Origin: an uncultured Ignavibacteriota bacterium
GTDB taxonomy: Bacteria > Bacteroidota > Ignavibacteria > UBA10030 > UBA8401
Direction of reading: 5' to 3'
Length of the DNA stretch: 64,000 nucleotides
Assembly: GCA_903861125.1 (NCBI GenBank)
Contig: CAIOTF010000042.1
Span: 1 to 64,000, forward strand
The notes beneath the pieces are model-generated. The model was not told the DNA's origin and ran no database searches. It saw nothing but the letters and a program-made list of their open reading frames with translations. Made by a program: the position numbers and the translations under genes. The stretch's first letter is position 1, and each line of letters opens with the position of its first letter. This document shows positions 1-64,000 of this stretch, piece after piece.

Positions 1-507
1 GCAGGCAGAAGGAATACGAGTGCATATTTCCCGGAAGTTCTCCGCGTTTCACTCAGTTGCACTTTGAAGGATTCAACCTCATCGTTCTTCTGCGCTCCGG
101 CATCGAACATTTCGCCCAGTTTCATTGCCGAATGATAGGATGATGCGAAGGCTGCCGCTGCAGCGAACAACAGAACACCCCATGTTAGAACGGAGGAACT
201 GATCGATGATGACAACTGAGTTAACTGTGCATAGGCAAAGGCCAGCGACAAGAACGGCACCACACCGAACAGAAGAAGGATGCTTTTATTCGGAAGAATA
301 TGAGCGATCACATCCCGCGAGAATTGGATCGAGTGGGCATCGTTGTTCGTTCGTCCTTTGCGGTTATGATACAGCGAAAGGATCAGTGCGCCGAACACGT
401 AACTGAGGAACGGAAGCAGCAGAAAATAAATGATGTTCATCACTAAGTGAAGAACACTTATGTGTGCATCCGATTGGGGAAAAGCGATCTGTTTCAGAAA
501 ATCCATT
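1..507 (-). CDS. Multi-pass membrane protein, C-terminus cut by window edge
   Basis: The reading frame starts with ATG at 507 and stays open to base 1, giving at least 169 residues. The visible part has hydrophobic segments at about residues 20-45, 73-95 and 105-125, and a last one begins at the edge. I see no CXXCH in the visible part and do not recognise the family. It lies 21 bases downstream of coxB on the same strand, so it is probably the last or next-to-last gene of the respiratory operon. A role in oxidase assembly or as a membrane-anchored cytochrome (haem domain beyond the edge) is a guess. Confidence 0.7.
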
Positions 508-528
508 GTGTTTAACCAGATAGTAAGA

Positions 529-1179
529 TTATTTTAGGATTTGTGCGGTGAGCGCCGGCTGCAATCCCGCTTTTGCTGATGTTGTTTTGTACCATGAATC
601 AAAATCTTCCTGCTTCATAATGTAGACCGCGGAATACATTCCCGAGTGTTTCAATCCGCAATATTCTGCGCAGGCAATATCATATCGGCCGATCTTTTCC
701 GAGCGGAACCAGATATCATTGTTCTTGTTTGCGTACACATCCTTTTTGATGCGGAACGCGGGAATGTAAAAAGCATGGTTCACATCGACAGAGTGCAATT
801 CAGCACGAACCGCTGCGCCGACCGGCACATAGAGCGTATCGGTCTTCAGTCCGTTCGGATATTCAAAAGTCCACTGCCACATACGTGCCGTAACCTTGAT
901 CTGCATTGCATCGGAGGGAATAGCTCGCATATCCTTGTACCCCACCCACCCGAAATAGAACATGCTGATAAACAGCACAAGCGGTATCGTTGTCCACAGA
1001 ATCTCGAGTGTTAGGTTCTCTTCAATATGCGTCGGAACGGGATTTCGTTTTCTGCTGTAGCGGATGACAAAATAGATCATCGCAACAATAATCCCGATCA
1101 GCACTATAAAGGACAACCCTGCGATATAAAGAAATACCGCATCCACATTATTTGAAAAATTTGAAGCAGACGTGAACAT
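529..1179 (-). CDS. coxB: Cytochrome c oxidase subunit II
   Basis: This 216-residue protein carries the CuA centre that accepts electrons from cytochrome c for the haem-copper oxidase. Two transmembrane helices (about residues 15-40 and 55-80) precede a periplasmic cupredoxin domain. The CuA ligands are all visible: a His in VNHAFYIPAF and the CAEYCGLKHSGM motif with two Cys, Glu, His and Met. There is no C-terminal cytochrome c domain, so it is not a caa3-type fused subunit; a separate monohaem cytochrome is encoded upstream at 4607-5542. It is translated after coxA, coxC and coxD, although coxB usually comes first in oxidase operons. Confidence 0.95.
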   Translation of the reverse strand: MFTSASNFSNNVDAVFLYIAGLSFIVLIGIIVAMIYFVIRYSRKRNPVPTHIEENLTLEILWTTIPLVLFISMFYFGWVGYKDMRAIPSDAMQIKVTARMWQWTFEYPNGLKTDTLYVPVGAAVRAELHSVDVNHAFYIPAFRIKKDVYANKNNDIWFRSEKIGRYDIACAEYCGLKHSGMYSAVYIMKQEDFDSWYKTTSAKAGLQPALTAQILK

Positions 1180-1183
1180 TCAC

Positions 1184-1480
1184 TTACCTCACAAAAGAGT
1201 AATCCCAGAAGGTGAAACCCAGGAAAATGATGAACGTCACCAACGCCGTGACGATGAAAAGTTTGAATACTTTATCTTCATATTTCATGTGCATAAAATA
1301 ATTCAGCACGTACCATGACTTCACGCAGGCGATAAACAATGCAATCACAATCGTCCAGTTGCCGAAATCGATGCCGGATACCGTAACGGTTATGCCGGTA
1401 AACGCCAGCAGTCCGAGCCAGATGAAAATATAATTGCCGTATTCAATAACGTGTGATTCTTCGTGTCGATGTTCGCTCAT
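1184..1480 (-). CDS. coxD: Cytochrome c oxidase subunit IV (prokaryotic type)
   Basis: This 98-residue protein has three predicted membrane helices, at about 15-35, 42-62 and 70-92. Its central helix region, with YFMHMKYEDK, matches the small subunit IV family of bacterial oxidases (COX4_pro/CtaF-like), which is structural and stabilises the complex. It lies 10 bases after coxC and 4 bases before coxB on the same strand. Family assignment rests on length, topology and position because short membrane subunits are poorly conserved. Confidence 0.85.
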   Translation of the reverse strand: MSEHRHEESHVIEYGNYIFIWLGLLAFTGITVTVSGIDFGNWTIVIALFIACVKSWYVLNYFMHMKYEDKVFKLFIVTALVTFIIFLGFTFWDYSFVR

Positions 1481-1490
1481 TGCTAAACCT

Positions 1491-2114
1491 TTAATGAATC
1501 AGATAGAATAATGGGAATAAGAAGATCCAGATCAGATCGACCAAGTGCCAGTACAATGCGGAATTTTCCAAACGGACATATCGTGTTGAATGGATCTTTC
1601 CCTGTTTGATCTGGCGCAGGATGAATAAGAAAAAAATAACTCCGATGATCACATGCAACGTGTGCAGGCCGGTCATAACGTAATACAGTCCGAAATACAG
1701 AATCTCTCCATTGGGCTTCGCAAGCAGGTCCTTTGAGCCGGGAAATATTCCGTGCTGGATCTTGGCACTCCATTCAAAGAATTTGTTCACCATAAATACG
1801 AACGCAAATCCGATCGTGATCCAGATGAGACCTTTGGAGAAACGCACGTTCCCCTTCTGCATTGCTGTAATCGACATAGCAGCGGTCATACTGCTTGTCA
1901 GCAGCGCGATGGTATTGGTCAGGCCGATTGTCGTATTCAATTCCTGCGCAGCCATGTGGAACTCTTGCTGATGCATATAACGATAGACGGCGTAAACGAT
2001 GAACAGACCGCCGAACAGGATCAGTTCCGTGAACAGGAACAGCCACATTCCCATTCGTGAACCGTAATCGTCCCTATGCGCGGGATAAGCAGCAGCATAT
2101 TCTGTAGAACTCAC
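1491..2114 (-). CDS. coxC: Cytochrome c oxidase subunit III
   Basis: A 207-residue membrane protein with about five helices and the family's typical motifs, such as GMWLFLFTELILFGGLF near the N-terminus and the MTGLHTLHVIIG motif around residue 145. Subunit III supports proton uptake and stability of the oxidase core. The start is GTG at 2114, which overlaps the TGA of coxA (GTGA), a translational-coupling arrangement. Its length is close to that of short bacterial subunits III, which have five helices. Confidence 0.94.
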   Translation of the reverse strand: MSSTEYAAAYPAHRDDYGSRMGMWLFLFTELILFGGLFIVYAVYRYMHQQEFHMAAQELNTTIGLTNTIALLTSSMTAAMSITAMQKGNVRFSKGLIWITIGFAFVFMVNKFFEWSAKIQHGIFPGSKDLLAKPNGEILYFGLYYVMTGLHTLHVIIGVIFFLFILRQIKQGKIHSTRYVRLENSALYWHLVDLIWIFLFPLFYLIH

Positions 2115-3763
2115 TTCGTTGTCTCCTTTTTTGTCTCATACTTTGAATAATCATACGGTCCGGCATGAATATCCGGTACTTCGCGGAAATTTTCAAGGAT
2201 CGGGGGTGTCTGAATCTTCCACTCAAGCGTTTCGCCCCCCCAGGGATTCATTGATGTCTTCGGCCCTTTGCGCATGCCGATCCACAAATTCGTAAACATG
2301 ATGATCAATCCGATGATCAAAATCCAAGAGCCGATTGTTGATGCGACATGATACGGCTGAAATTGCGGGAGATAATCGTAATACCTCCGCGGCATTCCCA
2401 AATATCCCATGATGAACATCGGCATATAAAGCGCATTGTATCCGACCGTTACAATTCCCCATGCCCAGGTTGCAACTTTAAGATTGTACATCCTTCCGAA
2501 CATTTTCGGAAGCCAGTAATGCATTGCAGCAAAAATTCCGAAACCGGTACCGCCGAACATCACATAGTGAAAATGCGCCACGACGAACGACGTATCCTGC
2601 AAATGAATGTTCAGAGACAAAGCACCGAGCATCAGTCCCGTAAATCCGCCGATCGAGAATTGAACGATGAACGACATTACATACAGGAACGGAGGATCGA
2701 GTTTGATCGATCCTTTATACATTGTTGAGAGCCAGTTGAACACTTTAATCGCACTCGGAATGGAAACCACATACGTGATGAATGAAAAGACAAATTGCGC
2801 CGTATCACTCATGCCGGCCGTGAACATGTGATGCGCCCAGACAAGCGAACCGAAGAATGCAATGGCAAGACTGGAGAATGCAATAAATTTATACCCAAAA
2901 ATTGAACGGCGAGAAAAGACCGGAATAATTTCGGAGACAACCCCCATCGCAGGCAGAATCATGATGTATACCGCAGGATGGGAATAGATCCAGAACAGAT
3001 GCTGATAGAGAACCGGATCTCCTCCGAGTGCGGGATCGAAGATACCGACACCCAATACACGTTCAATGCCGACAAGAGCCAGGGTGATTCCAATGATCGG
3101 CGTGGCAAGTACCTGTATCCATGCCGTAGCATACAGCGACCAAACAAACAGGGGCATTTTAAACCACGACATATCCGGATGACGCATGCGGTGAATGGTG
3201 GTGATGAAATTCAATCCTGTAAGGATCGATGAAAATCCAAGAATGAATGCAGCAATCAATGCCGGCAATACATTTGTGTTTGTGCGGACCGAATACGGGA
3301 CGTAGAACATCCAACCGGTATCGGCCGATCCGCCCGGCAGCAGCATCGACGCAACGGCGAACAATCCGCCAAACACGAACATATACCAAGACATCAAATT
3401 AAGACGCGGGAAAATAACATCCTTCGCGCCGATCATAATCGGAAGGAAGAAATTTCCGAACACGGCCGGAAGCCCCGGGATGATGAAGAGGAATATCATG
3501 ATGATGCCGTGGAGTGTAAACAATTGATTGTACGTCTGCGCATCAATGATCGTTCTTCCCGGAGCGATCAGTTCAAGACGGATCAGAAATCCGAAGAACA
3601 CTGCAACCGTAAAGAACGCCATCATGGAGAAAAGATACATAATGCCGATACGCTTATGGTCTACGCTCAATATCCAGGAAAGGATCCCTTTCTTGTACTT
3701 GTTCGTCGATACCTCAAGATAACTCGGTTCTACTTTCTCTTCCGGCATTGCCGTTTTTGCCAT
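2111..3763 (-). CDS. coxA: Cytochrome c oxidase subunit I, A2-type
   Basis: This 550-residue protein is the catalytic haem-copper subunit that reduces oxygen and pumps protons. About 12 membrane helices are present. The sequence WIYSHPAVYIM contains the CuB His and the cross-linked Tyr. The E of the usual HPEVY is replaced by A and preceded by YS, the YSHP signature of A2-type oxidases such as those of Rhodothermus and Thermus. AHFHYVM supplies the haem a3/a histidines, and the K-channel lysine region is seen in SAIKVFNW. It lies 14 bases after the SCO chaperone gene, consistent with CuB/CuA insertion being encoded in the same operon. Confidence 0.97.
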   Translation of the reverse strand: MAKTAMPEEKVEPSYLEVSTNKYKKGILSWILSVDHKRIGIMYLFSMMAFFTVAVFFGFLIRLELIAPGRTIIDAQTYNQLFTLHGIIMIFLFIIPGLPAVFGNFFLPIMIGAKDVIFPRLNLMSWYMFVFGGLFAVASMLLPGGSADTGWMFYVPYSVRTNTNVLPALIAAFILGFSSILTGLNFITTIHRMRHPDMSWFKMPLFVWSLYATAWIQVLATPIIGITLALVGIERVLGVGIFDPALGGDPVLYQHLFWIYSHPAVYIMILPAMGVVSEIIPVFSRRSIFGYKFIAFSSLAIAFFGSLVWAHHMFTAGMSDTAQFVFSFITYVVSIPSAIKVFNWLSTMYKGSIKLDPPFLYVMSFIVQFSIGGFTGLMLGALSLNIHLQDTSFVVAHFHYVMFGGTGFGIFAAMHYWLPKMFGRMYNLKVATWAWGIVTVGYNALYMPMFIMGYLGMPRRYYDYLPQFQPYHVASTIGSWILIIGLIIMFTNLWIGMRKGPKTSMNPWGGETLEWKIQTPPILENFREVPDIHAGPYDYSKYETKKETTK

Positions 3764-3777
3764 ACGTTAACTCTCTT

Positions 3778-4539
3778 TTACGATTGTATTTTTTTTGGTT
3801 TTGCCGTTAAATAAACGACGAATATCGCCGCAAACAACAGGATCACTCCACCGGTCACGCGCGTTACATTGAATACATACGTGCGTCCTTCGGGATTGTA
3901 ACTATAGCAATAGGCAACTAATTTTGCAATCGTCGGACCCGTTTTGCCTTCCGACGCTTCCGTCAGTGCCATCTTTACATCGAACGGAAGATATTTCGTA
4001 CCGTTAAGATACCGTGCGATCTTTCCTTCCGGTGACAGGACGATGATCGCACCGGCATGGATGAAGTCATTTCCTTCACGCTTGAAATGGAATCCTGCCG
4101 CATCGGTTACCGCATGGATCGATGCACTATCACCACTCATAAATTTCCACGAATCATCCGGTATTTTTTTCTTAAGCAAAGCAAAATAATTGTCCCGCTT
4201 TGCACTTCCTAATTCAAATTTTTCGCGGTCATCAAAACTGATCGTTACGATCTGATAATCTTTGCCGATTTCCATATCCATAAAATTTACAATGGATGTC
4301 AGTTCGGTCAGGATCGGACTGCAGATTCCGGGACAGCGATAATAGACAAAATTCAGAATCGTCGGCTTCTTGATGATCTCTTTCAGCGCAACGTAATTCC
4401 CTTTTTCGTCAAAGAACTCGGCGTTCAGCGGAATCGTATTGCCGATCTTCTCTTCAATACCGATCTCGATCTTCTTTACGGATTCGTTCGCACTCAGGAA
4501 TCCGGAGAAGATCATCATCAACAGCACAAATTTTTTCAT
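3778..4539 (-). CDS. SCO1/SenC-type copper chaperone for oxidase assembly
   Basis: The 253-residue protein starts with a signal peptide (MKKFVLLMMIFSGFLSA) and has a thioredoxin-like SCO domain. The copper-binding CPGIC (CXXXC) motif lies in NFVYYRCPGICSP, and the distal conserved His is probably in NDFIHAGAI. A C-terminal hydrophobic segment (about 228-246) would anchor it to the inner membrane, in contrast to the N-terminal anchor of classical SCO proteins. SCO proteins deliver copper to the CuA site of subunit II. It lies between the cytochrome c gene and coxA. Confidence 0.93.
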   Translation of the reverse strand: MKKFVLLMMIFSGFLSANESVKKIEIGIEEKIGNTIPLNAEFFDEKGNYVALKEIIKKPTILNFVYYRCPGICSPILTELTSIVNFMDMEIGKDYQIVTISFDDREKFELGSAKRDNYFALLKKKIPDDSWKFMSGDSASIHAVTDAAGFHFKREGNDFIHAGAIIVLSPEGKIARYLNGTKYLPFDVKMALTEASEGKTGPTIAKLVAYCYSYNPEGRTYVFNVTRVTGGVILLFAAIFVVYLTAKPKKIQS

Positions 4540-4606
4540 ATCGGGTATTTCTCCTTCGTCATGCCGGCGAATGTCAAAAACCAGTCAAACAGGAATGTTT
4601 TACCTG

Positions 4607-5542
4607 CTAACTTTTTTTCTCTTTGCTGACTTTTGACAAATACAGATACAACACGTTCCACTCTTCCCTGCTCAAGCGCACCACGGCAGGTTTGAAACCA
4701 ACACTGACCGGATCGACCGAAACAGTGCCGATAAATTCATCCAAACTTTTTTCTTTCATGGAAAGTGCGGCGGTAAAAAGCTTTGTACTATTATTCGTCA
4801 ATTGCCTTACAAGCACCGCTCCCTGTTCACCCTGATTCTTTGAACCAATCGATACAGCCAATTTCCCGACATAGATCGAATCGGCAGCTGATTCCTTTTG
4901 TAATTTCACCATCGCTAGTTTCACCGGTATCTGCGGTGCAAGCTGGCTTCCTTTGGAGAGGTTATACGTTTTTTCAAGATCCTGAAGATCCGTAAGACTG
5001 TCCACAGGAAAATCGTTCGCAAATGTTCTCATGTAATGGATGAGCGCAAATCGGTCCGAGGCCGGAAGATAGCTGAATGACTGCATGCCGTTCTGCACGA
5101 TCCCTTCCTGTAATGTCTTATACATATTCGCGACCTTGCGTCCGTTCTTCCATCCCTGCGCAGAATGGAAATTCCGCGGTTTCACAGTCATCGAAGCAGC
5201 ACTTAATCCGTCTCCCATGCCGTTGTCGCCGTGGCACGATACGCAGTTCGCTTTGAAAAGATTTGCCCCTTTATCGATCAGTGCCTTTGAAGGACGACCA
5301 ACCTCAGCAACAATGACCGGAGCAAACATTGCGCCGCGCTGCATCGGAATATCCTGAACGAATTGAGCAGAGTCCCGAAGGAGCACCGGAGCGATTCCGT
5401 TCTTTGAAACATCGTTCATGTTCCAGATATAATACGCGCCGATGAATCCGGCAACGGTCAGGAAATAAAAATACGACAGCCCGAAAAGCCGGACCGGGTT
5501 TTTCAATAATTCCAGAAAATCAATTTCGTCTTTGCGCTGCAT
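4607..5542 (-). CDS. Membrane-anchored monohaem cytochrome c
   Basis: A 311-residue protein with one N-terminal membrane helix (about 20-40) and a cytochrome c domain with a single haem motif, CVSCHGDNGMGDG, near residue 100. A possible distal Met lies in VQNGMQSF. The C-terminal 120 residues have no recognisable motif. It lies 15 bases after actF and before the SCO gene. The context suggests it shuttles electrons between alternative complex III and the oxidase, standing in for the cytochrome domain that coxB lacks. That role is inferred from position. Confidence 0.88.
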   Translation of the reverse strand: MQRKDEIDFLELLKNPVRLFGLSYFYFLTVAGFIGAYYIWNMNDVSKNGIAPVLLRDSAQFVQDIPMQRGAMFAPVIVAEVGRPSKALIDKGANLFKANCVSCHGDNGMGDGLSAASMTVKPRNFHSAQGWKNGRKVANMYKTLQEGIVQNGMQSFSYLPASDRFALIHYMRTFANDFPVDSLTDLQDLEKTYNLSKGSQLAPQIPVKLAMVKLQKESAADSIYVGKLAVSIGSKNQGEQGAVLVRQLTNNSTKLFTAALSMKEKSLDEFIGTVSVDPVSVGFKPAVVRLSREEWNVLYLYLSKVSKEKKS

Positions 5543-5557
5543 GTGCGTCTAACCTTC

Positions 5558-6742
5558 TTAGAGATGGAAATCAATACCGCGTTGCAATTTCGGATCGCCA
5601 ACGGGAACAAGATTATATTTTTTTGCCTGCATTGCGAACACGACAATGATCAGGCCGATCGACAGGATCGGAAAAGCTATTTCATAATAACTGAAGACCG
5701 GCGATGCGCTGTATGTGGGCATCACAAGCCAATACATATCAAGAAAATGTGCAGCGATCAGTATGGCGGCTGACTGTTTCAGCACACGTGGTTTCATTTT
5801 CGACGGACGCGAAACGAGCATAAAATACGGAATCCAAAAATGGAATAGCACGATCGCCACCGAAACATACTCCCATCCATTTTGCCAGCGGGTAATGAAC
5901 CAGAAGTTTTCTTCCGGAAGGTTCGCATACCAAATAAGCATGAATTGGCTGAACGCGATATACGCCCAGAATGAAAGCAGACCGAACAGCAATGCACCAA
6001 AACTATAGTAATGATTTTCGTTGATCCCTTTGAAAAAATATCCCCGTTCGCTCAGTAAGACTACGAAATATGTTGTCACCGCAAGCGCTGTCACAATCGA
6101 CCCGGTGAAATAATAAACACCGAACATCGTGGAGAACCAATGCGGTTCCAGACTCATCAGCCAGTCGATGGAAAAAAGTGAGATCGAGATAGCCAGCAGC
6201 GGAATGAATGCCGCAGCCAGTCCAATATTTTTCTTCGTCCTCGCCTGATCGTTATCTTTATCCTGCTTCAGCGAATTGTGCCTGAAGATAAAATAGAATA
6301 GGGACCAGATAACGATATAGATCACAAATCGAATTGCAAAAAATTGTTCATTCAGATATGGTGATTTGCTTTGCAGTACTTTGTCGGCTGCCACAACATC
6401 GGCATGCGACCAATGATACAAACTATGGAAATTCAGAAAGATCGGAATTGCCAGCAGCACCACCGGCACAAGCAGCATACCAAGAAATTCCAAAACGCGG
6501 CGGAACGGTGTGCTCCAGACAGCACCGGCGATGTATTCAATCGCGATAAAAAATACTGCACCGACTGCTACACTTGCAAGAAATGTAAATCCGATAATAT
6601 TATTGAATCCGGCTCGCTGCGCATCGGTAACATAGGAGAGCACAACCAGCACAAGGCCGATCACTGTTAATGCCCAGCCGAGCTTTACGATGTTAGCGGG
6701 AAGTTCTTTTTTCGGGATAATAATTGATTCGTGAGCGCTCAT
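5558..6742 (-). CDS. actF: Alternative complex III subunit ActF (NrfD-like membrane subunit)
   Basis: This 394-residue protein has about ten predicted membrane helices and is one of the two polytopic subunits of alternative complex III (ActC and ActF), which oxidise quinol. Recognisable stretches include SIDWLMSLEPHWFSTMFG in the middle, typical of ActF. Its ATG overlaps the TGA of the preceding fused actDE gene (ATGA), so the two are probably translationally coupled. No soluble cofactor motif is present, as expected for the family. Confidence 0.93.
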   Translation of the reverse strand: MSAHESIIIPKKELPANIVKLGWALTVIGLVLVVLSYVTDAQRAGFNNIIGFTFLASVAVGAVFFIAIEYIAGAVWSTPFRRVLEFLGMLLVPVVLLAIPIFLNFHSLYHWSHADVVAADKVLQSKSPYLNEQFFAIRFVIYIVIWSLFYFIFRHNSLKQDKDNDQARTKKNIGLAAAFIPLLAISISLFSIDWLMSLEPHWFSTMFGVYYFTGSIVTALAVTTYFVVLLSERGYFFKGINENHYYSFGALLFGLLSFWAYIAFSQFMLIWYANLPEENFWFITRWQNGWEYVSVAIVLFHFWIPYFMLVSRPSKMKPRVLKQSAAILIAAHFLDMYWLVMPTYSASPVFSYYEIAFPILSIGLIIVVFAMQAKKYNLVPVGDPKLQRGIDFHL

Positions 6743-7878
6743 TGTAGGTCTGACTCCTTCGCATTATATGCGCGCTGTAAAGTTCGGATATAATTCACTA
6801 TTGCCCACCGCTCTTCGCGGGAGATCTGATATTGATACGATGGCATCACGTTCTGCCCGACTGTGATCGTATGGAAGATCGCTCCGTCCGGCCATGTGCG
6901 CACTTTGTCCGAATGCAGCGTCGGCGGATTGGGGAATTGTCCGTTCATGCGGCTGTCCCCCTTGCCGAAATTACCGTGACACGGGGAGCAATACGTAAAA
7001 AATTTCTTCTTTCCAAGATCAAGTGCTGCTTTAGTCGGCAGCAGCGGATTCACCAGGAATTTCCCAACTGAATCGGCTTTTGCTCCCAAAGCATACGGAT
7101 ATGGTATAAATCCGCGTGCTACAGTTCCTGCAACCGGAAGACGCATACCGAATCCATCAGCATAGAATTCGCTCATGGTCTGCGGTTTCACTTTCGGCTG
7201 CTGCATCATCCAATCGAACGGAGGAAGATAGAGCACTTTGTTCCAATAGAGGTATCCGCCGGCAGATGTTGCCAGTGCAATACCGACAAGCAGAAAAATA
7301 AATTTCGGATCGAACATCTGCGGTTTGAAAGTAAGGAACTCTTCGCTGTAGTAAACAGCATCCACTTCCCCGCCGGTATTTTTCAGTAATTCGCGGACTA
7401 CCTTTTCATTGAACTTCCCGTCATCTGCCTGAATGCTTACGCCGAATTTATCAGCGGAAACTTTTTTCATATACGGAGTATCGTGAAGAGGATGACTGAT
7501 GTTCGGGAATTTGAAGAAGAATGCAATCATCGCACCAACCGTTCCCAATACTGCCAGCAGCACCGCAATCTCATACGTTACCGGAACAAATGCAGGCCAC
7601 GACCAGTACGGCTTTCCGCCGATTACCTGCGGATAATCCACAACGGCCACCCATGATGCAAACGAGATCATTCCCGCAGCGCCGATAATTGCAGCAGCCA
7701 GCGTGACGAATCCGAGCTTCGTTTCTTTCAAACCCATTGCCCCATCCAGACCGTGGATCGGATACGGTGTGTGGATGTCGAATTTTTTATACCCCGCATC
7801 ACGAACCGCCGCTGCGGCGCGAATGATGTCGTTGGGATTGGAATAAATTGCCGAGATCGAGTATAATTTCTTTTCCAT
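6739..7878 (-). CDS. Fused ActD-ActE subunit of alternative complex III
   Basis: The 379-residue protein joins two subunits that are separate genes in Rhodothermus and Flavobacterium. Residues 1-170 match ActD (DUF3341), with two central membrane helices. A further helix at about 195-215 is followed by a monohaem cytochrome c domain like ActE, with haem motif CSPCHGNFGKGD near residue 295 and a candidate distal Met in QNVMPSYQ. A TTG at 7884 would overlap the actC stop, but the ATG two codons later at 7878 is the more likely start. The gene ends in an ATGA overlap with actF. The complex passes electrons from quinol to a periplasmic cytochrome or oxidase. Confidence 0.92.
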   Translation of the reverse strand: MEKKLYSISAIYSNPNDIIRAAAAVRDAGYKKFDIHTPYPIHGLDGAMGLKETKLGFVTLAAAIIGAAGMISFASWVAVVDYPQVIGGKPYWSWPAFVPVTYEIAVLLAVLGTVGAMIAFFFKFPNISHPLHDTPYMKKVSADKFGVSIQADDGKFNEKVVRELLKNTGGEVDAVYYSEEFLTFKPQMFDPKFIFLLVGIALATSAGGYLYWNKVLYLPPFDWMMQQPKVKPQTMSEFYADGFGMRLPVAGTVARGFIPYPYALGAKADSVGKFLVNPLLPTKAALDLGKKKFFTYCSPCHGNFGKGDSRMNGQFPNPPTLHSDKVRTWPDGAIFHTITVGQNVMPSYQYQISREERWAIVNYIRTLQRAYNAKESDLQ

Positions 7879-7880
7879 AA

Positions 7881-9269
7881 TCAATGCGACGCTCCGTTTC
7901 CATGATGTGTCGGCTGAGCGCCAGGAATAACCGCTTTGATCTCTGCCATGGCGATCGCCGGCAGGAATTTAACAAACAGAAGAACGAGCGTAAAGAAGAG
8001 ACCGAAACTGCCGATGAGCATCCCGAAATCCCACATGGTCGGAACGAACATACCCCAACTTGACGGTAGAAAATCTCTGTGCAGCGATGTTACGATAATA
8101 ACGAACCGCTCGAACCACATGCCAATGTTGACAAAGATTGCAAGGATGAATGAAGCCAGCAGCGATGTGCGGATCTTTTTTGACCAGAATAATTGCGGGG
8201 TGAAAAGATTGCATGTCATCATCGTCCAGTATGCCCACCAGTACGGACCGAATGCACGGTTAACAAACACGAACAGTTCTGTTGCATTGCCGCTGTACCA
8301 TGCAATAAAAAATTCCATGATGTAAGCGTAACCAACAATCGTTCCTGTAACGAGAATAATTTTATTCATCTTCTCGATTGTATCCATCGTGATCAGTGTC
8401 TCGAACTTGAATGCTTTACGGGTAATGATCAAAACATTCTGCACCATCGCAAAACCGGAGAAAATAGCACCGGCAACAAAATACGGCGGGAAGATTGTAG
8501 TATGCCAGCCCGGAATGATCGAAACAGCAAAGTCAAAACTGACGATGGTATGAACGGAGAGAACAAGCGGCGTGGCAAAACCAGCCATGATCAGATAAGC
8601 ACGTTCGTAATGCTGCCAGTGACGGTTTGAGAATCTCCATCCTAAACTAAGAATTGAAAACGTAACTTTTTTTATTGTTGTCGTTGCACGGTCGCGCAGT
8701 GTTGCAAAGTCAGGGATAAGTCCCAGATACCAGAAAACTGCCGAAACGATAAAATAAGTATTCACCGCGAACACGTCCCATTCAAGCGGCGAGGTAAAAT
8801 TCACCCAAACACCATGCTGGTTCGGATACGGGAAGAGCCACGCCATAGCCAGCCACGGACGGCCTGTATGGAAGATAACAAACTGCACTGCGCAGAGGAC
8901 GGCGAATAACGTCATCGCTTCTGCAAAACGCGCAATGCCGGTACGCCATTTCTGACGGAACAGAAAAAGAATTGCGGAGATCAATGTGCCGGCGTGACCG
9001 ATACCTACCCAGAACACAAAGTTCACTACGTCGAATCCCCATGCAACAGGCTGATTGATACCCCAGACGCCGACCCCTTTCCAGAGAAGCCAGGTCAAGC
9101 TGACAACGCCGATCATCAGCATGGTGCCGGTAATGGCAAGGCCTATGAACCACCTGCGTTGTGGGAAATCGTTGATCGGTTTTTCGATCATCTCGTCAAG
9201 CGTTGCCGCGCTGGGCAGGCCTTCAATGACGGATAATTCTTTTGAATAATCTAAGACAGTCGATGACAC
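7881..9269 (-). CDS. actC: Alternative complex III subunit ActC (NrfD-like quinol-oxidising membrane subunit)
   Basis: A 462-residue polytopic protein with about ten helices, of the NrfD/PsrC family. The N-terminus contains [13 protein letters not shown] and the helix-rich core includes [15 protein letters not shown], typical of ActC. It is expected to hold the quinol site next to the Fe-S subunit ActB. The start is GTG at 9269, sharing its first G with the TAG of actB (TAGTG). The C-terminal His-rich tail (THHGNGASH) is probably cytoplasmic and unremarkable. Confidence 0.95.
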
Positions 9270-12200
9270 TATGCTTTCTCCGTTTGAGATTCTACATTTC
9301 GAAGTTTTGCAACATACGTTACGTTCGGTGCAACATTGATTTCTTCCAAGACGCGATACCCTATTTCATGATGTCGATATTTATAGATCTCGGAATTTTT
9401 ATCGTTCATATTTCCGAAGACGATCGCATCAGCCGGACATGCTTCCTGACACGCCACGGTAACACCGCTTCCGTCAAATACCGTTCCGTTTTCGATCGCA
9501 AGTTCCCGTCCTTCCATGATGCGCTGGATGCAGAAGGTACATTTTTCCATCACACCGCGCGAGCGGACCGTCACTTCGGGATTGTGGAGCATGTTCAGCG
9601 GCTGCTGATACTGAATGCCGTCGTTGAACTCGCTGCGGAAATCGTAGAAATTGAAGCGACGCACTTTATATGGACAGTTGTTGGAACAATATTTCGTTCC
9701 CACGCAGCGGTTGTAGGCCATTTGGTTCAGTCCGTCCGGACTGTGCGTTGTTGCGATCACCGGGCAAACGTTCTCGCATGGCGCGCTGTCGCAATGCTGG
9801 CAAAGCATCGGCTGATTGCTGACGCTCGGCGCTTCCGATGTTCCGGAGAAATAGCGGTCGATACGAATCCAGGCCATTTCGCGCCCTTTGCCGAGCTGAT
9901 CCTTGCCGACAACGGGAATATTATTTTCCACGTTGCATGAAAGTGTGCAGACTCCGCAACCGGTGCATTTATTAAGATCGATCGCCATCGCCCACTTCAC
10001 ACCATCATATTTAATCTTCGGTATGATTGTCGATCCGGAATGTTCTTTTTCCAGGAACTTCGGATCGGCCAGGAACTGCACGACAGTACCTTCCTGAATG
10101 ATATCGCGTTTCTTATGAATGTCCTTCAGGAATGTATCGTCGAGCTGATGATGCTCCTGCGATGATGCCAGAAGATATTTGTCGCTTGTTTTTGTCACCG
10201 TAACGCCGGAATACAACCACGGCGACAACGATGCTGATTTCGACATGAAAAGATTTGCATTGAAGCCGACGCCGGTGCCGACCGTTCCGGAAACCGTACG
10301 GCCATAACCGAGCATCACAGCGATAAATTTATCGGAAAGCCCGGGCTGAACATGCACGGGTAATTTCAATGAGCGTCCGCCAACGGAAACTTCGATCATC
10401 GAGTTTTCGTCAATTCCCATTTCTCTTGATGTTGCAACGCCGATCGCCGCGTAATTATCCCACGCGATCTTCGATGCGGGATGCGGCATTTCCTGCAGCC
10501 ATCCGTTATTCGCATAACGTCCGTCACCGACAAAATAATTATCATGGAGATATAGAACAAAATCATTCGCTGCCGAAACCGGTGCAACAGTATTCAACGC
10601 ATCCGAAGTTGCCTTACCAAATGCTTGCGCCGTTTCGCTGAACGTAACAACACCATCGTGTAACGCAGAATACCAGAATGTTTTGAAATCAACACTGGAT
10701 TTCATTGCAGGAAAAACTTCCTTCTCCCAGCGTGTCATCAGATATTCGTGATAAAGTGTTTCGGTAAATGCAGCAGCAGAAACTGTCCATGCAAGAAGCA
10801 GCGCTTCCTTTTGCCGTGAATTATAGAGAGGAGAAATCACCGGCTGCTGCAGACTAATAATACCTGTGCGTGTCTTGTGATCGCCCCACGATTCAAACGC
10901 ATGATTGATCGGCAGAACATAATTGCTTGCGGCTGATGATTCATTCTGCATTTCGGCAAGTGTCACCACCGAACCGACCTTTTTCAACGCTTCGGCATAA
11001 CCATAGTCAGATGCTAAATGATAGACAGGATTCGAATCGAAATGAATCACAACGCCGACTTTTCCGCCGTTCATTTTATTGATAAGCGCTTCCCATTCAT
11101 CATTCTTCGATGTTTCAACATATTCGACAGAAGATTGTTCTTTATTATAGAGTGCGGAATTTCCAAGAATCTCATTCAGCACGTTTACAGCAATGTGAAC
11201 CGATTCCGGCAGTGCGTTCCCTGCATGTACGATCGACTTCCCTTTGTTTTCGCTCAGATCTTTCACCAGCTGCTTCACATCGGCTGCATCAAGACCGTTC
11301 TTCGCTGCAAAATCTTTTAAGGAAGCTTTTCCATTCGGTGCAAATTCATTGATCAGCGCAAGAACAAATTCCAGTTGCCGGTCCGGACGAACGCGCAGAC
11401 GGTAATCAGCATTCATTCCTGTGGAATTCATCGTACCGTCGGCAGAGTATATACGGCTGATATTCTTTGCGTTATCAACATTCCTATTCTCAACGAACAT
11501 GCGTGTCTGTTCGGCAATATTTCCTTCGTAACCGAGAAAATCCGATTCCAGTGCCAGAATGATCTTTGCTTCATTCCATTTGATCAGCGGAAACGCCGGT
11601 GTTACGGTACCGGCAGACCGATCGCCAGTGGATTTCATCCAGGCAGATCTGCGGTTAAGGTCGTTGAATAATTCGTACGAATAAATTTTTGCTGTCGGAT
11701 ATTTTGCAGTAAAATCGTTCAGAACTTTTTTTGCTGTCGGAGAAGTGATCGTATGCGTAATGATTGCGATCTCTTTTCCTTCTTTTACAGCGGCAGAAAG
11801 TGCGGCGATGATTGATGCATCCACATCTTTCCATGAACTTTTGGAGAGGATGCCGGACTCGACGACCATGGGATCTTTCAACCGTTCCGGATCGTAGAGG
11901 TTCAGAATACTTGCCTGACCGCGTGCGGGGATCTTTCCTTTATTCACCGGATGATCGGGATTACCATCGATCTTTATCGGACGTCCTTCGCGGGTTTTGA
12001 TCAGGATGCCGTATTCCTGGCCGTTATCGACGAATGTTGAAGCGTAGTAATTGGCTTTGCCGAGTGTAATTTCTTCCGGTTTTTTGATATAAGGAACGAT
12101 CGCCCCTTTATCCCGGTAGTTGGTGCAGCCGGCGGCGGCGAATGCGGCGGAGGCTGAGACCAATGCAAGAAACTGTTTGCGGCTCATGGGGGACATGGCG

Positions 12201-12334
12201 TCAACATCAAAACCATCCGTCACTTCCTTTGCGAACTCTCGTGCTTTCGCATCGTCAACGGAAGGATCGTTATGATATGCCCGGAGACTTCTCCAGTATT
12301 TCGATTCGCTGTTGTTCGTCTTCGAAGGTTCCAT
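9269..12334 (-). CDS. actB: Alternative complex III subunit ActB (molybdopterin-oxidoreductase-like plus Fe-S domains)
   Basis: This 1021-residue protein has an N-terminal domain (about 90-740) of the molybdopterin oxidoreductase fold and a C-terminal ferredoxin domain (about 775-1000). Four Cys clusters are visible: [37 protein letters not shown] and CTFCIQRI...CQEACP, consistent with three [4Fe-4S] and one [3Fe-4S] cluster as in known complexes. In this family the molybdopterin-like domain holds no cofactor. The leader at residues 51-70 (SRKQFLAL...AAAGC) resembles a Tat signal with lipobox, but has Arg-Lys where Arg-Arg is usual. It follows the small Tat-leader gene by 2 bases. Confidence 0.96.
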
Positions 12335-12336
12335 TC

Positions 12337-12537
12337 TTACTTTCTTTTCTCCCGTTTCACTGCCATCGGATTGATCGTGATGGAGTTTGAAATATTCTGT
12401 TCAGAATTTTTTTCGTTATTCTTCGGCTGTGAGAAGAGACCGAACGGCAGAGCGCTCAGCAGACCGGCGCCCATCGCGCTCAATCCCGCCCTCTTAAAAA
12501 AATTTCTCCGTTCCGGATGTGTGATATTTGTTTTCAT
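12337..12537 (-). CDS. Small Tat-signal protein between actA and actB
   Basis: This 66-residue reading frame starts with ATG at 12537, five bases after the actA stop, and ends two bases before actB. Residues 8-36 form a canonical twin-arginine leader: PERRNFFKRAG followed by a hydrophobic, Ala/Gly/Leu-rich stretch. The rest is Asn/Lys-rich with no recognised domain. A longer frame reaching back into actA is open, but the spacing makes the 12537 start the natural one. The function is unknown. Because actB itself has only an Arg-Lys leader, this protein may help export or assemble the ActA/ActB module; that is inference. Confidence 0.7.
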   Translation of the reverse strand: MKTNITHPERRNFFKRAGLSAMGAGLLSALPFGLFSQPKNNEKNSEQNISNSITINPMAVKREKRK

Positions 12538-12542
12538 AAGAT

Positions 12543-13112
12543 TTATCGGTGACAGGCAAAACAATTGACAGGACCTTTTTTGATCCCGGGAATATTGGCA
12601 AGAAGTTCCGGTGCATTTTTGTGACAGCTGATGCAATTGTTCATCGTCCACGAATTTGCCTGCTTCACAACATCCAGTTCCTGGATATTGCCGTGACATT
12701 GCTGGCAGGGAATATTTTTGTTGACGTGAACGCTGTGATTAAAATACGCGTAATCAGGAATCTTATGGATCCGTTTCCACGGCATCAGTTTCCCTTCGTT
12801 ATAATATTGTGTCAGACGTATGATGTTCGGCATATTCTTCCGTGCGATGGTGTGGCAGTTCATGCAGGTGCTGAGAGGCGGAACCATTGCGTGACGTGAT
12901 TTCGATGCGCCGGTGTGGCAGTACTGGCAATCCATTCCCATCATTCCCGCATGGAGTTTATGCGAGTACGGTATCGGCTGCTCGGGAGCATAACCGACGC
13001 CGTCCCGTTCGGCACGGGAAACGTAATAGGTGAATGTGAGCGAAGCAAGCGCCACGAATAGAATAATCGGAAGGCGAATCTTGAGAAAATAATCAAGATA
13101 GGACTTGTTCAT
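12543..13112 (-). CDS. actA: Alternative complex III subunit ActA (pentahaem cytochrome c)
   Basis: The 189-residue protein has one N-terminal membrane anchor (about 12-30) followed by a periplasmic domain with five CXXCH haem motifs (CQYCH, CMNCH, CQQCH, CISCH, CFACH), the count expected for ActA. It relays electrons from the Fe-S subunit ActB towards the monohaem cytochromes. It is the first gene of the operon. The 143 bases between it and the tRNA-Asp gene probably hold the operon promoter; a short palindrome ACAACGTTGT lies at 13230-13239. Confidence 0.96.
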   Translation of the reverse strand: MNKSYLDYFLKIRLPIILFVALASLTFTYYVSRAERDGVGYAPEQPIPYSHKLHAGMMGMDCQYCHTGASKSRHAMVPPLSTCMNCHTIARKNMPNIIRLTQYYNEGKLMPWKRIHKIPDYAYFNHSVHVNKNIPCQQCHGNIQELDVVKQANSWTMNNCISCHKNAPELLANIPGIKKGPVNCFACHR

Positions 13113-13255
13113 TGTGTAGACCTACAATCAGATAAGGGTGAAATGGACAACGGTGAGCAATAGTAAGTAAAGAATATTGCGGAAGCAGTAACTATCTTCA
13201 TCAATAAGTTTGCCTATTGTGTCTGAAAGACAACGTTGTTGTTAGGAATTGGATG

Positions 13256-13330
13256 CGGGGCCGACGAGACTCGAACTCGCGACTTCTTGCGTGACAGGCA
13301 AGCGCTCTAACCAAACTGAGCTACGACCCC
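13256..13330 (-). tRNA. tRNA-Asp (anticodon GTC)
   Basis: The minus strand folds into a full cloverleaf. The acceptor stem is GGGGTCG/CGGCCCC, the D arm is GCTC/GAGC, the anticodon stem is CTTGC/GCAAG with loop CTGTCAC (anticodon GTC), and the T arm is GCGAG/CTCGT with loop TTCGAGT. The discriminator base is G, as expected for tRNA-Asp. No CCA is encoded, so it must be added after transcription. It lies upstream of the actA promoter region on the same strand. Confidence 0.95.
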
Positions 13331-13537
13331 ATAAAATTTTTGAAAATTCACCGCTTTTTACTCCCTCAAACTCCTCACTCGCATCTATTCTCCATTTTCC
13401 GTTAGGTACACATACGGTTGTTTTAACGCCCACAAATATACATGAATCACCCTTTTTTTGCAAGAAATAAATCATCTAACAACAAATTTACTTCTAATAA
13501 TACATAGACCGCTGACTCCTTATTGTCCGATACGGGG

Positions 13538-13860
13538 TTGCACCGCAGAGGTCGCTGAGAACGCGGAGAAGAAAAACAATAAAACAGAATCGCTGATTTA
13601 CTATTTGGGTTCGTTTTGTAGTATCTATTATTGTAAAAGATTTGCACCGCAGAGATCACAGAGGACGCAGAGAAGAAAATAAAATAAAACAGAATCACTG
13701 GTTCCCGTATTGGAAAAGATTTGCACCGCTGAGATCACAGAGGACGCAGAGAAGAAAATAAAATAGAATCACTGGTTCCCGTATTGAAAAAGATTTGCAC
13801 CGCTGAGGTCGCTGAGAACGCGGAGAAGAATTATCATAAAACAGAATCGCTGGTATCGAA
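13538..13860. repeat. Four-copy intergenic direct repeat (CACCGC-AGAG type)
   Basis: Four imperfect tandem copies start near 13538, 13635, 13715 and 13790, with periods of about 70-100 bases. Each begins GATTTGCACCGC, continues with AGAG (or TGAG) and an ACGC-GAGAAG core, and ends with AAAACAGAATC-CTGGT. Copies 2 and 3 are nearly identical, including the downstream GTTCCCGTATTG. Short frames run through it on both strands, but their translations simply repeat and are not genes. The bases from 13331 to 13537 hold nothing I can recognise. Confidence 0.85.
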
Positions 13861-13974
13861 TTTGGGCTCGTTTTCCAAAAAATATATTTAAGTCGATGAT
13901 ATTTCAAGTTTTTATTCAGATCATTAATATTCTTTATGAGATATCTGATCGGGACTGCAATATTATTGTTCTCC

Positions 13975-14937
13975 CTAATTTTCATACACTTTTTGAAAAA
14001 GCCTCCCTGCCGACTGTTCCAGCATAAGGCGAAGATCGACCGGCTGCTGACGGGCATGCGCGGTGACCACATTCACCAGTTCCCATTCCGTCCGGGCGTT
14101 AAGCACTTCGTTTCTGATCATATCGGCATTCACATTTATTTTTCTCAGCAGCATCAACGCTTTCTTTTGCAGTTGCGGATCGATCAGAGTCCGCGTGGAG
14201 CGTTCAAGCCTTCGAATGATTGAACGCCGGGTAGATTTGATGCTCGCTAATTGATTTTCGAGGAACATTTTCAAATTACCGGTTGGAAGGTTATAATGAT
14301 TCCGGTAATTCAACCGTTTATCGATTGACGGTATCTTTATGATCAATCCATTGGAACAGACATACCGAAGTATATAATGTGAGATCTGCAGGGAATGAAA
14401 ACCGGTCTCCGAATTGAAGATCGTAAATCCAAAACCGCAATCATCTCCGACCGCCGGCTGGAACCTCGCATCAACAACACTGTCGATGCGAAGCACCTTA
14501 TCGGTCCGGGAAACTGTGCTGATCTTCAGATCTGCACAGGCTTTCAGTACTTCATCATCAAAGAACTCGGTATATCTGTTGCTGGTGATCGTTTTAGCAT
14601 CGCCATTCTCAACATAGATCCTCACATTTGAACTTTTAATGGAGAGAAGCAGATCGTTGAGAAATGAGATGGCGGTCTCGTTGGAGGCCTTATTCAGCAT
14701 CCATCTGTCAATATGATGCCACCTCAATAATTTATCCACCATAGACCGGCGAACCGGGTATTCGTGGACCGATCCGTTGGCAATCCGGATAATGGGTTTG
14801 TTCCTGTCCAGTCTGAAACAGACCCTGTCCGAAGGGGTGTCTATCCGCTGCAGTTTTCGTGATTGTAAAAACCCGCTGAGAATATTCACTTGCCCGGAAG
14901 TAATTACTTCTTCGTTGGCGAATGCTAAATTATTCAT
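13975..14937 (-). CDS. DUF932-like protein
   Basis: A 320-residue soluble protein. The central region (about 160-215), FTIFNSETGFHSLQ followed by YVCSNGLI, resembles the conserved NSE-G...CSNGL pattern of the DUF932 phage/plasmid-like family. The family has no established biochemical function. No membrane segment or signal is seen; the C-terminal half is rich in basic residues. The ATG overlaps the stop of the ARPP-1 gene (ATGA), so the two form a coupled operon facing a WYL regulator. I am confident it is a gene and only moderately sure of the family. Confidence 0.65.
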   Translation of the reverse strand: MNNLAFANEEVITSGQVNILSGFLQSRKLQRIDTPSDRVCFRLDRNKPIIRIANGSVHEYPVRRSMVDKLLRWHHIDRWMLNKASNETAISFLNDLLLSIKSSNVRIYVENGDAKTITSNRYTEFFDDEVLKACADLKISTVSRTDKVLRIDSVVDARFQPAVGDDCGFGFTIFNSETGFHSLQISHYILRYVCSNGLIIKIPSIDKRLNYRNHYNLPTGNLKMFLENQLASIKSTRRSIIRRLERSTRTLIDPQLQKKALMLLRKINVNADMIRNEVLNARTEWELVNVVTAHARQQPVDLRLMLEQSAGRLFQKVYEN

Positions 14938-15854
14938 GACTGTTTAATAGTTGCTGCGTTGAAGATGCTCGTGTGAATTTTTTGTTCGTTGTATTCCAGA
15001 TCCATTCCGGAGAACTTTTCGTTCATAACCCGGTGTTCTGTTCCCAAACCGACACCGGGATTACGCTCTTTCTTTAATGCATCCCATCCGTCCAAAAATT
15101 CAACCATGTCATATTTTGCCTGGGCTTCCGTCAGTTGTTCTTTCGCCGATTTCCTGCCGAATATTTCCATCGAAACGCCCCGCAGAAGTTTAGGAAAATA
15201 ATGAGAATACACTCTCTTCGAACCGAATATATCCACATTGATGATCGTCTTATCGATGAAGAATATGACTCCGTTTGCATTGGGATCGACAACAATTTTT
15301 TCTAATCCTTGATCAAAACCTTTCTTGCCTGCCTCATACACATCGGAATAATTCGAGGTCGGTGATTCCACGGAATATTTTTTTGAGTATTCCGAAACCG
15401 AGTTCCAAATAGCTCCCTGATTGGCATCAAATCCGCGCGATTCTCTGATGCTGTGCGAAACATTCTCCGATTTCATCTTCCTCATATTGGAAGGAGCCGT
15501 ATGGTCTGTTGATGAAAACTGACTTGAAACGGCTCTCCACCGCCCTGCTTCAACGCAACTTACAGGAATGATCGTTTTGGATTGCGGAGCCAGCAGAACC
15601 GACGTATTGATAATCCGGTTCTGTTTAGCGCCGGCAAGAATATCGCCATCCATCAGAAAAACGTAATAATCGGATGTATTCAGAACAATCAGCGAGTTAA
15701 CGCTCCCTGCGTCACTTGTTTCTTTTACCTGAACTGTCCCCTTCTTGATGCCGATATCAACCGGCGAATATCTGAATGTATTTTGATCCGACGTGCCGAA
15801 TTGCATAACTCCAAGGGTTCCTGCAGTTTGGAATTTGAGGGCTTGTATGAACAT
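14934..15854 (-). CDS. ARPP-1 (DUF6569-like) domain protein
   Basis: The 306-residue protein starts at 15854, supported by AGGAG six bases upstream; a longer frame to 15935 would run through the promoter region and is rejected. The sequence contains the family's strong motif region FLMDGDILAGAKQNRIINTS followed by IPVSCVEAGRW (about residues 75-115), which I recognise as ARPP-1, a domain named for association with ADP-ribosylglycohydrolase and rhodanese-phosphatase genes. Its biochemical role is not established to my knowledge. It is the first gene of a two-gene operon divergent from the WYL regulator. Confidence 0.8.
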   Translation of the reverse strand: MFIQALKFQTAGTLGVMQFGTSDQNTFRYSPVDIGIKKGTVQVKETSDAGSVNSLIVLNTSDYYVFLMDGDILAGAKQNRIINTSVLLAPQSKTIIPVSCVEAGRWRAVSSQFSSTDHTAPSNMRKMKSENVSHSIRESRGFDANQGAIWNSVSEYSKKYSVESPTSNYSDVYEAGKKGFDQGLEKIVVDPNANGVIFFIDKTIINVDIFGSKRVYSHYFPKLLRGVSMEIFGRKSAKEQLTEAQAKYDMVEFLDGWDALKKERNPGVGLGTEHRVMNEKFSGMDLEYNEQKIHTSIFNAATIKQS

Positions 15855-15928
15855 GGTAAACTCCTGTATGTTAGTGATGGTGATCTTCGTTGACAGATGC
15901 AAGATACGCCGGCTTATATCAAGCAAGC

Positions 15929-15945
15929 GTATCATTTTTTGATAC
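15929..15945. promoter_or_regulatory. Palindrome between the ARPP-1 and WYL genes (candidate operator)
   Basis: GTATCA, five T's, then TGATAC form a perfect 6-bp inverted repeat in the 162-base divergent intergenic region. GCAAG at 15923-15927 and CTTGC at 15954-15958 extend the symmetry outwards. Its position suits an operator for the WYL regulator or a promoter shared by both sides. This is inference from symmetry and position. Confidence 0.45.
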
Positions 15946-16016
15946 TAATTTTACTTGCTGAACAATGGAATTGCATCTATATTTTGTCAGCATTTTAATT
16001 ACAGGATATTTACCGT

Positions 16017-16871
16017 ATGCTTGAACTCCAGACAAAGATCAAACGCCAGATTGAGATTATCGGCTTAGTAAGCGATCCCGATCATACATATTATACCGCG
16101 GACCTTGCAGACCTGTTTCACTGCGAAGATCTCACAATTAAAAGGGATCTCCAGGAGCTTCGCTCCACCGGTATCGACATCCATTCGGAAAAATCGCGCG
16201 GAGTGTGCTTTGGCAGTCCGATGGACAATACCGTCATTACGGAATTGGTTCTGCAGTACGTCGGTATCTGCTATTCACAAAATGCCATCGACAAGACCAC
16301 GGCATTCATGGTGAAGAAAAAGAAACTCCGTTCCCTTCACGATATTGTACATCTGCAGCGCAGCATTGAACAACGGACCATGGTGGTGATCGATTACGAA
16401 AAGGAAAAAACTGACGTTGAAAAAGGGCGTGAGATCGGTCCGATTTTGATTTTCCAAAGCGAGGGATTTTACAGACTGCTGGCACTGCACAACGGCATCA
16501 TAAAACAATATCATCTCAATAAGATCCTTTCTCTAAAACAGACCAAGAAAACTTTTAAAGCCATCCCGCCGAAAGATGTTGAGGAACTTTTCCGTTATTC
16601 ATGGAAGAGTTGGCTCGGAAATGAACGGCATCACGTGAAACTGCGATTTTCCAAAGAGTGGATCGAGTGGAAAAATCCGCGGCATCTGCTCGATGCAGAA
16701 AGTGTGGATGAACAGGCAGATGGATCGGCAATTATTACAGTTACTGTAAATTCACTGACTGAGATCGCTTCGTGGATTGCCGGACGCGGAGAAGGAATTA
16801 CGGTTTTAGAACCGGCTGAATTGAAAGATAAAGTTGTGGAATTGGCACATGGAGTGTTGGGGAACTATTAA
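16017..16871 (+). CDS. WYL-domain transcriptional regulator
   Basis: The 284-residue protein has an N-terminal winged helix-turn-helix of the DeoR/HTH_11 type (about 1-60, with LTIKRDLQELRSTGI as the recognition region). A WYL domain follows at about 115-200 (IDYEKEK..., FYRLLALHNG). The C-terminal WCX-like segment is ASWIAGRGEGITVLEP. WYL domains are thought to bind nucleic-acid or nucleotide ligands and often control defence or DNA-damage genes. It is the divergent neighbour of the ARPP-1/DUF932-like operon and probably regulates it. Confidence 0.9.
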   Translation: MLELQTKIKRQIEIIGLVSDPDHTYYTADLADLFHCEDLTIKRDLQELRSTGIDIHSEKSRGVCFGSPMDNTVITELVLQYVGICYSQNAIDKTTAFMVKKKKLRSLHDIVHLQRSIEQRTMVVIDYEKEKTDVEKGREIGPILIFQSEGFYRLLALHNGIIKQYHLNKILSLKQTKKTFKAIPPKDVEELFRYSWKSWLGNERHHVKLRFSKEWIEWKNPRHLLDAESVDEQADGSAIITVTVNSLTEIASWIAGRGEGITVLEPAELKDKVVELAHGVLGNY

Positions 16872-16998
16872 GAATTGCGTGTGGCGAATGAAACAATTGC
16901 AATGCACTCTTCTATTCATCCTGCAAAAAACCTGCCGTAACGTAAGTACTATCCTTTGAATTTTTCAATACTTTTTCTTTCCGGTGGTTAATAATCAT

Positions 16999-17505
16999 TC
17001 AAAATCCGACCATGTATTTTTTCCTCTTCGGCGGAGACATCAGTTGTCGAATAGCGTCGAACACTGCTTTGATCTTCACATCATGCGTTTCATATTTCCG
17101 TTCAAGGTCCTGTAATTTTTTTGCCATGTCCTTATGTATGGAGAGGTATTCTCTCAATTGAACAAATGCTCTCATGATGGCGATGTTCACCGTAATGGCG
17201 CGTCGGCTGCGCAGTACTCCGGATAACATAGCCACTCCCTGTTCGGTAAAAACATACGGCCGCTTTCTATGACCGCCCCTGTTGTTTGATATCGCAAATT
17301 GCGATATCAAAAGTTTGTTTTCTTTCTCCGTTAACCGGAACATAAAATCAACGGGGAATCTTTTGATATTTCGTTTGACGGCTTCGTTAAATCTTGTTGT
17401 GCTAACATGATACAGTTCGGCAAGATGTCTGTCGAGAATAACTTTCTGTCCGCGGATGATGAGGATCTTCTGCTGAATTGTTTAAACCGGTAATATCTGT
17501 TCCAT
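16999..17505 (-). pseudogene. ORF6N-domain protein, interrupted by an in-frame stop
   Basis: Read from the natural ATG at 17505, the frame gives MEQILPV and then a TAA at 17484-17482. It continues in the same frame with TIQQKILIIRGQKVILDRHL and onwards to the stop at 16999. That continuation is a clear ORF6N domain (RGQKV...D..LAELY...AVKRN..RFP.DFMF), followed by YVFTEQGVAMLSGVL. No ATG, GTG or TTG lies between the stop and the Met at 17343, which falls after the core of the domain. The gene is therefore probably a nonsense pseudogene. ORF6N proteins are typical of phages and mobile elements. Confidence 0.75.
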
Positions 17506-17711
17506 AAATTAATATCCTGTTTTTAGAGAATATTATTTTCGCCACAAACGATGATTATCTCTGGTGCGTAATCTCTTGCAAAATAAAATTAAACGGAAGA
17601 AATTATCCTTGCACACCGTAATGGTCAATACTTTATTTAAAAAACAATGATAGAATGTGTATCAGGATAGGTGTTCTTGATATGCGGCGTGAATTTTTTA
17701 GTAGCCTTTGC

Positions 17712-17749
17712 AAAAAAAAACCTCCTTCACGCTTGCGCGCTCAGGAGGT
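17712..17749 (-). terminator. Rho-independent terminator
   Basis: On the minus strand the stem ACCTCCT/AGGAGGT (17749-17743 with 17726-17720), enclosing a further GC-rich CGCG/CGTG pairing, is followed by a run of T's (17720-17712). It is 295 bases past the end of the nearest upstream minus-strand gene (18044), so it more probably ends a separate short transcript. Confidence 0.75.
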
Positions 17750-17803
17750 CAATTGCTAAGGCGTCCGAATCACCATTTTTCATGGCTCATGATTGCCTTT
17801 GCA
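17712..17803 (-). ncRNA. Candidate structured small RNA with its own terminator
   Basis: On the minus strand two hairpins follow each other. The first is at 17799-17758, a long stem AAGGC/GCCTT, AATCA/TGATT and CCAT/ATGG with internal loops and a GAAAA apex. Nine bases later comes a terminator hairpin ending in nine T's. No reading frame covers it and no neighbouring gene needs a terminator here. A 20-bp palindrome lies about 35 bases upstream, where an activator site would sit. No Rfam family is recognised. Exact ends are unknown. Confidence 0.4.
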
Positions 17804-17835
17804 CGTAATAGGTATTGATTTTTTTATATTGATGC

Positions 17836-17855
17836 AACTACGTGAATACGTAGTT
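17836..17855. promoter_or_regulatory. Perfect 20-bp palindrome AACTACGT-GAAT-ACGTAGTT
   Basis: Two perfect 8-base arms flank a 4-base centre. Four T's follow on the plus strand, so it could also act as a weak plus-strand terminator. The TACGTA-containing, two-turn symmetry looks like a dimeric regulator site, and it sits just upstream of the candidate small RNA read on the minus strand. The choice between operator and terminator cannot be made from sequence alone. Confidence 0.45.
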
Positions 17856-17954
17856 TTTTAGCACTCATTTGTCGATTTTAGCGAAATTTCGAAGGTAGGC
17901 TATTTGTCAAAAATGCGAATTGAATGTCACCACCCGGATTTACATATATACAAA

Positions 17955-17998
17955 AGCAACCACGGATTGTCACGGAAAGAACGGATGTACGCGGAATG
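17955..17998. repeat. Intergenic repeat fragment (CAACCACGGATT type)
   Basis: The segment reads AGCAACCACGGATT, then GTCACGGAAAGAACGGAT. It is one degenerate copy of the same family that forms the longer array at 20353-20542. The rest of the gene-free stretch 17861-18043 holds nothing I can recognise. Confidence 0.65.
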
Positions 17999-18043
17999 GA
18001 AAATTTTTCCTCAGATCAACATCAGATCGAATCATTACAATTG

Positions 18044-18544
18044 TTAAAACATCCCAGGATGTTTTCCACTGCCGTACACGCTGAGAAATAGGATCGACAA
18101 TAACAGAATCATTTGTACGATGAACAATGCAGTGATGGAAAAATTCTGTTTCACTATTTGCTGATCTGCATCAGCCGGACCACTCCCTTCAATAACGGAT
18201 TTGATCAGCATGTTCCGTTTCAATCCCAGGTGCGGAGCAAGGTACAATCCATTGGCTGCCAGGATGACAAAGAGAACAACTTTTATAGATAACCACTCTT
18301 CGGAAGGCCATTGAGCGTTCGTTCCGTATCTGTTCATCATATTTCCAAAGCCTGTCACGAGCAAGAGCACCGCATTGAACGGAACGAATCGCGAAAAGAT
18401 GCGGATCAAACCGGAGAGGAGAAGTTTCTTCTCCCAGCTTTTTTCTGTAATGATCTGACGATGAAGAATGAATGATGCAACAACGACAGATGTTGTAAGA
18501 CCAAACAGGACAATGTGAACAAAAAAATTAAATGACCAGGACAT
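18044..18544 (-). CDS. Four-helix membrane protein (CopD/DUF2269-like)
   Basis: The 166-residue protein has four predicted membrane helices, at about 5-27, 45-66, 85-105 and 135-158. The arrangement and the first helix (FFVHIVLFGLTTSVVVASFIL) resemble small CopD- or DUF2269-type membrane proteins, some of which bind copper or haem, but I see no decisive motif. It is 59 bases downstream of cutC on the same strand and may belong to the same transcript. Function unknown. Confidence 0.75.
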   Translation of the reverse strand: MSWSFNFFVHIVLFGLTTSVVVASFILHRQIITEKSWEKKLLLSGLIRIFSRFVPFNAVLLLVTGFGNMMNRYGTNAQWPSEEWLSIKVVLFVILAANGLYLAPHLGLKRNMLIKSVIEGSGPADADQQIVKQNFSITALFIVQMILLLSILFLSVYGSGKHPGMF

Positions 18545-18603
18545 AGAACTGTTCCTTTCGTTACATTATGATCCGGTTTTATTCCGGTACTTCATCATTG
18601 ATG

Positions 18604-19275
18604 CTATAATAATTTTTCTTTCAGCAGGTTCACTTCATCAAGATCAGCGATATCGTGCCGGAGGATCGCCGAGGAATGATAATACGCAGAACGTACTTTT
18701 TTTCTCAGCACATCAATGTTCGTGGAACGGATCCCTCCGCCCGGCATAATGCAAATTCTCCCCTGTGATTTTGCCATCAATATGTTCAAAGAATCAATTC
18801 CATCCACCGCAGACAGCGCTTGACCGGAGGTCAGGACCGTCTTAAATCCGCACTCGATCACGTCTTCTAGCGCACGGCTCATATCGGCGCAGACATCGAA
18901 CGCCCGGTGAAATGTACACGGTATTGATCCTGCCAATTTCACCAACTCTTTGCACTGCTTTTTATTGACGCTTCCGTTGGAATGCAATATCCCGAAGACA
19001 AAACCATTCACATGTAATTCTTTGAAATAAAGAATATCTTTCTCCATCATGGAAAATTCTTCGTCAGAATAAACAAAATTTCCGCCGCGAGGTCGGACCA
19101 TGATAGACAGATCGACGGTGATCAATTTCCTTGCCGTTTCAACGGTACCATAATTGGGAGTGACGCCTCCGGCGGAAAGGTCAGCACACAACTCGATCCT
19201 GTCGGCACAACCTTGCTGGGCGATCATGGCCGATTGAAGATTAAAGCAAGCTATTTCGAGTTTTGCTGAATTCAT
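18604..19275 (-). CDS. cutC: CutC family protein
   Basis: A 223-residue TIM-barrel protein of the CutC family, historically linked to copper homeostasis; its enzymatic activity is unsettled. Recognisable motifs are ADRIELCADLSAGGVTPNYG near the N-terminus, MVRPRGGNFVYSDEEF, CTFHRAFDVC and LTSGQA, with MPGGGI near the C-terminus. The ATG at 19275 lies five bases after the stop of the asparaginase gene; the longer frame to 19362 overlaps that gene and is rejected. Confidence 0.93.
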   Translation of the reverse strand: MNSAKLEIACFNLQSAMIAQQGCADRIELCADLSAGGVTPNYGTVETARKLITVDLSIMVRPRGGNFVYSDEEFSMMEKDILYFKELHVNGFVFGILHSNGSVNKKQCKELVKLAGSIPCTFHRAFDVCADMSRALEDVIECGFKTVLTSGQALSAVDGIDSLNILMAKSQGRICIMPGGGIRSTNIDVLRKKVRSAYYHSSAILRHDIADLDEVNLLKEKLL

Positions 19276-19280
19276 ATTCC

Positions 19281-20276
19281 CTATTGTATGGCAAATCCCG
19301 AATCGAGTAAACGGCTCCCGTCCGCAGTACGCACCGCATAATTGAATCCGCTCTGGACACAATATGCTCCGTATTCTCCCCGTTTATTCAATGCAATGAA
19401 ACCAACCTGGATATCCTTAAGATTCTTTTTTCGGTTCGCAGTCAATCGCACCACTCTTTCCACTGCTTCTTTGCACGCCTGTTCCGGCGTTCTTCCCTGA
19501 CGCATCAATTCCACCACCAAATAACAGCCTGCAATCCGAATAACCTCTTCGCCGTGACCCGTAGCGGTAGCCGCACCAACTTCATTATCTACATACAATC
19601 CCGCTCCAATTATCGGGGAATCGCCGACACGTCCATGCATTTTATAGGCCATACCGCTGGTAGTGCATGCACCGGAGAGATCGCCGTTCATATCCATAGC
19701 GATCATACCAATGGTATCGTGATGCTCAATATTGACGACCGGCGCATACTTGCTTTCTTTCAGCCACTCTTTCCATTCTTTTTCCGATTCTTCAACCAGA
19801 AGATTTTCTTTAACAAATCCCTGCGACAATGCAAACTGCAGCGCACCATCCCCCACTAGCATCACATGCGGCGTTTTTTCCATCACCGCGCGTGCAACAG
19901 AAATAGGATGTTTAATATATTCCAGGCATGCAACCGATCCGATGTTCGCATGTTCATCCATAATGCACGCATCGAGAGTCACACGTCCATCCCTGTCCGG
20001 TCTGCCGCCGTAGCCAACGCTCCGCTCTTTCGGATCACCTTCAGGTATTTTTACACCTGCCTCAACAGCATCCAACGCCTTGCCGCCGCTGCTCAGTACA
20101 CTCCAGGCCGCCTCATTCGCTTTAATTCCAAAATTCCATGTGGAGAGGACAATTGGTTTCCCTGCTGCATTTGTGTTCATCATTTTTGATTCCGAGGAAA
20201 ATGATTCCGGCGTATGTGCCAGGAACGCTGCCGATGCAAGAGCGGATGATCTGATGAAAGTTCGTCTGGTTGTCAT
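19281..20276 (-). CDS. Tat-exported N4-(beta-N-acetylglucosaminyl)-L-asparaginase
   Basis: This 331-residue Ntn-hydrolase of the glycosylasparaginase type cleaves the bond between GlcNAc and Asn left after N-glycoprotein breakdown. The precursor cleaves itself before the nucleophile, T188 in HHDTIGMIAMD. Substrate-binding stretches GRVGDSPIIGAGLY and ATGHGEE follow. The N-terminus MTTRRTFIRSSALAS is a twin-arginine signal, so the enzyme is folded before export to the periplasm. It is the first gene before cutC. With the GH47 and GH125 genes 8-11 kb away it may belong to a glycoprotein-salvage set. Confidence 0.93.
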   Translation of the reverse strand: MTTRRTFIRSSALASAAFLAHTPESFSSESKMMNTNAAGKPIVLSTWNFGIKANEAAWSVLSSGGKALDAVEAGVKIPEGDPKERSVGYGGRPDRDGRVTLDACIMDEHANIGSVACLEYIKHPISVARAVMEKTPHVMLVGDGALQFALSQGFVKENLLVEESEKEWKEWLKESKYAPVVNIEHHDTIGMIAMDMNGDLSGACTTSGMAYKMHGRVGDSPIIGAGLYVDNEVGAATATGHGEEVIRIAGCYLVVELMRQGRTPEQACKEAVERVVRLTANRKKNLKDIQVGFIALNKRGEYGAYCVQSGFNYAVRTADGSRLLDSGFAIQ

Positions 20277-20352
20277 TGTCGTCCATCGATTATGAATAAT
20301 TGCCTAATTTTACAAAGAATAAGTGAAACTACAAAGCATACCAAAGAAAAAG

Positions 20353-20542
20353 TTAACTACGGATTTATACGATTCTAAAAAAGCAACCACGGATTTACAC
20401 TGAAAAAACGGAATTGCACGGATAAAAATAAAAATACACGGGTTCACATTGAAAGAACAGATTTACACTGAAAGAACGGAATGACACGGATAAAAAATCA
20501 ACTTTGGATTAACACTGAAAGGACAGATTTGCGCGGATATGA
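20353..20542. repeat. Degenerate repeat array (ACGGATTTACACTGAAAGAACG type)
   Basis: Six or more imperfect units of 20-45 bases follow each other, alternating ACGGATTTACACTGAAA, GAACGGAAT-GCACGGATAAAA and GAACAGATTTACACTGAAA. Related single copies lie at 17955 and around 26363. Unit lengths and sequences vary too much for CRISPR. It fills the space between two minus-strand genes. Confidence 0.8.
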
Positions 20543-20544
20543 AA

Positions 20545-21528
20545 TTATGACGGAAAATTAATTGCGGCTATTTTTAATATTTCAGGAGCAGTGGTAATGC
20601 GTGAGGAGCGCAGCCGTAAATCATGAAGTGATATTTTGAAGGTCATAAGCGGACGGATCAATTCGGCCATATTGTCGCCGAATTCTTTCTGCCGGCATGA
20701 GACATTAATGGTGTTGATGAACGGCGCATACAACGAGAACCACTCCTGCGCGATAAGAATGTGCAGCGACTCATAGACCCGTTCCACAAGCCGTATCTTC
20801 TCGGCTTGCGTCTGCAGCGAGATATTCTTGTCCACAGGATATATGATATTGATCGAGAGTATCCGTTCGGCCGGATCGATCTCAAAATGATCCATCATAG
20901 CAAGAAGCGCATGGTATGATTTGTCCATCAATTGAAAGCGGAATGAAACCGACACATCCGTTATCTGCTTTTCGTTCAAGCGCGAGACCTCATCAAAGTA
21001 TTCCGGCGGGTACTGACGTTTCTTTTCATTCAATTCTTCAATCGACACCTTCTTGAACGTTGTGACCTGCTGATCGAACGGTGTGGCGATCACGTCCTCC
21101 GTAAACGGTTTTCCATGCACTTCCTCATAGATTTTTTTCATTTTATGCGTGCCGATCTTCTCCTGTATATCGACATCACGCAGACGGAAATAGTTTCCGA
21201 AGAACAAGGATACCCTGATATAATTCTTCATCTCAACAAGGTTCATTTTTTCCGGCGGGTCCAGAAATATTTTCACCATGAATCCCGTGATCACAATGGT
21301 CCCGAAGAAAGAATAGAAAGCAAACGGATCGTAAAATAATTGAACTGTCAGGATGAGAACGTGGAGCAGATAGTCCGCAACAAAAAATATGAGGGCATAC
21401 GACATTGCTGTCGAAAATATACGGATACCGAAAGAATGCGAGTTTGATTGATTGACGGCATTGTACAACATCATTAGAACAACATAACATCCGGCAGATC
21501 CGGCAACATCAATTAAAGAAGGAAGCAT
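20545..21528 (-). CDS. Unrecognised membrane-anchored protein
   Basis: The 327-residue protein has three hydrophobic segments in its first 110 residues (about 5-22, 37-58 and 72-88). A mostly soluble C-terminal region of about 220 residues follows, with many charged residues and no cofactor or catalytic motif that I recognise. The soluble part alternates helices and strands and could be a ligand- or partner-binding domain on the cytoplasmic side. It is flanked by repeats on both sides and is not obviously in an operon. No function is proposed. Confidence 0.7.
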   Translation of the reverse strand: MLPSLIDVAGSAGCYVVLMMLYNAVNQSNSHSFGIRIFSTAMSYALIFFVADYLLHVLILTVQLFYDPFAFYSFFGTIVITGFMVKIFLDPPEKMNLVEMKNYIRVSLFFGNYFRLRDVDIQEKIGTHKMKKIYEEVHGKPFTEDVIATPFDQQVTTFKKVSIEELNEKKRQYPPEYFDEVSRLNEKQITDVSVSFRFQLMDKSYHALLAMMDHFEIDPAERILSINIIYPVDKNISLQTQAEKIRLVERVYESLHILIAQEWFSLYAPFINTINVSCRQKEFGDNMAELIRPLMTFKISLHDLRLRSSRITTAPEILKIAAINFPS

Positions 21529-21583
21529 CAGTTAGAGAGAATAATTTTAATAGAAGTGGTCAATAAATAATACTAATCTGTTG

Positions 21584-21643
21584 TCATGCCGAGCGAAGTA
21601 GATCAACAATCCTCTACGAGTCGTAGGCCGCAGGGAGGCATGA
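21584..21643. repeat. Intergenic inverted-repeat element (TCATGCC...GGCATGA)
   Basis: A 7-base inverted repeat (21584-21590 and 21637-21643) encloses CGAGCGAAGTAGATC and CTACGAGTCGTAG, with an internal stem CTACGA/TCGTAG. Such GCCGAGCGAAG-containing palindromes are common intergenic elements in Bacteroidota relatives. Apart from this, I see nothing in 21529-21817. Confidence 0.65.
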
Positions 21644-21817
21644 TTATTTTAAGTTGTCACACTTCCACTCCGCTCAATGTGATAACTTTCAATGAATTCA
21701 GTTTTTGAAACCTTTACTTCTAAATGTAACAAGAATCAATTCCGTTTGCCATGCGTATTCGTATCCGCATGATTAACAGGTTATCTCATTAATCATATAA
21801 ATAATGCGGGGACGACA

Positions 21818-21937
21818 ATGGAAAACTATACCGCAATGGTTGATTTGTTGATTACTTTTCTGTTTATTGCTCCAGACCAAACAGCATCAATGCTTTTGAG
21901 CAATGAGGCCGTGAAACCAGCGGATAATTTCCTGTGA
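21818..21937 (+). CDS. Possible 39-residue small protein or leader upstream of the LysA-like gene
   Basis: An ATG at 21818, preceded by GGGG at a usable distance, opens a 40-codon frame ending at 21937, 15 bases before the LysA-like ATG. The product (MENYTAMVDLLITFLFIAP...) has one short hydrophobic stretch. It could be a small membrane protein, a regulatory leader, or chance. Coding is not proven. Confidence 0.3.
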   Translation: MENYTAMVDLLITFLFIAPDQTASMLLSNEAVKPADNFL

Positions 21938-21952
21938 ATTGATTGGATCTCT

Positions 21953-23086
21953 ATGGTTCATATTGATTATACTTCATTAGCAGAAAAATACGGCACTCCG
22001 CTGTATGTCTATGATACGAAACAGATCGTTGATAATATCCGCCGCATAGCACACTCGCTGAAATACAGGCATTCCTCCATGTATTATGCTGCTATGTGCA
22101 ACAGTCACAAAACTGCGTTATCAATCGTACGTAAGAACGGACTGGGAGTGCAGATCAATTCCGGTCATGAACTACAATTAGTGAAGAAGGCCGGATTCAA
22201 GAACAACTCTATTTCATTTACCTCCACCGGCATCAGTACTGAACTGATGAGTATGCTGATCCGTGACCGCATCCGTGTACATTTGGATTCCGTTGAAGAG
22301 GTTGATAAATTCTGTTCGCTCGTTCAGCACCGGACATTCGGTATCCGCATCCGCATCCCGAAAAGCATCACTTCACATTCTCCTGATGCGACCAATACGA
22401 ACCGATATTCACATATCGGGATTGAACCGAAGGATTTCAGAACCGTTCTGCGAATCGCTTCAGCCGCACACAATTCAATAACGGGCGTGCATGGCTATTT
22501 TGCATCCAATGTGCTGGAACTGACTCCCTTTCAAAATTTTGCACCATTTCTGTGTACCATGGCATCATCGTTTCCGGATCTTGAATATGTAAATTTCGGA
22601 AGCGGATTCGGAATCCCGTACGCACCCGGCCAGCGTGCATTCAATATGAAAAATGTTATGGCACTCTATGGACTGCATACGAAGGCATTATCGCAAAAAT
22701 ACGGCCGTCCGATAGAATTGATGATTGAACCTGGGAGGACAATACTTGCCGATGCCGGCACACTGGTTGTGCAGGTAACGAACATTAAACGCCTGAGCAG
22801 CAAAAAATCTGAAATAGCCGTCGATGCCGGTTTTGCGGAACTTGCACGGCCGCTCGTATACGGAGCATATCATGCAATCTCTGCGGTGAATACTGCAAAA
22901 CGTGAACGCGCTAATTATGATATCCGCGGGAATACCGTATTGCAGAACGATTTTCTCGGTAAGAATAGAATGCTGGAAATGATACGCGAAGGAGATTATC
23001 TTCTTATTAAAAATGTCGGCGCATACGGCGCCGCTATGGCCTCTGGATTTCCGGGAAAGAATATTCCAAAACAAGTTTTCGTGTAA
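21953..23086 (+). CDS. LysA/ornithine-decarboxylase-fold protein lacking the PLP lysine
   Basis: The 377-residue protein follows the whole fold-type III decarboxylase layout (alanine-racemase-like barrel then beta domain). The usual YAVKCN/YAVKAN motif reads YAAMCN, with Met48 (22094-22096) at the position of the lysine that binds PLP. The glycine loop survives as NFGSGFGIPY and the phosphate-binding EPGR is intact, but HIGSQ is degenerate (VHGYFASN). The C-terminal CESGD motif, which gives the catalytic Cys, is NTVLQND. The GAYG...MAS region near the end is intact. It is unlikely to be an ordinary diaminopimelate decarboxylase. A regulatory or new catalytic role is inference. Confidence 0.85.
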   Translation: MVHIDYTSLAEKYGTPLYVYDTKQIVDNIRRIAHSLKYRHSSMYYAAMCNSHKTALSIVRKNGLGVQINSGHELQLVKKAGFKNNSISFTSTGISTELMSMLIRDRIRVHLDSVEEVDKFCSLVQHRTFGIRIRIPKSITSHSPDATNTNRYSHIGIEPKDFRTVLRIASAAHNSITGVHGYFASNVLELTPFQNFAPFLCTMASSFPDLEYVNFGSGFGIPYAPGQRAFNMKNVMALYGLHTKALSQKYGRPIELMIEPGRTILADAGTLVVQVTNIKRLSSKKSEIAVDAGFAELARPLVYGAYHAISAVNTAKRERANYDIRGNTVLQNDFLGKNRMLEMIREGDYLLIKNVGAYGAAMASGFPGKNIPKQVFV

Positions 23087-23203
23087 TACAGCTGCCGCAA
23101 AATATTATACGTATCTCAAAAATACCTGGGTGAATTCATCGCATTTCTCAAACGCAGCTACAACATTCTCCGGCAATAAATATTTTTTTATGCAGTTCGG
23201 AAA

Positions 23204-24748
23204 TTAGAACGGAAATTCCTGAGGCGTAGCTGCCTTCGGTTCCATCCGTTTCTCTTCCCGTTTTTTAGCAATGAGGTGGACAGGATTCGGGGTAACGTAG
23301 ATCGCTTTGCGCGGAGTTGTGGGACAAGCATGTTCGCACGCACCGCAGCCGACACAATATTCGTTTTCGATCTGAGGAATTGTCAATTTCTTTTCATACG
23401 GCACCATCTTCACCGCTTTGGTCGGACAATGTTCCGAGCAGGCACCGCAATCCTTCTTCTTGATCTCAACAATGCAGTCTTCCTTTACAAATGTCACTTT
23501 ACCAAGCTGCACACTTTTTTTCTCCTGCTGCTGAAGGTGCTGAATAGCACCGGTCGGACAGATCTCGCCGCATATCGTGCAGTCGTAATTGCAGTAACTG
23601 ACGTTATAATCCATTTTCGGCTGTAGGATCCCTGCAAAACCATATTCCAGGAACGACGGCTGAAGCACATGGGTTGGGCACGCACTGACGCAAAGATGAC
23701 AAGCTGTGCAGTAACTCTCAAAATGCTCCTGCGTTTTCCCTCCCGGCGGAACAACCGGTTTTGTCTTTGCGTTGGAATATCCTGACACAGTTTTTGTCGT
23801 GTCGACAATATTCGGAACACCCGTTGTTGCAAGCAGCGCGGTTGAAAGGGACATCAGCACTGTGCGGCGGTCAGTATCTTCCTTTTTTGTCATAACGGAA
23901 CGCAGTTTAAACGTATACCCCATTCCATTGGTCGGACAGGAGCCGATGCAGTCAAAACATCCTACGCATGCGGCAAAATCGACACTGTTTTTTTCGCTGT
24001 CGATACACTGGGCACGACAGACACGTTCACACAATCCGCAATCGGTACAGGCATCGTGCTGAATCGTGATCTTGAACAAGGATATCCGGGAGAGAAGACT
24101 TAAAACGCCGCCAACCGGACAGAGCAAATTACAGAAAAGTCTTCCCCGCCATGCCGTTAGTCCGATGATCATGAAAAGAAATGATAGCGGGATGATAATA
24201 TTCCAAAGGTTCATTCCGTTCAGCGGAATTTCCGCAATACCGAAACGATTGGTAGATGTGGCAAGAAGTGCAACAATATTGTTGACGAGGATGATCAATG
24301 GCCGTACGAGTGTCGTCAGAATCCTGCCGTAATTGCTGAATGGCTCCAGCAGGTCAAGCAACACAGCACCTCCGCTGAATGCCGCGATAATACTGAATGC
24401 TGTTACTGAATAAAGAATACGATAATGCGCAGGATGGTACGGATATTTGCGGTGTTTGTATTTCTTCTTTCTGAACCAGATGATGATATCCTGCAGCGTG
24501 CCGAGAGGACAAAGATGCGAACAATATATTCTTCCGAAGAGCAGCGTGAGAATACTCACGAATACAACGCCGATAACAGCAAACCCGAGGGAATATATTG
24601 TACTGATCAACGCGGGAGCAAACTGCAGAGAAACAACGGCGGAACTCCACGACGGTGGAATCCGATTGGTGACATCTAAAAAGATAGCGGTAATAAGAAT
24701 GAAACTGATCGATGCAACAGTGATCCGCAGTGTCCGTAATGTAACCAC
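23204..24748 (-). CDS. Membrane polyferredoxin (NapH/NosR-like) with internal Tat-like motif
   Basis: The 514-residue protein has an N-terminal membrane domain with four or five helices and the two CXXXCP motifs of NapH/NosR/CcoG relatives (C76-C80 and C206-C210). Two ferredoxin motifs follow (CTDCGLCERVC, CVGCFDC...CP). At 294-295 there is a twin arginine (TDRRTVLMS) and a hydrophobic segment, then four more 4Fe-4S motifs, the last being CVGCGACEHACP. The layout suggests electrons pass from the cytoplasmic side to an exported Fe-S domain. It starts two bases before the end of the spacing from the DUF362 gene, so the two are co-transcribed. Confidence 0.88.
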   Translation of the reverse strand: MVTLRTLRITVASISFILITAIFLDVTNRIPPSWSSAVVSLQFAPALISTIYSLGFAVIGVVFVSILTLLFGRIYCSHLCPLGTLQDIIIWFRKKKYKHRKYPYHPAHYRILYSVTAFSIIAAFSGGAVLLDLLEPFSNYGRILTTLVRPLIILVNNIVALLATSTNRFGIAEIPLNGMNLWNIIIPLSFLFMIIGLTAWRGRLFCNLLCPVGGVLSLLSRISLFKITIQHDACTDCGLCERVCRAQCIDSEKNSVDFAACVGCFDCIGSCPTNGMGYTFKLRSVMTKKEDTDRRTVLMSLSTALLATTGVPNIVDTTKTVSGYSNAKTKPVVPPGGKTQEHFESYCTACHLCVSACPTHVLQPSFLEYGFAGILQPKMDYNVSYCNYDCTICGEICPTGAIQHLQQQEKKSVQLGKVTFVKEDCIVEIKKKDCGACSEHCPTKAVKMVPYEKKLTIPQIENEYCVGCGACEHACPTTPRKAIYVTPNPVHLIAKKREEKRMEPKAATPQEFPF

Positions 24749-24749
24749 G

Positions 24750-25676
24750 TTATAACGATATTCTTTTGATATTCAACTGATCGAGTTTCGCGCGGCCGAT
24801 CTTCTGCTCTTCTGCAATTTGTATATACCGCACTTCATTCGGATCGATGCCGAACAGTTTCGCTCCTGCGGCGTCGATGGTTACCATATCCGACGAGATC
24901 AGCATAGATTTCATAGTTACAACATCCTCTTCCGAAACTCCGCGCGGACCGTTTCTCTTCATCACATAATAGGCATCCATAATATTTAAATCCGGCTTGC
25001 GGTACGCGGCAAAGTCGGCAATGCATTGATGAAGATCGTTCTTATGCCATTCGCGCCGGTCCCACACGACTCCCATCATATTCTTCATGGACATTGTCAA
25101 TTTCGTTGAACCGTGGCTTTTCAATATCGGCACGTTGATGAACAGGTCAGACTCAAGGATCAATTCATGTACTTTCGCATTGGTCAGGTTCTTTGCGCCC
25201 GGCACGGAAACGGGATGATAGTAACCTTCAGTGTTTCCGGGGACGATCTTTCCTCCGGCATTCCTTACCGCAGTTTCGATTCCGCTGTTCTTATAACTCC
25301 GCTGCCAGTTGTCGCACGTATTGTCGAACACCACCACCTCTTTCGCTCCTGCGGAATAACATTGCTTCACAATTTCTTCTATCAATTTCGGATTGGTATT
25401 TCCGGCTCGCTCCGGACCAACATCCCAGCCGATGTTCGGTTTCACAAGAACCTTCTGTTCCTTTTTCACATATTTGCCCAGACCGCCGAGCGCCTCCATC
25501 CCTTTGGCAAACATCACATCAGGTTCGCCCCCCTTGATCGCAACAAGATCATACGGAACCGGTCCGGTTTGATTTGCTGATGCATAATACTGGGCCAGCA
25601 GATTCACTCCGGCAACCTTTGCTCCTGTTAGTGCCGAAAACCCGATACCGCTTTTAAGAAACGTTCTGCGATCCAT
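24750..25676 (-). CDS. Tat-exported DUF362 protein
   Basis: The 308-residue protein begins MDRRTFLKSGIGFSALTG, a clear twin-arginine signal. The mature part matches DUF362, with VLVKPNIGWD, VVVFDNTCDNW and LKSHGSTKLTMSMKNMMG as typical stretches. DUF362 proteins are often found beside ferredoxins; their reaction is not well established. This copy has no Fe-S motif of its own. It precedes the polyferredoxin gene by one base, so an electron-transfer partnership in the periplasm is plausible. Confidence 0.9.
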   Translation of the reverse strand: MDRRTFLKSGIGFSALTGAKVAGVNLLAQYYASANQTGPVPYDLVAIKGGEPDVMFAKGMEALGGLGKYVKKEQKVLVKPNIGWDVGPERAGNTNPKLIEEIVKQCYSAGAKEVVVFDNTCDNWQRSYKNSGIETAVRNAGGKIVPGNTEGYYHPVSVPGAKNLTNAKVHELILESDLFINVPILKSHGSTKLTMSMKNMMGVVWDRREWHKNDLHQCIADFAAYRKPDLNIMDAYYVMKRNGPRGVSEEDVVTMKSMLISSDMVTIDAAGAKLFGIDPNEVRYIQIAEEQKIGRAKLDQLNIKRISL

Positions 25677-25849
25677 ACAATGCTCCAGAATAAATTATTT
25701 ACAGCGTGAAAATATTTTTCAGTAATTGCGACCAAACCATTGATAGCTATCAAGCGAATTTTCTATAATGTAAATAAGAGTGGACGATACAGCAATATGT
25801 TATCATCCGATTTTTTCTTTGCGACCAAACAAACGGACATATTTGTCTG

Positions 25850-26278
25850 TTATAAATATTTCTTGATCTCACGAATGATATCGTCATAGTCTGTCTGCGA
25901 GAGTAATATTTTTGTTTCCGGCATCATATCGAACGTACTTCCCCATTTCGGGGCTGATTCATATTTTGGCACAATATGGAAATGGACATGGGGCATTTTA
26001 TCTCCGTAGGCACCGTAGTTGATTTTTTGCGGAGAGAATGCTTTGCTTACCGCAGAGGCGACTTTCGAAACATCGCCGATGAATGCATTTCGGTCCTCTT
26101 CCGTAAGTTCGAAAAGTTCTCTCTTGTGTCCTTTGTTAAAAACAACAACACATCTGCCTTTATAGGTTTGTTCCTTAAACAAATAGAGGACCGATACACT
26201 AAGTTCACCGATCCTGATCATTAGATCCGTCACACGGGTATCGTTTGCACAATACATACAGGGATTGGGAGTTTCCAT
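25850..26278 (-). CDS. HIT family hydrolase
   Basis: The 142-residue protein carries the histidine triad as MPHVHFHIVPKY near residue 100, the nucleotide-binding and catalytic motif of HIT hydrolases/transferases that act on nucleotide phosphoramidates or dinucleoside polyphosphates. An N-terminal CMYC, typical of zinc-binding HIT proteins, is present. It stands alone, with about 170 bases free on each side. Substrate unknown. Confidence 0.92.
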   Translation of the reverse strand: METPNPCMYCANDTRVTDLMIRIGELSVSVLYLFKEQTYKGRCVVVFNKGHKRELFELTEEDRNAFIGDVSKVASAVSKAFSPQKINYGAYGDKMPHVHFHIVPKYESAPKWGSTFDMMPETKILLSQTDYDDIIREIKKYL

Positions 26279-26362
26279 AGGATTCCTTCTTAAAAAAGTG
26301 AGTTCGTACAGTTGTTGTTTTGCGATGGATCAAAATACTTACCATGGAAAGATACTGAAATA

Positions 26363-26436
26363 ACAGATTTGCAATGACAATAAATCAATTCACGGATCTG
26401 TACGTAAAGAACGAATTTACACTAATAAAAAAAATA
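26363..26436. repeat. Intergenic repeat fragment (ACGGATCTGTACGTAAAG type)
   Basis: AACAGATTTGCAATGACA, TTCACGGATCTGTACGTAAAGAACG and AATTTACACTAATAAAA are degenerate copies of the units found at 20353-20542. They lie between the M50-like and HIT genes. Confidence 0.55.
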
Positions 26437-26463
26437 TACAGCATTGCAGAAGCTATATGAACT

Positions 26464-27150
26464 TTACTTTCTGATCAATGTATCAACATAATGGTAAGCA
26501 TGGATACTGTACAACGATATCTCACCATAAAGAAAATAAACAGCAGTTTTCATTCCCGGCCAGCCTGACACCAAATATGTGCCGATCATCGTATAGGTCA
26601 GAATATTTGCAGAAGGAAGAAAACAGAATGAAAAGAATTTCCCGACCTGACGCAGATCGCTTTGTGCGCCGTGCGTTTCGATATACGACGATGTAATGTG
26701 GAATGCAATAGAAACACCAATTGCCATTTCAAGCCAGTAGTTTTGCGCAACAAAAAGCCGGATGGAAAGCAGCAGCACTGTAATTGTTGGAAAAAAATAC
26801 GGCGCAATGGTGATGAGCCAGTTGCCCGGTCCCCCTTTATATACCACATGTCCGCCATTATGCGCCGTCACACGCATCCCTTTCACGGAATGACCTGTTA
26901 GAATGGCAAAAAGTGCATGTGTGCACTCGTGTTCCAGCGTTGAAAAATAGGAGCCAACCGCTTTCCGTTTGAAGAGCAGATGCCACAACAGAAAATAGCC
27001 GGCAAGACCGATCAGGATCGGAGGAAAATTCTGCAGCGAGTAATGCTGTGTCGTAACAAAATTCCATAACAACAAGAGCGACGCAGGCAGCACCCAGGCC
27101 ATGCAAAGCGCAACGGGCCATTTAAGAAAATTGATGATGGAGTTGATCAT
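26464..27150 (-). CDS. M50-like membrane metalloprotease
   Basis: The 228-residue protein has about six membrane helices. The HExxH zinc motif appears as HECTHALFAILTG (near residue 75), in a membrane-embedded setting typical of M50 site-2-type or related proteases. A possible third ligand lies in ETHGAQSDL near residue 160. The protein is short and has no PDZ domain. The substrate is unknown. It could be an M50B-type or another integral-membrane gluzincin. Confidence 0.7.
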   Translation of the reverse strand: MINSIINFLKWPVALCMAWVLPASLLLLWNFVTTQHYSLQNFPPILIGLAGYFLLWHLLFKRKAVGSYFSTLEHECTHALFAILTGHSVKGMRVTAHNGGHVVYKGGPGNWLITIAPYFFPTITVLLLSIRLFVAQNYWLEMAIGVSIAFHITSSYIETHGAQSDLRQVGKFFSFCFLPSANILTYTMIGTYLVSGWPGMKTAVYFLYGEISLYSIHAYHYVDTLIRK

Positions 27151-27195
27151 GCGGGCTCAGAAAACGATCATCGCTGTTGTTAGAATTAAAAACAT

Positions 27196-27495
27196 TTATT
27201 TCTTCAGTGCGCTGTCGATCTTCTTTTTTGCTTCCTGATACTCTTTGCTTTCCTCAACGGATTTCTTCACCTCTTCCGCCTTTTCGGTGCCGGTTTTTAT
27301 GGTAGAATCAATTGTTTTTTGGACATCACCGCCGGTATAATGCACATATGCAAAATAGGCAATAAGCAGAATGAGAACTGTGAAGATCAGCTTAATAATT
27401 TTTTTTATGATTGAAAAAAGCAGTGCGGCAATCAGAACCACTGCAATAATGGTATAGAGCGGATTCGAAAATATTTGATCAAATAATTGAGTCAT
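27196..27495 (-). CDS. Small membrane protein with charged C-terminal helix
   Basis: The 99-residue protein has one long or two short hydrophobic segments (about 12-50), then a Lys/Glu-rich helical tail of roughly 45 residues that may form a coiled coil. It resembles many small envelope proteins of unknown function. It lies 45 bases upstream of the M50-like gene on the same strand, so it may be co-transcribed with it. Confidence 0.65.
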   Translation of the reverse strand: MTQLFDQIFSNPLYTIIAVVLIAALLFSIIKKIIKLIFTVLILLIAYFAYVHYTGGDVQKTIDSTIKTGTEKAEEVKKSVEESKEYQEAKKKIDSALKK

Positions 27496-27623
27496 GGTGA
27501 TTTCCTTTCCTGATGAAGTGTTTTACAGTCAATTCCAGAAGAGAGAAAAAGTAGTTGTTCGATCTCCCCGCCTTTCCATTTCTCACAGCTGTTCACAAAC
27601 AAAATACCGGTTACTTCGCACAA

Positions 27624-28976
27624 TTACCATGTTCTTTTCAGCGGGTTCGCTTCGGTATTAAAGACAGTAACTTTCAAATCGATCGTTTCCGGCGGTGCAA
27701 ATAAAAGATAAAGATATTTCAGTGTCTCGGCGAAGAAAAAACTTTCCATCATGTCTCGCTGTTTTTTAGAGACAACATCGTCAAGTTCGGCATAACCATT
27801 CGGCGTCCGGCAGTATTGTTTCAGCGATTCAAAATATCTCTTTCCCATCTGCTGATATATCGTATCGCCGGTGCATCGGTAAAGATAATATGCGGATTCC
27901 ATTATTTCCGGACGGAGCGGGTATCCATTGTATACAATACTGTCGTTAGAATAATTGAATGCTTCCGGTTCGATCCCAAAATGCATCCACATGTGATCGT
28001 TCGATTTCTGCAGCTGCTCTGCTCGGCGGATATCGCCGGAATACGCAAGCAATCCGGGAAAAAACGCTTCCAATCCTCCCCAGCGCTGCCGGATCTTTTC
28101 GCCGGTATTCATATCAACGCGTGCATACCAGATATTTCCATTCACGGTATCCGGAAGATATGTGTTCAGCGCAGCAATACTTTCCATCCACATTGCCTTG
28201 CAATCTTCGTCACCGAACAATCTCCAGCATTTGTAGAGATATTCGTAATATGAATCGATGAGACCGCCAAGATGACTTGCTGAGCTTGTCCAAGCCCCTG
28301 TATTGATATCAATACTTTGTCCGACCAATCCTATCTTTGACCGCCGTTTGTACAATTCCACTAGCGCATGTTTTGCCTTCTCGTAATAGATCTCTTTCCC
28401 GGTAAGTTTCGCAAGAGTGCCGAATTCGATCAATAACGTACCTGCTTCTGCAGGGTTTGTGGTGTCGGTTTCCGTCTTCCCCGTTTTCAAATTGACATAA
28501 ACGTGAGGCAGTCCTGTTGGCGAATCAAAGACCGGCAGCAGCCGTCCACCCAAATCATCGGCAAGCAGAAGAAATTTTTTTTCACCGGTAGTTTGATATG
28601 CGGAAAGCAGCCCTCCGAGCACACGAATAGTGATCTCAAAATTCTTCACGGTAATATCACGATCAAACGACAATTTTGAAAGAATCAACTTCTCCGTCTT
28701 TTTTGCTTCTTTCGTCAATCCCATCAAATGCATCGTACTCAAAGCATCAACTGGAGTCAAGAGCAGCGTTGATGCGTGCCAATTATACGGAGTTTTAGTG
28801 AGCGGCTGAACGCCGTCGCTTCCCCACGCATATTTCTTGTATGCATTCCACGAATGAAGGAACTCTTTCTTTACATCATTGGCAAGAGCATCGGCACCGA
28901 CGATCCTTTGTTTCTGACCAAGTACACAGGATATCAGCAGAACTACAGTGAACAGGATATTTCGGAATGTTTTCAT
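27624..28976 (-). CDS. Glycoside hydrolase family 47 alpha-mannosidase
   Basis: The 450-residue secreted protein starts with a signal peptide ending near VLGQ. Family GH47 features follow in order: FLHSWNAYKKYAWG, VDALSTMHLMGL, TNPAEAGTLLIEFGTLAKLTG, RPEIMESAYYLYR, MESFFFAETLKYLYLLF and the terminal FNTEANPL, which in the family carries the calcium-binding Thr. GH47 enzymes trim alpha-1,2-linked mannose and are mostly eukaryotic, with few bacterial members. It diverges from the GH125 gene across about 190 bases. Confidence 0.95.
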   Translation of the reverse strand: MKTFRNILFTVVLLISCVLGQKQRIVGADALANDVKKEFLHSWNAYKKYAWGSDGVQPLTKTPYNWHASTLLLTPVDALSTMHLMGLTKEAKKTEKLILSKLSFDRDITVKNFEITIRVLGGLLSAYQTTGEKKFLLLADDLGGRLLPVFDSPTGLPHVYVNLKTGKTETDTTNPAEAGTLLIEFGTLAKLTGKEIYYEKAKHALVELYKRRSKIGLVGQSIDINTGAWTSSASHLGGLIDSYYEYLYKCWRLFGDEDCKAMWMESIAALNTYLPDTVNGNIWYARVDMNTGEKIRQRWGGLEAFFPGLLAYSGDIRRAEQLQKSNDHMWMHFGIEPEAFNYSNDSIVYNGYPLRPEIMESAYYLYRCTGDTIYQQMGKRYFESLKQYCRTPNGYAELDDVVSKKQRDMMESFFFAETLKYLYLLFAPPETIDLKVTVFNTEANPLKRTW

Positions 28977-29166
28977 GAGGATTTTTTCCGTGCAATCGTT
29001 GCATGAATAATTATGTCACGAAGATAAACCGATGAAAAAGAAAAAGCAACCGCTAAGATTTTTTCGAAAAATTTGATTATATATCATCGAAATGAAATTT
29101 GGACAAACCGAATCATGTAGAGTAGCGACAACACATTTTTTGATCGTGAATAAGGAGAAGTTACAA

Positions 29167-30600
29167 ATGGTCACCCGTCGAAATGCAATCAGGATCACTG
29201 CCGCCGGTTTAGCAGGAGTTGCCGCCGGTATCACACCGTCGTTTGTGATGTCCGGCGAACGGCATTTCATCACAAAAAGGCCTCCGTTAAAGGAGAGAAA
29301 ATTTGTGAGCGATGCCGTTGAATCCGCCATCACCAGCGTAGGAAAAACGATCGGCGACGACGAATTGCGATGGCTATTCGAAAATTGTTATCCCAACACA
29401 CTGGATACGACCGTTGAAACGGGCGAACGGAATGGCAAACCGGATACGTTCGTCATTACCGGCGATATTCACGCGATGTGGCTGCGTGATTCAACAGCGC
29501 AGGTGTGGCCGTATCTTCCGTTGGCAAAAGATGATAAGCCCTTACAGCGTTTGATTGCAGGAGTGATTCACCGACAATCATACTGCATTACCATCGATCC
29601 GTATGCGAATGCTTTCAACAAGAATAAAGAAGGGAGCGAATGGGAAAAAGACCTGACGGAGATGAAAAAAGAACTGCACGAACGGAAATGGGAAATCGAT
29701 TCGCTCTGTTATCCGGTCCGCCTTGCCTACGGGTATTGGAAAACAACCAGTGACACATCGGTGTTCGACGCTGAATGGAAACTTGCGATGGGCCTTGTGC
29801 TGAAGACCTTTCGCGACCAGCAACGGAAAGAGAATAGTGGTCCGTACAAATTCAGGCGAGTCTCGTCGGAAACCACTGATACTGCTCCTATGGCAGGATA
29901 CGGCAATCCGACACGCAAGATCGGTCTTATCCACTCCATGTTCCGTCCGTCGGATGATGCATGCATTTATCCGTTCCTCGTTCCGTCAAACTATTTTGCC
30001 GTAACGTCGCTCCGTCAGCTCGCAGAGATTCATCGCACTGTTCTGAACGATCTGCCAACGGCCACCGAATGCGCAGCGCTTGCGGATGAGATAGAATCAT
30101 TGCTTAAGGAATATGCGGTACACGAAAATAAAAAATATGGGAAGATCTTCGCCTACGAGATAGACGGTTACAGTAATGCCCTCTTCATGGATGATGCGAA
30201 TATTCCAAGTCTGATAGCGATGCCGTATCTTGGCGCTTGCTCGGTAAATGATCCGCTATATCAAAACACAAGAAGATTTCTTCTGAGCAATGACAATCCT
30301 TTTTACTTTTCAGGAAAAGCAGCGGAAGGGATCGGCGGACCGCATGTGGGGATGGATATGATCTGGCCGATGGGGATCACAATTCGGGCATTGACCAGCA
30401 ATAATGAAAACGAGATCAGGTCATGCTTGAAGATACTGAAGAACACACATGCCGGAACCGGATTTATGCATGAGTCATTCCACAAAGATGATCCGACCCG
30501 GTTCACGCGGAAATGGTTCGCTTGGGCAAATACGCTGTTCGGGGAATTGATCGTAACATTATCAAAGGAAAGACCGGGGTTGTTGAGGGAAATGTTCTAA
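29167..30600 (+). CDS. Tat-exported GH125 exo-alpha-1,6-mannosidase
   Basis: The 477-residue protein starts at 29167, where AAGGAG stands 7 bases upstream; a start at 29092 is possible but would put a further 25 residues before the Tat signal MVTRRNAIRITAAG. The GH125 signatures are MWLRDSTAQVWPYLPL, FRRVSSET..D and GIGGPHVGMDMIWPMG. GH125 enzymes remove alpha-1,6-mannose by inversion. The pairing with GH47 suggests stepwise breakdown of mannose-rich N-glycans or mannan, with this enzyme in the periplasm. Confidence 0.95.
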   Translation: MVTRRNAIRITAAGLAGVAAGITPSFVMSGERHFITKRPPLKERKFVSDAVESAITSVGKTIGDDELRWLFENCYPNTLDTTVETGERNGKPDTFVITGDIHAMWLRDSTAQVWPYLPLAKDDKPLQRLIAGVIHRQSYCITIDPYANAFNKNKEGSEWEKDLTEMKKELHERKWEIDSLCYPVRLAYGYWKTTSDTSVFDAEWKLAMGLVLKTFRDQQRKENSGPYKFRRVSSETTDTAPMAGYGNPTRKIGLIHSMFRPSDDACIYPFLVPSNYFAVTSLRQLAEIHRTVLNDLPTATECAALADEIESLLKEYAVHENKKYGKIFAYEIDGYSNALFMDDANIPSLIAMPYLGACSVNDPLYQNTRRFLLSNDNPFYFSGKAAEGIGGPHVGMDMIWPMGITIRALTSNNENEIRSCLKILKNTHAGTGFMHESFHKDDPTRFTRKWFAWANTLFGELIVTLSKERPGLLREMF

Positions 30601-30649
30601 CACCGGTTCACCATCGGCCGCGAAAATATTGAACAGTAAAAAGATCACA

Positions 30650-31375
30650 TTACCTTTGCGTCCGCGCTAAGACATAGAATACTTTTTTCTTCACATCCCG
30701 CCATCGGGCAATGATCTCAACATTCTGCAATGTAACATCAACATCTTCGTTGAACAGATCCTGCGATTCGGTCACACTCTTTTTCTGCAGAGACTGAACC
30801 GTACTGCGTGCGGTCCGCGCAAGCGACATAAACGCGTTGTGTTCAGCCCGCTGCCATGAACTTGGTTCATAAAAAAATTCTTCCGAAGAACCGACGCCAT
30901 AGTAGCATCTTGTGTCGTCCGGCAATTTCTCCACCCACTCGGGCTGCTTGATCTTCCCGACGGAGAACCGCTCCTTCAACTGATCGTTCAGTGTGCACGA
31001 TGATGAATCACCGGCAAGAACGATCGTCTTTTGTTTGTCAATAAAAGTATCCAACACTTTCAATGTCGATTGGTAGAGATCGTTCAGAGAAGAATCATAC
31101 ACTTCCGTGTAACTTGCACCCATGGAAGAAACACCGGCTTCCGTTGTCCAAAATGCCTGACCCCCTTTCACGCTGACATTTGTATATTTTGCAAGCAGGT
31201 CGCAGCCAACCCTGAATGCGAGGGCAACGGCAGAATCCCTGTGCAGCGATGGCGGCCTCATCACGGAAACGATCTTGCGCTTACATTGCACCTGGTCCTG
31301 AAAAAGGAACCAGCGCGGATATTCCTGAGCACCGGCAATACCGGCGAGCAGCAGCAGAAGTGTTAGTGTTCTCAT
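30650..31375 (-). CDS. Secreted LPP20-like protein
   Basis: The 241-residue protein has a signal peptide (MRTLTLLLLLAGIAGA) and looks like the LPP20 family, with YYGVGSSEEF and the regularly spaced Ala-rich helix near 180 (AEHNAFMSLARTA). LPP20-type domains occur in outer-membrane or periplasmic proteins of unknown mechanism. No lipobox Cys is visible at the expected place. It is the last gene of the envelope cluster and follows a terminator that lies after the neighbouring LPP20 lipoprotein gene. Confidence 0.75.
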   Translation of the reverse strand: MRTLTLLLLLAGIAGAQEYPRWFLFQDQVQCKRKIVSVMRPPSLHRDSAVALAFRVGCDLLAKYTNVSVKGGQAFWTTEAGVSSMGASYTEVYDSSLNDLYQSTLKVLDTFIDKQKTIVLAGDSSSCTLNDQLKERFSVGKIKQPEWVEKLPDDTRCYYGVGSSEEFFYEPSSWQRAEHNAFMSLARTARSTVQSLQKKSVTESQDLFNEDVDVTLQNVEIIARWRDVKKKVFYVLARTQR

Positions 31376-31384
31376 TCATCCCTC

Positions 31385-31424
31385 AAAAATAAAACGCCAT
31401 CAGGAGCTTTCTCCCGACGGCGTT
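31385..31424 (-). terminator. Terminator after the LPP20 lipoprotein gene
   Basis: On the minus strand AACGCC (31424-31419) pairs with GGCGTT (31398-31393), enclosing GGGAG/CTCC with a short loop, and is followed by TTTTATTTTT. It follows the LPP20 lipoprotein gene (31449), and the next gene starts only ten bases later. Confidence 0.8.
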
Positions 31425-31448
31425 GTGCCTCATCAGCAAAAAAAATGT

Positions 31449-32018
31449 TTACTGGCCTTTTTTGGCTGCATCATATTTCTGCACTTCGTCATCCAGTTCT
31501 TTATAGGTCTGTGATGCGCGGAAGCGCGTATACAACTGTTCATTCTTTTTAATCTGTTCGCGAAGTGCTTCCTGTGCCGCACCAAGCGGATATTCAACAA
31601 GAACGTATGCACGCCAGTTGTTACCGTCTTTTACGATCTTCTTTTGTTTTTCTTTCGAACCGCTCAGACTTGTTGATACAACTGTCTTGGATGCTTGTGT
31701 AAACTGATCAAGCAATTGTGCATCGTCACCAATACCGGTCTCTTCGGTGAAACGTTTTTGAAGAGCATTGATCTTCACTTCAACCTGACGGCCGAGTTCG
31801 GTGCGAGCTGCCTGCGTTGCTTTGTCTACCGCGGTCTGCATATCCTTTGATGTTGACGTATTAACTGCATGTAGATAGTTCGGATCTGATGGCGGACTGG
31901 TGTACCAATCCGGAACATCACCTGTGTCTGTTTTTTGTAATGGTTCGCTTCCGCCGCCGCAACCAACGAGCAATATGGCAACAAACGCAGCAGCGAATAA
32001 AGATCTCAGGATCTGCAT
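31449..32018 (-). CDS. LPP20-like lipoprotein
   Basis: The 189-residue protein starts at 32018, with GGAGG seven bases upstream; a longer frame to 32069 is rejected. The lipobox LLVGC gives an N-terminal lipid anchor, and the mature part has PDWYTSPPSD followed by a long, charged helical region typical of LPP20 domains (VDKATQAARTELGRQVEVKI). It is probably an outer-membrane lipoprotein. The gene is followed by a strong terminator. Confidence 0.83.
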   Translation of the reverse strand: MQILRSLFAAAFVAILLVGCGGGSEPLQKTDTGDVPDWYTSPPSDPNYLHAVNTSTSKDMQTAVDKATQAARTELGRQVEVKINALQKRFTEETGIGDDAQLLDQFTQASKTVVSTSLSGSKEKQKKIVKDGNNWRAYVLVEYPLGAAQEALREQIKKNEQLYTRFRASQTYKELDDEVQKYDAAKKGQ

Positions 32019-32125
32019 AAAACCTCCAATTAATGAGTGTGAAAAATGTTGATTTTGAATTACTGTCATTTACAGGGTAATGCGAATATAGGCAGTTTCG
32101 TAGAAAAAAGAAAGTAACGTTTTGA

Positions 32126-32884
32126 TTAACTGCCTGTAAGTTGATTTATCTCACAAACCTTCCCCAGTTCGATCTTGAATACTTTCCACACCGTCCCCTC
32201 TTTTTTCCTTGGAACTTGAAAAACTTTGAGCAGTTTGCCGTCGCCATATACTTTTACCGTCGCTTTTGAGTCAGAAAGGCCTGTAGAATTTCTCTTGTTC
32301 TGATTCGTGTAATCATAGATTGAATATTCATACAACGATTTTGTAGAGACCTCTTTCACCGTAATCGTTTCAGGGCCGTAACCCTGCATTGCGTCTATAT
32401 CCAGCATACCGGATCCGTCAGACAGCACTTTCATATTCCGATACGAAATATGGTACCCCGTACTTCCCGATTTCACAAAATGAGCGTCCAGATCTCGCGG
32501 TTCTTTGTCCCAATCCACCACAATGCGGACGAACTTAATATCCATCATCGGAGAGATGGAAACACGGTTGAAGAACAATGTCCCGGCCATTATTTCGACA
32601 GGAACTTCCGTCGGGATATAACCTTCCGCACGGATGCTGCATCGCAGTACTCCGTCTTCCGCCGGCGGAGGAAAAACGATCTTCCCTTCCTCATCGGTTG
32701 TATATTCACCGATAGTTTCTACAGAAACAATTCCGCCGCAGACCGGCTTGCCGTTTACGGCATTGGCGAATCTGAGCGTCAGATTCCCGGATTCCAGTTC
32801 TTCGAACACGTCGGAAGATTTTGTGGTGATCTGCGCGGTAAGAGCACAGGAAACAATTGCGATAATGATGACGATTTTTTTCAT
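32126..32884 (-). CDS. Secreted YfaP-like (DUF2135) protein
   Basis: The 252-residue protein has a signal peptide (MKKIVIIIAIVSCALTA). The first part (about 30-110) looks like a carboxypeptidase-regulatory or Ig-like beta-sandwich. The second has WDKEPRDLDAHFVK, GYGPETITVKEV and YEYSIYDYTN, typical of YfaP/DUF2135 domains. The role is structural or binding in the envelope, without a known reaction. Its ATG overlaps the stop of prsW (ATGA), so both are coupled. Confidence 0.75.
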   Translation of the reverse strand: MKKIVIIIAIVSCALTAQITTKSSDVFEELESGNLTLRFANAVNGKPVCGGIVSVETIGEYTTDEEGKIVFPPPAEDGVLRCSIRAEGYIPTEVPVEIMAGTLFFNRVSISPMMDIKFVRIVVDWDKEPRDLDAHFVKSGSTGYHISYRNMKVLSDGSGMLDIDAMQGYGPETITVKEVSTKSLYEYSIYDYTNQNKRNSTGLSDSKATVKVYGDGKLLKVFQVPRKKEGTVWKVFKIELGKVCEINQLTGS

Positions 32885-33594
32885 GATGATTTTACCGGTT
32901 TTTGTCTGAGAATGATGGTTGAATATCTGAACGGAGAATTTTCATTCAGTATCTTCATTGCTTTGAATGATAATCGGAGTCCGATGCCGAGTGAAAGCAG
33001 TGCGCAGAGAGCGATCAGTTCAAAATCGTTGCTGGAAAGAAAAAAGTCATACGCACCGTGGAAGAATGTTGCAATAGCAAGACCGAGTACCAAATACGGC
33101 GCATGATTGTTCCGGAATTTTGCCAGCCCAACAAAATATCCCATCAGCACGGCAAACGATGCATGCGCGGGAACGGCTGTAAATACTCTTACCACCGCCA
33201 CATTCAGTCCGCCATCCAGCACATACATCAGATTTTCGGATGTTGCGAATCCCATCGAGACCATAACGGCATATGTAATGCCGTCGAACGGTTCGTTAAA
33301 ATCCGCAGTCGCATAGGCTACTGCATACAGGCAGAAGAATTTAAATGCTTCTTCCGTGAATCCTATAAAGAGAAAATTATGGATGATGTTGTAGAAAAGA
33401 TTTGAGTGTCCGAAAGGGAATAGTTCGAACAACATTGATTCGATCAGCGCAGTTGGAATGACAATGAAGAATCCGGCAAAAAATGTCTTTAACAACAGCG
33501 TCAGCGGTTCTTTCTCATACTTGTCACGGAAATAGACATAGAGAGCAATTGCAGCGCCGGGAGCTATGGCAAGTCCGAATAACGTCAGTTCCAT
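32881..33594 (-). CDS. PrsW-family intramembrane metalloprotease
   Basis: The 237-residue protein has about seven membrane helices. The PrsW motifs are seen in order: EEAFKFFCLY (the EExxK motif), VPAHASFAVLMGY and FFHGAYDF. PrsW in Bacillus cleaves the anti-sigma factor RsiW. No anti-sigma factor lies beside this gene; the ATGA overlap with the YfaP-like gene suggests a link to the secreted products of the cluster. Substrate unknown. Confidence 0.9.
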   Translation of the reverse strand: MELTLFGLAIAPGAAIALYVYFRDKYEKEPLTLLLKTFFAGFFIVIPTALIESMLFELFPFGHSNLFYNIIHNFLFIGFTEEAFKFFCLYAVAYATADFNEPFDGITYAVMVSMGFATSENLMYVLDGGLNVAVVRVFTAVPAHASFAVLMGYFVGLAKFRNNHAPYLVLGLAIATFFHGAYDFFLSSNDFELIALCALLSLGIGLRLSFKAMKILNENSPFRYSTIILRQKPVKSS

Positions 33595-33598
33595 TTTT

Positions 33599-34942
33599 TT
33601 ATTTTTTTATTTGTTCCAATATTTTCGGAATCACTTTTTTCTGCAGATCGGCCGCAATCTCGTCGTATGCCTTCATACCGGCTTTTTCGGAATTGATGCT
33701 GATCCCTTTTATATTGTTGTATGAAGTTTTGTAGACCTCTTCACCCGAATTCAGATCGGTAACGGAAATATTTGCATCAACGTACACTGTGTACATACCG
33801 CTGTATTCTCCGCCGTCGCGACCGTTGGCTTTCACCGAGATCAAAATATTCGCCTTCGATGCATCGTCAACAAAAGAGAATCCCTGCGCAGAGAGAATAT
33901 TTTTCAGCATCGGTTCGATACGGGGAAGGCGCATTGGATTGCCGAGCATGGATTCTTCTGTTTCAAACGCAATGGTAAGAGAAACAACATTCATTGTAAA
34001 CCGTGCAGACGGAATGGTAAAACTCTTTATCAAAGTTGATAGCATCGGCGATAAGGATTCGCCCAAAAAGGCGGCCGGGTCCGCGTCAGCTTTCACAATC
34101 TGCAGTTTTTCCGTTCCGATCACCTTTGCAATCTGAGTGGTTGCAATCCCTTGCTTATCGGAACGTGCACCGGCGACGATATCACCTGAACCGCGGATGA
34201 ACGAGAACCGGACGGGAAAATTCGGAATGGGTGCCGACGAAGCAGTATTGATCACACTTACATCCAGCGGAGTTCGGAGTGGCTTGCCGACCTGCGCTTC
34301 GAGTTTGCCGTTCACCGCTTTTAGTTCAACACTGTTCAGCACAGATTGTATTGAAGAAAAGAGTTCGTTCGCAAGAAAGATCCTGCCGTTACCGTACTGC
34401 ACTTCCATCGTTTCGCCAAGAAATTTTTCTACGGACGAAAGAGCCTGCATATACGATTGCAGTGCATCGCCGGCATTGTTCCCTTTCTCTGCATTCTTGC
34501 CTTTCGTAAAAAAATCGAGGGCAAGAGCAGCCGCACTGCGCAATTTTTCAGCATGAATTCTCCGGTATTCCGCAATAGAGAGCCGGTGATAGACCCAATA
34601 TTGATCTCCGCCGTCCCACGTATCCACAGCTTCCACACCTTCAAGATCAGCTTTTGTTGAGGTCTGCACCGCCGACTGGTATTCCTCGCTGAACTCGCCT
34701 AATTTTTCGCTCAGTTTGCTTTTTTGCAGTGCATCGATCGAAACAACGATTTGCTGAGCGATGTCGTTCAGCGCGGCATCTTTTGCACGCTGCAGGTATT
34801 CGTTTGTTGTGCCGCTCTTCGGCACAACCCCAATGCCGTGGTAATATCCCGGCGCATTCGGGCGTTTTTCAACCCAGTCCGGTTTTTTACCTTGTGAAAA
34901 GATCAGTGAGGTCAGAAAGAAAAAAATCAGCAGATTTTTCAT
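33599..34942 (-). CDS. Secreted LPP20/FlgT-like protein
   Basis: The 447-residue protein has a signal peptide (MKNLLIFFFLTSLIFSQG). The N-terminal domain (about 25-150) is of the LPP20 kind (KPDWVEKRPN, YYHGIGVV, AALNDIAQQIVV). A beta-sandwich (about 220-290) follows, and then a C-terminal domain with DASKANILISVKANG and YVDANISVTDLNSGEEV, similar to FlgT/LpoB/CsgG-like periplasmic assembly proteins. No flagellar genes are nearby. It lies four bases before prsW, within the envelope cluster. Confidence 0.8.
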   Translation of the reverse strand: MKNLLIFFFLTSLIFSQGKKPDWVEKRPNAPGYYHGIGVVPKSGTTNEYLQRAKDAALNDIAQQIVVSIDALQKSKLSEKLGEFSEEYQSAVQTSTKADLEGVEAVDTWDGGDQYWVYHRLSIAEYRRIHAEKLRSAAALALDFFTKGKNAEKGNNAGDALQSYMQALSSVEKFLGETMEVQYGNGRIFLANELFSSIQSVLNSVELKAVNGKLEAQVGKPLRTPLDVSVINTASSAPIPNFPVRFSFIRGSGDIVAGARSDKQGIATTQIAKVIGTEKLQIVKADADPAAFLGESLSPMLSTLIKSFTIPSARFTMNVVSLTIAFETEESMLGNPMRLPRIEPMLKNILSAQGFSFVDDASKANILISVKANGRDGGEYSGMYTVYVDANISVTDLNSGEEVYKTSYNNIKGISINSEKAGMKAYDEIAADLQKKVIPKILEQIKK

Positions 34943-35109
34943 AGAAGTGCGGATTGAATGAGTGAAGGTGCTAACGTATCACGACAACACACGGATACAG
35001 GTTGATTAACAATTGGAAATATTCTGAACGGGTGCGGAGATTCTATGATCTTTTTTCATTCAAATACTGACAATGCAGCGGACAGATAACCGCTATTGTT
35101 TACTTACCG

Positions 35110-36315
35110 CTATTTGCTCCACTCGTCGTACAATCCCATCCGTTCGCTCACTTTCGCAACGTACGTTCTTGTCTCTTCGTATGGAAGATTATTCCGTAAA
35201 TAGGCAAACACCTGGTCGGAGGTCATCGCATTTATTTTCGGCAATGCCTGAATAACATTCCTCTTTCCGGTAAATGCTTTAGCCACATTGCCCGGACCGG
35301 TGTTATAGGCGGAGATCGTGCAAAACATTCTGCTTTTGGGATCGGTAATGCCGCGGAAGTCGATGGTAAATAGTTTTGTCAGATATGCCGTTCCGAGTTC
35401 TACGTTATTCCCGGCGATGTACAGATATTCACCGGTCACCAGAGAGTCCCGTTTGTTCGCAAAGAAGAATGCATCACGTGCGCCGGATTTCGGAACAAGC
35501 TGCATCAGTCCATACGCCGGGACCGGAGATTTTGCTTTCGGATTGAAATAACTTTCGGTATGCATGATCGCATAGACAAGTGTGATATCGATACCGAAAC
35601 GGCCGGATTCTTTTTTCACCATTTCCCGGAATTCTGCCGCACGCTTTTTAACATGGTCCGGCACAAGCGGCATCTGTACGCCGATCACCACACGTTTGAT
35701 CCCGTCTTTTCCGGTAACGACTTCCTGCGTTACCTCTGCTTTTTTGATGGTCTCCTCGGCATATTGGTTTGCATTCCGTTCGGTGACAGGTTTTCCATCG
35801 GATGCTGCGAGCTGATCGGATATGATCGGTTTTTTTTCCGGATTGATGTCATTCTTCTGTTCAAGCGGATCCGTACCCCCTTTGGCAACGGCAAGTTGTG
35901 CAATTTGCTCTTTCAACTTCTGCCGGACAAGCGCCGGATCTTTTGCTTCAACTGCTGTGACAAGAATTTCAACCGTTGCCTTCCCTCCTTCAAAATCTAT
36001 CGATTTCCTGGAAGAATAGTTCGGATCGTACATAACGTACTTTTCCTTCGTGCTTGTCTTTACGTTACTTTTTCCCCATTTCTTTTCGATCTGTCCGGAG
36101 TATTCCCTGAAAAGTTTTTCCTGCTCTGCAGCATAATCATCGAATTGCCTGGTGACCTCGGCCGTATACTTCTGAAACGCCTGTTCGTCTTCGCGGACCC
36201 CCTGCTCCTGCTGCTTCTTGAACTTTTCAAAATCACTCGTGTCCGTCATGTCTTGCGCATAAACTGCTGACGCAGCTATGAACGAAAAAATTACGATCGA
36301 GAGTATGTGCTTCAT
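35110..36315 (-). CDS. MltC-like lytic transglycosylase
   Basis: The 401-residue secreted protein has an N-terminal MltC-type domain (KYVMYDPNYSSRKSIDFEGG near residue 95, like MltC/DUF3393), a coiled charged stretch, and a C-terminal SLT domain. The catalytic Glu is in HTESYFNP (about E254), with AYGLMQLVP and SAYNTGPGNV completing the family motifs. These enzymes cut peptidoglycan glycan strands, leaving 1,6-anhydro-muramic ends. An ATG at 36324 abuts the Shine-Dalgarno AAGGA, so the ATG at 36315, nine bases further, is the better start. Confidence 0.92.
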   Translation of the reverse strand: MKHILSIVIFSFIAASAVYAQDMTDTSDFEKFKKQQEQGVREDEQAFQKYTAEVTRQFDDYAAEQEKLFREYSGQIEKKWGKSNVKTSTKEKYVMYDPNYSSRKSIDFEGGKATVEILVTAVEAKDPALVRQKLKEQIAQLAVAKGGTDPLEQKNDINPEKKPIISDQLAASDGKPVTERNANQYAEETIKKAEVTQEVVTGKDGIKRVVIGVQMPLVPDHVKKRAAEFREMVKKESGRFGIDITLVYAIMHTESYFNPKAKSPVPAYGLMQLVPKSGARDAFFFANKRDSLVTGEYLYIAGNNVELGTAYLTKLFTIDFRGITDPKSRMFCTISAYNTGPGNVAKAFTGKRNVIQALPKINAMTSDQVFAYLRNNLPYEETRTYVAKVSERMGLYDEWSK

Positions 36316-36331
36316 AATGTGCATTCCTTAT

Positions 36332-38719
36332 CTATGGTACGACAAATCCGCTGACCTCGTCCTTATAGACAGCAATCACTGATGACCGGTCCGGCATAAT
36401 GAACAGTCCGCTCTCTTTGTCCAATTTTGTCTGCCAGACAACTTTCCCGGATTCGATGTTCAAGAGCACAACCTTTCCATCAATGAAATAGAAAATATTG
36501 TTCTTCAGCACCATCGGACGATGATGTACGTACTTTTTGCTGAAATCCCATTCATGGTACCATACTTTTCTTCCGTTACTTGGATTGACACAGGCAATGC
36601 CATCCTCACCGAAAATGATCAAGCGATCCAGTGATTTACTGTAATTAACGTGAAGGACCTTTGAAAGAACCGTAGTAAGCGTTTCCTGAAGGGCAACGGT
36701 TTGCTTCAACTTGATCATTTCTTCATTCTTGAATTCATACGGGTCGCTGCTCAGCCAACGTTCACCGTTCCATGAAGCGGATTGGTTCATCAGTACATCA
36801 AAGTCCATCTTTCCGGTTCCGCTGTCGGAAAACTCAAATTTCCAGTTGAGCAATCCTTTCTTTACTGTTGAGATCGAGTATAAGAATTTTTCGTCTCCGT
36901 AGAATATTGCATTGCTGTCCGACATATAGTTTTTCGTCGAATAATTTTGGAATATACTTCCCGGGTCGTTATCGAATTCCTTTTTCCAGAGGATCCTCCC
37001 GTCCGCCGTATCGACAGCCAGCAGCATATATCCATCTTCCTCAAAAAGAGTTTTCTTTGTAAGTTTTTCCCTCTTTTGATCGTATGAAAATTCCTGTTTG
37101 AATCCGCCGGTGCGGAGATACAGAATGGAATCGATCATTGCCATGTCAAAAACATAGCTTTTTTTCAGATCCTGTTCGATATGCATCCATTTAAGCACGC
37201 CTGTGGTGGCATCCAATGCAACAAGATTTTTATTACCGGGAAGCAGCAGGATATTTCCGATCTTCATCGGAGCTGCCAGCGATGAAAGGCCCCCTTTCAA
37301 AGAGAGACCGTCTGCAATTTTTATATAGTTTTTTCCGACAACACTTCCGCTTATCCTATCCGCCACAACAACACCTTCTCCTCCGGCTCTCTTACTGTTC
37401 GGTTCGATCATTTCTGATGTTGTGTGAATCAGTATTGTGATGTTCGCATCATCAACGGAAACGGAATAGTTGAATCCGGCATTGTCGTATCCGAATGAAA
37501 CCTGAGTCGAATCCGTGACAGACGAAAGAGCGGGAAGGGGCAATTCGCGTTTCGGGAGAGATTCGTCCGCATGCGCAACGAATGTGCGATACATAATTTT
37601 ACCGGTCTGCAAATCGATTCCCATGAGATACAATTTCAGATCATCGCTCGGATCAAGATATGTGACAATGATGCCGTTCGTTTCATTCGCAACGAAACGA
37701 TGGATGAATCCGCTTGCATTCGGAAATTTCGGCGGGGTCTGCCAGAGAATCTTTCCATTCTCAAGATTCAAACCAACAAAGGCATTCTCCTGACTTATTA
37801 CCATTACCAAAGCAGAATCCGTTCGTCCGACAACAACATTTCTGACATCATCAATATCGATCTTCGTTTCTGCAACCGCGCCGGTCTTAAAATTAATGTG
37901 CAGCAGTTTATCCTCGCCGAATATTGCACAGCCGGCAGGAGTAGGAGCAAAGATATTATATTTCTCTGAAATACTGATCGGCCTCTGGGAAACAATTTTG
38001 GCCGAATCGATGTCGACAACAACAATATTTTTACTAAACATCAGTGCTGCATATTTCTGGTCCGCAGTGATATAATACCACGCTCTTTTTTGCTTGATTA
38101 GATCACTGTTCGGTTCGGATTTCGGCAGTGTCAGATTTCTTTTTCCGGTGGTCAGCGATATGAGTGTACATTCATCATTATCCGTAAACGCCAGATATTT
38201 TTGCGCCTTTTCAAGCATGATCGAGTTGACCGTTCCATCCTCAATCAATGACTGCTGATAAGCGACCGGCACTCTCCATAGTTCTTTTCCCGTAAGGAGA
38301 CTTACTGCAAGATCGGTATTTTTATAAGACAGAAGAAGCAATGTATCAATCGATACTACGCCGCTGAAACGATCCTGCCGTATTCCTTGGTATGATTTTT
38401 TCCATACCAAATTATTTTCAATAACGTTGTAGCACAGCAGCGTATCCTTTTTTGCGACCAGATAAAGCGAATCGTTCATCAAGCGGTGAATTGCATCTTC
38501 ATCGTATCCGTCGACGGCGACACTCCACATTTTTTTTCCGGTAGCATTTTCATACAGCCATGCATATTCATCCGACCAGAGAAAAATATATTTACCATTT
38601 TGAATGGGCCTGATCAACTTTGCATCATCCTTGAGTTCAGCTTTCCAGAGTAGTTTATTTGTCTGAGCTGAAAGGATCCCGGAAAAAAGAAATAATAGGG
38701 TGAAGATAAAACGGTTCAT
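36332..38719 (-). CDS. Secreted PQQ-like beta-propeller repeat protein
   Basis: The 795-residue protein has a signal peptide (MNRFIFTLLFLFSGILSA) and about seven repeats of the PQQ-like/BamB type, each with a G-x-x-x-W signature such as GKELWRV, GKILWQT, GVLKWMH, GRILWKK and GKVVWQT. Such propellers act as binding platforms. A cofactor dehydrogenase function is unlikely because the PQQ-enzyme active-site motifs are not seen. It lies 16 bases before the MltC-like gene and 125 bases after the M48 gene. Confidence 0.88.
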   Translation of the reverse strand: MNRFIFTLLFLFSGILSAQTNKLLWKAELKDDAKLIRPIQNGKYIFLWSDEYAWLYENATGKKMWSVAVDGYDEDAIHRLMNDSLYLVAKKDTLLCYNVIENNLVWKKSYQGIRQDRFSGVVSIDTLLLLSYKNTDLAVSLLTGKELWRVPVAYQQSLIEDGTVNSIMLEKAQKYLAFTDNDECTLISLTTGKRNLTLPKSEPNSDLIKQKRAWYYITADQKYAALMFSKNIVVVDIDSAKIVSQRPISISEKYNIFAPTPAGCAIFGEDKLLHINFKTGAVAETKIDIDDVRNVVVGRTDSALVMVISQENAFVGLNLENGKILWQTPPKFPNASGFIHRFVANETNGIIVTYLDPSDDLKLYLMGIDLQTGKIMYRTFVAHADESLPKRELPLPALSSVTDSTQVSFGYDNAGFNYSVSVDDANITILIHTTSEMIEPNSKRAGGEGVVVADRISGSVVGKNYIKIADGLSLKGGLSSLAAPMKIGNILLLPGNKNLVALDATTGVLKWMHIEQDLKKSYVFDMAMIDSILYLRTGGFKQEFSYDQKREKLTKKTLFEEDGYMLLAVDTADGRILWKKEFDNDPGSIFQNYSTKNYMSDSNAIFYGDEKFLYSISTVKKGLLNWKFEFSDSGTGKMDFDVLMNQSASWNGERWLSSDPYEFKNEEMIKLKQTVALQETLTTVLSKVLHVNYSKSLDRLIIFGEDGIACVNPSNGRKVWYHEWDFSKKYVHHRPMVLKNNIFYFIDGKVVLLNIESGKVVWQTKLDKESGLFIMPDRSSVIAVYKDEVSGFVVP

Positions 38720-38844
38720 GCGTACCTCGTTATTGGACTGGATTATTCATTATGAATTCTGGGATCATGCAAAAACACCGGCGAACGATATCCCCGTATC
38801 AAGCGCCGTATTGTAATAAGATTGCGCAACACAGTTTTCACTTC

Positions 38845-40056
38845 TTAACGAATGCCGGAAGAGTATTTCGTAAATCTTTCGGCAAATTGTCTGTCGCTCC
38901 GTGCGCGGTAGCCTTCATCGCGCATTATATTTTGTACGTTCAGCAAACGTTCCTTCATATCATCCTTTTTCATGTAATTATCGTCAAAAATATCGAGGGA
39001 TGCTGATGAAGGTTCATAGATTCTTTGCAGCACTGATACCAACGCAGTCGGGTCATATCCTGCTCGCTTCAAATAGATCATGGCGATTCGGTCTGCATCA
39101 GTTTCATAGGAAAGCAGTCTCGGAGAGATCAAATTATGATAGACATTGTCTGCATATTCCTCCAGTTCCTTCTCTTCCTCTCCCATTGGTCCGGTCTCAT
39201 CCTCAAGTTCGGCAAAAGCTCTTTCTGATTTTATCTTTGCTTCACTCTTTTTCAGTTCTTTCACACCGTGACGCTGAACGACATGGACCATCTCGTGTGC
39301 AAGCACCGACGCAAGTTCCGCTTCGTTCGTGCAAGCCTGGAACATTCCTTTCGTAATGAAGATATATCCGCCGGGGACTGAATATGCCGCAGCATGAGAA
39401 TCGTTCAGAATATAGTAACGAAAACCGAGGTCGTATGCCTTTGTATATTTTGAGAGGTAATTTCCGATCATGTTAAGATAGAGCGTTGCCAACCTGTCGT
39501 TCACGATCCCTTTTTGCGCTGCAATCTTTTGAGCGATACCGAGTCCGATCCCTTCTTCATGGAACCTAATATCGAACGGACGTTCGATGTTCATATAACC
39601 GCGGAACGGTTCAATGGTGAAGCTGTGCTCAAACTGTTCCATATCCTCAACAGTGACGATGGGAGCCGAATATTTACTGATCTCTTCGCCGGTTCCGCCG
39701 CTCCCTTCAACATATTTTTTTCCAAAGCCTTTCACAGCGGCGGCAAGTTCCGCACGCGAGGCGCGGCTGGAAGCCTTCCCTTTAACGATGTTCTCATCGC
39801 GGGAGTTTACACCGCTTTTTTTTACAAAACTATTTTCGGAAAGCCAGCCAAGATCACTCTGTTCTGTCTTCACTTTAAGCCAGCTTCCCTTTTGTTCATA
39901 CTTTGTCACTACAGCCGCTGCTGGCAACGCCGCAACGATCTGATAATACGATCCCGGTCCTTCTCGAAGATAATTTGTCGGCTGCGTGGTCCGCATTGTT
40001 TGCGCATTGCCCCATTGCATGCCGAGAAGGATGACAAAAGAAAAAAATGTTTTCAT
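38845..40056 (-). CDS. Secreted SH3-M48 metalloprotease
   Basis: The 403-residue protein starts at 40056, where GGAG stands five bases upstream. It has a signal peptide (MKTFFSFVILLGMQWGNA), an SH3-type domain (about 22-85, NYLREGPGSYYQIVAALP), and an M48 protease domain with HEMVHVVQRHG as the zinc motif and a downstream YETDADRIAMIYLKRAGYD supplying the third ligand. M48 proteases act in outer-membrane quality control. The SH3 domain may bind peptidoglycan or peptides. Confidence 0.93.
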   Translation of the reverse strand: MKTFFSFVILLGMQWGNAQTMRTTQPTNYLREGPGSYYQIVAALPAAAVVTKYEQKGSWLKVKTEQSDLGWLSENSFVKKSGVNSRDENIVKGKASSRASRAELAAAVKGFGKKYVEGSGGTGEEISKYSAPIVTVEDMEQFEHSFTIEPFRGYMNIERPFDIRFHEEGIGLGIAQKIAAQKGIVNDRLATLYLNMIGNYLSKYTKAYDLGFRYYILNDSHAAAYSVPGGYIFITKGMFQACTNEAELASVLAHEMVHVVQRHGVKELKKSEAKIKSERAFAELEDETGPMGEEEKELEEYADNVYHNLISPRLLSYETDADRIAMIYLKRAGYDPTALVSVLQRIYEPSSASLDIFDDNYMKKDDMKERLLNVQNIMRDEGYRARSDRQFAERFTKYSSGIR

Positions 40057-40141
40057 GGCCGCTCCGTTTATTATTGTCACGTATTATTTTTGCATTCCGA
40101 CCAATACGTTGCCGTTAAAATTACTGTTCACTGATGTCCGG

Positions 40142-42286
40142 TTATTTGGATGTCATGTCGTAAACGCCGTTCCAATCCTTGCCGGGAGGATTCTTTTTGC
40201 ACTTTTCACACCGTTCAATATACATAATAGATGCTGCATCATCCGTTTGCAGATTAAGGACGGTCTTAAACATGGAAATAGCATCGTTCCAGTGCTGATC
40301 CCTGTATAATTTCAATCCTGCTTCAAACGTTTGAACCATCTTCAGCCGCTGCTCGGTGATCTCATTTTTTAGACAGACCACTTCAAAGATCTTGATCGGA
40401 AGATTCTTCCCTTTCACCCTCATGATATCCATTTCGCGCAATAGAAACTGATCCGTCACCTGTTCGGTCGCCGTTGTTTCGCTGATCATCAGCGAAGTAC
40501 CGTAGTATTTGTTCACCCCTTCAAGGCGCGACGCCAGATTCACCGTATCGCCGATAACGGTGTATTCTTTTTTTGAACGGCCGCCGATATATCCTACAAC
40601 CATATTCCCGGAATTGATGCCGATGCGGGTGGAAAAGACCGGTTCCCCTTTTTCTTTCGCTGTTGCAGTCATCTCCCGGACAACGCGCGAAAATTCGTAC
40701 GCAGCTCGGACAGCCAGCAGCCGGTGGTTCGGATTCTTCAACGGAATGCCGAATTGCACCATCACGGCATCGCCGATAAACTTGTCGATCGTTCCGTCGT
40801 ACTTAAAGAAGATGTCGTTCGCTGTAGAAAAATAATTATTCAAAAATTCAACAAGCTCTTTCGGTTTTTTTGATTCCGAAATCGTGGTAAATCCTTCGAT
40901 ATCGGAGAACATGATTGATGCATCCACCTCTTCGCCGGCAAGTTCCACTTTTTCCGGATCGGCGCTCAATTGTTTTACCACATGAGGATTCACGAATTGC
41001 CCGAAGATTTTTTGTATCTGCCGTTTGTTTCTTCCTTCCGTTGCGAAATTCCAACCGATGGAAATGACGTACGTTAGGATCATGGAAGAAATAGGAAAGA
41101 CGATCTTCATCCAAAGTAGTTTATGAAGGAATACCTGGGTTGTGACGACAAAACACAGTATCGCTATGACAATCAAACCGGCAGAACTGACCACGATATT
41201 ATCATTATAGTTGGAGAGTAAAGCGATCACCACAGTCAAGAAAAGACTGACGATGACAATCCATAAAAATGGGATTTCACTGATAAAATCGTTGTTCAGA
41301 TAATTGCTCATTGCCGTTGCATGGATCTCCACGCCGGGATACGGTTCAAGATACGTGAACGGAGTATTTTTCAGATCGAACAAACTCGGCGCATTGGAAC
41401 CGATAAAAACTATCTTATCCTTGAATGTGGAGAGCGGAATGTCAGGCGTCAATCCATCTTTGTCTTTGTACGCTGAGACAATCAGCGCATGGATTGAATA
41501 GTATTTAAACACGCCGTCCGGTCCCCCTTTACCGTACCAATAGATTACATACGGTGAGGTCACGATTTGCTCGATCGGTTTGGTGCTGCCGAAAAGATCC
41601 TTATACACATTATAGGAAAGTGCGTATAGATTTTTTCCCTGATATGAATACTGAAGCGCGATCCTTCTGCAAACGCCATCTTCATCGGGGACAAAATTTA
41701 CCACACCAATGCTTTTTGCCGCTTCCTGGTATTGTATGAGCGGCGAATAGGATTTATCAAAATCAAATTTCTGTGTTTCCGCAATCGATGAAGAAGTGGA
41801 AGGGAATTTCACCAGCGGATCTCCCGGCTGATCCTCTTTCCCCTGTTTTGAAAGGATCGCGGCAAGATAAACGCTGCCGGCATTCTTCATTGCTGCAGCG
41901 AAAAGACTGTCATTAAAGGCACCGACTGAATTAGCCCTATCTTCATCCGGTTCGGTGAATTGAAAATCATAAACAACCGCCTTCGCACCTGCCTTGGAAA
42001 GATATTCCGTTGCCATTGCATAAAAATCACGCGGCCAGGGCCAGCTTATTTTCGCCGTCCGCTTGAAATACTGCAGACTGTTCTGATCGATAGTGATAAT
42101 AACAATGTTCGTGTCGGGTGTGCGTGAATTCTGTGCGATGCGGAATTGAATATCGAGAGCGTTCATTTCCACGACTTTGCCAATATCTGACACTGATATA
42201 AAATATGCCGCTATCAATCCAACGATAGCGGATACGACGGTGCGAAACTGTTTTGAGAAAAGAAGCTTTTTAAACGATGGGGTCAT
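40142..42286 (-). CDS. CHASE2-domain class III nucleotide cyclase
   Basis: The 714-residue protein has a membrane helix near 15-32, a large periplasmic CHASE2 sensor domain (about 35-325), three helices (about 335-425) and a cytoplasmic class III cyclase domain (about 445-650). Metal-binding Asp residues lie in MFSDIEGFTT and KFIGDAVMVQF; VNLASRLE carries the Asn and Arg for catalysis. K in IDKFIGD and T in EYTVIGD fit an adenylate cyclase of class IIIb. CXXC in ERCEKCKK is near the C-terminus. It is the first gene of the envelope cluster. Confidence 0.93.
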   Translation of the reverse strand: MTPSFKKLLFSKQFRTVVSAIVGLIAAYFISVSDIGKVVEMNALDIQFRIAQNSRTPDTNIVIITIDQNSLQYFKRTAKISWPWPRDFYAMATEYLSKAGAKAVVYDFQFTEPDEDRANSVGAFNDSLFAAAMKNAGSVYLAAILSKQGKEDQPGDPLVKFPSTSSSIAETQKFDFDKSYSPLIQYQEAAKSIGVVNFVPDEDGVCRRIALQYSYQGKNLYALSYNVYKDLFGSTKPIEQIVTSPYVIYWYGKGGPDGVFKYYSIHALIVSAYKDKDGLTPDIPLSTFKDKIVFIGSNAPSLFDLKNTPFTYLEPYPGVEIHATAMSNYLNNDFISEIPFLWIVIVSLFLTVVIALLSNYNDNIVVSSAGLIVIAILCFVVTTQVFLHKLLWMKIVFPISSMILTYVISIGWNFATEGRNKRQIQKIFGQFVNPHVVKQLSADPEKVELAGEEVDASIMFSDIEGFTTISESKKPKELVEFLNNYFSTANDIFFKYDGTIDKFIGDAVMVQFGIPLKNPNHRLLAVRAAYEFSRVVREMTATAKEKGEPVFSTRIGINSGNMVVGYIGGRSKKEYTVIGDTVNLASRLEGVNKYYGTSLMISETTATEQVTDQFLLREMDIMRVKGKNLPIKIFEVVCLKNEITEQRLKMVQTFEAGLKLYRDQHWNDAISMFKTVLNLQTDDAASIMYIERCEKCKKNPPGKDWNGVYDMTSK

Positions 42287-42423
42287 GCGTAAAAATTATT
42301 AAGAACCAGATTTTACAACACAAAAGAGCATGATCGTGATAATATCTTGTATGAAAGAATGAATTTTTAGCCTGAAATTCAATGATAAAAAAGGGTTTTT
42401 CACATAAGGTTGACGGGGGTCAT

Positions 42424-42957
42424 TTATATTGAGATTTTCAGCAGGATAGTCAACTTCTTGTAGTCGATCTTTCCTTTGTTCTCCTTCAGATGCTGCAATA
42501 TCACGATTGACCGGAATATCTTTTTATCGGAATCCTTCACATTATTTACAATATACAAGAGTGTACGCTGCTTACCGGGTGTGAGTGCATGAAAGATTTT
42601 TTTCCCTTCCACATCCTGACGAAACACTTCCTTTAATTCTTCCGGAATTGGCAATCCGTATTCGCTTGTATCCTTCTTCAGCAGGATTTTCACATCGGCA
42701 CCAAAAGTCACACCGAGCGAATCACGGATCGTTTTATTAACCGAAATAACAGACTTCCCTTTTTTGTAATGAAGGATCGCACATTGGAATGTCTCTTTTC
42801 CATTGATCGTGCAAACGACCCTTTTTACTTTCCCCTCCGTCAATTCCTCCGCAACTTTTTCCGGTATGGGAAAATGGCAGCCCCATAATTTATTGTCGGA
42901 CCGTTCCAGAGTTGATGTAAATTCGAACGATATTTTTTTTCTTTGTATATCTGTCAT
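42424..42957 (-). CDS. DUF1905 and YdeI/OmpD-associated protein
   Basis: The 177-residue soluble protein has an N-terminal DUF1905 domain (about 5-90, with VKRVVCTINGKETFQCAI) and a C-terminal YdeI/OmpD-associated domain (LPIPEELKEVF, HALTPGKQRTLLYIV). The second domain is linked to bacteriocin resistance and outer-membrane biogenesis, but the biochemistry is unknown. It stands alone, between the cyclase and a divergent PDZ gene. Confidence 0.88.
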   Translation of the reverse strand: MTDIQRKKISFEFTSTLERSDNKLWGCHFPIPEKVAEELTEGKVKRVVCTINGKETFQCAILHYKKGKSVISVNKTIRDSLGVTFGADVKILLKKDTSEYGLPIPEELKEVFRQDVEGKKIFHALTPGKQRTLLYIVNNVKDSDKKIFRSIVILQHLKENKGKIDYKKLTILLKISI

Positions 42958-43122
42958 AATAAGGTTTCAAGGTATGCACTCAACGTATGAATAAAACGGA
43001 TGTTTTGCTACAATCATCAATAGAATTTTGGGTGCTGCATGATCGGGGAACATTCGTGAAAACGTATTCGTCTAACTTCCAAAACAAAGACCCCGAATAT
43101 TCACATTTACTCAGGAGGCAGT

Positions 43123-44037
43123 ATGAGATCACGATTAATAGTTTTGGGAATTCTTTTTGCAGGCATGCTTGTGTTCGCGGCAGAACAAGATGGTAAAGAA
43201 ACACGAATGAAAATGAATAAACAGGGATGGCTTGGCGTCGGCATTCAGGATGTTACTCCGGCATTTGCCCGTGAACATGAATTGAAGATAAAAGAAGGTG
43301 CCTACATCAACGAAATAGTCGATGACAGTCCGGCCGACTCGGCAGGATTGACAGAAGGCGATGTTATTGTTGAATTTAACGGCAAGAAAATTGAAGCTGC
43401 AGAGGATCTGACAAAAGCCGTACGGGAAACTGCGCCAGGCACAAAGGCTGCCGTTAAGATCAACCGCGGCGGCGAGAGTAAAATAATTACAGTGAACACC
43501 GGAAAAAATAAACTGCGAATGCCGTTCGGCATGGAAATACCACAGGCGCCCAGAGTCATCATGAAAATGCTCGGAGGGGATATTGAAGGGATGGAACTTA
43601 TGGAACTGAATAAGCAACTTGCAGAATATTTTGAAGCACCGGGCGGGAAAGGGGTTTTGGTAAAAGGAGTTGAAAAAGAGGCGAATGCAGCCAAAGCCGG
43701 AATCAAAGCCGGTGATGTGATCACCAAAGTCGGTAATGAAACGGTTAAGGACATTGAGGATATCCGCGATGCTGTTTCAGATATTAAAGAAGGGGACAAG
43801 GTTAATGTCGAACTGCTGCGAAAAGGAAAAAAGACAACCGTATCTTTGGAAATTTCCGAAGAATCCGAAAATGAAGAGCATTTTTGGCAGGGACATTTCC
43901 CGGAAAATTTTAATTTCAACTGTGAACCGCAGATGGACCGGTTACACAAAGAATTGCAGCTGCAGTTGAAAGAGCTGCCGCATATGCAAAAAGAAGTGGA
44001 ACGGATTGAGTTAAAACTAAAAGCAAAAGAGATGTAA
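43123..44037 (+). CDS. Secreted double-PDZ protein without a protease domain
   Basis: The 304-residue protein starts at 43123 with a strong AGGAGG five bases upstream. A signal peptide (about 1-20) leads to two PDZ domains: about 28-120 (GWLGVGIQDVTP, ADSAGLTEGDVIVEFNG) and about 135-240 (LAEYFEAPGGKGVLV, AAKAGIKAGDVITKVG). A C-terminal charged helix (about 265-304) may form a coiled coil. These are HtrA-like PDZ domains, but no trypsin-like catalytic domain or triad is present. It may be a scaffold or chaperone in the periplasm. Confidence 0.9.
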   Translation: MRSRLIVLGILFAGMLVFAAEQDGKETRMKMNKQGWLGVGIQDVTPAFAREHELKIKEGAYINEIVDDSPADSAGLTEGDVIVEFNGKKIEAAEDLTKAVRETAPGTKAAVKINRGGESKIITVNTGKNKLRMPFGMEIPQAPRVIMKMLGGDIEGMELMELNKQLAEYFEAPGGKGVLVKGVEKEANAAKAGIKAGDVITKVGNETVKDIEDIRDAVSDIKEGDKVNVELLRKGKKTTVSLEISEESENEEHFWQGHFPENFNFNCEPQMDRLHKELQLQLKELPHMQKEVERIELKLKAKEM

Positions 44038-44064
44038 GCGGTGATTGTTTGTTGAAGTTTGTAG

Positions 44065-44091
44065 AACGGCGGCCTGTGCCGCCGTTTTTTT
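44065..44091 (+). terminator. Terminator after the PDZ gene
   Basis: AACGGCGGC (44065-44073) pairs with GCCGCCGTT (44078-44086) across a CTGT loop and is followed by five T's. It ends the PDZ transcript. The adjacent minus-strand gene ends at 44096, so it may serve both directions. Confidence 0.88.
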
Positions 44092-44095
44092 CTGA

Positions 44096-44962
44096 TCAGT
44101 TCAAAATAAAATCTTTCACGGTCGAACAATACAACGCTTCCCCCATCTTTGCCGGGATCTGCGAATGATCTGCGCCGGGGACTGCAATAAACGTTTTGGG
44201 ATCGTTTGCATTCCGGAACAGGACCTTGCCGTTCTTCTCCATGTCGATAAACTTGTCATCGACACCGTGAATGATTAATACAGGTGCTGTAATATTTTTG
44301 ATCCGTTCAGCATTGTTGTATTCGCCTTTCATGAAATAGGTGCTCGGAAAATCAAGCAGCGTTCCGCTTTGCGTTAAGGCAGAGGCCGATGCGAATGCCG
44401 CTTCGAGAATGAAACGTTTCGGGGTGAAGACCGATGAAGCCAGATATGTCGCCGCCGCACCGCCGAGTGAGAAACCATACACGGTGATCTGACCATTTCC
44501 GTATCCCTGCGACGTTCGCAGATACTCATACGCTGCTGTCGCATCAGAATAGACCGCCTCTTCCGATGGTTCTCCTTCACTCATGCCATACCCCTGATAA
44601 TCATAAATGAAGACGCTGAATCCCATTTTATAGAACAGCTCCACCCTGTCCCAATAGAACTGCAGATGATCACGGTTGCCATGATTATAGAGAATGACAT
44701 TTTTCTCGCTAACATTCGGCGACTTCACGAAATATCCGTATATCTTTTTCCCTTGAGAAGTCAACACAACCTGCGTCCTAAGTGATTCGGGGATGACCGC
44801 AATGGAAAGATGATACGATGTCAAAGATTTATTATTAAACAACGAACTGTCGAGGTCGAAACAGCCGGAGAGGAACATGATCGGCAACAACAGCATCACA
44901 TAATTTCCAATACCGCCTGCGGCAGTTCGGAATGGCGTACGATATTTTTTTTCTCTGTTCAT
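44096..44962 (-). CDS. Lipoprotein alpha/beta hydrolase
   Basis: The 288-residue protein has an N-terminal hydrophobic leader with a lipobox-like FLSGC around residues 30-34, then an alpha/beta hydrolase fold. The nucleophile is in YGFSLGGAAA, the acid in IHGVDDKFID and the histidine in PGADHSQ. The oxyanion region YNHGNRDH and YDYQGYGMSEG precede them. It resembles serine esterase or peptidase-like YfhR/BEM46 relatives. The substrate cannot be deduced. The ATG overlaps the stop of the preceding gene (ATGA). Confidence 0.9.
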   Translation of the reverse strand: MNREKKYRTPFRTAAGGIGNYVMLLLPIMFLSGCFDLDSSLFNNKSLTSYHLSIAVIPESLRTQVVLTSQGKKIYGYFVKSPNVSEKNVILYNHGNRDHLQFYWDRVELFYKMGFSVFIYDYQGYGMSEGEPSEEAVYSDATAAYEYLRTSQGYGNGQITVYGFSLGGAAATYLASSVFTPKRFILEAAFASASALTQSGTLLDFPSTYFMKGEYNNAERIKNITAPVLIIHGVDDKFIDMEKNGKVLFRNANDPKTFIAVPGADHSQIPAKMGEALYCSTVKDFILN

Positions 44963-45606
44963 TTCAAGCTGAATTGTAATCCAAAAAATATTCCAATATT
45001 TCCCCGACCTGTTACCGAGGCGGCACCTTCAAATATTCCGTGGCGTGTATCGCAATTCATCGCCAGCCATTTCGATTCTAACTGCATCACCGCCGATTCA
45101 CCGACCGGAAAACTATATCCGACGAATGATGAAACGAACAGATCCGATGTCTTCATTTGGTAGAGATTGTCAGCGCCAAAATAGAATAACGATCGTTCAC
45201 TCACTTCATAACTTGCGGTCAATGTGCCCATTGGGAAAAGACGGATGGAATTGCCGCGAAAAGCATCCCAGAAAAAATATGCTCTGCCGTTCAGTGTAAT
45301 CTCCGGACGGATTCCCTGTTCCGGCAGTAACCGAGAACAGAAACCGGCATCAAGTCCGACATCTTTGAACAATAATGCCGTGATATGAGCATTTCCATAC
45401 AACGTAAGATTCGGTTTTACGCCATACAAAGCACCGGCATTCAGATATGGAACCGGAATTGCAACAGATGCGAAAGGAATGATCGGCCCGCCGAATGACG
45501 CAACGATCTCGGTTGTTCCTTCTTCAATCGGACGCACCGGTTGAGTGATGCCGCAGCCGGACAAGAAATAAATTGAAATAACAAAAATTATAAACCTTGA
45601 TTTCAT
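44959..45606 (-). CDS. Outer-membrane-type lipoprotein of unknown function
   Basis: The 215-residue protein starts at 45606 (MKSRFIIFVISIYFLSGCG) with a lipobox LSGC. The mature part has alternating hydrophobic strands with Tyr/Phe/Gly, compatible with a small beta-barrel, such as YGVKPNLTLYGNAHITALL and GNIGIFFGLQFSLK at the C-terminus. A longer frame to 45630 is open but lacks a better signal. It is coupled by ATGA to the hydrolase gene. The family was not recognised. Confidence 0.7.
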   Translation of the reverse strand: MKSRFIIFVISIYFLSGCGITQPVRPIEEGTTEIVASFGGPIIPFASVAIPVPYLNAGALYGVKPNLTLYGNAHITALLFKDVGLDAGFCSRLLPEQGIRPEITLNGRAYFFWDAFRGNSIRLFPMGTLTASYEVSERSLFYFGADNLYQMKTSDLFVSSFVGYSFPVGESAVMQLESKWLAMNCDTRHGIFEGAASVTGRGNIGIFFGLQFSLK

Positions 45607-45696
45607 AAATGCCGATCTGCAGTCACTCATCGTCTCCGTTCCCTGTAATAGTCCCGAAGCGATTTATTAAAAAGGTTGCATTCCCTTATGATGCGT

Positions 45697-46764
45697 TCAC
45701 GGAAGTTTTACCGCCGTCCATGAATCGTTAAAACTCACTTTCGGCCAACCGGTCTTTGTAACCTGGGCGCTGTATTCCCCTTCGCCAGTTCCCGCCGATT
45801 TAAAATAGCCGCTGAATTTTCCGGAGACAGTGAATCCCTGGTATGATTTTGACAGTGAAGCGCTGATCATTCCGTTATAGTTCAGCACACCGATCAGATC
45901 GATATCTCGGATAAGTCCTACTCCTTCAAATTGAATATCCATCTTTCCGGAGATGTCGTACCGTGTCGGAATAATGCTGTGACTGATGCTGAAATTGAAA
46001 TTTTTGCCGAGAGTTGTTCCGAGCCAATTGCCGACAATACCATTCGCTTCCGGAGTATTCGGAGCAAAATAGGCAACTGTTTTCGAACGTTCCGTATAGA
46101 GTGCGACGTTTGTCGCATGACGGGCTCGGGCAGTAATAACACGTATTCCCTGATTCAAACCCGTTACGGTAACGCTGAATGCACCATTCGATCCGTATAC
46201 AACCGACTGATTTGAAAATCCGGAATTTGGTTCCGATACACTCAGCACCGCTTGCTTCTGCACTATTCCGGAAATTGTTGTTGAATTCTCGAAGATCAGC
46301 ATCGCTACCGGAGGATCGATCGAAATTCCGGGTGCAGTATCATCAGCGCGGACGTTCACGACAATCGCTTTTGTGGAAGCATTACCAATGCGTGCCGAGA
46401 TGTTTGCATACCCCGAACTTTTACCTATCACCAATCCGTTGGTAACAGCAGCAACAGCTGAATTCGACGAGATCCACTGCGCCTTTGATACATCCACAGA
46501 CTGAAATACGGTATCACTGGTCCGTATGGTGTACCGTGCATCAGTCATCATTCCCGTATTGGTGATCGTCTTTTCCGTTGTATTAACGATCAGTCCGGTC
46601 AGCGCCAACTGCCGCGATTCGTTGTTGGCATTCATAAAGATCGAATCCTGTTCGGGCTGCATTTTTAAACTTGAATACTCTACCGGAATATCAACAACTT
46701 CATCGGTGGTATTACACGAAGACAGGATAAGCGCCGTGACGACAGCTATCAATATGTTTTTCAT
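45697..46764 (-). CDS. Lipoprotein with bacterial Ig-like (BIG2) domain
   Basis: The 355-residue protein starts at 46764 (AGGAG five bases upstream). The leader MKNILIAVVTALILSSC ends in a lipobox. One BIG2-like domain (about 70-150, WISSNSAVAAVTNG, GKSSGYANISARIG) and a second Ig-like segment (about 155-240) precede a C-terminal region of unknown fold. Such domains serve adhesion or structure at the cell surface. Exact role unknown. Confidence 0.78.
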   Translation of the reverse strand: MKNILIAVVTALILSSCNTTDEVVDIPVEYSSLKMQPEQDSIFMNANNESRQLALTGLIVNTTEKTITNTGMMTDARYTIRTSDTVFQSVDVSKAQWISSNSAVAAVTNGLVIGKSSGYANISARIGNASTKAIVVNVRADDTAPGISIDPPVAMLIFENSTTISGIVQKQAVLSVSEPNSGFSNQSVVYGSNGAFSVTVTGLNQGIRVITARARHATNVALYTERSKTVAYFAPNTPEANGIVGNWLGTTLGKNFNFSISHSIIPTRYDISGKMDIQFEGVGLIRDIDLIGVLNYNGMISASLSKSYQGFTVSGKFSGYFKSAGTGEGEYSAQVTKTGWPKVSFNDSWTAVKLP

Positions 46765-46782
46765 ATTCACTCCTGACATTTC

Positions 46783-47427
46783 TTATAATACAAATTGAAC
46801 CCCGGCACTGCCGCACACTCCGCCCAATTCCGGATTTGCCCTCCCGAACTGGTTTCTTCCTTTTTTCAGCATCATACAGTATTCACCTTCAACAAATATT
46901 CTAAACGGTCCAGCAATCTTTAATGTAAGACCGACAGAAAATCCTACACCTTTATTTTCCGTTTCTTCCTTTGCCGTGAGTTCCTCCACAACCGGATCTA
47001 TCGTTGTTATCGACTCCTCTGCGCGGGTCAATACATACAGTACTTCCGCATAGATCGGATGATCATCGGAATGCAGACGGATTCCGGCACTATAAAATTT
47101 CTGTTTCCAATCGGCTTTTCCTGTTACAGCCACATTCGCTACGTCCGATTTTCCTGTGGCCCAAAACTCACGATATTTCCCGATGAAATAAAATACGGAG
47201 GTTCCGATACCGGCCATGTAAATTCTGGAAATGGAACGATTAGAATAGATCGTATTGAATTTCGTTTCCGTAATCGCAAAATTTCCTGCTGCTCCGGCAA
47301 CCATCACCGATAATCGCGTTTTTTTCTTTTCCGGTTCAGCACTTCCTTCGGTCTCCTGAGCCTGCAATTTCATCCCGAAGCATAACGCAACGAATACTCC
47401 CAAAAATATTTTTACGGATAGTCTCAT
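46783..47427 (-). CDS. Secreted beta-barrel-like protein
   Basis: The 214-residue protein starts at 47427 with a signal peptide (MRLSVKIFLGVFVALCFGMKLQA). A longer frame to 47601 overlaps the thioesterase gene and is rejected. The mature part alternates short hydrophobic strands (RLSVMVAGAAGNF, GVGFSVGLTLKIAG, FVEGEYCMML) and ends with the aromatic/hydrophobic AGVQFVL, resembling an outer-membrane beta-barrel. It is 28 bases downstream of the thioesterase gene. Confidence 0.72.
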   Translation of the reverse strand: MRLSVKIFLGVFVALCFGMKLQAQETEGSAEPEKKKTRLSVMVAGAAGNFAITETKFNTIYSNRSISRIYMAGIGTSVFYFIGKYREFWATGKSDVANVAVTGKADWKQKFYSAGIRLHSDDHPIYAEVLYVLTRAEESITTIDPVVEELTAKEETENKGVGFSVGLTLKIAGPFRIFVEGEYCMMLKKGRNQFGRANPELGGVCGSAGVQFVL

Positions 47428-47455
47428 ATGGCTATTATGATGTTCAGATTTAGAA

Positions 47456-47881
47456 TCAGTCGCGGAATTGTTTCTGAAATTTTTCGGGTACCGGGGAAAG
47501 TTTCCGCTCTTCGTAATTGAAGAATGCAATCCCTGTTTTGGCTTGCACCACAACCCGACCGCTTTCCCGTTCCCGCACAAGATAATAAATATCACATCCA
47601 AAATTAGAGAAATCTTTCACTGCGATCTGGATGCGGAGCGACTCCCCGTAAAATGCCTGGGATTTATAAAGGATAACGGAGTCCGACATGATGATGCTCA
47701 CACCTTCGATATTCATTTCCGTCCATCCGTATTCCATCAACATCCGTAATCGCGCGTCGTGGAGAATGGACAGAACAGAATCATTGCCGAGATGACCGCC
47801 ATAGTTTATGTCGGAGATGCGGATAGGAATCTCTGTGGTGAAATGGAATGCGGTCGGCAGATCAATTTTTATGCGTGGCAT
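47456..47881 (-). CDS. Acyl-CoA thioesterase, hotdog fold (YbgC/4HBT-like)
   Basis: The 141-residue protein fits the hotdog thioesterase family. The N-terminal RISDINYGGHLGND carries the Asp/His of the 4HBT motif (D-x-x-x-H-like region) and DARLRMLMEYG follows. These enzymes hydrolyse acyl-CoA or acyl-ACP thioesters in the cytoplasm. Its start overlaps the end of the preceding gene by 20 bases, so both lie in one transcript with carB upstream. Confidence 0.87.
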   Translation of the reverse strand: MPRIKIDLPTAFHFTTEIPIRISDINYGGHLGNDSVLSILHDARLRMLMEYGWTEMNIEGVSIIMSDSVILYKSQAFYGESLRIQIAVKDFSNFGCDIYYLVRERESGRVVVQAKTGIAFFNYEERKLSPVPEKFQKQFRD

Positions 47882-48488
47882 ATCGGATATTTACCGGAAG
47901 ATATTTTCGAAAAACAACCCTGTATGCAGGCTTGTACGTTTCTTCGTACTGCGGTGAATGATGAACAGCAGGAAAATGTTCTTTTCTCATACGCCGGATA
48001 TAGGACTGAACTGTGTCGAGACTCAATGGAATTTTTTTCTTGCGTACCGCACTGATGAATAACGTTAAATCTGTCTCAAGCGCTTTTTCTGATTGCTGAA
48101 AGTTATTCGAGGTTTGAGCAAATGCTTCGGCAAGCGAATCGATATCTCCGTTCATTGCAAGATACGGACGAAGATTGATCCGGATCAATTCACTGTCCGG
48201 CGAAAGAAACTGACAAAGCGGCTGGGTTGAATCTTTTGTCAATGTCCGGATCTCTGCTCTCAAATATTGCAGTGCCATGCCGGGATCCATTTTCCAGTGT
48301 CCGGGACCCATTGAGGCTTGATGAATGAACTTATAATAATCCTGAACCGTTGCCGCCGGATGTGTGCGATATTCTTCCATCAAGATTGCATTGAATATTT
48401 CATCCTGACCGCCAACAAAGGAACATGCCATTGCTGATTTCACAATGAACAGAACACCAGAAACTGCGATCAAAATAATTTTTTTCAA
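47862..48488 (-). CDS. Secreted protein of unknown function
   Basis: The 208-residue protein has a signal peptide (MKKIILIAVSGVLFIVKSAMA) and a mature helical part with no motif I recognise. HQASMGPGHWKMDP near residue 65 is striking but unassigned. It lies four bases after carB and overlaps the thioesterase gene by 20 bases, so it is co-transcribed with them. Function unknown. Confidence 0.7.
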   Translation of the reverse strand: MKKIILIAVSGVLFIVKSAMACSFVGGQDEIFNAILMEEYRTHPAATVQDYYKFIHQASMGPGHWKMDPGMALQYLRAEIRTLTKDSTQPLCQFLSPDSELIRINLRPYLAMNGDIDSLAEAFAQTSNNFQQSEKALETDLTLFISAVRKKKIPLSLDTVQSYIRRMRKEHFPAVHHSPQYEETYKPAYRVVFRKYLPVNIRYATHKN

Positions 48489-48492
48489 TTGA

Positions 48493-51400
48493 TCAGACCG
48501 ACCGATGGTATTCCTGAATGCTTTTCACATTCAGTTTCCCCTGTTTAATCCGTTCGATTCCCTTTACAGCCGTTGCGGCCGCAGAAAGTGTGGTGATGAA
48601 TGCTATTTTCTGCTGGATTGCCGCCCAGCCAATTGAATACTCGTCGTAGCGTGATTCCTCTCCGAGCGGAGTATTGATCACCATCTGCACTTCGCCGTTC
48701 TTAATGGCATCTACAATGTTCGGTCGGCCTTCATTCACTTTGAAGATCGGCCGTGCATCAACGCCGTTCTCCGTAAGAAACTTTGTTGTCCCTTCGGTTG
48801 CCATAACCTTAAACCCAAGCTTCACATATTCCTTCATAATGCCGATCGTTTCCTGCGTCTTATCATTATTATTGACGCTGACAAAGATCGTTCCATCTTT
48901 TGGAAGAGGATTACCGGCTGCAAGCTGCGATTTTGCAACCGAGGCACCGAACGACATCGAGATCCCCATTACTTCTCCCGTTGAGCGCATTTCCGGTCCA
49001 AGAAACATTTTTACTTTCGGGAATTTGTTAAACGGAAATACTGATTCCTTGATCGACATATGCTTCACTTTACGGAAATCGAATCCGAGCACGCCGAGAT
49101 CCTTCAGTTTTCTTCCGACCATTACTTTTGCTGCGATCTTGGCAAGCGGAAGCCCGGTTGCTTTTCCGACGAACGGAACCGTTCGTGATGCTCGCGGATT
49201 TACTTCCAGCACATATACCTTGTTGTTCTTCATGGCATATTGAACGTTGATCAAACCGCGGACGTGAAGCGCGTAGGAAAGCTTCTTTGTGATCTCGATG
49301 ATCTCGAGAAGTTTTTCTTCCTTAAGCATGAACGGCGGGAGAACACTGGAACTGTCGCCGGAGTGGATGCCCGCTTCTTCAATGTGTTCCATCACTCCAC
49401 CGATCAACACATCATCACCATCACAGACAGCATCCACATCAAATTCAAACGCATCCTCTAAAAAGCAATCGATCAGAATCGGTTTTTCGGGAGAGACGTC
49501 AACAGCAAGTTTCATATATTCCGAGAGAGCTTCAGTTGTGTAACAGATCTGCATCGCGCGTCCACCAAGAACATACGATGGCCGGACGAGTACCGGATAT
49601 CCGATCTCTTCCGCCACAAGAAGTGCGTCTTTTACAGAAAATGCTGTTCCATATTTTGGGTGTTCAATTTTATTCTTTCGCAGCAGATCGCCGAACCGTT
49701 CCCGATCCTCCGCAAGATCAATTCCTTCCGTTGATGTACCGAGTATCTTCACTCCGTTCGCTTCCAGCGCTTTTGCGATCTTCAGCGGCGTCTGTCCGCC
49801 GAAACTGACGATAATCCCTTCCGGCTGTTCCAACTCGCAGATGTTCAGCACATCTTCAACGGTAAGCGGTTCAAAATACAGCTTGTCGGTTGTGTCGTAA
49901 TCCGTAGAAACAGTTTCCGGATTACAGTTGATCATAATCGTTTCATAACCTTCTTCTCGAAGCGACTTCACCCCATGAACGCAGCAATAATCAAATTCAA
50001 TTCCCTGACCGATCCTGTTTGGTCCGCCGCCGAGAATGATCGCTTTCTTTTTGCCGGACCGTTTTGATTCGTTTTCCTGATCGTATGTTGAATAATGGTA
50101 CGGTGTGTTCGATTCGAACTCCGCGGCGCACGTATCCACCATTTTATAAACGGGAATGATGCCGATTTTTTTTCGCGCCGCACGGACCGCGCTCTCATCC
50201 GTTTTCCAGAGATGAGCAAGTTGACGGTCGGAGAAGCCGAATTGTTTCGCTTTCACAAAGAGTTCCCTCGCAATGTCCGACAGGGAGTTCTTTTTTAATT
50301 GAGCTTCAAGATCAACGATCTGTTTAATATTGAAGAGGAACCACGGGTCGACCTTCGTTAAACTGTGAACATCATCTATCGAAAGACCGAGCTGGAACGC
50401 ATACCGAAGATAAAAGATGTTGTCCGCTTTGGGTTTGCGAAGCTGTTCCTTCACATTTTTTATCCATACTTCCTTTTGTGCTGCCGAAAGCGCATCAATT
50501 TCAAAATGATCTTTGCCGTCCGCACCCAAACCGGCTCTTCCCTGTTCAAGAGAACGCAATGTTTTTTGAAGTGCTTCCTTAAATGTGCGACCGAATGCCA
50601 TCGCTTCACCGACCGATTTCATCTGCACGCCGAGCGTATCATCCACTCCTTTGAATTTTTCAAAATCCCAGCGGGGAATTTTTACGACCGTATAATCTAT
50701 TGTTGGTTCGAACGATGCCGGAGTAAGTTTCGTAATATCGTTTGGGATCTCGTCGAGCGTGTAGCCGACGGCAAGTTTCGCGGCGATCTTTGCGATCGGG
50801 AACCCTGTCGCTTTCGATGCCAGAGCGGAACTTCGCGAAACGCGCGGATTCATTTCGATCACATACATTTTTCCGTTTGCCGGATTCATCGAAAATTGCA
50901 CATTCGATCCGCCTGTATCTACGCCGATCGCGCGCATTACTTTCAATGCAGCATCACGCATATATTGATATTCTTTGTCGGTGAGCGTCTGCGCCGGAGC
51001 AACGGTGATTGAATCGCCCGTGTGCACTCCCATCGGATCGAAATTTTCGATGGAGCAAATGATAACGACATTGTCCTTCGTGTCGCGCATGACTTCCAAT
51101 TCGTATTCTTTCCATCCAAGCACTGATTCTTCCACAAGCACTTCATGCGTCGGACTTTGAATCAATCCGTTTTCTACAATCGATTTAAATTCTTCTATAT
51201 TGTATGCAATTCCTCCCCCGCTTCCCCCCATGGTGAACGATGGACGGATGATGATCGGAAAATTTCCTATTCCTTGCACAACTTTCAATGCTTCGTCAAT
51301 GGAATAAACGAATCCCCCGCGGGGCATCTCCAATCCGATTTCGAGCATTGTTTTTTTGAAGAGCTGCCTGTCTTCCGCTTTTTTGATAGCCTGTAGATTT

Positions 51401-51753
51401 GCGCCGATAAGTTCAACATTATATTTTTCCAGCACGCCGCGTTCGGCAAGTGCAACGGCAGTATTCAGTGCTGTCTGTCCTCCCATTGTGGGGAGAATTG
51501 CATCGGGCCGTTCCTTCTCAATAATCATCTCAACAAATTCCGGCGTGATCGGCTCGATGTAGGTGGCGTCGGCCAATTCCGGATCGGTCATGATCGTAGC
51601 AGGATTGCTGTTGATAAGGATGATCCGGTAACCTTCTTCGCGCAGTACTTTACATGCCTGGGTTCCGGAATAATCGAATTCGCAGGCCTGACCGATGATA
51701 ATTGGTCCGCTGCCGATAATGAGAATTGATTTAATGTCTGTGCGTTTTGGCAT
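48493..51753 (-). CDS. carB: Carbamoyl-phosphate synthase large subunit
   Basis: The 1086-residue protein has the full duplicated layout: two ATP-grasp halves (about 1-400 and 570-950) with a linker, and a C-terminal MGS-like allosteric domain (about 950-1086). [17 protein letters not shown] near residue 13 and [17 protein letters not shown] near 578 are the conserved repeats. It makes carbamoyl phosphate from bicarbonate, ammonia and two ATP for pyrimidines and arginine. carA is not in the window. A hairpin with T-run lies 37-70 bases upstream of the start. Confidence 0.97.
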
Positions 51754-51789
51754 TATATTCGTTCAATCGGATAATCGTTACGATACACA

Positions 51790-51823
51790 AAAACCTCCGC
51801 GGTTATCAACCGACGGAGGTTTT
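51790..51823 (-). terminator. Terminator or attenuator hairpin upstream of carB
   Basis: Minus-strand AAAACCTCCG (51823-51814) pairs with CGGAGGTTTT (51799-51790), and CGGTT/AACCG extends the stem with one bulge and a three-base loop. Five T's follow. It lies about 40 bases upstream of carB, so it is either the terminator of upstream transcription (cstA ends at 52046) or an attenuator of carB. The symmetric T-runs could work in both directions. Confidence 0.75.
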
Positions 51824-51890
51824 CAGTTAGGTTTTACAATGATACGAAATTTATGAATCCGTTCCAACGAATTTTGTAATGACGCGTTCT

Positions 51891-51977
51891 CGTCACCCCG
51901 AACTTGTCCCGCAGTACGGGAACCGCATTGCGGCATTTAGGGGTCTGCATAGATGCTGAAACAAGTTCAGCATGACG
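51891..51977. repeat. Intergenic palindromic repeat (CGTCACCCCGAACTTG type)
   Basis: The element runs from CGTCACCCCGAACTTGTCCC to GAAACAAGTTCAGCATGACG. The right half has an exact hairpin TGCTGAA/TTCAGCA with loop, and the ends CGTCA/TGACG mirror each other. Similar CAAGTTCAGCATGAC elements are widespread in bacterial intergenic DNA. It separates the carB leader from cstA. Confidence 0.7.
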
Positions 51978-52045
51978 AATATTCAATGTTCTATCCCCTC
52001 CGCCTTCGTTTTCAAATTGTGCAACTTACTGCTGCGCTTTATCGG

Positions 52046-53938
52046 TCATCCCAATCCATACCCCGGCGGGACAAACCCCGGCGCGGAACCATCCACTATT
52101 TTACCGTCGATGATATATTCTTTTTTTACCAGAACACGGTACCATTTCCGCACTGCATCCGCAAGAATGATTACGGCACAGAGAAGAATAATTACCGTCA
52201 GGATGCTATCCACGTATCCCTGCGTTGCTGTTGCAGGATTTTTCGTCAGCGGCCAAAAATTATCCAGGATATTCAGAACACCGGCGGTGAGCGTTGTAAC
52301 AGCAACAAAGAGAAGCGGTATACCGGGTACCCATACGTACTTTTGCTTCCCTGCGTTGATGATGGCTGTGCTCACCACGGATAATGCTACAACGGCTAGC
52401 AACTGATTCGCAACGCCGAACATTGGCCAGATAGTGCTGACGTTCCCCGTATGGATGAAATACGCCCACGCGATAACGACAACACCTGTACTAATCAATG
52501 CGCCTGGCCACCAGTTCGTCCGTTCGAACGGCTTATAAAACTTCCCAAGAAATTCCTGCACCAGAAATCTTCCAACGCGGGTACCGGCATCTATAGTCGT
52601 AAGGATGAAGAGTGCTTCAAACATAATCGCAAAATGGTACCAGTATGACATCAAACTTTTCATACCGGGAATTGCAGAAAATATCTGCGCAAAACCGACC
52701 GCAAGAGAAACAGCTCCTCCCGGCCTTCCGGCAATCGTCTCTCCTACTTCACGCGCAAGTTCCTCCAGATTGACCGGAGTCATATTGAGTGTTGCAAATT
52801 TTTCCGGCAGAACATTGATCGCAAAATAATCCTCGGGGTGCAGCGAGCAGGCGGCGATCAACGCGATAATGCCGACCAGCCCTTCCATCAGCATGGCACC
52901 ATAACCGATAAAGCGGGCGTCCGATTCTTTGGTGATCATCTTCGGCGTGGTGCCGGAAGCGATCAACGAATGGAAGCCTGAGATTGCTCCGCAGGCAATC
53001 GTTACGAAAACAAACGGATACAATTTTCCGGGAATAATCGGACCTCCGCCCCCGGCGAACATGGTGACCATCGGCATCTTCAGATCGGGCATTACGATGA
53101 AGACACCAATCACGAGTCCGGCCACGGTGCCGATCTTCATATAGGAACTAAGATAATCCCGCGGCGCAAGAAGCAGCCACACCGGAAGTATGGATGCAAG
53201 AAATCCGTATGCAGCCATCCAATTGATGATTGCGGTGCGTGAGAGAGTAAAGTACGGCGCGAGAAATGATCCAGGGATATATCCGCCAAGAAAAACGCAG
53301 AGCAGAACACCAAACACGCCGATGTAACTTGCTTCGGCAATTTTTCCTTTGCGGAAATTATTCATATACCACCCGACAAACAGCGCCAGCGGAATGGTCA
53401 TAGCGATAGTGAATGTACCCCACGAACTTTCATGCAATGCATTGGTCACCGCCATTCCGAGTCCGGCAAGCGCGATGATGATAATAAACAGAATTGCAAT
53501 GGAAGCAATTGCACCGGCGAGAGGACTCACCTCTTTACGTGCTATTTCCGCAAGTGATTTACCGTTGCGGCGGATGGACAAAGCTAAAACTGTGAAGTCG
53601 TGTACTGCGCCGCTGATCACAACGCCGATCAGCAGCCAGAGAAACCCCGGGAGAAATCCGAACTGGGCCGCCAAAACGGGACCGATAAGCGGACCTGCTC
53701 CGGAAATCGCTGCAAAATGATGTCCGAACAGAACCCATTTGTTCGTGGGATGAAAATTTTGTCCATCATTGAATTGATATGCCGGCGTGATCCGTGAATC
53801 GTCGAAGGCGATGATCTTTGCGGAAATGAATGCGCTATAGTAACGGTACATAATCACCATGACGCACAACGCAACAAGCAGGAACGGAAAAGCATTCATA
53901 CGATTGACAATTGGTGATGAGAAATTTGTGTCAGCCAA
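52046..53938 (-). CDS. cstA: CstA family carbon-starvation protein
   Basis: The 630-residue protein has about 16 membrane helices and matches the CstA family throughout, for instance [20 protein letters not shown] near residue 75, [13 protein letters not shown] and GIGA-like helices. CstA proteins take up pyruvate or peptides during carbon limitation. The length agrees with short members of the family. The start at 53938 leaves the N-terminus [14 protein letters not shown] outside the first helix. The 191 bases to the next gene show nothing notable. Confidence 0.94.
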
Positions 53939-54129
53939 ATGTAAAACAATATGAGAGTGGACTCAAGTTTAAAATATGAAATGCGGTATACCAACCGCTG
54001 TGAGGATTCCGGATTGTACGGAGCATTGAAAACAGTACCACACGGAAATGGATACTACATTGCAGAAATGCAGCCTCCATAATCATTAACCATCTTCACA
54101 AAATAAATTGAAAGACTGAATTAAGTTCT

Positions 54130-55038
54130 TTACGGAAAGCGGTTGCGGAACAGCGTTCGAATTTCGCTGATGTTTGCATAGGCAATACCAAGAAAAACAA
54201 GAAACGCCCCGGCAAACAACTGAGCGGATATTTTTTCATTAAGGATGAATACTCCGAGCAAAATAGCAATCACCGGCGTTACGAACGAAGTCAGTGAAAG
54301 CAGAACGACCTCCACCCTTTTTAAAAGCCAAAAATAACTGACGAATGTTACGATCGTACCAAAGATCGCCAGAAAGAAAATGCTGAAGACCGCCATTGGC
54401 GTGAATTGCACAGTAGAGAAATCCTCGATGGCTACGCTGCCGATGAGCAATATCACCGCGCTGATGGACATCGGAACAAAACTAACAACATACGGACTGA
54501 TATCGTGCCCGAATTTCTTTATCAATACAGCTGAAAATGCCTGGATCATCGCGCTGAGAATCACCGCCCCCATTCCCAGCAATGTTAATACGTTCCCGTC
54601 GAATCGAAGATCATGATAGAAGATTGTTACCACACCAGAAAATCCTAGCAAAACGCCGATCACTTTGGGAACGGTGATCCTGTCCTGCGGGATCATAATG
54701 CTGGACATGATCGCAACCCAGAGAGGAAACATTGCAAACAGGATCGACGTCATCCCCGACGATATCTGATGTTCACCCCAATATACGAGACCGAACGGAA
54801 ATGAAAATGATGTGCACGCAGTGACAATAAAAAACCAACGTGTAGAAGAATTCCACGGGATAGGTATTTTTTTTATACGGATGATGATGAACAGGATCAT
54901 TCCTGCCAGCGCAAAGCGCAGCCCGGCCGACAGCAGCGGCGTCATTGTTTGAAGACCAATTTTAATCACCAGCCAGGTTGAGCCCCAAATGGTGCATATT
55001 GCGATGTAAGCGAGAATTACTTTTAAGCGTTCAGACAT
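54130..55038 (-). CDS. EamA/DMT-superfamily transporter
   Basis: The 302-residue protein has ten membrane helices in two EamA repeats (about 5-140 and 150-295). The start of each repeat carries conserved motifs, including IWGSTWLVIKIGL and PYVVSFVPMSISAV. Such carriers export metabolites or amino acids; the substrate is unknown. It lies seven bases after the DUF1015 gene. Confidence 0.92.
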   Translation of the reverse strand: MSERLKVILAYIAICTIWGSTWLVIKIGLQTMTPLLSAGLRFALAGMILFIIIRIKKIPIPWNSSTRWFFIVTACTSFSFPFGLVYWGEHQISSGMTSILFAMFPLWVAIMSSIMIPQDRITVPKVIGVLLGFSGVVTIFYHDLRFDGNVLTLLGMGAVILSAMIQAFSAVLIKKFGHDISPYVVSFVPMSISAVILLIGSVAIEDFSTVQFTPMAVFSIFFLAIFGTIVTFVSYFWLLKRVEVVLLSLTSFVTPVIAILLGVFILNEKISAQLFAGAFLVFLGIAYANISEIRTLFRNRFP

Positions 55039-55045
55039 TTTTCAA

Positions 55046-56326
55046 CTACTCTTTCATTTTATTGAACACCAAGCCCGATATCAATTTGGGATAAAAGAAC
55101 GTTGATTTTTGCGGCATGGTATTGCTGGATTTTGTCACATCGCGTACCTGCTCGATTCTTGTGGGGTTCACAAAAAATGCAATTTGTGATGCGCCGCTTG
55201 ATACTTCATCCACACAGTGATGAACATTTTGGATGTAATGGATATTCAATTTCTTTTCCTGGGCTTCCTGCGAAATGCCGAGCAGATTGTGGAGGATGTA
55301 ATTGTGAAGCAGCACAACATCCAAACTTTTCACTTCGGCAGGAAGATTGTCCGCCACCAGCGTGTTCAGCGATGATTCGTCTTTCAGCGATGCAACAAAG
55401 AACTTCGCGGAATGCTTCGAGACAAAACCGTAGGCAAATTTAGGAAATTGTTTCAGCGCATCCATCATCATCTGCGGTGTCGGATAGACCTGCACGTTGA
55501 AATGCTGCTGCAGTGTTGCCATTAAAGCGTTTCCGTCATAATTCGGCAGACTGTGAACAACACGGTGCGTCGGAAAGATCACCAGTCCTTCATCGTCAAG
55601 ATTGGTGAAGAACATCATGATGTAGTTATAGAGCTCATTGCCGGTATGGTTCGGATTCTGCGACCGCATCAGATCACGGTACGCCAGACCGGTCTCATAC
55701 CGGTGATGTCCGTCTGCAATCAACACCTGTTTTGGTTCCATCAACGCTGCAATATTTTCGATAACTGAGATATCAAGAACCTGCCAGAGCTGGTTCCGGA
55801 CATCTTCGAATTGAACATCAAGCACCGGAAATGTTGAATGAACCGGGTCCAGATATTTATCGATCTCTTTTCCCGCATCGGAATACAGACTGAACACCTG
55901 GCTGAAATTCGAACTGGTTGCTTTGAATAACTTAAACCGGTCCTCTTTTGCTTTCGACAATGTTTTTTCATGCGGAAGCACGATCTTCTTTTCAAATTCT
56001 TCCAGACGGCACAATGCGATGAATCCTTTGCGCTGCACTTCTTTCCCTTCCGTTGTTTTGAAAGTCTGTACTAACGGATAGATAGACGGAGTAAGGTCAC
56101 GAAGCAGAACATCCTTTTTTTGCCATTCATCGTACGTTACTGCGGCAGCCGCATACCGGTCTTCTTCCCTTCCCAAAATGAGACGAATAACGTTGAACGG
56201 ATCCTTATCGTAGAAACCGTTCTGCTGTTCAGGTGAAATAACGTCGTACGGCGGTGCGACGACGGAGGAAATGTTCACTTTCATTTGGTTGTATCGAATT
56301 CCGCGAAATGGTTTAATGGTCGCCAT
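55046..56326 (-). CDS. DUF1015 protein
   Basis: The 426-residue protein matches DUF1015 (PF06245): the N-terminal IKPFRGIRYN, VVAPPYDVISPEQQ and NVIRLILGREEDRY are clear. The middle region VLIADGHHRYETGLAYRD is the strongest family motif. The function is unknown, though it is sometimes found with serine-metabolism genes in related bacteria. It precedes the EamA transporter by 7 bases in the same transcript. Confidence 0.93.
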   Translation of the reverse strand: MATIKPFRGIRYNQMKVNISSVVAPPYDVISPEQQNGFYDKDPFNVIRLILGREEDRYAAAAVTYDEWQKKDVLLRDLTPSIYPLVQTFKTTEGKEVQRKGFIALCRLEEFEKKIVLPHEKTLSKAKEDRFKLFKATSSNFSQVFSLYSDAGKEIDKYLDPVHSTFPVLDVQFEDVRNQLWQVLDISVIENIAALMEPKQVLIADGHHRYETGLAYRDLMRSQNPNHTGNELYNYIMMFFTNLDDEGLVIFPTHRVVHSLPNYDGNALMATLQQHFNVQVYPTPQMMMDALKQFPKFAYGFVSKHSAKFFVASLKDESSLNTLVADNLPAEVKSLDVVLLHNYILHNLLGISQEAQEKKLNIHYIQNVHHCVDEVSSGASQIAFFVNPTRIEQVRDVTKSSNTMPQKSTFFYPKLISGLVFNKMKE

Positions 56327-56393
56327 GGTATACCTCGTAATAGTCTGAAATCAGATGTTCGGAATTTTCACTTTTGTTTGAACGTAGATTTTT

Positions 56394-57308
56394 TTATTCC
56401 TCTTTGTAACCGAACCGGTCGAGCCAGTTCTTATCTTCGCGCCAGTCGCTCCGGACTTTCACATGCAGTTCCAAAAATACTTCATGCCCGAGAAATGTTT
56501 CGATCGATTTGCGGGAAAGACTGCCGAGACGTTTTAATGCCCGTCCCTCTTTGCCGATAAGGATTCCTTTCTGCGAATTCCGTTCGATCACAATATCTGC
56601 GGAGATGTAATGCTTTCCCTTTTCCCGTTCCTTAAATTCAGTTACATCAACGGTGGTTGAATACGGTATCTCCTGTTCGTAAAGCTCAAATATTTTTTCC
56701 CGGATCATTTCACTCACAAAGAATCGTTCCTGTGCGTCGCTGACGATCTCTGTATCATAATACGGCGGATTTTCCGGAAGATATTTCACCAGCGTTGTCA
56801 GTAATTCGTTTGTATTGAATTTTGTCAGGGCAGAAAGGGGAATGATCTCATCGAACGGAAAGAGCGACTGCAGGTCGGCAAGCATTGGCAGAACTTCTTC
56901 TTTTCGCAGCAGATCGATCTTGTTGACGATAAGAAATGTCGTCTTATTTGCCGCTTTTATCTTTTCTACTGCATCATTGTTTTTGTCGTATGATCTGTCC
57001 TTCACTTTTTCCGCATCAACAAGCAGCATCACCACATCCGCATCCGCCACCGCCTGCGATGCAAAATGCATCATCACTTCCTGTAAAAGATATTTCGGTT
57101 TGATAATGCCCGGTGTATCAAGAAAGACAATCTGGTAACCGGTTCCGCTGTGGATGCCAAGAATTTTATGGCGGGTTGTCTGCGGTTTATTGGTGACGAT
57201 CGAAATCTTTTGCTGCAGCAACGTATTGAGCAGCGTCGATTTACCGACATTCGGTTCACCGATTAATGCCACATATCCGGCATGAAATTTTGTAGTTGTC
57301 GTTTCCAT
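56394..57308 (-). CDS. era: GTPase Era
   Basis: The 304-residue protein has a G domain with GEPNVGKST (G1), DTPG (G3) and NKID (G4), then a C-terminal KH domain (about 210-300) with GKEGRALKRLG as the GXXG-like loop. Era binds 16S rRNA and is needed for small-subunit assembly. It starts at 57308 and diverges from the rlmI-like gene across 96 bases that hold both promoters. Confidence 0.97.
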   Translation of the reverse strand: METTTTKFHAGYVALIGEPNVGKSTLLNTLLQQKISIVTNKPQTTRHKILGIHSGTGYQIVFLDTPGIIKPKYLLQEVMMHFASQAVADADVVMLLVDAEKVKDRSYDKNNDAVEKIKAANKTTFLIVNKIDLLRKEEVLPMLADLQSLFPFDEIIPLSALTKFNTNELLTTLVKYLPENPPYYDTEIVSDAQERFFVSEMIREKIFELYEQEIPYSTTVDVTEFKEREKGKHYISADIVIERNSQKGILIGKEGRALKRLGSLSRKSIETFLGHEVFLELHVKVRSDWREDKNWLDRFGYKEE

Positions 57309-57404
57309 TACATAAAATGTAACGAAAAAAGAGCTGGGAAAAAATGTCGATTTTGCATCGTTAGGTCTGTTTGATAATCATAAATTTCTTGATACCTTGA
57401 AGAT

Positions 57405-58583
57405 ATGAGTACACTTGCACAACACATTATTCTTAAAAAAAATGAGGACCACCGGCTGATACACGGCCATCAATGGATCTTCAGTAACGAGATACAGCGC
57501 ATCACCGGTGAACCGAAGAGCGGCGACGTTGTAGAGATTCTACGAAGCGATGGAAGGTCTCTTGGCATCGGATTCTTCAATGCCTCTTCCCTTATCGCCG
57601 TCCGCTTCCTCTCCCCGCAGATTGAAGAGGTAAACGAAAGCTTTTTTGAAAAAAGAATCGGTAATGCGTATGAATTACGGAAAAAACTCTTTCCGGAAAG
57701 CGGTTCATACCGCGTTGTCCATGGTGAGAGCGATTTTCTTCCCGGATTGATCATTGATAAATACAATGACTATCTTTCGGTCCAAACGTTCTCTATCGGT
57801 ATGGATCTCCGCATTGAATCGATCTGTAATGTGCTCGAAAAATTGTTCCGTCCACAAGGAATCGTAGAACGCAACGAATCTCCTTTGCGCACACTTGAAG
57901 GAATTCCGCTGCGGAAGAACCTTCTGCGCGGAAACGTTGTTCCCACCACCATAGAATTGAACGGCGTTAAATTCTCCGTTGATATTCTCGGCGGACAAAA
58001 AAGCGGTTTCTTCCTCGACCAACGCGAGAACCGGACAATGATAAAAACCTTTGCCCGGAATGCAACGGTGCTCGATTGTTTCAGCAATGAAGGGGGTTTT
58101 GGACTTTACGCTTCGGCATTCGGAGCAAAAAGCGTTGACTGCGTTGATATTTCGGAAGAAGCGATAGCGAAAGCAAAAGAAAATGCCGCGCTGAATAACC
58201 TCGGCAATCTTCAGTTTCATACCGCCGATGTTTTTCAATTCCTGGATCAATCCGTAAAAGCGGGAAAACAATGGGACATTGTTATTCTCGATCCCCCCTC
58301 CTTCACCAAAAGCCGAAAAACAGTCTCCACTGCAATCAAGGGATATAAAGAGATCAATACGAACGGATTGAAACTTGTTTCACCCAACGGAATGTTTCTG
58401 ACTGCATCGTGTTCGCATCATATCGACCGCGACAATTTTTTAAACATTGTTCAGGAGAGCAGTGTCAAAGCAGGCAGAAGGATTAAATTACTGCAGTTCT
58501 CCGGTGCTGCACCGGATCACCCAACGCTTCCTTCTATGCCCGAAACTCATTATCTTAAATGTGCGTTATGTAGTGTAGAATAA
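57405..58583 (+). CDS. RlmI-like 23S rRNA cytosine methyltransferase
   Basis: The 392-residue protein has a short N-terminal PUA-like domain (about 1-75, HQWIFSNEI) and a SAM-dependent methyltransferase domain. GQKSGFFLDQRENR, VLDCFSNEGGFGLYA (SAM binding) and DPPSFTKS (the DPPSF motif) identify the RlmI/RlmK family. The family methylates 23S rRNA at C1962 in E. coli. It is divergent from era. Confidence 0.94.
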   Translation: MSTLAQHIILKKNEDHRLIHGHQWIFSNEIQRITGEPKSGDVVEILRSDGRSLGIGFFNASSLIAVRFLSPQIEEVNESFFEKRIGNAYELRKKLFPESGSYRVVHGESDFLPGLIIDKYNDYLSVQTFSIGMDLRIESICNVLEKLFRPQGIVERNESPLRTLEGIPLRKNLLRGNVVPTTIELNGVKFSVDILGGQKSGFFLDQRENRTMIKTFARNATVLDCFSNEGGFGLYASAFGAKSVDCVDISEEAIAKAKENAALNNLGNLQFHTADVFQFLDQSVKAGKQWDIVILDPPSFTKSRKTVSTAIKGYKEINTNGLKLVSPNGMFLTASCSHHIDRDNFLNIVQESSVKAGRRIKLLQFSGAAPDHPTLPSMPETHYLKCALCSVE

Positions 58584-58637
58584 CGCAGCAGCGTGAAAAT
58601 GTATCACTGTTCGAAGGTTCTAACGCGTGAGGTTGAT

Positions 58638-59312
58638 ATGAAAAAAATATTATCGGTACTGCTTCTTATGGTTTCAATGCTTTCGGCGCAAAGCAGGGAT
58701 TCGTCGATCGTCTTTACGTCACCGGAACCCGACGCAATTAAGCCGCACCATTCAACGATGGATGATGCATGGGGCGTTGATATTCTCTTGTCGAATAATG
58801 GTTTCGGGGTTGCCGGATTTTTCCGTCATGAATATACACGCTATCTCTCCGGAACGGTAACACTTGGAATCGCAGAATCGAAAGATGATAATGAAATTGA
58901 GTACTATGATTATTGGGGGCAATCATTCGTCCCGGGAAAGATCAACCGCTTTCTGATGATGCCGGTTTTATTCGGTGCTCAGTATCGTTTATTTGCAGAT
59001 GATATTACCGACAGTTTTCGTCCATATGTGAATGCAGGTGCAGGACCGACTATTGTTTTTGCCTCACCATACGACAAAGAGTATTTTAATAGTCTTGGAT
59101 ACGCCCGCACGTATTACACCGCCGGAGGTTTTATCGGTCTTGGGGCGTATTTTGGTGCTGACACGGGAAGTTTATCGGGAATCAACATCCGGTATTATTA
59201 CGTTCCTTTCAGCGGAGGGATCGTCAGTCTGCAGGATGCTAATGGAAGAATCGGACGTAAAAAAGATTTCGGCGGATTTTTTATTACGATCAATCTCGGT
59301 TCTGCTTTTTAA
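58638..59312 (+). CDS. Secreted outer-membrane beta-barrel-like protein
   Basis: The 224-residue protein starts at 58638 with GAGG upstream; a start at 58593 would add 15 unneeded residues. A signal peptide (MKKILSVLLLMVSMLSA) leads to a mature part with many beta strands, ending in GFFITINLGSAF as expected for an outer-membrane barrel. Family not recognised. An inverted repeat that may be a terminator follows 12 bases later. Confidence 0.78.
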   Translation: MKKILSVLLLMVSMLSAQSRDSSIVFTSPEPDAIKPHHSTMDDAWGVDILLSNNGFGVAGFFRHEYTRYLSGTVTLGIAESKDDNEIEYYDYWGQSFVPGKINRFLMMPVLFGAQYRLFADDITDSFRPYVNAGAGPTIVFASPYDKEYFNSLGYARTYYTAGGFIGLGAYFGADTGSLSGINIRYYYVPFSGGIVSLQDANGRIGRKKDFGGFFITINLGSAF

Positions 59313-59323
59313 CTGGTAAGGTA

Positions 59324-59350
59324 TGACCGTCACCGCAAAGGTGACGGTCA
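59324..59350 (+). terminator. 11-bp inverted repeat after the barrel gene
   Basis: TGACCGTCACC (59324-59334) and GGTGACGGTCA (59340-59350) form a perfect 11-bp stem with a GCAAA loop. It lies between two convergent genes and has no T-run on either strand, so it may be a transcription terminator only together with a Rho or other factor, or a repeat element. Confidence 0.55.
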
Positions 59351-59362
59351 CAAATATGTGTT

Positions 59363-60307
59363 CTACTTCTTCTTCACTTCTTCCGCCGTCTGCTGCTGAC
59401 TCATCCCTGAAAAGATCTTTGCGATTGCTCCAACCGTTCCAGCAACATCGGACAAGTTGGATGGAATGATCATTGTATTGTTCTTCTGAGCAAGTTTGCC
59501 GAATTCACCAAGGTATTGTTCGGCGATCCGCAGATTCACGGCGTCTAGCCCCCCTTTGTCGTTGATGGCATTGGCGATCTCACGGATTCCCCGTGCAGTA
59601 GCCTGAGCAACGCGTTCAATTTCCTGCGCACGTCCTTCTGCCTCGTTGATCCGTTTCATTTTCTCGCCTTCGGACTTTGCAATTGCTTCAGCTTTATCGC
59701 CATCCGCGCGGTTGATCTTTGCCTGCTTATCACCTTCCGATTCAGCAATAAGTGCACGCTTTTCACGTTCGGCCCGCATCTGTTTTTCCATTGCGTCCTT
59801 GATGCTCGGCGGCGGAACGATGTTCTTTATTTCATGTCGCGTCACTTTCAATCCCCACGGAGCGGCAGCTTTGTCGACCGCCATTACGATTTCCTGATTG
59901 ATCTTATCGCGCTCTTCAAATGTCCGGTCAAGATCGATCCTTCCGATCTCGCTTCGCATGGTCGTCTGCGCCAATTGCGTCGAGGCAAAAATGTAATTAT
60001 CCACACCGTATGATGCTTTCACCGGATCGGTGATCTGAAGATAGAGTATCCCGTCAACTTCAACGCTGATATTGTCCTTCGTAATGCAACCCTGCGGCGG
60101 AACATCTATAACCATTTCCTTCATGGAATGTTTATAGGCAACCCGGTCGATGAACGGTATCAGAATATGGAAACCAGCATCAAGCGTGGCGCTGTACTTT
60201 CCAAGACGCTCAACAATAAAAATTGTTTTCTGCGGCACAACCCGTGCTGTCTTGCCGAGAAGAATGAATGCAAAAAGAATGAGACCTAAAAGAATATAAA
60301 CTTCCAT
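59363..60307 (-). CDS. SPFH/band-7 (stomatin-like) membrane protein
   Basis: The 314-residue protein has an N-terminal membrane helix (about 1-20), a band-7 domain (about 20-190, with VPQQ-like segment RLGKYSATLDAGFHILIPFID), and a long coiled-coil tail rich in Glu/Lys/Ala (about 185-260). Such QmcA/stomatin-type proteins form membrane microdomains and work with NfeD. It starts 14 bases after the NfeD gene, forming the usual NfeD-SPFH pair. Confidence 0.94.
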   Translation of the reverse strand: MEVYILLGLILFAFILLGKTARVVPQKTIFIVERLGKYSATLDAGFHILIPFIDRVAYKHSMKEMVIDVPPQGCITKDNISVEVDGILYLQITDPVKASYGVDNYIFASTQLAQTTMRSEIGRIDLDRTFEERDKINQEIVMAVDKAAAPWGLKVTRHEIKNIVPPPSIKDAMEKQMRAEREKRALIAESEGDKQAKINRADGDKAEAIAKSEGEKMKRINEAEGRAQEIERVAQATARGIREIANAINDKGGLDAVNLRIAEQYLGEFGKLAQKNNTMIIPSNLSDVAGTVGAIAKIFSGMSQQQTAEEVKKK

Positions 60308-60320
60308 AGCGCAACTCCTT

Positions 60321-60770
60321 TTATTGGATAGGTTTTACCTTTAATGTGAGATTATTCCGTTCAAGAACTTCTACAGAGGCACCTTTGCTTATGGGCACAT
60401 CGGATTCAGCATTCCATAACGTGCCGTGAAATTCTACTTTACCGCCAATGATCGGCTGAATGTCGTACAATACTACAGCTTTCTCCCCCCGAATATCATC
60501 AATGGAACTTGCAGCATCAGGCTTCAACACTTTGCCGTGGGAATACTTCTTGCCGTATTTCCGGAAGAGCATCAATGAAGAAACTGACGCAATTAAAAAG
60601 AAAAATAATTGTGTCGTAAATGTGATTGCAACTCCAAACCACAAGAGCAACGAGATCAACCATGCACCAACGCCGAAAAAGATAAGCACAAAGCCGGGCG
60701 TGATGATCTCTCCGATCATCAATGCAAGACCAAATAGAAACCAGACCAATTCGTTTGAGATAAACTCCAT
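60321..60770 (-). CDS. NfeD family membrane protein
   Basis: The 149-residue protein starts at 60770 with GGAG eight bases upstream. Three or so membrane helices (about 5-75) precede a C-terminal OB-fold NfeD domain (about 90-149, GEKAVVLYDIQPIIGGKVEFHG). It is the short form without the ClpP-like protease domain. It precedes the SPFH gene by 13 bases. Confidence 0.9.
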   Translation of the reverse strand: MEFISNELVWFLFGLALMIGEIITPGFVLIFFGVGAWLISLLLWFGVAITFTTQLFFFLIASVSSLMLFRKYGKKYSHGKVLKPDAASSIDDIRGEKAVVLYDIQPIIGGKVEFHGTLWNAESDVPISKGASVEVLERNNLTLKVKPIQ

Positions 60771-60954
60771 ACAGACTCCTTTTTGTCGATTCAAAAGTAG
60801 AGAAAGCTCCCGGCAAAATCAACGCAATAAAGTATCAGGTTTTTCGCCGTTACTATTGGAACAGAATTTCTGTCGGATCCGTTCCTGAAAAACAGGCAGG
60901 TGAATTGGAAACGAGAAAATGTTTTGTATATTTCAAAAAAAAAGGAGCTTTGGT

Positions 60955-61371
60955 ATGAAAGTGACATTGCAACGCATCAACGCCAATTATAAAATGAAAG
61001 CGGACAATGAAAATGGAAACACGATCATTTTCGACAACTCCAAAGGGGGCGGAGGCGATGACGAAGGTTTTCGTCCGATGCAAACGCTGCTTGCAGCGGC
61101 CGGGGCATGCAGTTCCATTGATGTCATTTCCATCTTAAAGAAACAACGAATCGAAATGTATGAATTGACTGTGACGATTGAAGGAGAACGTGAAACGGGA
61201 AAGGATGCGAATCTCTGGAAGAACGTCCACCTCCATTTCGAATTCAAGGGAGATGTGCCAAAAGAAAAAGCCCAACGCGCGGTTGAGCTTTCTGTTACAA
61301 AATATTGTTCAGTTTCCAGAACACTTGAAGCGGCCGGTGCAATTGTTACCAGCAGCGTGGAAGTGAAATAA
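60955..61371 (+). CDS. OsmC family peroxiredoxin-like protein
   Basis: The 138-residue protein starts at 60955, with AAGGAG upstream. The two redox cysteines of the OsmC/Ohr fold are C52 (GACSSIDV) and C118 (KYCSVSRTLE). It is expected to reduce organic hydroperoxides in the cytoplasm. It is a single-gene transcript between the NfeD operon and the TonB-like operon. Confidence 0.93.
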   Translation: MKVTLQRINANYKMKADNENGNTIIFDNSKGGGGDDEGFRPMQTLLAAAGACSSIDVISILKKQRIEMYELTVTIEGERETGKDANLWKNVHLHFEFKGDVPKEKAQRAVELSVTKYCSVSRTLEAAGAIVTSSVEVK

Positions 61372-61402
61372 ACGTCCACACTGTTTTCACCACCTTCCTT
61401 TG

Positions 61403-62161
61403 CTACTTCTTCTCCTTTTTTTCTTCTTTAGGTGAAGAGTCCAATTTAAACTTTACGGGAATCGTTACACGGGAACTAATCGGTATTCCATCCTTCATCG
61501 CTGGCTTAAATTTCCACTGCCAAAGTGATTCAAGTGCTTCTTTCTCCATTTGATTTACAGCCTGAGTGTATTTTTGAATTACTTGCGCATCTTTCAGTTT
61601 ACCTTCTTCAGCATACACATTCCGCTCTGCACATTTTGCCGAAACGATAGATCCCGTCTCCGAGATCTCTATCATGAAATAGAAAATCCCCTGAACGCCG
61701 TTTTTCCTAGCTTCATCGGGATAACTGGGTGATTTCGTGCTGATGGGAACCGGTGATGTGTCCGCGTTCTCAACCGTTTCCTTTAATCCAATCTTCTTCA
61801 ACATGAAAAAAGCGGTGGCCTGTTTTCCCTCCTCAACATACAAGTTGTTTTGCGTTTGAAGATCATATCCTGCGGCTGTTCCGCGCACCTGATAAAAGCC
61901 TTGGGCAACATTCGAAATTTTAAATTGACCATCTTTTAGAGTGTTGAATTTCAATCCGGTGCCTAAAATCTCGACCGTTGCATTGTCGATGGGATTCCGG
62001 TCGATTATGTCAATAACCGTTCCGATGATCGAACCACCCTGTTTTTGCTGTTCACTAGCCGAAATATCCGGTACGTTCGCACTGAAGAATCTATCACTAA
62101 CTTGAGAATATGCGAAGTGACTCAAAGAAAAAATTGTTACAGTATAGAAAAGTGTTTTCAT
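61403..62161 (-). CDS. Secreted TonB-C-domain protein
   Basis: The 252-residue protein has a signal peptide (about 1-20), a carboxypeptidase-regulatory-like beta-sandwich (about 43-120, IIGTVIDIIDRNPIDNATV) and a C-terminal TonB-C domain (about 145-240, SPSYPDEARKNGVQGIFYF and WQWKFKPAM). It lacks the N-terminal membrane anchor and Pro-rich stalk of classical TonB. It lies 11 bases after the anti-sigma gene in the same transcript. Confidence 0.85.
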   Translation of the reverse strand: MKTLFYTVTIFSLSHFAYSQVSDRFFSANVPDISASEQQKQGGSIIGTVIDIIDRNPIDNATVEILGTGLKFNTLKDGQFKISNVAQGFYQVRGTAAGYDLQTQNNLYVEEGKQATAFFMLKKIGLKETVENADTSPVPISTKSPSYPDEARKNGVQGIFYFMIEISETGSIVSAKCAERNVYAEEGKLKDAQVIQKYTQAVNQMEKEALESLWQWKFKPAMKDGIPISSRVTIPVKFKLDSSPKEEKKEKK

Positions 62162-62172
62162 AGATACGCCCC

Positions 62173-62613
62173 CTAATTATTTTTTATCGTTTGATAGCTG
62201 CTTTGAACGACATACGCCGGCATTTCTACTACGTAGACATATTCCGTTTCCGGTTTCGGCGTAACTTCAATTGTTGTTGCCGCAAAATAACTCCCAATCA
62301 CCATCAACAGAAGAGCCGCGGCAATTGCAGGAACGGACATTGTGATTTTTTTCGCTGCAAATTTTTTCAACGACGGTCTGTCCGGCAGCAGACGCAACAA
62401 TGAATACTTATTCAATGTTTTAATCCGTTCATCCAATGCCGGTGAAACATTCGGCACCGGAATGGAATGTAAGTCTCGCCGAAGCCTCTGCAACGACCGG
62501 AAAGTATTCCTCAATCCGCCGTCCTTGCAGAGAACAACGAAAAGATTTTTCATCTCTTCATCATTCACGTCGCCGTCAAAACAACGCTGGAGAAGTTCTT
62601 CATTTTGTGTCAT
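62173..62613 (-). CDS. Membrane anti-sigma factor
   Basis: The 146-residue protein has a short N-terminal helical domain (about 1-70) and one membrane helix (about 95-112), then a short periplasmic tail. No HXXXCXXC zinc motif is present, in contrast to ZAS-type factors, but the arrangement directly after an ECF sigma gene (4-base ATGA overlap) strongly suggests that it holds the sigma factor at the membrane. Confidence 0.85.
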   Translation of the reverse strand: MTQNEELLQRCFDGDVNDEEMKNLFVVLCKDGGLRNTFRSLQRLRRDLHSIPVPNVSPALDERIKTLNKYSLLRLLPDRPSLKKFAAKKITMSVPAIAAALLLMVIGSYFAATTIEVTPKPETEYVYVVEMPAYVVQSSYQTIKNN

Positions 62614-63173
62614 AGTGCACTCGCTTTTTGTAAAGGTTCAAGTCTTTCCATCAATGCTTTCCTGGCTTTGAAGAGCCGCGATTTAACGGCGCTGACTGTT
62701 GTGCCTGTAACTACCGCGATCTCGTCATACGTCATCGATTCATATTCCCGCAGCATCAATACTTCCTTGTACTGTGGGAGCAGTTGATCCAGCATTTTTT
62801 CCAAAATCACCGCGCGCTCACGGGATTCAAATTCGGTCAAAGGCGGATCGGACTGAAAGATGTTCTCATCATTCTCGTTCAGTTCTCTGATCCCTTTTTT
62901 CCGGTGCAGCTGCGTAAATGCCTCATTGCGCGCGATAATGTACATCCATGATTTCAATGAACCCGGATTTTTCAGATGAGTCCGTTCAGCGATCATTTTC
63001 ACGAACGTTTCCTGCACAACATCTTCGGCGGCTGCGTGATCCGAAAGCAGCCGAACGCAGAACAAAAACAATCCGCTCTTATAACGTTCGTAGATCAGCG
63101 TGACCGCTTCGGCATCGCCATTTTTGAAACGGATTCCAAGTTGTTCATCGGTGAAAATTGGCTGCTTCATCAC
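62610..63173 (-). CDS. ECF-type RNA polymerase sigma factor
   Basis: The 187-residue protein has region 2 (AAEDVVQETFVKMIAERTHL, with SWMYIIARNEA) and region 4 (MLREYESMTYDEIAVVTGTTVSAVKSRLFKARKAL) of ECF sigma factors. No region 1.1 or 3 is present. It starts at 63173 or 63170. It heads an operon with the anti-sigma factor and the TonB-like protein, suggesting response to an envelope signal. Confidence 0.95.
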   Translation of the reverse strand: MMKQPIFTDEQLGIRFKNGDAEAVTLIYERYKSGLFLFCVRLLSDHAAAEDVVQETFVKMIAERTHLKNPGSLKSWMYIIARNEAFTQLHRKKGIRELNENDENIFQSDPPLTEFESRERAVILEKMLDQLLPQYKEVLMLREYESMTYDEIAVVTGTTVSAVKSRLFKARKALMERLEPLQKASAL

Positions 63174-63301
63174 TTATATGATTGGAAAAGGAGCAAAAAG
63201 TTGCTCAAATAATTCACTTTTTCTGAATGGCCGCAGAAATGCAGATAAATATCCTGAATATCAGAATTTATCAATTGCAGCAGGATACGATGATTGTAGA
63301 T

Positions 63302-63772
63302 CTATATTTTTCTATAATCCCGGAACCGGAATCCTTTGTGGTCTTCAGTGCTGAACAACACAAATTTTTTTCTGAGAAGATGTTCGTACTGAGGAAAGAA
63401 TGTATCTCCCGAAGTATCATCGTCTACAATTGTCAGCATAAGTTCATCGGCAAGGTCGATGGTTTGTTGAAAGATTTCGCCGCCGCCGATGACGTAGATT
63501 TTTTCTTCGTTCATCAGTGCGGAAAAAGCGGCGTCAAGGGAAGGGAATGTTACAACGTCGTCCGCGATGAACGGCTGTTTTGTGATCACTACATTTTTCC
63601 TCTGCGGAAGAGGCTTTCCGATGGATTCGAATGTCTTTCGTCCCATCAGAACTGTGTGATGAATCGTCATCTGTTTGAAGCGCTGCAGATCGTCGGAAAT
63701 ATGCCACGGAATTGCACCATTCTTTCCAATGACCCGCTTGCTGTTCATCGCCGCGATGAGAATGATCTTCAT
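63302..63772 (-). CDS. folA: Dihydrofolate reductase
   Basis: The 156-residue protein has the standard DHFR layout: IAAMNSKRVIGKNGAIPWHIS, a catalytic Asp in DDLQRF, VLMGRKTFESIG for NADPH and substrate binding, and YVIGGGEIFQ. It reduces dihydrofolate to tetrahydrofolate for thymidylate synthesis. It starts three bases after the end of the preceding gene, which may be thymidylate synthase. Confidence 0.97.
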   Translation of the reverse strand: MKIILIAAMNSKRVIGKNGAIPWHISDDLQRFKQMTIHHTVLMGRKTFESIGKPLPQRKNVVITKQPFIADDVVTFPSLDAAFSALMNEEKIYVIGGGEIFQQTIDLADELMLTIVDDDTSGDTFFPQYEHLLRKKFVLFSTEDHKGFRFRDYRKI

Positions 63773-63775
63773 CGA

Positions 63776-64000
63776 TCACTTCCAGGGAATAGGGATTCCC
63801 AATTGTTCAAACTTTGATTCAACGTCGCCGCGCTCGCGGTTACTTTTAATTTCCTGGCCCGCTGCGGGCAGCAACCCGAAGGAACGTGCAGCCTCAACGG
63901 CGGCATCTTTTCCGTGGGTGTTCAATGCTTTAATAATCGCAATTTCGATATGTGATAGAGATGACGCATTAATCTTATAATCCTGAAATGCTTCCCATGC
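63776..64000 (-). CDS. C-terminal end of a cytosolic protein, possibly thymidylate synthase
   Basis: The last 74 residues of a protein that begins outside the window are visible (minus strand from 64000, TGA at 63776-63778). The visible part is helical and charged (AWEAFQDYKINASSLSHI...) with no secretion or membrane signal. It ends four bases before folA, which often follows a thymidylate synthase gene; the tail could belong to a long ThyX-type protein. That is a guess from context. Confidence 0.5.
   Translation of the reverse strand, partial: AWEAFQDYKINASSLSHIEIAIIKALNTHGKDAAVEAARSFGLLPAAGQEIKSNRERGDVESKFEQLGIPIPWK

Follow-up and report, generated by a model that had tools for sequence, protein, structure and literature searches.

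A CHASE2 cyclase and an SH3-M48 protease in a conserved envelope gene cluster of an uncultured Ignavibacteriota bacterium

How a membrane-bound sensor cyclase, an exported zinc protease and seven further proteins with an envelope theme might work together is the question raised by a gene cluster of an uncultured Ignavibacteriota bacterium. The window, which is the whole stretch of DNA that was analysed, covers 64,000 nt (GCA_903861125.1, contig CAIOTF010000042.1, positions 1 to 64,000 of the forward strand). The nine minus-strand open reading frames described in a first-pass annotation were all recovered at the same coordinates (Table 1), and the envelope theme was supported: signal peptides or membrane parts were widespread as claimed, in nine proteins when the N-termini were read by eye and not in eight. 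A role in envelope remodelling or stress may be proposed, and we give an even chance to the cluster being a trans-envelope surveillance unit whose output is cyclic AMP.

Table 1. Genes and control-like features of the cluster
Feature	Coordinates	Strand	Description	Basis
Block 5' of cyc	42342..42385	-	Promoter-like: TTGAATTTCA, then AAAAATTC + TTCTTTC	7 upstream regions aligned
cyc	40142..42286	-	CHASE2 sensor, transmembrane helices, class III nucleotide cyclase	Pfam, alignment
SH3-M48	38845..40080	-	Signal peptide, SH3_3 domain, M48 zinc protease	Pfam
PQQ	36332..38719	-	Secreted beta-propeller protein	PF13360, 91.9 bits
MLT	35110..36324	-	MltC-like lytic transglycosylase without lipobox	Mltc_N 67.1 bits, SLT 70.9 bits
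FLT	33599..34942	-	LPP20 domain, Ig-like domain, C-terminal HpaA/CsgG/LptE-like domain	PF02169, 45.2 bits
PRS	32881..33594	-	PrsW-type intramembrane protease	PF13367, 125.2 bits
YFA	32126..32884	-	Exported, mostly beta protein	Predicted structure, Foldseek
Block 5' of LPa	32081..32114	-	Promoter-like: CTTTCTTTT ... GAAACT..CTATATTCGCA	Comparison by eye
LPa	31449..32069	-	LPP20-like lipoprotein	Lipobox, alignment
Hairpin LPa/LPb	31393..31424	-	Terminator-like hairpin and T tract	Consensus fold
LPb	30650..31375	-	Exported protein, C-terminal LPP20 domain, no lipobox	PF02169, 37.8 bits

Gene content and catalytic motifs

The cluster is headed by a sensor cyclase, as first proposed, with intact catalytic residues. 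CHASE2 (170.5 bits) and Guanylate_cyc (94.1 bits) were both matched above the Pfam cut-offs, the combination that defines CHASE2-type receptor cyclases, and D462, K502, D506, T576, N583 and R587 were invariant across 15 aligned orthologues. By the usual residue rules, the enzyme is taken to be of adenylate type. Nine cNMP_binding domains were counted in the genome, in favour of the surveillance reading, and no cNMP-binding gene was detected by Pfam among the nine cluster proteins, which counts against it.

Pfam also bore out the names SH3_3 with Peptidase_M48, PQQ_2, Mltc_N with SLT, and PrsW, together with the two cyclase domains. The protease of SH3-M48, whose true start is probably at 40056, scored 56.9 bits for Peptidase_M48 against a cut-off of 20.3 and carried HExxH in 22/22 members, which places it in family M48; 3c37 (M48) and BepA were among the solved structures closest to its M48 part. 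In the MLT family ES.F was present in 13/13 members and a lipobox in none of the 13, so the proteins have the Mltc_N and SLT domains of MltC without its lipoprotein anchor, and the NCBIfam MltC equivalog cut-off was missed (198.8 of 375 bits). PRS matched the Pfam PrsW family with EE..K in all 12 members, and fell short of the NCBIfam PrsW equivalog cut-off (169.5 of 225 bits). The name "YfaP-like" has no profile match behind it, as no Pfam or NCBIfam match was found for YFA at E<=0.01, and its profile had no convincing relative among solved structures (best E 0.042). Its predicted model (pLDDT 76) had a small carboxypeptidase-D-like domain at the N-terminus and a second part whose fold is less confident; the best Foldseek rows were fly Teneurin at E 3.1e-5 (TM 0.28) and, at E 5.9e-4, carboxypeptidase D.

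Three LPP20 proteins had been claimed, and the Pfam cut-off of 25.9 bits was exceeded by two, FLT and LPb. For LPa no match was obtained in Pfam or NCBIfam at E<=0.01 and no convincing relative by profile among solved structures (best E 0.45), and it is LPP20-like solely by weak similarity to the neighbouring proteins (21-23 bits). The lipobox-like pattern was found in 18/18 LPa members (alignment of 19 with an invariant Cys), 0/13 LPb, 0/13 MltC-like and 1/12 FLT members; because it is nearly confined to LPa, "a set of LPP20 lipoproteins" was too strong a description. LPa probably starts at 32018, since GGAGG lies directly ahead and the lipobox spacing agrees. In the predicted model of FLT (pLDDT 85), residues 204-321 resembled intimin D00-D0 (VIA Z 11.3) and residues 320-447 resembled HpaA (VIA Z 11.1). 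A DUF4136 match below cut-off was seen in one FLT relative.

Calculated from the longest-ORF starts, spacing was short at PQQ/MLT (7 bp), FLT/PRS (4 bp) and PRS/YFA (4-bp overlap), and wider at cyc/M48 (61 bp), M48/PQQ (125 bp), MLT/FLT (167 bp), YFA/LPa (56 bp) and LPa/LPb (73 bp). At the Rfam gathering thresholds no match lay inside the cluster, and one tRNA was found elsewhere.

Gene order in relatives and control-like sites

Conserved gene order had been set as a test beforehand, and two relatives (G005 and G018) were found to have all nine genes in unchanged order, which favours a surveillance unit; others have subsets in that order. Since the order recurs in relatives, the cluster is beyond chance. 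The idea of one nine-gene unit was not supported, and the cluster is better described as a nested set of modules, in which cyc and SH3-M48 are the oldest layer, the LPP20-type genes FLT, LPa and LPb are the next, and PQQ, MLT, PRS and YFA are more variable. Compact sets were found as cyc-M48-FLT-LPa-LPb in G012, as adjacent M48-FLT-LPa-LPb in a deltaproteobacterial MAG (L152), which favours a surveillance unit, and as adjacent cyc-M48-LPa-LPb in a Melioribacteraceae MAG (L128), so that part of the association is old. Against the surveillance reading, FLT was missing between MLT and PRS in G002 and G006, four of the nine genes were missing at the G012 locus, and YFA-LPa-LPb was also present apart from the cyclase. 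Four extra genes were inserted between MLT and FLT in G007.

Control-like sites were conserved ahead of cyc and around LPa. TTG..TTT.A was located within 200 nt of cyc at 6/7 loci, and the eight remaining cluster genes all lacked it in the 7-10 loci inspected per gene; taken by itself, the short TTGAATTTCA pattern is not rare in the window, and only its position-specific conservation is informative. The block ahead of LPa was recognized by eye in 9/11 same-family loci (among 28 LPa loci). The hairpin between LPa and LPb showed compensatory change in 9/13 pairs in a consensus fold of 9 sequences, which were left from 11 aligned ones after L197 and L128 had been dropped as misaligned; L045 and L056 never entered the set. 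Scans gave 22 sigma-70 promoter sites against 22.4 in shuffles, without excess, and 16 terminators against 13.3, a slight excess. Because promoter-like blocks precede cyc and LPa and a covarying hairpin lies 3' of LPa, a single simple transcript for all nine genes is unlikely, and the nine-gene operon as a candidate was weakened by the LPa block and hairpin. The first-pass annotation had named separate promoters and unrelated regulation for each gene as an outcome that would refute it, and the promoter-like block and terminator-like hairpin of LPa answer to part of this.

Pairing of cyclase and protease across bacteria

The 80 M48-like loci examined had been picked because they resemble a profile made for the most part of cyclase-linked proteases. 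In 48 of them a gene of the CHASE2-cyclase family lay within 1 kb, in favour of the surveillance reading. These 48 belonged to about eleven phylum-level groups, as named in the records, and in six of them (L105, L107, L108, L116, L124, L129) the cyclase was cut by the contig end with its CHASE2 part unseen. Six of the 80 loci had no room for a neighbour; 26 had room and no such neighbour, including the well-scoring L125 and L127, which argues against that reading.

In 80 relatives, 20/23 high-scoring SH3-M48 rows and 0/44 low-scoring M48 rows were within 1 kb of a CHASE2 cyclase among the matches listed (Fisher 3e-14, kinship ignored and adjacency read by eye). The three high-scoring rows not counted were G001, where a cyclase fragment was recognized by profile (L107), G004, which stops at a contig end, and G029:C248, which has different neighbours. 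No M48 match was obtained in the DNA stretch around each of 14 CHASE2 cyclases of other loci, which also speaks for the surveillance unit. In a tree of cyclases of at least 540 aa from the window and loci L105-L184 and L185-L204, the M48-linked cyclases were confined to one side of a branch with support 78, which takes 1 change against a mean of 12.7 in shuffles; one minus-strand L160 ORF, the copies in L036-L075 and a fourth CHASE2 protein of the own genome (C41) were left out.

SH3 and M48, fused in the window, were separate genes beside the cyclase at seven proteobacterial, Nitrospira and planctomycete loci. A CHASE2 protein without a cyclase domain was followed by SH3 and M48 in Chitinimonas (L157; C. 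taiwanensis carries this arrangement), and another by M48 with no SH3 detected in Riflebacteria (L160). The absence of an SH3 match in the M48 proteins of L168 and L160 counts against the surveillance unit. Because the cyclase-less CHASE2 proteins of L157 and L160 both keep an M48 neighbour, the M48 protease is probably, judging from gene neighbourhoods, a partner of the periplasmic CHASE2 sensor.

Proposed function and comparison with known systems

As a surveillance unit, the cluster would place the CHASE2 domain of an inner-membrane cyclase in the periplasm together with the exported SH3-M48 zinc protease, whose SH3 domain may dock on peptidoglycan or on a partner. The activity of the sensor would be set by the protease, its substrate or its inhibitor. 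The outer-membrane side, which the sensor might monitor or be tethered to, would consist of LPa, as an outer-membrane lipoprotein, and of FLT and LPb, as LPP20 proteins that are secreted. The window family adds a lytic transglycosylase with the propeller protein, and the intramembrane protease with YFA. Cyclic AMP produced inside the cell would then act on CRP-type proteins.

Outer-membrane assembly or quality control seems rather unlikely as an alternative. It would equate the M48 protease with BepA, the propeller with BamB and the FLT C-terminal domain with LptE, the cyclase only sensing assembly stress. BepA is indeed among the solved structures closest to the M48 part, a PQQ_2/BamB-type propeller is present, and for the FLT C-terminal domain Z was 8.1-9.5 against LptE and LptDE-complex chains and 8.6 against CsgG; but the NCBIfam cut-offs were missed widely for BepA (92.3 of 570 bits) and BamB (40.9 of 285.2 bits), no TPR domain was matched by Pfam in the M48 protein, and 13/22 genomes with the cyc-M48 pair had no propeller match. 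It is likewise improbable that two or more unrelated modules (cyc-M48, PQQ-MLT, FLT-PRS-YFA, LPa-LPb) are merely co-located under separate control. The block and hairpin of LPa fit such a grouping and speak against the surveillance unit, and the modules are found apart in relatives, but the core sets of G012, L152 and L128 are compact or adjacent.

We consider a flagellar disk or ring accessory cluster, with LPP20 proteins akin to FlgP, FlgT and HP1456 and a transglycosylase that opens the wall, very unlikely. LPP20 domains are present, the FLT C-terminal domain matched a chain of an LPHT ring entry (Z 9.5), and FliG_C (about 108 bits or more) occurred in 14/22 core-pair genomes against 12/58 others, kinship ignored. 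However, none of the nine genes was flagellar by Pfam, and 8/22 core-pair genomes lacked full-strength FliG_C. One of these, G019, had a 23-bit fragment, and another, G005, is 100% complete and has all nine genes; flagella as a requirement for the cluster were rejected on these grounds.

A bolder version of the surveillance reading, which we put forward tentatively and hold to be possible but doubtful, is an ancient, undescribed module. In it an M48 protease of the periplasm, in many cases guided by SH3, would gate CHASE2 directly. Envelope proteolysis or peptidoglycan state would be converted into cAMP, or into a different output in proteins that lack the cyclase domain, and LPP20 proteins of the outer membrane would be the far contact. 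The cyc-M48 core in many phyla may be a little-noticed route that reports envelope state to the cell interior. According to a 2016 paper, the recognition target of CHASE2 domains is not known. The M48 protease, linked in many phyla as a fused or split gene and beside two cyclase-less CHASE2 proteins, is a concrete candidate input to CHASE2 receptors, and in Proteobacteria, where the versions are short, two or three genes would be enough to address the question.

No known system was said to combine these components. None was found in the literature searched, nor was the CHASE2/M48 pairing, but CHASE2 sensors with periplasmic or outer-membrane partners are known, and NsrA with CyaK/CyaD and BiofilmReg are precedents in favour of the surveillance reading. 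SH3-M48 shares the M48 catalytic domain with BepA and other M48 proteases, and differs from BepA by the SH3 domain ahead, the absence of a TPR match and a score far under the cut-off. FlgP, HP1456 and HP1454 of Helicobacter are related LPP20-type proteins, exported and situated at the outer membrane, and a single operon contains HP1454 together with HP1456; the setting there is flagellar or outer-membrane, a cyclase or M48 protease is not described in the available text, and in the window cluster one of three LPP20-type proteins has a lipobox. The BiofilmReg operon of Burkholderia contaminans likewise has a CHASE2 sensor, together with two exported proteins, one that binds peptidoglycan and one with DUF4136, but it signals through a histidine kinase and a response regulator and its partners are LysM-FecR and DUF4136, against cyclase, SH3-M48 and LPP20 in the window; kinase, response regulator, LysM, FecR and DUF4136 had no match in the nine cluster proteins, which sets the cluster apart from BiofilmReg. 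For MtxA of Magnetospirillum, the gene of an exported protein adjoins a CHASE2 adenylate cyclase, but the protein has Ig-like and TPR-like folds, and no protease is named in the part of the source at hand. In Sinorhizobium meliloti the CHASE2 adenylate cyclases CyaK, CyaD1 and CyaD2 work with outer-membrane NsrA, according to the available excerpt. No NsrA-like outer-membrane beta-barrel gene was found by Pfam among the nine cluster genes; at a locus of another family (L048), a small beta-barrel gene (PF13505) lies opposite the cyclase. The two systems share an inner-membrane CHASE2 cyclase, reached in Sinorhizobium by a signal that arrives through an outer-membrane protein, and M48 protease, SH3 and LPP20 genes, which that excerpt does not describe, are present in the window cluster.

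Gene content and gene order of the envelope cluster

All nine minus-strand ORFs at 30650-42286 were found. The first-pass annotation had given a signal peptide or membrane part to eight of the products; when the N-termini were read by eye, all nine appeared exported or membrane-bound, which corrected the count and agreed with the envelope theme. The supposed set of LPP20 lipoproteins was borne out for LPa, with a lipobox-like pattern in 18/18 family members compared, but not for LPb (0/13) or FLT (1/12); the pattern was also absent from the MltC-like family (0/13). Catalytic motifs were kept in the M48 protease (HE..H, 22/22), the transglycosylase (ES.F, 13/13) and PrsW (EE..K, 12/12). In an alignment of 15 orthologues, D462, K502, D506, T576, N583 and R587 of the cyclase were invariant, a pattern which we take to be that of an adenylate cyclase.

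Cluster genes and neighbouring or related features, with Pfam domains or descriptions
Feature	Position	Strand	Domains or description
cyc, CHASE2 cyclase	40142-42286	minus	CHASE2, Guanylate_cyc
M48, SH3-M48 protease	38845-40080	minus	SH3_3, Peptidase_M48
PQQ, propeller	36332-38719	minus	PQQ_2
MLT, MltC-like	35110-36324	minus	Mltc_N, SLT
FLT, LPP20/FlgT-like	33599-34942	minus	LPP20
PRS, PrsW	32881-33594	minus	PrsW
YFA, YfaP-like	32126-32884	minus	no Pfam or NCBIfam match at E<=0.01
LPa, LPP20-like	31449-32069	minus	no Pfam or NCBIfam match at E<=0.01
LPb, LPP20 (last gene)	30650-31375	minus	LPP20 at C-terminus
DUF1905/OmdA-type gene	42424-42957	minus	137 bp before cyclase
tRNA gene	13256-13330	minus	
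SH3-M48 relative	L127:9983-11239		Thermochlorobacteriaceae bin, 468 bits
Four-gene insert, G007	L037:5737-13775		MLT-FLT gap
~790-aa proteins	L203:2493-4859; L185:6661-9039		apparent signal peptide
Small gene opposite cyclase	L048:10851-11399; L049:1658-2224		PF13505 beta-barrel (L048)
Secreted caspase-domain genes	L197:3649-5097; L198:2-544; L201:2185-4545; L047:11737-13335		Peptidase_C14
~495-aa proteins	L128:12736-14223; L199:3730-5214		zero Pfam matches

In the FLT model (pLDDT 85), residues 204-321 formed an Ig-like domain with Z 11.3 to intimin, which reflects a common fold, since antibody domains fill the same match list. The C-terminal domain (321-447) matched HpaA (Z 11.1), an LPHT ring entry chain (9.5), LptDE-complex chains and LptE (8.1-9.5) and CsgG (8.6). 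The best Foldseek rows for the YFA model (pLDDT 76) were fly Teneurin (E 3.1e-5, TM 0.28) and carboxypeptidase D (E 5.9e-4), and no convincing relative of LPa or YFA was found by profile among solved structures.

For gene order, 80 genomes, the window's own among them, were searched with six of the nine proteins, then the neighbourhoods were fetched and the genes mapped. Co-function had been proposed from order and strand, and the full nine-gene order was found in the window, G005 and G018. YFA was missing from the G010 locus and the propeller from that of G013, and the G012 locus contained cyc-M48-FLT-LPa-LPb only. Portions of the window order, interrupted by contig ends, were present in G004, G007, G001, G003 and G002. 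PRS directly followed MLT, without FLT between, in G002 and G006, and four additional genes separated MLT from FLT in G007, one of which encodes a 1458-aa protein that carries Ig-type domains plus a secretion-sorting tail. The DUF1905/OmdA-type gene before the cyclase was absent from that spot in G005, where a 304-aa gene lies in opposite orientation.

Linkage of the CHASE2 cyclase and the SH3-M48 protease

Among the matches listed, 20 of 23 high-scoring SH3-M48 rows lay within 1 kb of a cyclase, compared with 0/44 low-scoring rows (Fisher 3e-14, with classes drawn by eye, cyclase matches as listed and kinship ignored). The remaining three were paired by profile (G001), at a contig end (G004) and unpaired (G029:C248). 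A class-wide search at E<=1e-30 matched 36/391 genomes. Named genomes were also scanned, and of the resulting 419 loci the 80 best were retained, an uneven sample of M48-like loci because 15 of the 16 proteases in the query profile were cyclase-linked; 48 of these 80 had a same-strand cyclase-profile neighbour within 1 kb, 6 had less than 1.5 kb upstream, and 26 lacked a cyclase neighbour. By record title, the 48 paired loci belonged to Ignavibacteriota/Bacteroidota, Kryptoniota, Cloacimonadota, Marinimicrobia, Deltaproteobacteria/Myxococcota, Planctomycetota, Nitrospirota, Pseudomonadota, Acidobacteriota, Verrucomicrobiota and Riflebacteria, although individual labels are possibly wrong because nearly all are metagenome bins. 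One strong SH3-M48 relative, in L127, had no adjacent CHASE2-cyclase gene.

Four CHASE2 proteins are encoded in the window's genome. Fourteen CHASE2 cyclases at other loci, 12 of them from relatives and 2 from the window's own genome, had none of the eight other families within the ~10-14 kb fetched. In an unrooted tree of 57 cyclases, with moderate support and some long-branched rows, the 43 linked and 14 unlinked proteins were split by one change (branch support 78), compared with a mean of 12.7 changes in shuffles (0/500 as low). A large protein of ~790 aa was seen directly upstream of the unlinked cyclases of L203 and L185, and that of L203 had zero Pfam matches.

SH3 and M48 were joined as a single protein in the window and L145. 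Separate SH3 and M48 genes followed the CHASE2 gene in seven loci (L153, L155, L156, L157, L164, L170 and L175; SH3 matches slightly under cut-off in L155 and L156), with a 4-base overlap between them in L153, L156 and L164. Pfam analysis of 15 of the 48 M48-linked neighbours revealed CHASE2 and cyclase domains in 13, and CHASE2 without a cyclase match in L157 (Chitinimonas taiwanensis) and L160 (Riflebacteria). L157 retained both SH3 and M48, and its frame was unbroken from CHASE2 to the next gene; by Pfam, no SH3 match was present in the M48 protein of L160 or of L168, where the order is M48, cyclase. As M48 was kept in L157 and L160, the protease link appears independent of the cyclase domain, and these two loci suggested that the protease is linked to the periplasmic CHASE2 part.

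Variable gene layers and control sites

LPa and LPb stood on the flanks of cyc-M48 in L122, a Kryptoniota bin, and in the loci next to it in the tree, L120, L123, L126 and L143. The Melioribacteraceae locus L128 had cyc-M48-LPa-LPb, the Neomarinimicrobiota bin L141 had M48-FLT, and the deltaproteobacterial bin L152 had M48-FLT-LPa-LPb with no cyclase detected. MLT immediately followed M48 in G024 and G029. In a second family, assembled from L048-L053, cyc-M48 lay opposite a small beta-barrel, a propeller/CsgG protein (domain check in L049), FLT and LPa; the small gene opposite the cyclase is a possible candidate for an outer-membrane receptor. At mapped cyclase loci, the propeller and PRS were confined to the window's family, and more distant propeller relatives were present elsewhere without the cluster in the genome search.

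YFA-LPa-LPb occurred without a cyclase in L197, L199 and L200 (L200 at a contig end). Caspase-domain genes adjoined YFA in L198 and L201, and one followed LPb in L197, as if the YFA/LPa/LPb envelope set were paired with differing proteases across genomes. Secreted caspase-domain genes near YFA or LPa/LPb relatives are listed in the table, as are ~495-aa proteins beside LPb or YFA with an N-terminus MltC-like by eye.

A block TTGAATTTCA...AAAAATTC...TTCTTTC, or a near-match, was common to seven cyclase upstream regions, and its core pattern preceded the cyclase in 6/7 loci; it was absent upstream of the other eight genes, for which 7-10 loci each were examined. A second block 5' of LPa, ending in TATATTCGCA or a near-match, was recognized by eye in 9/11 same-family loci (28 loci inspected). 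The LPa-LPb gap contained a hairpin and T tract with compensatory change in 9/13 pairs (nine chosen sequences); in more distant loci, hairpins were seen by eye after LPa, some without a T tract. The LPa upstream block and this hairpin make it probable that LPa is transcribed separately, and unlikely that one transcript across all nine genes accounts for all expression of the cluster.

Proposed role and known CHASE2 systems

Nine cNMP_binding domains were found in the genome and zero in the cluster, so possible cAMP receptors exist in the genome. Full-strength FliG_C was detected in 14/22 core-pair genomes vs 12/58 others (kinship ignored); flagella are not required, since G005 has all nine genes without FliG, and the correlation persists. 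In Helicobacter, related LPP20-type proteins have an outer-membrane role around flagella (PMC11756786). In our preferred model the cluster would act as a trans-envelope surveillance unit: the SH3-M48 protease would tune the CHASE2 sensor, and the LPP20 proteins would make the outer-membrane contact; its steps beyond linkage and intact catalytic motifs are what we infer.

Judged by title or abstract opening, no paper about CHASE2/M48 pairing was found, either in a search on the pairing, with subscription literature mostly outside coverage, or likewise in one on LPP20 and adenylate cyclase. Coupling of a CHASE2 sensor to envelope proteins is already known: NsrA is an envelope protein joined to the inner-membrane CHASE2 sensors CyaK/CyaD (PMC13001267, PMC7529298), the BiofilmReg operon pairs an inner-membrane CHASE2 sensor with envelope proteins (PMC5192318), and MtxA adjoins a CHASE2 cyclase (PMC4439547).
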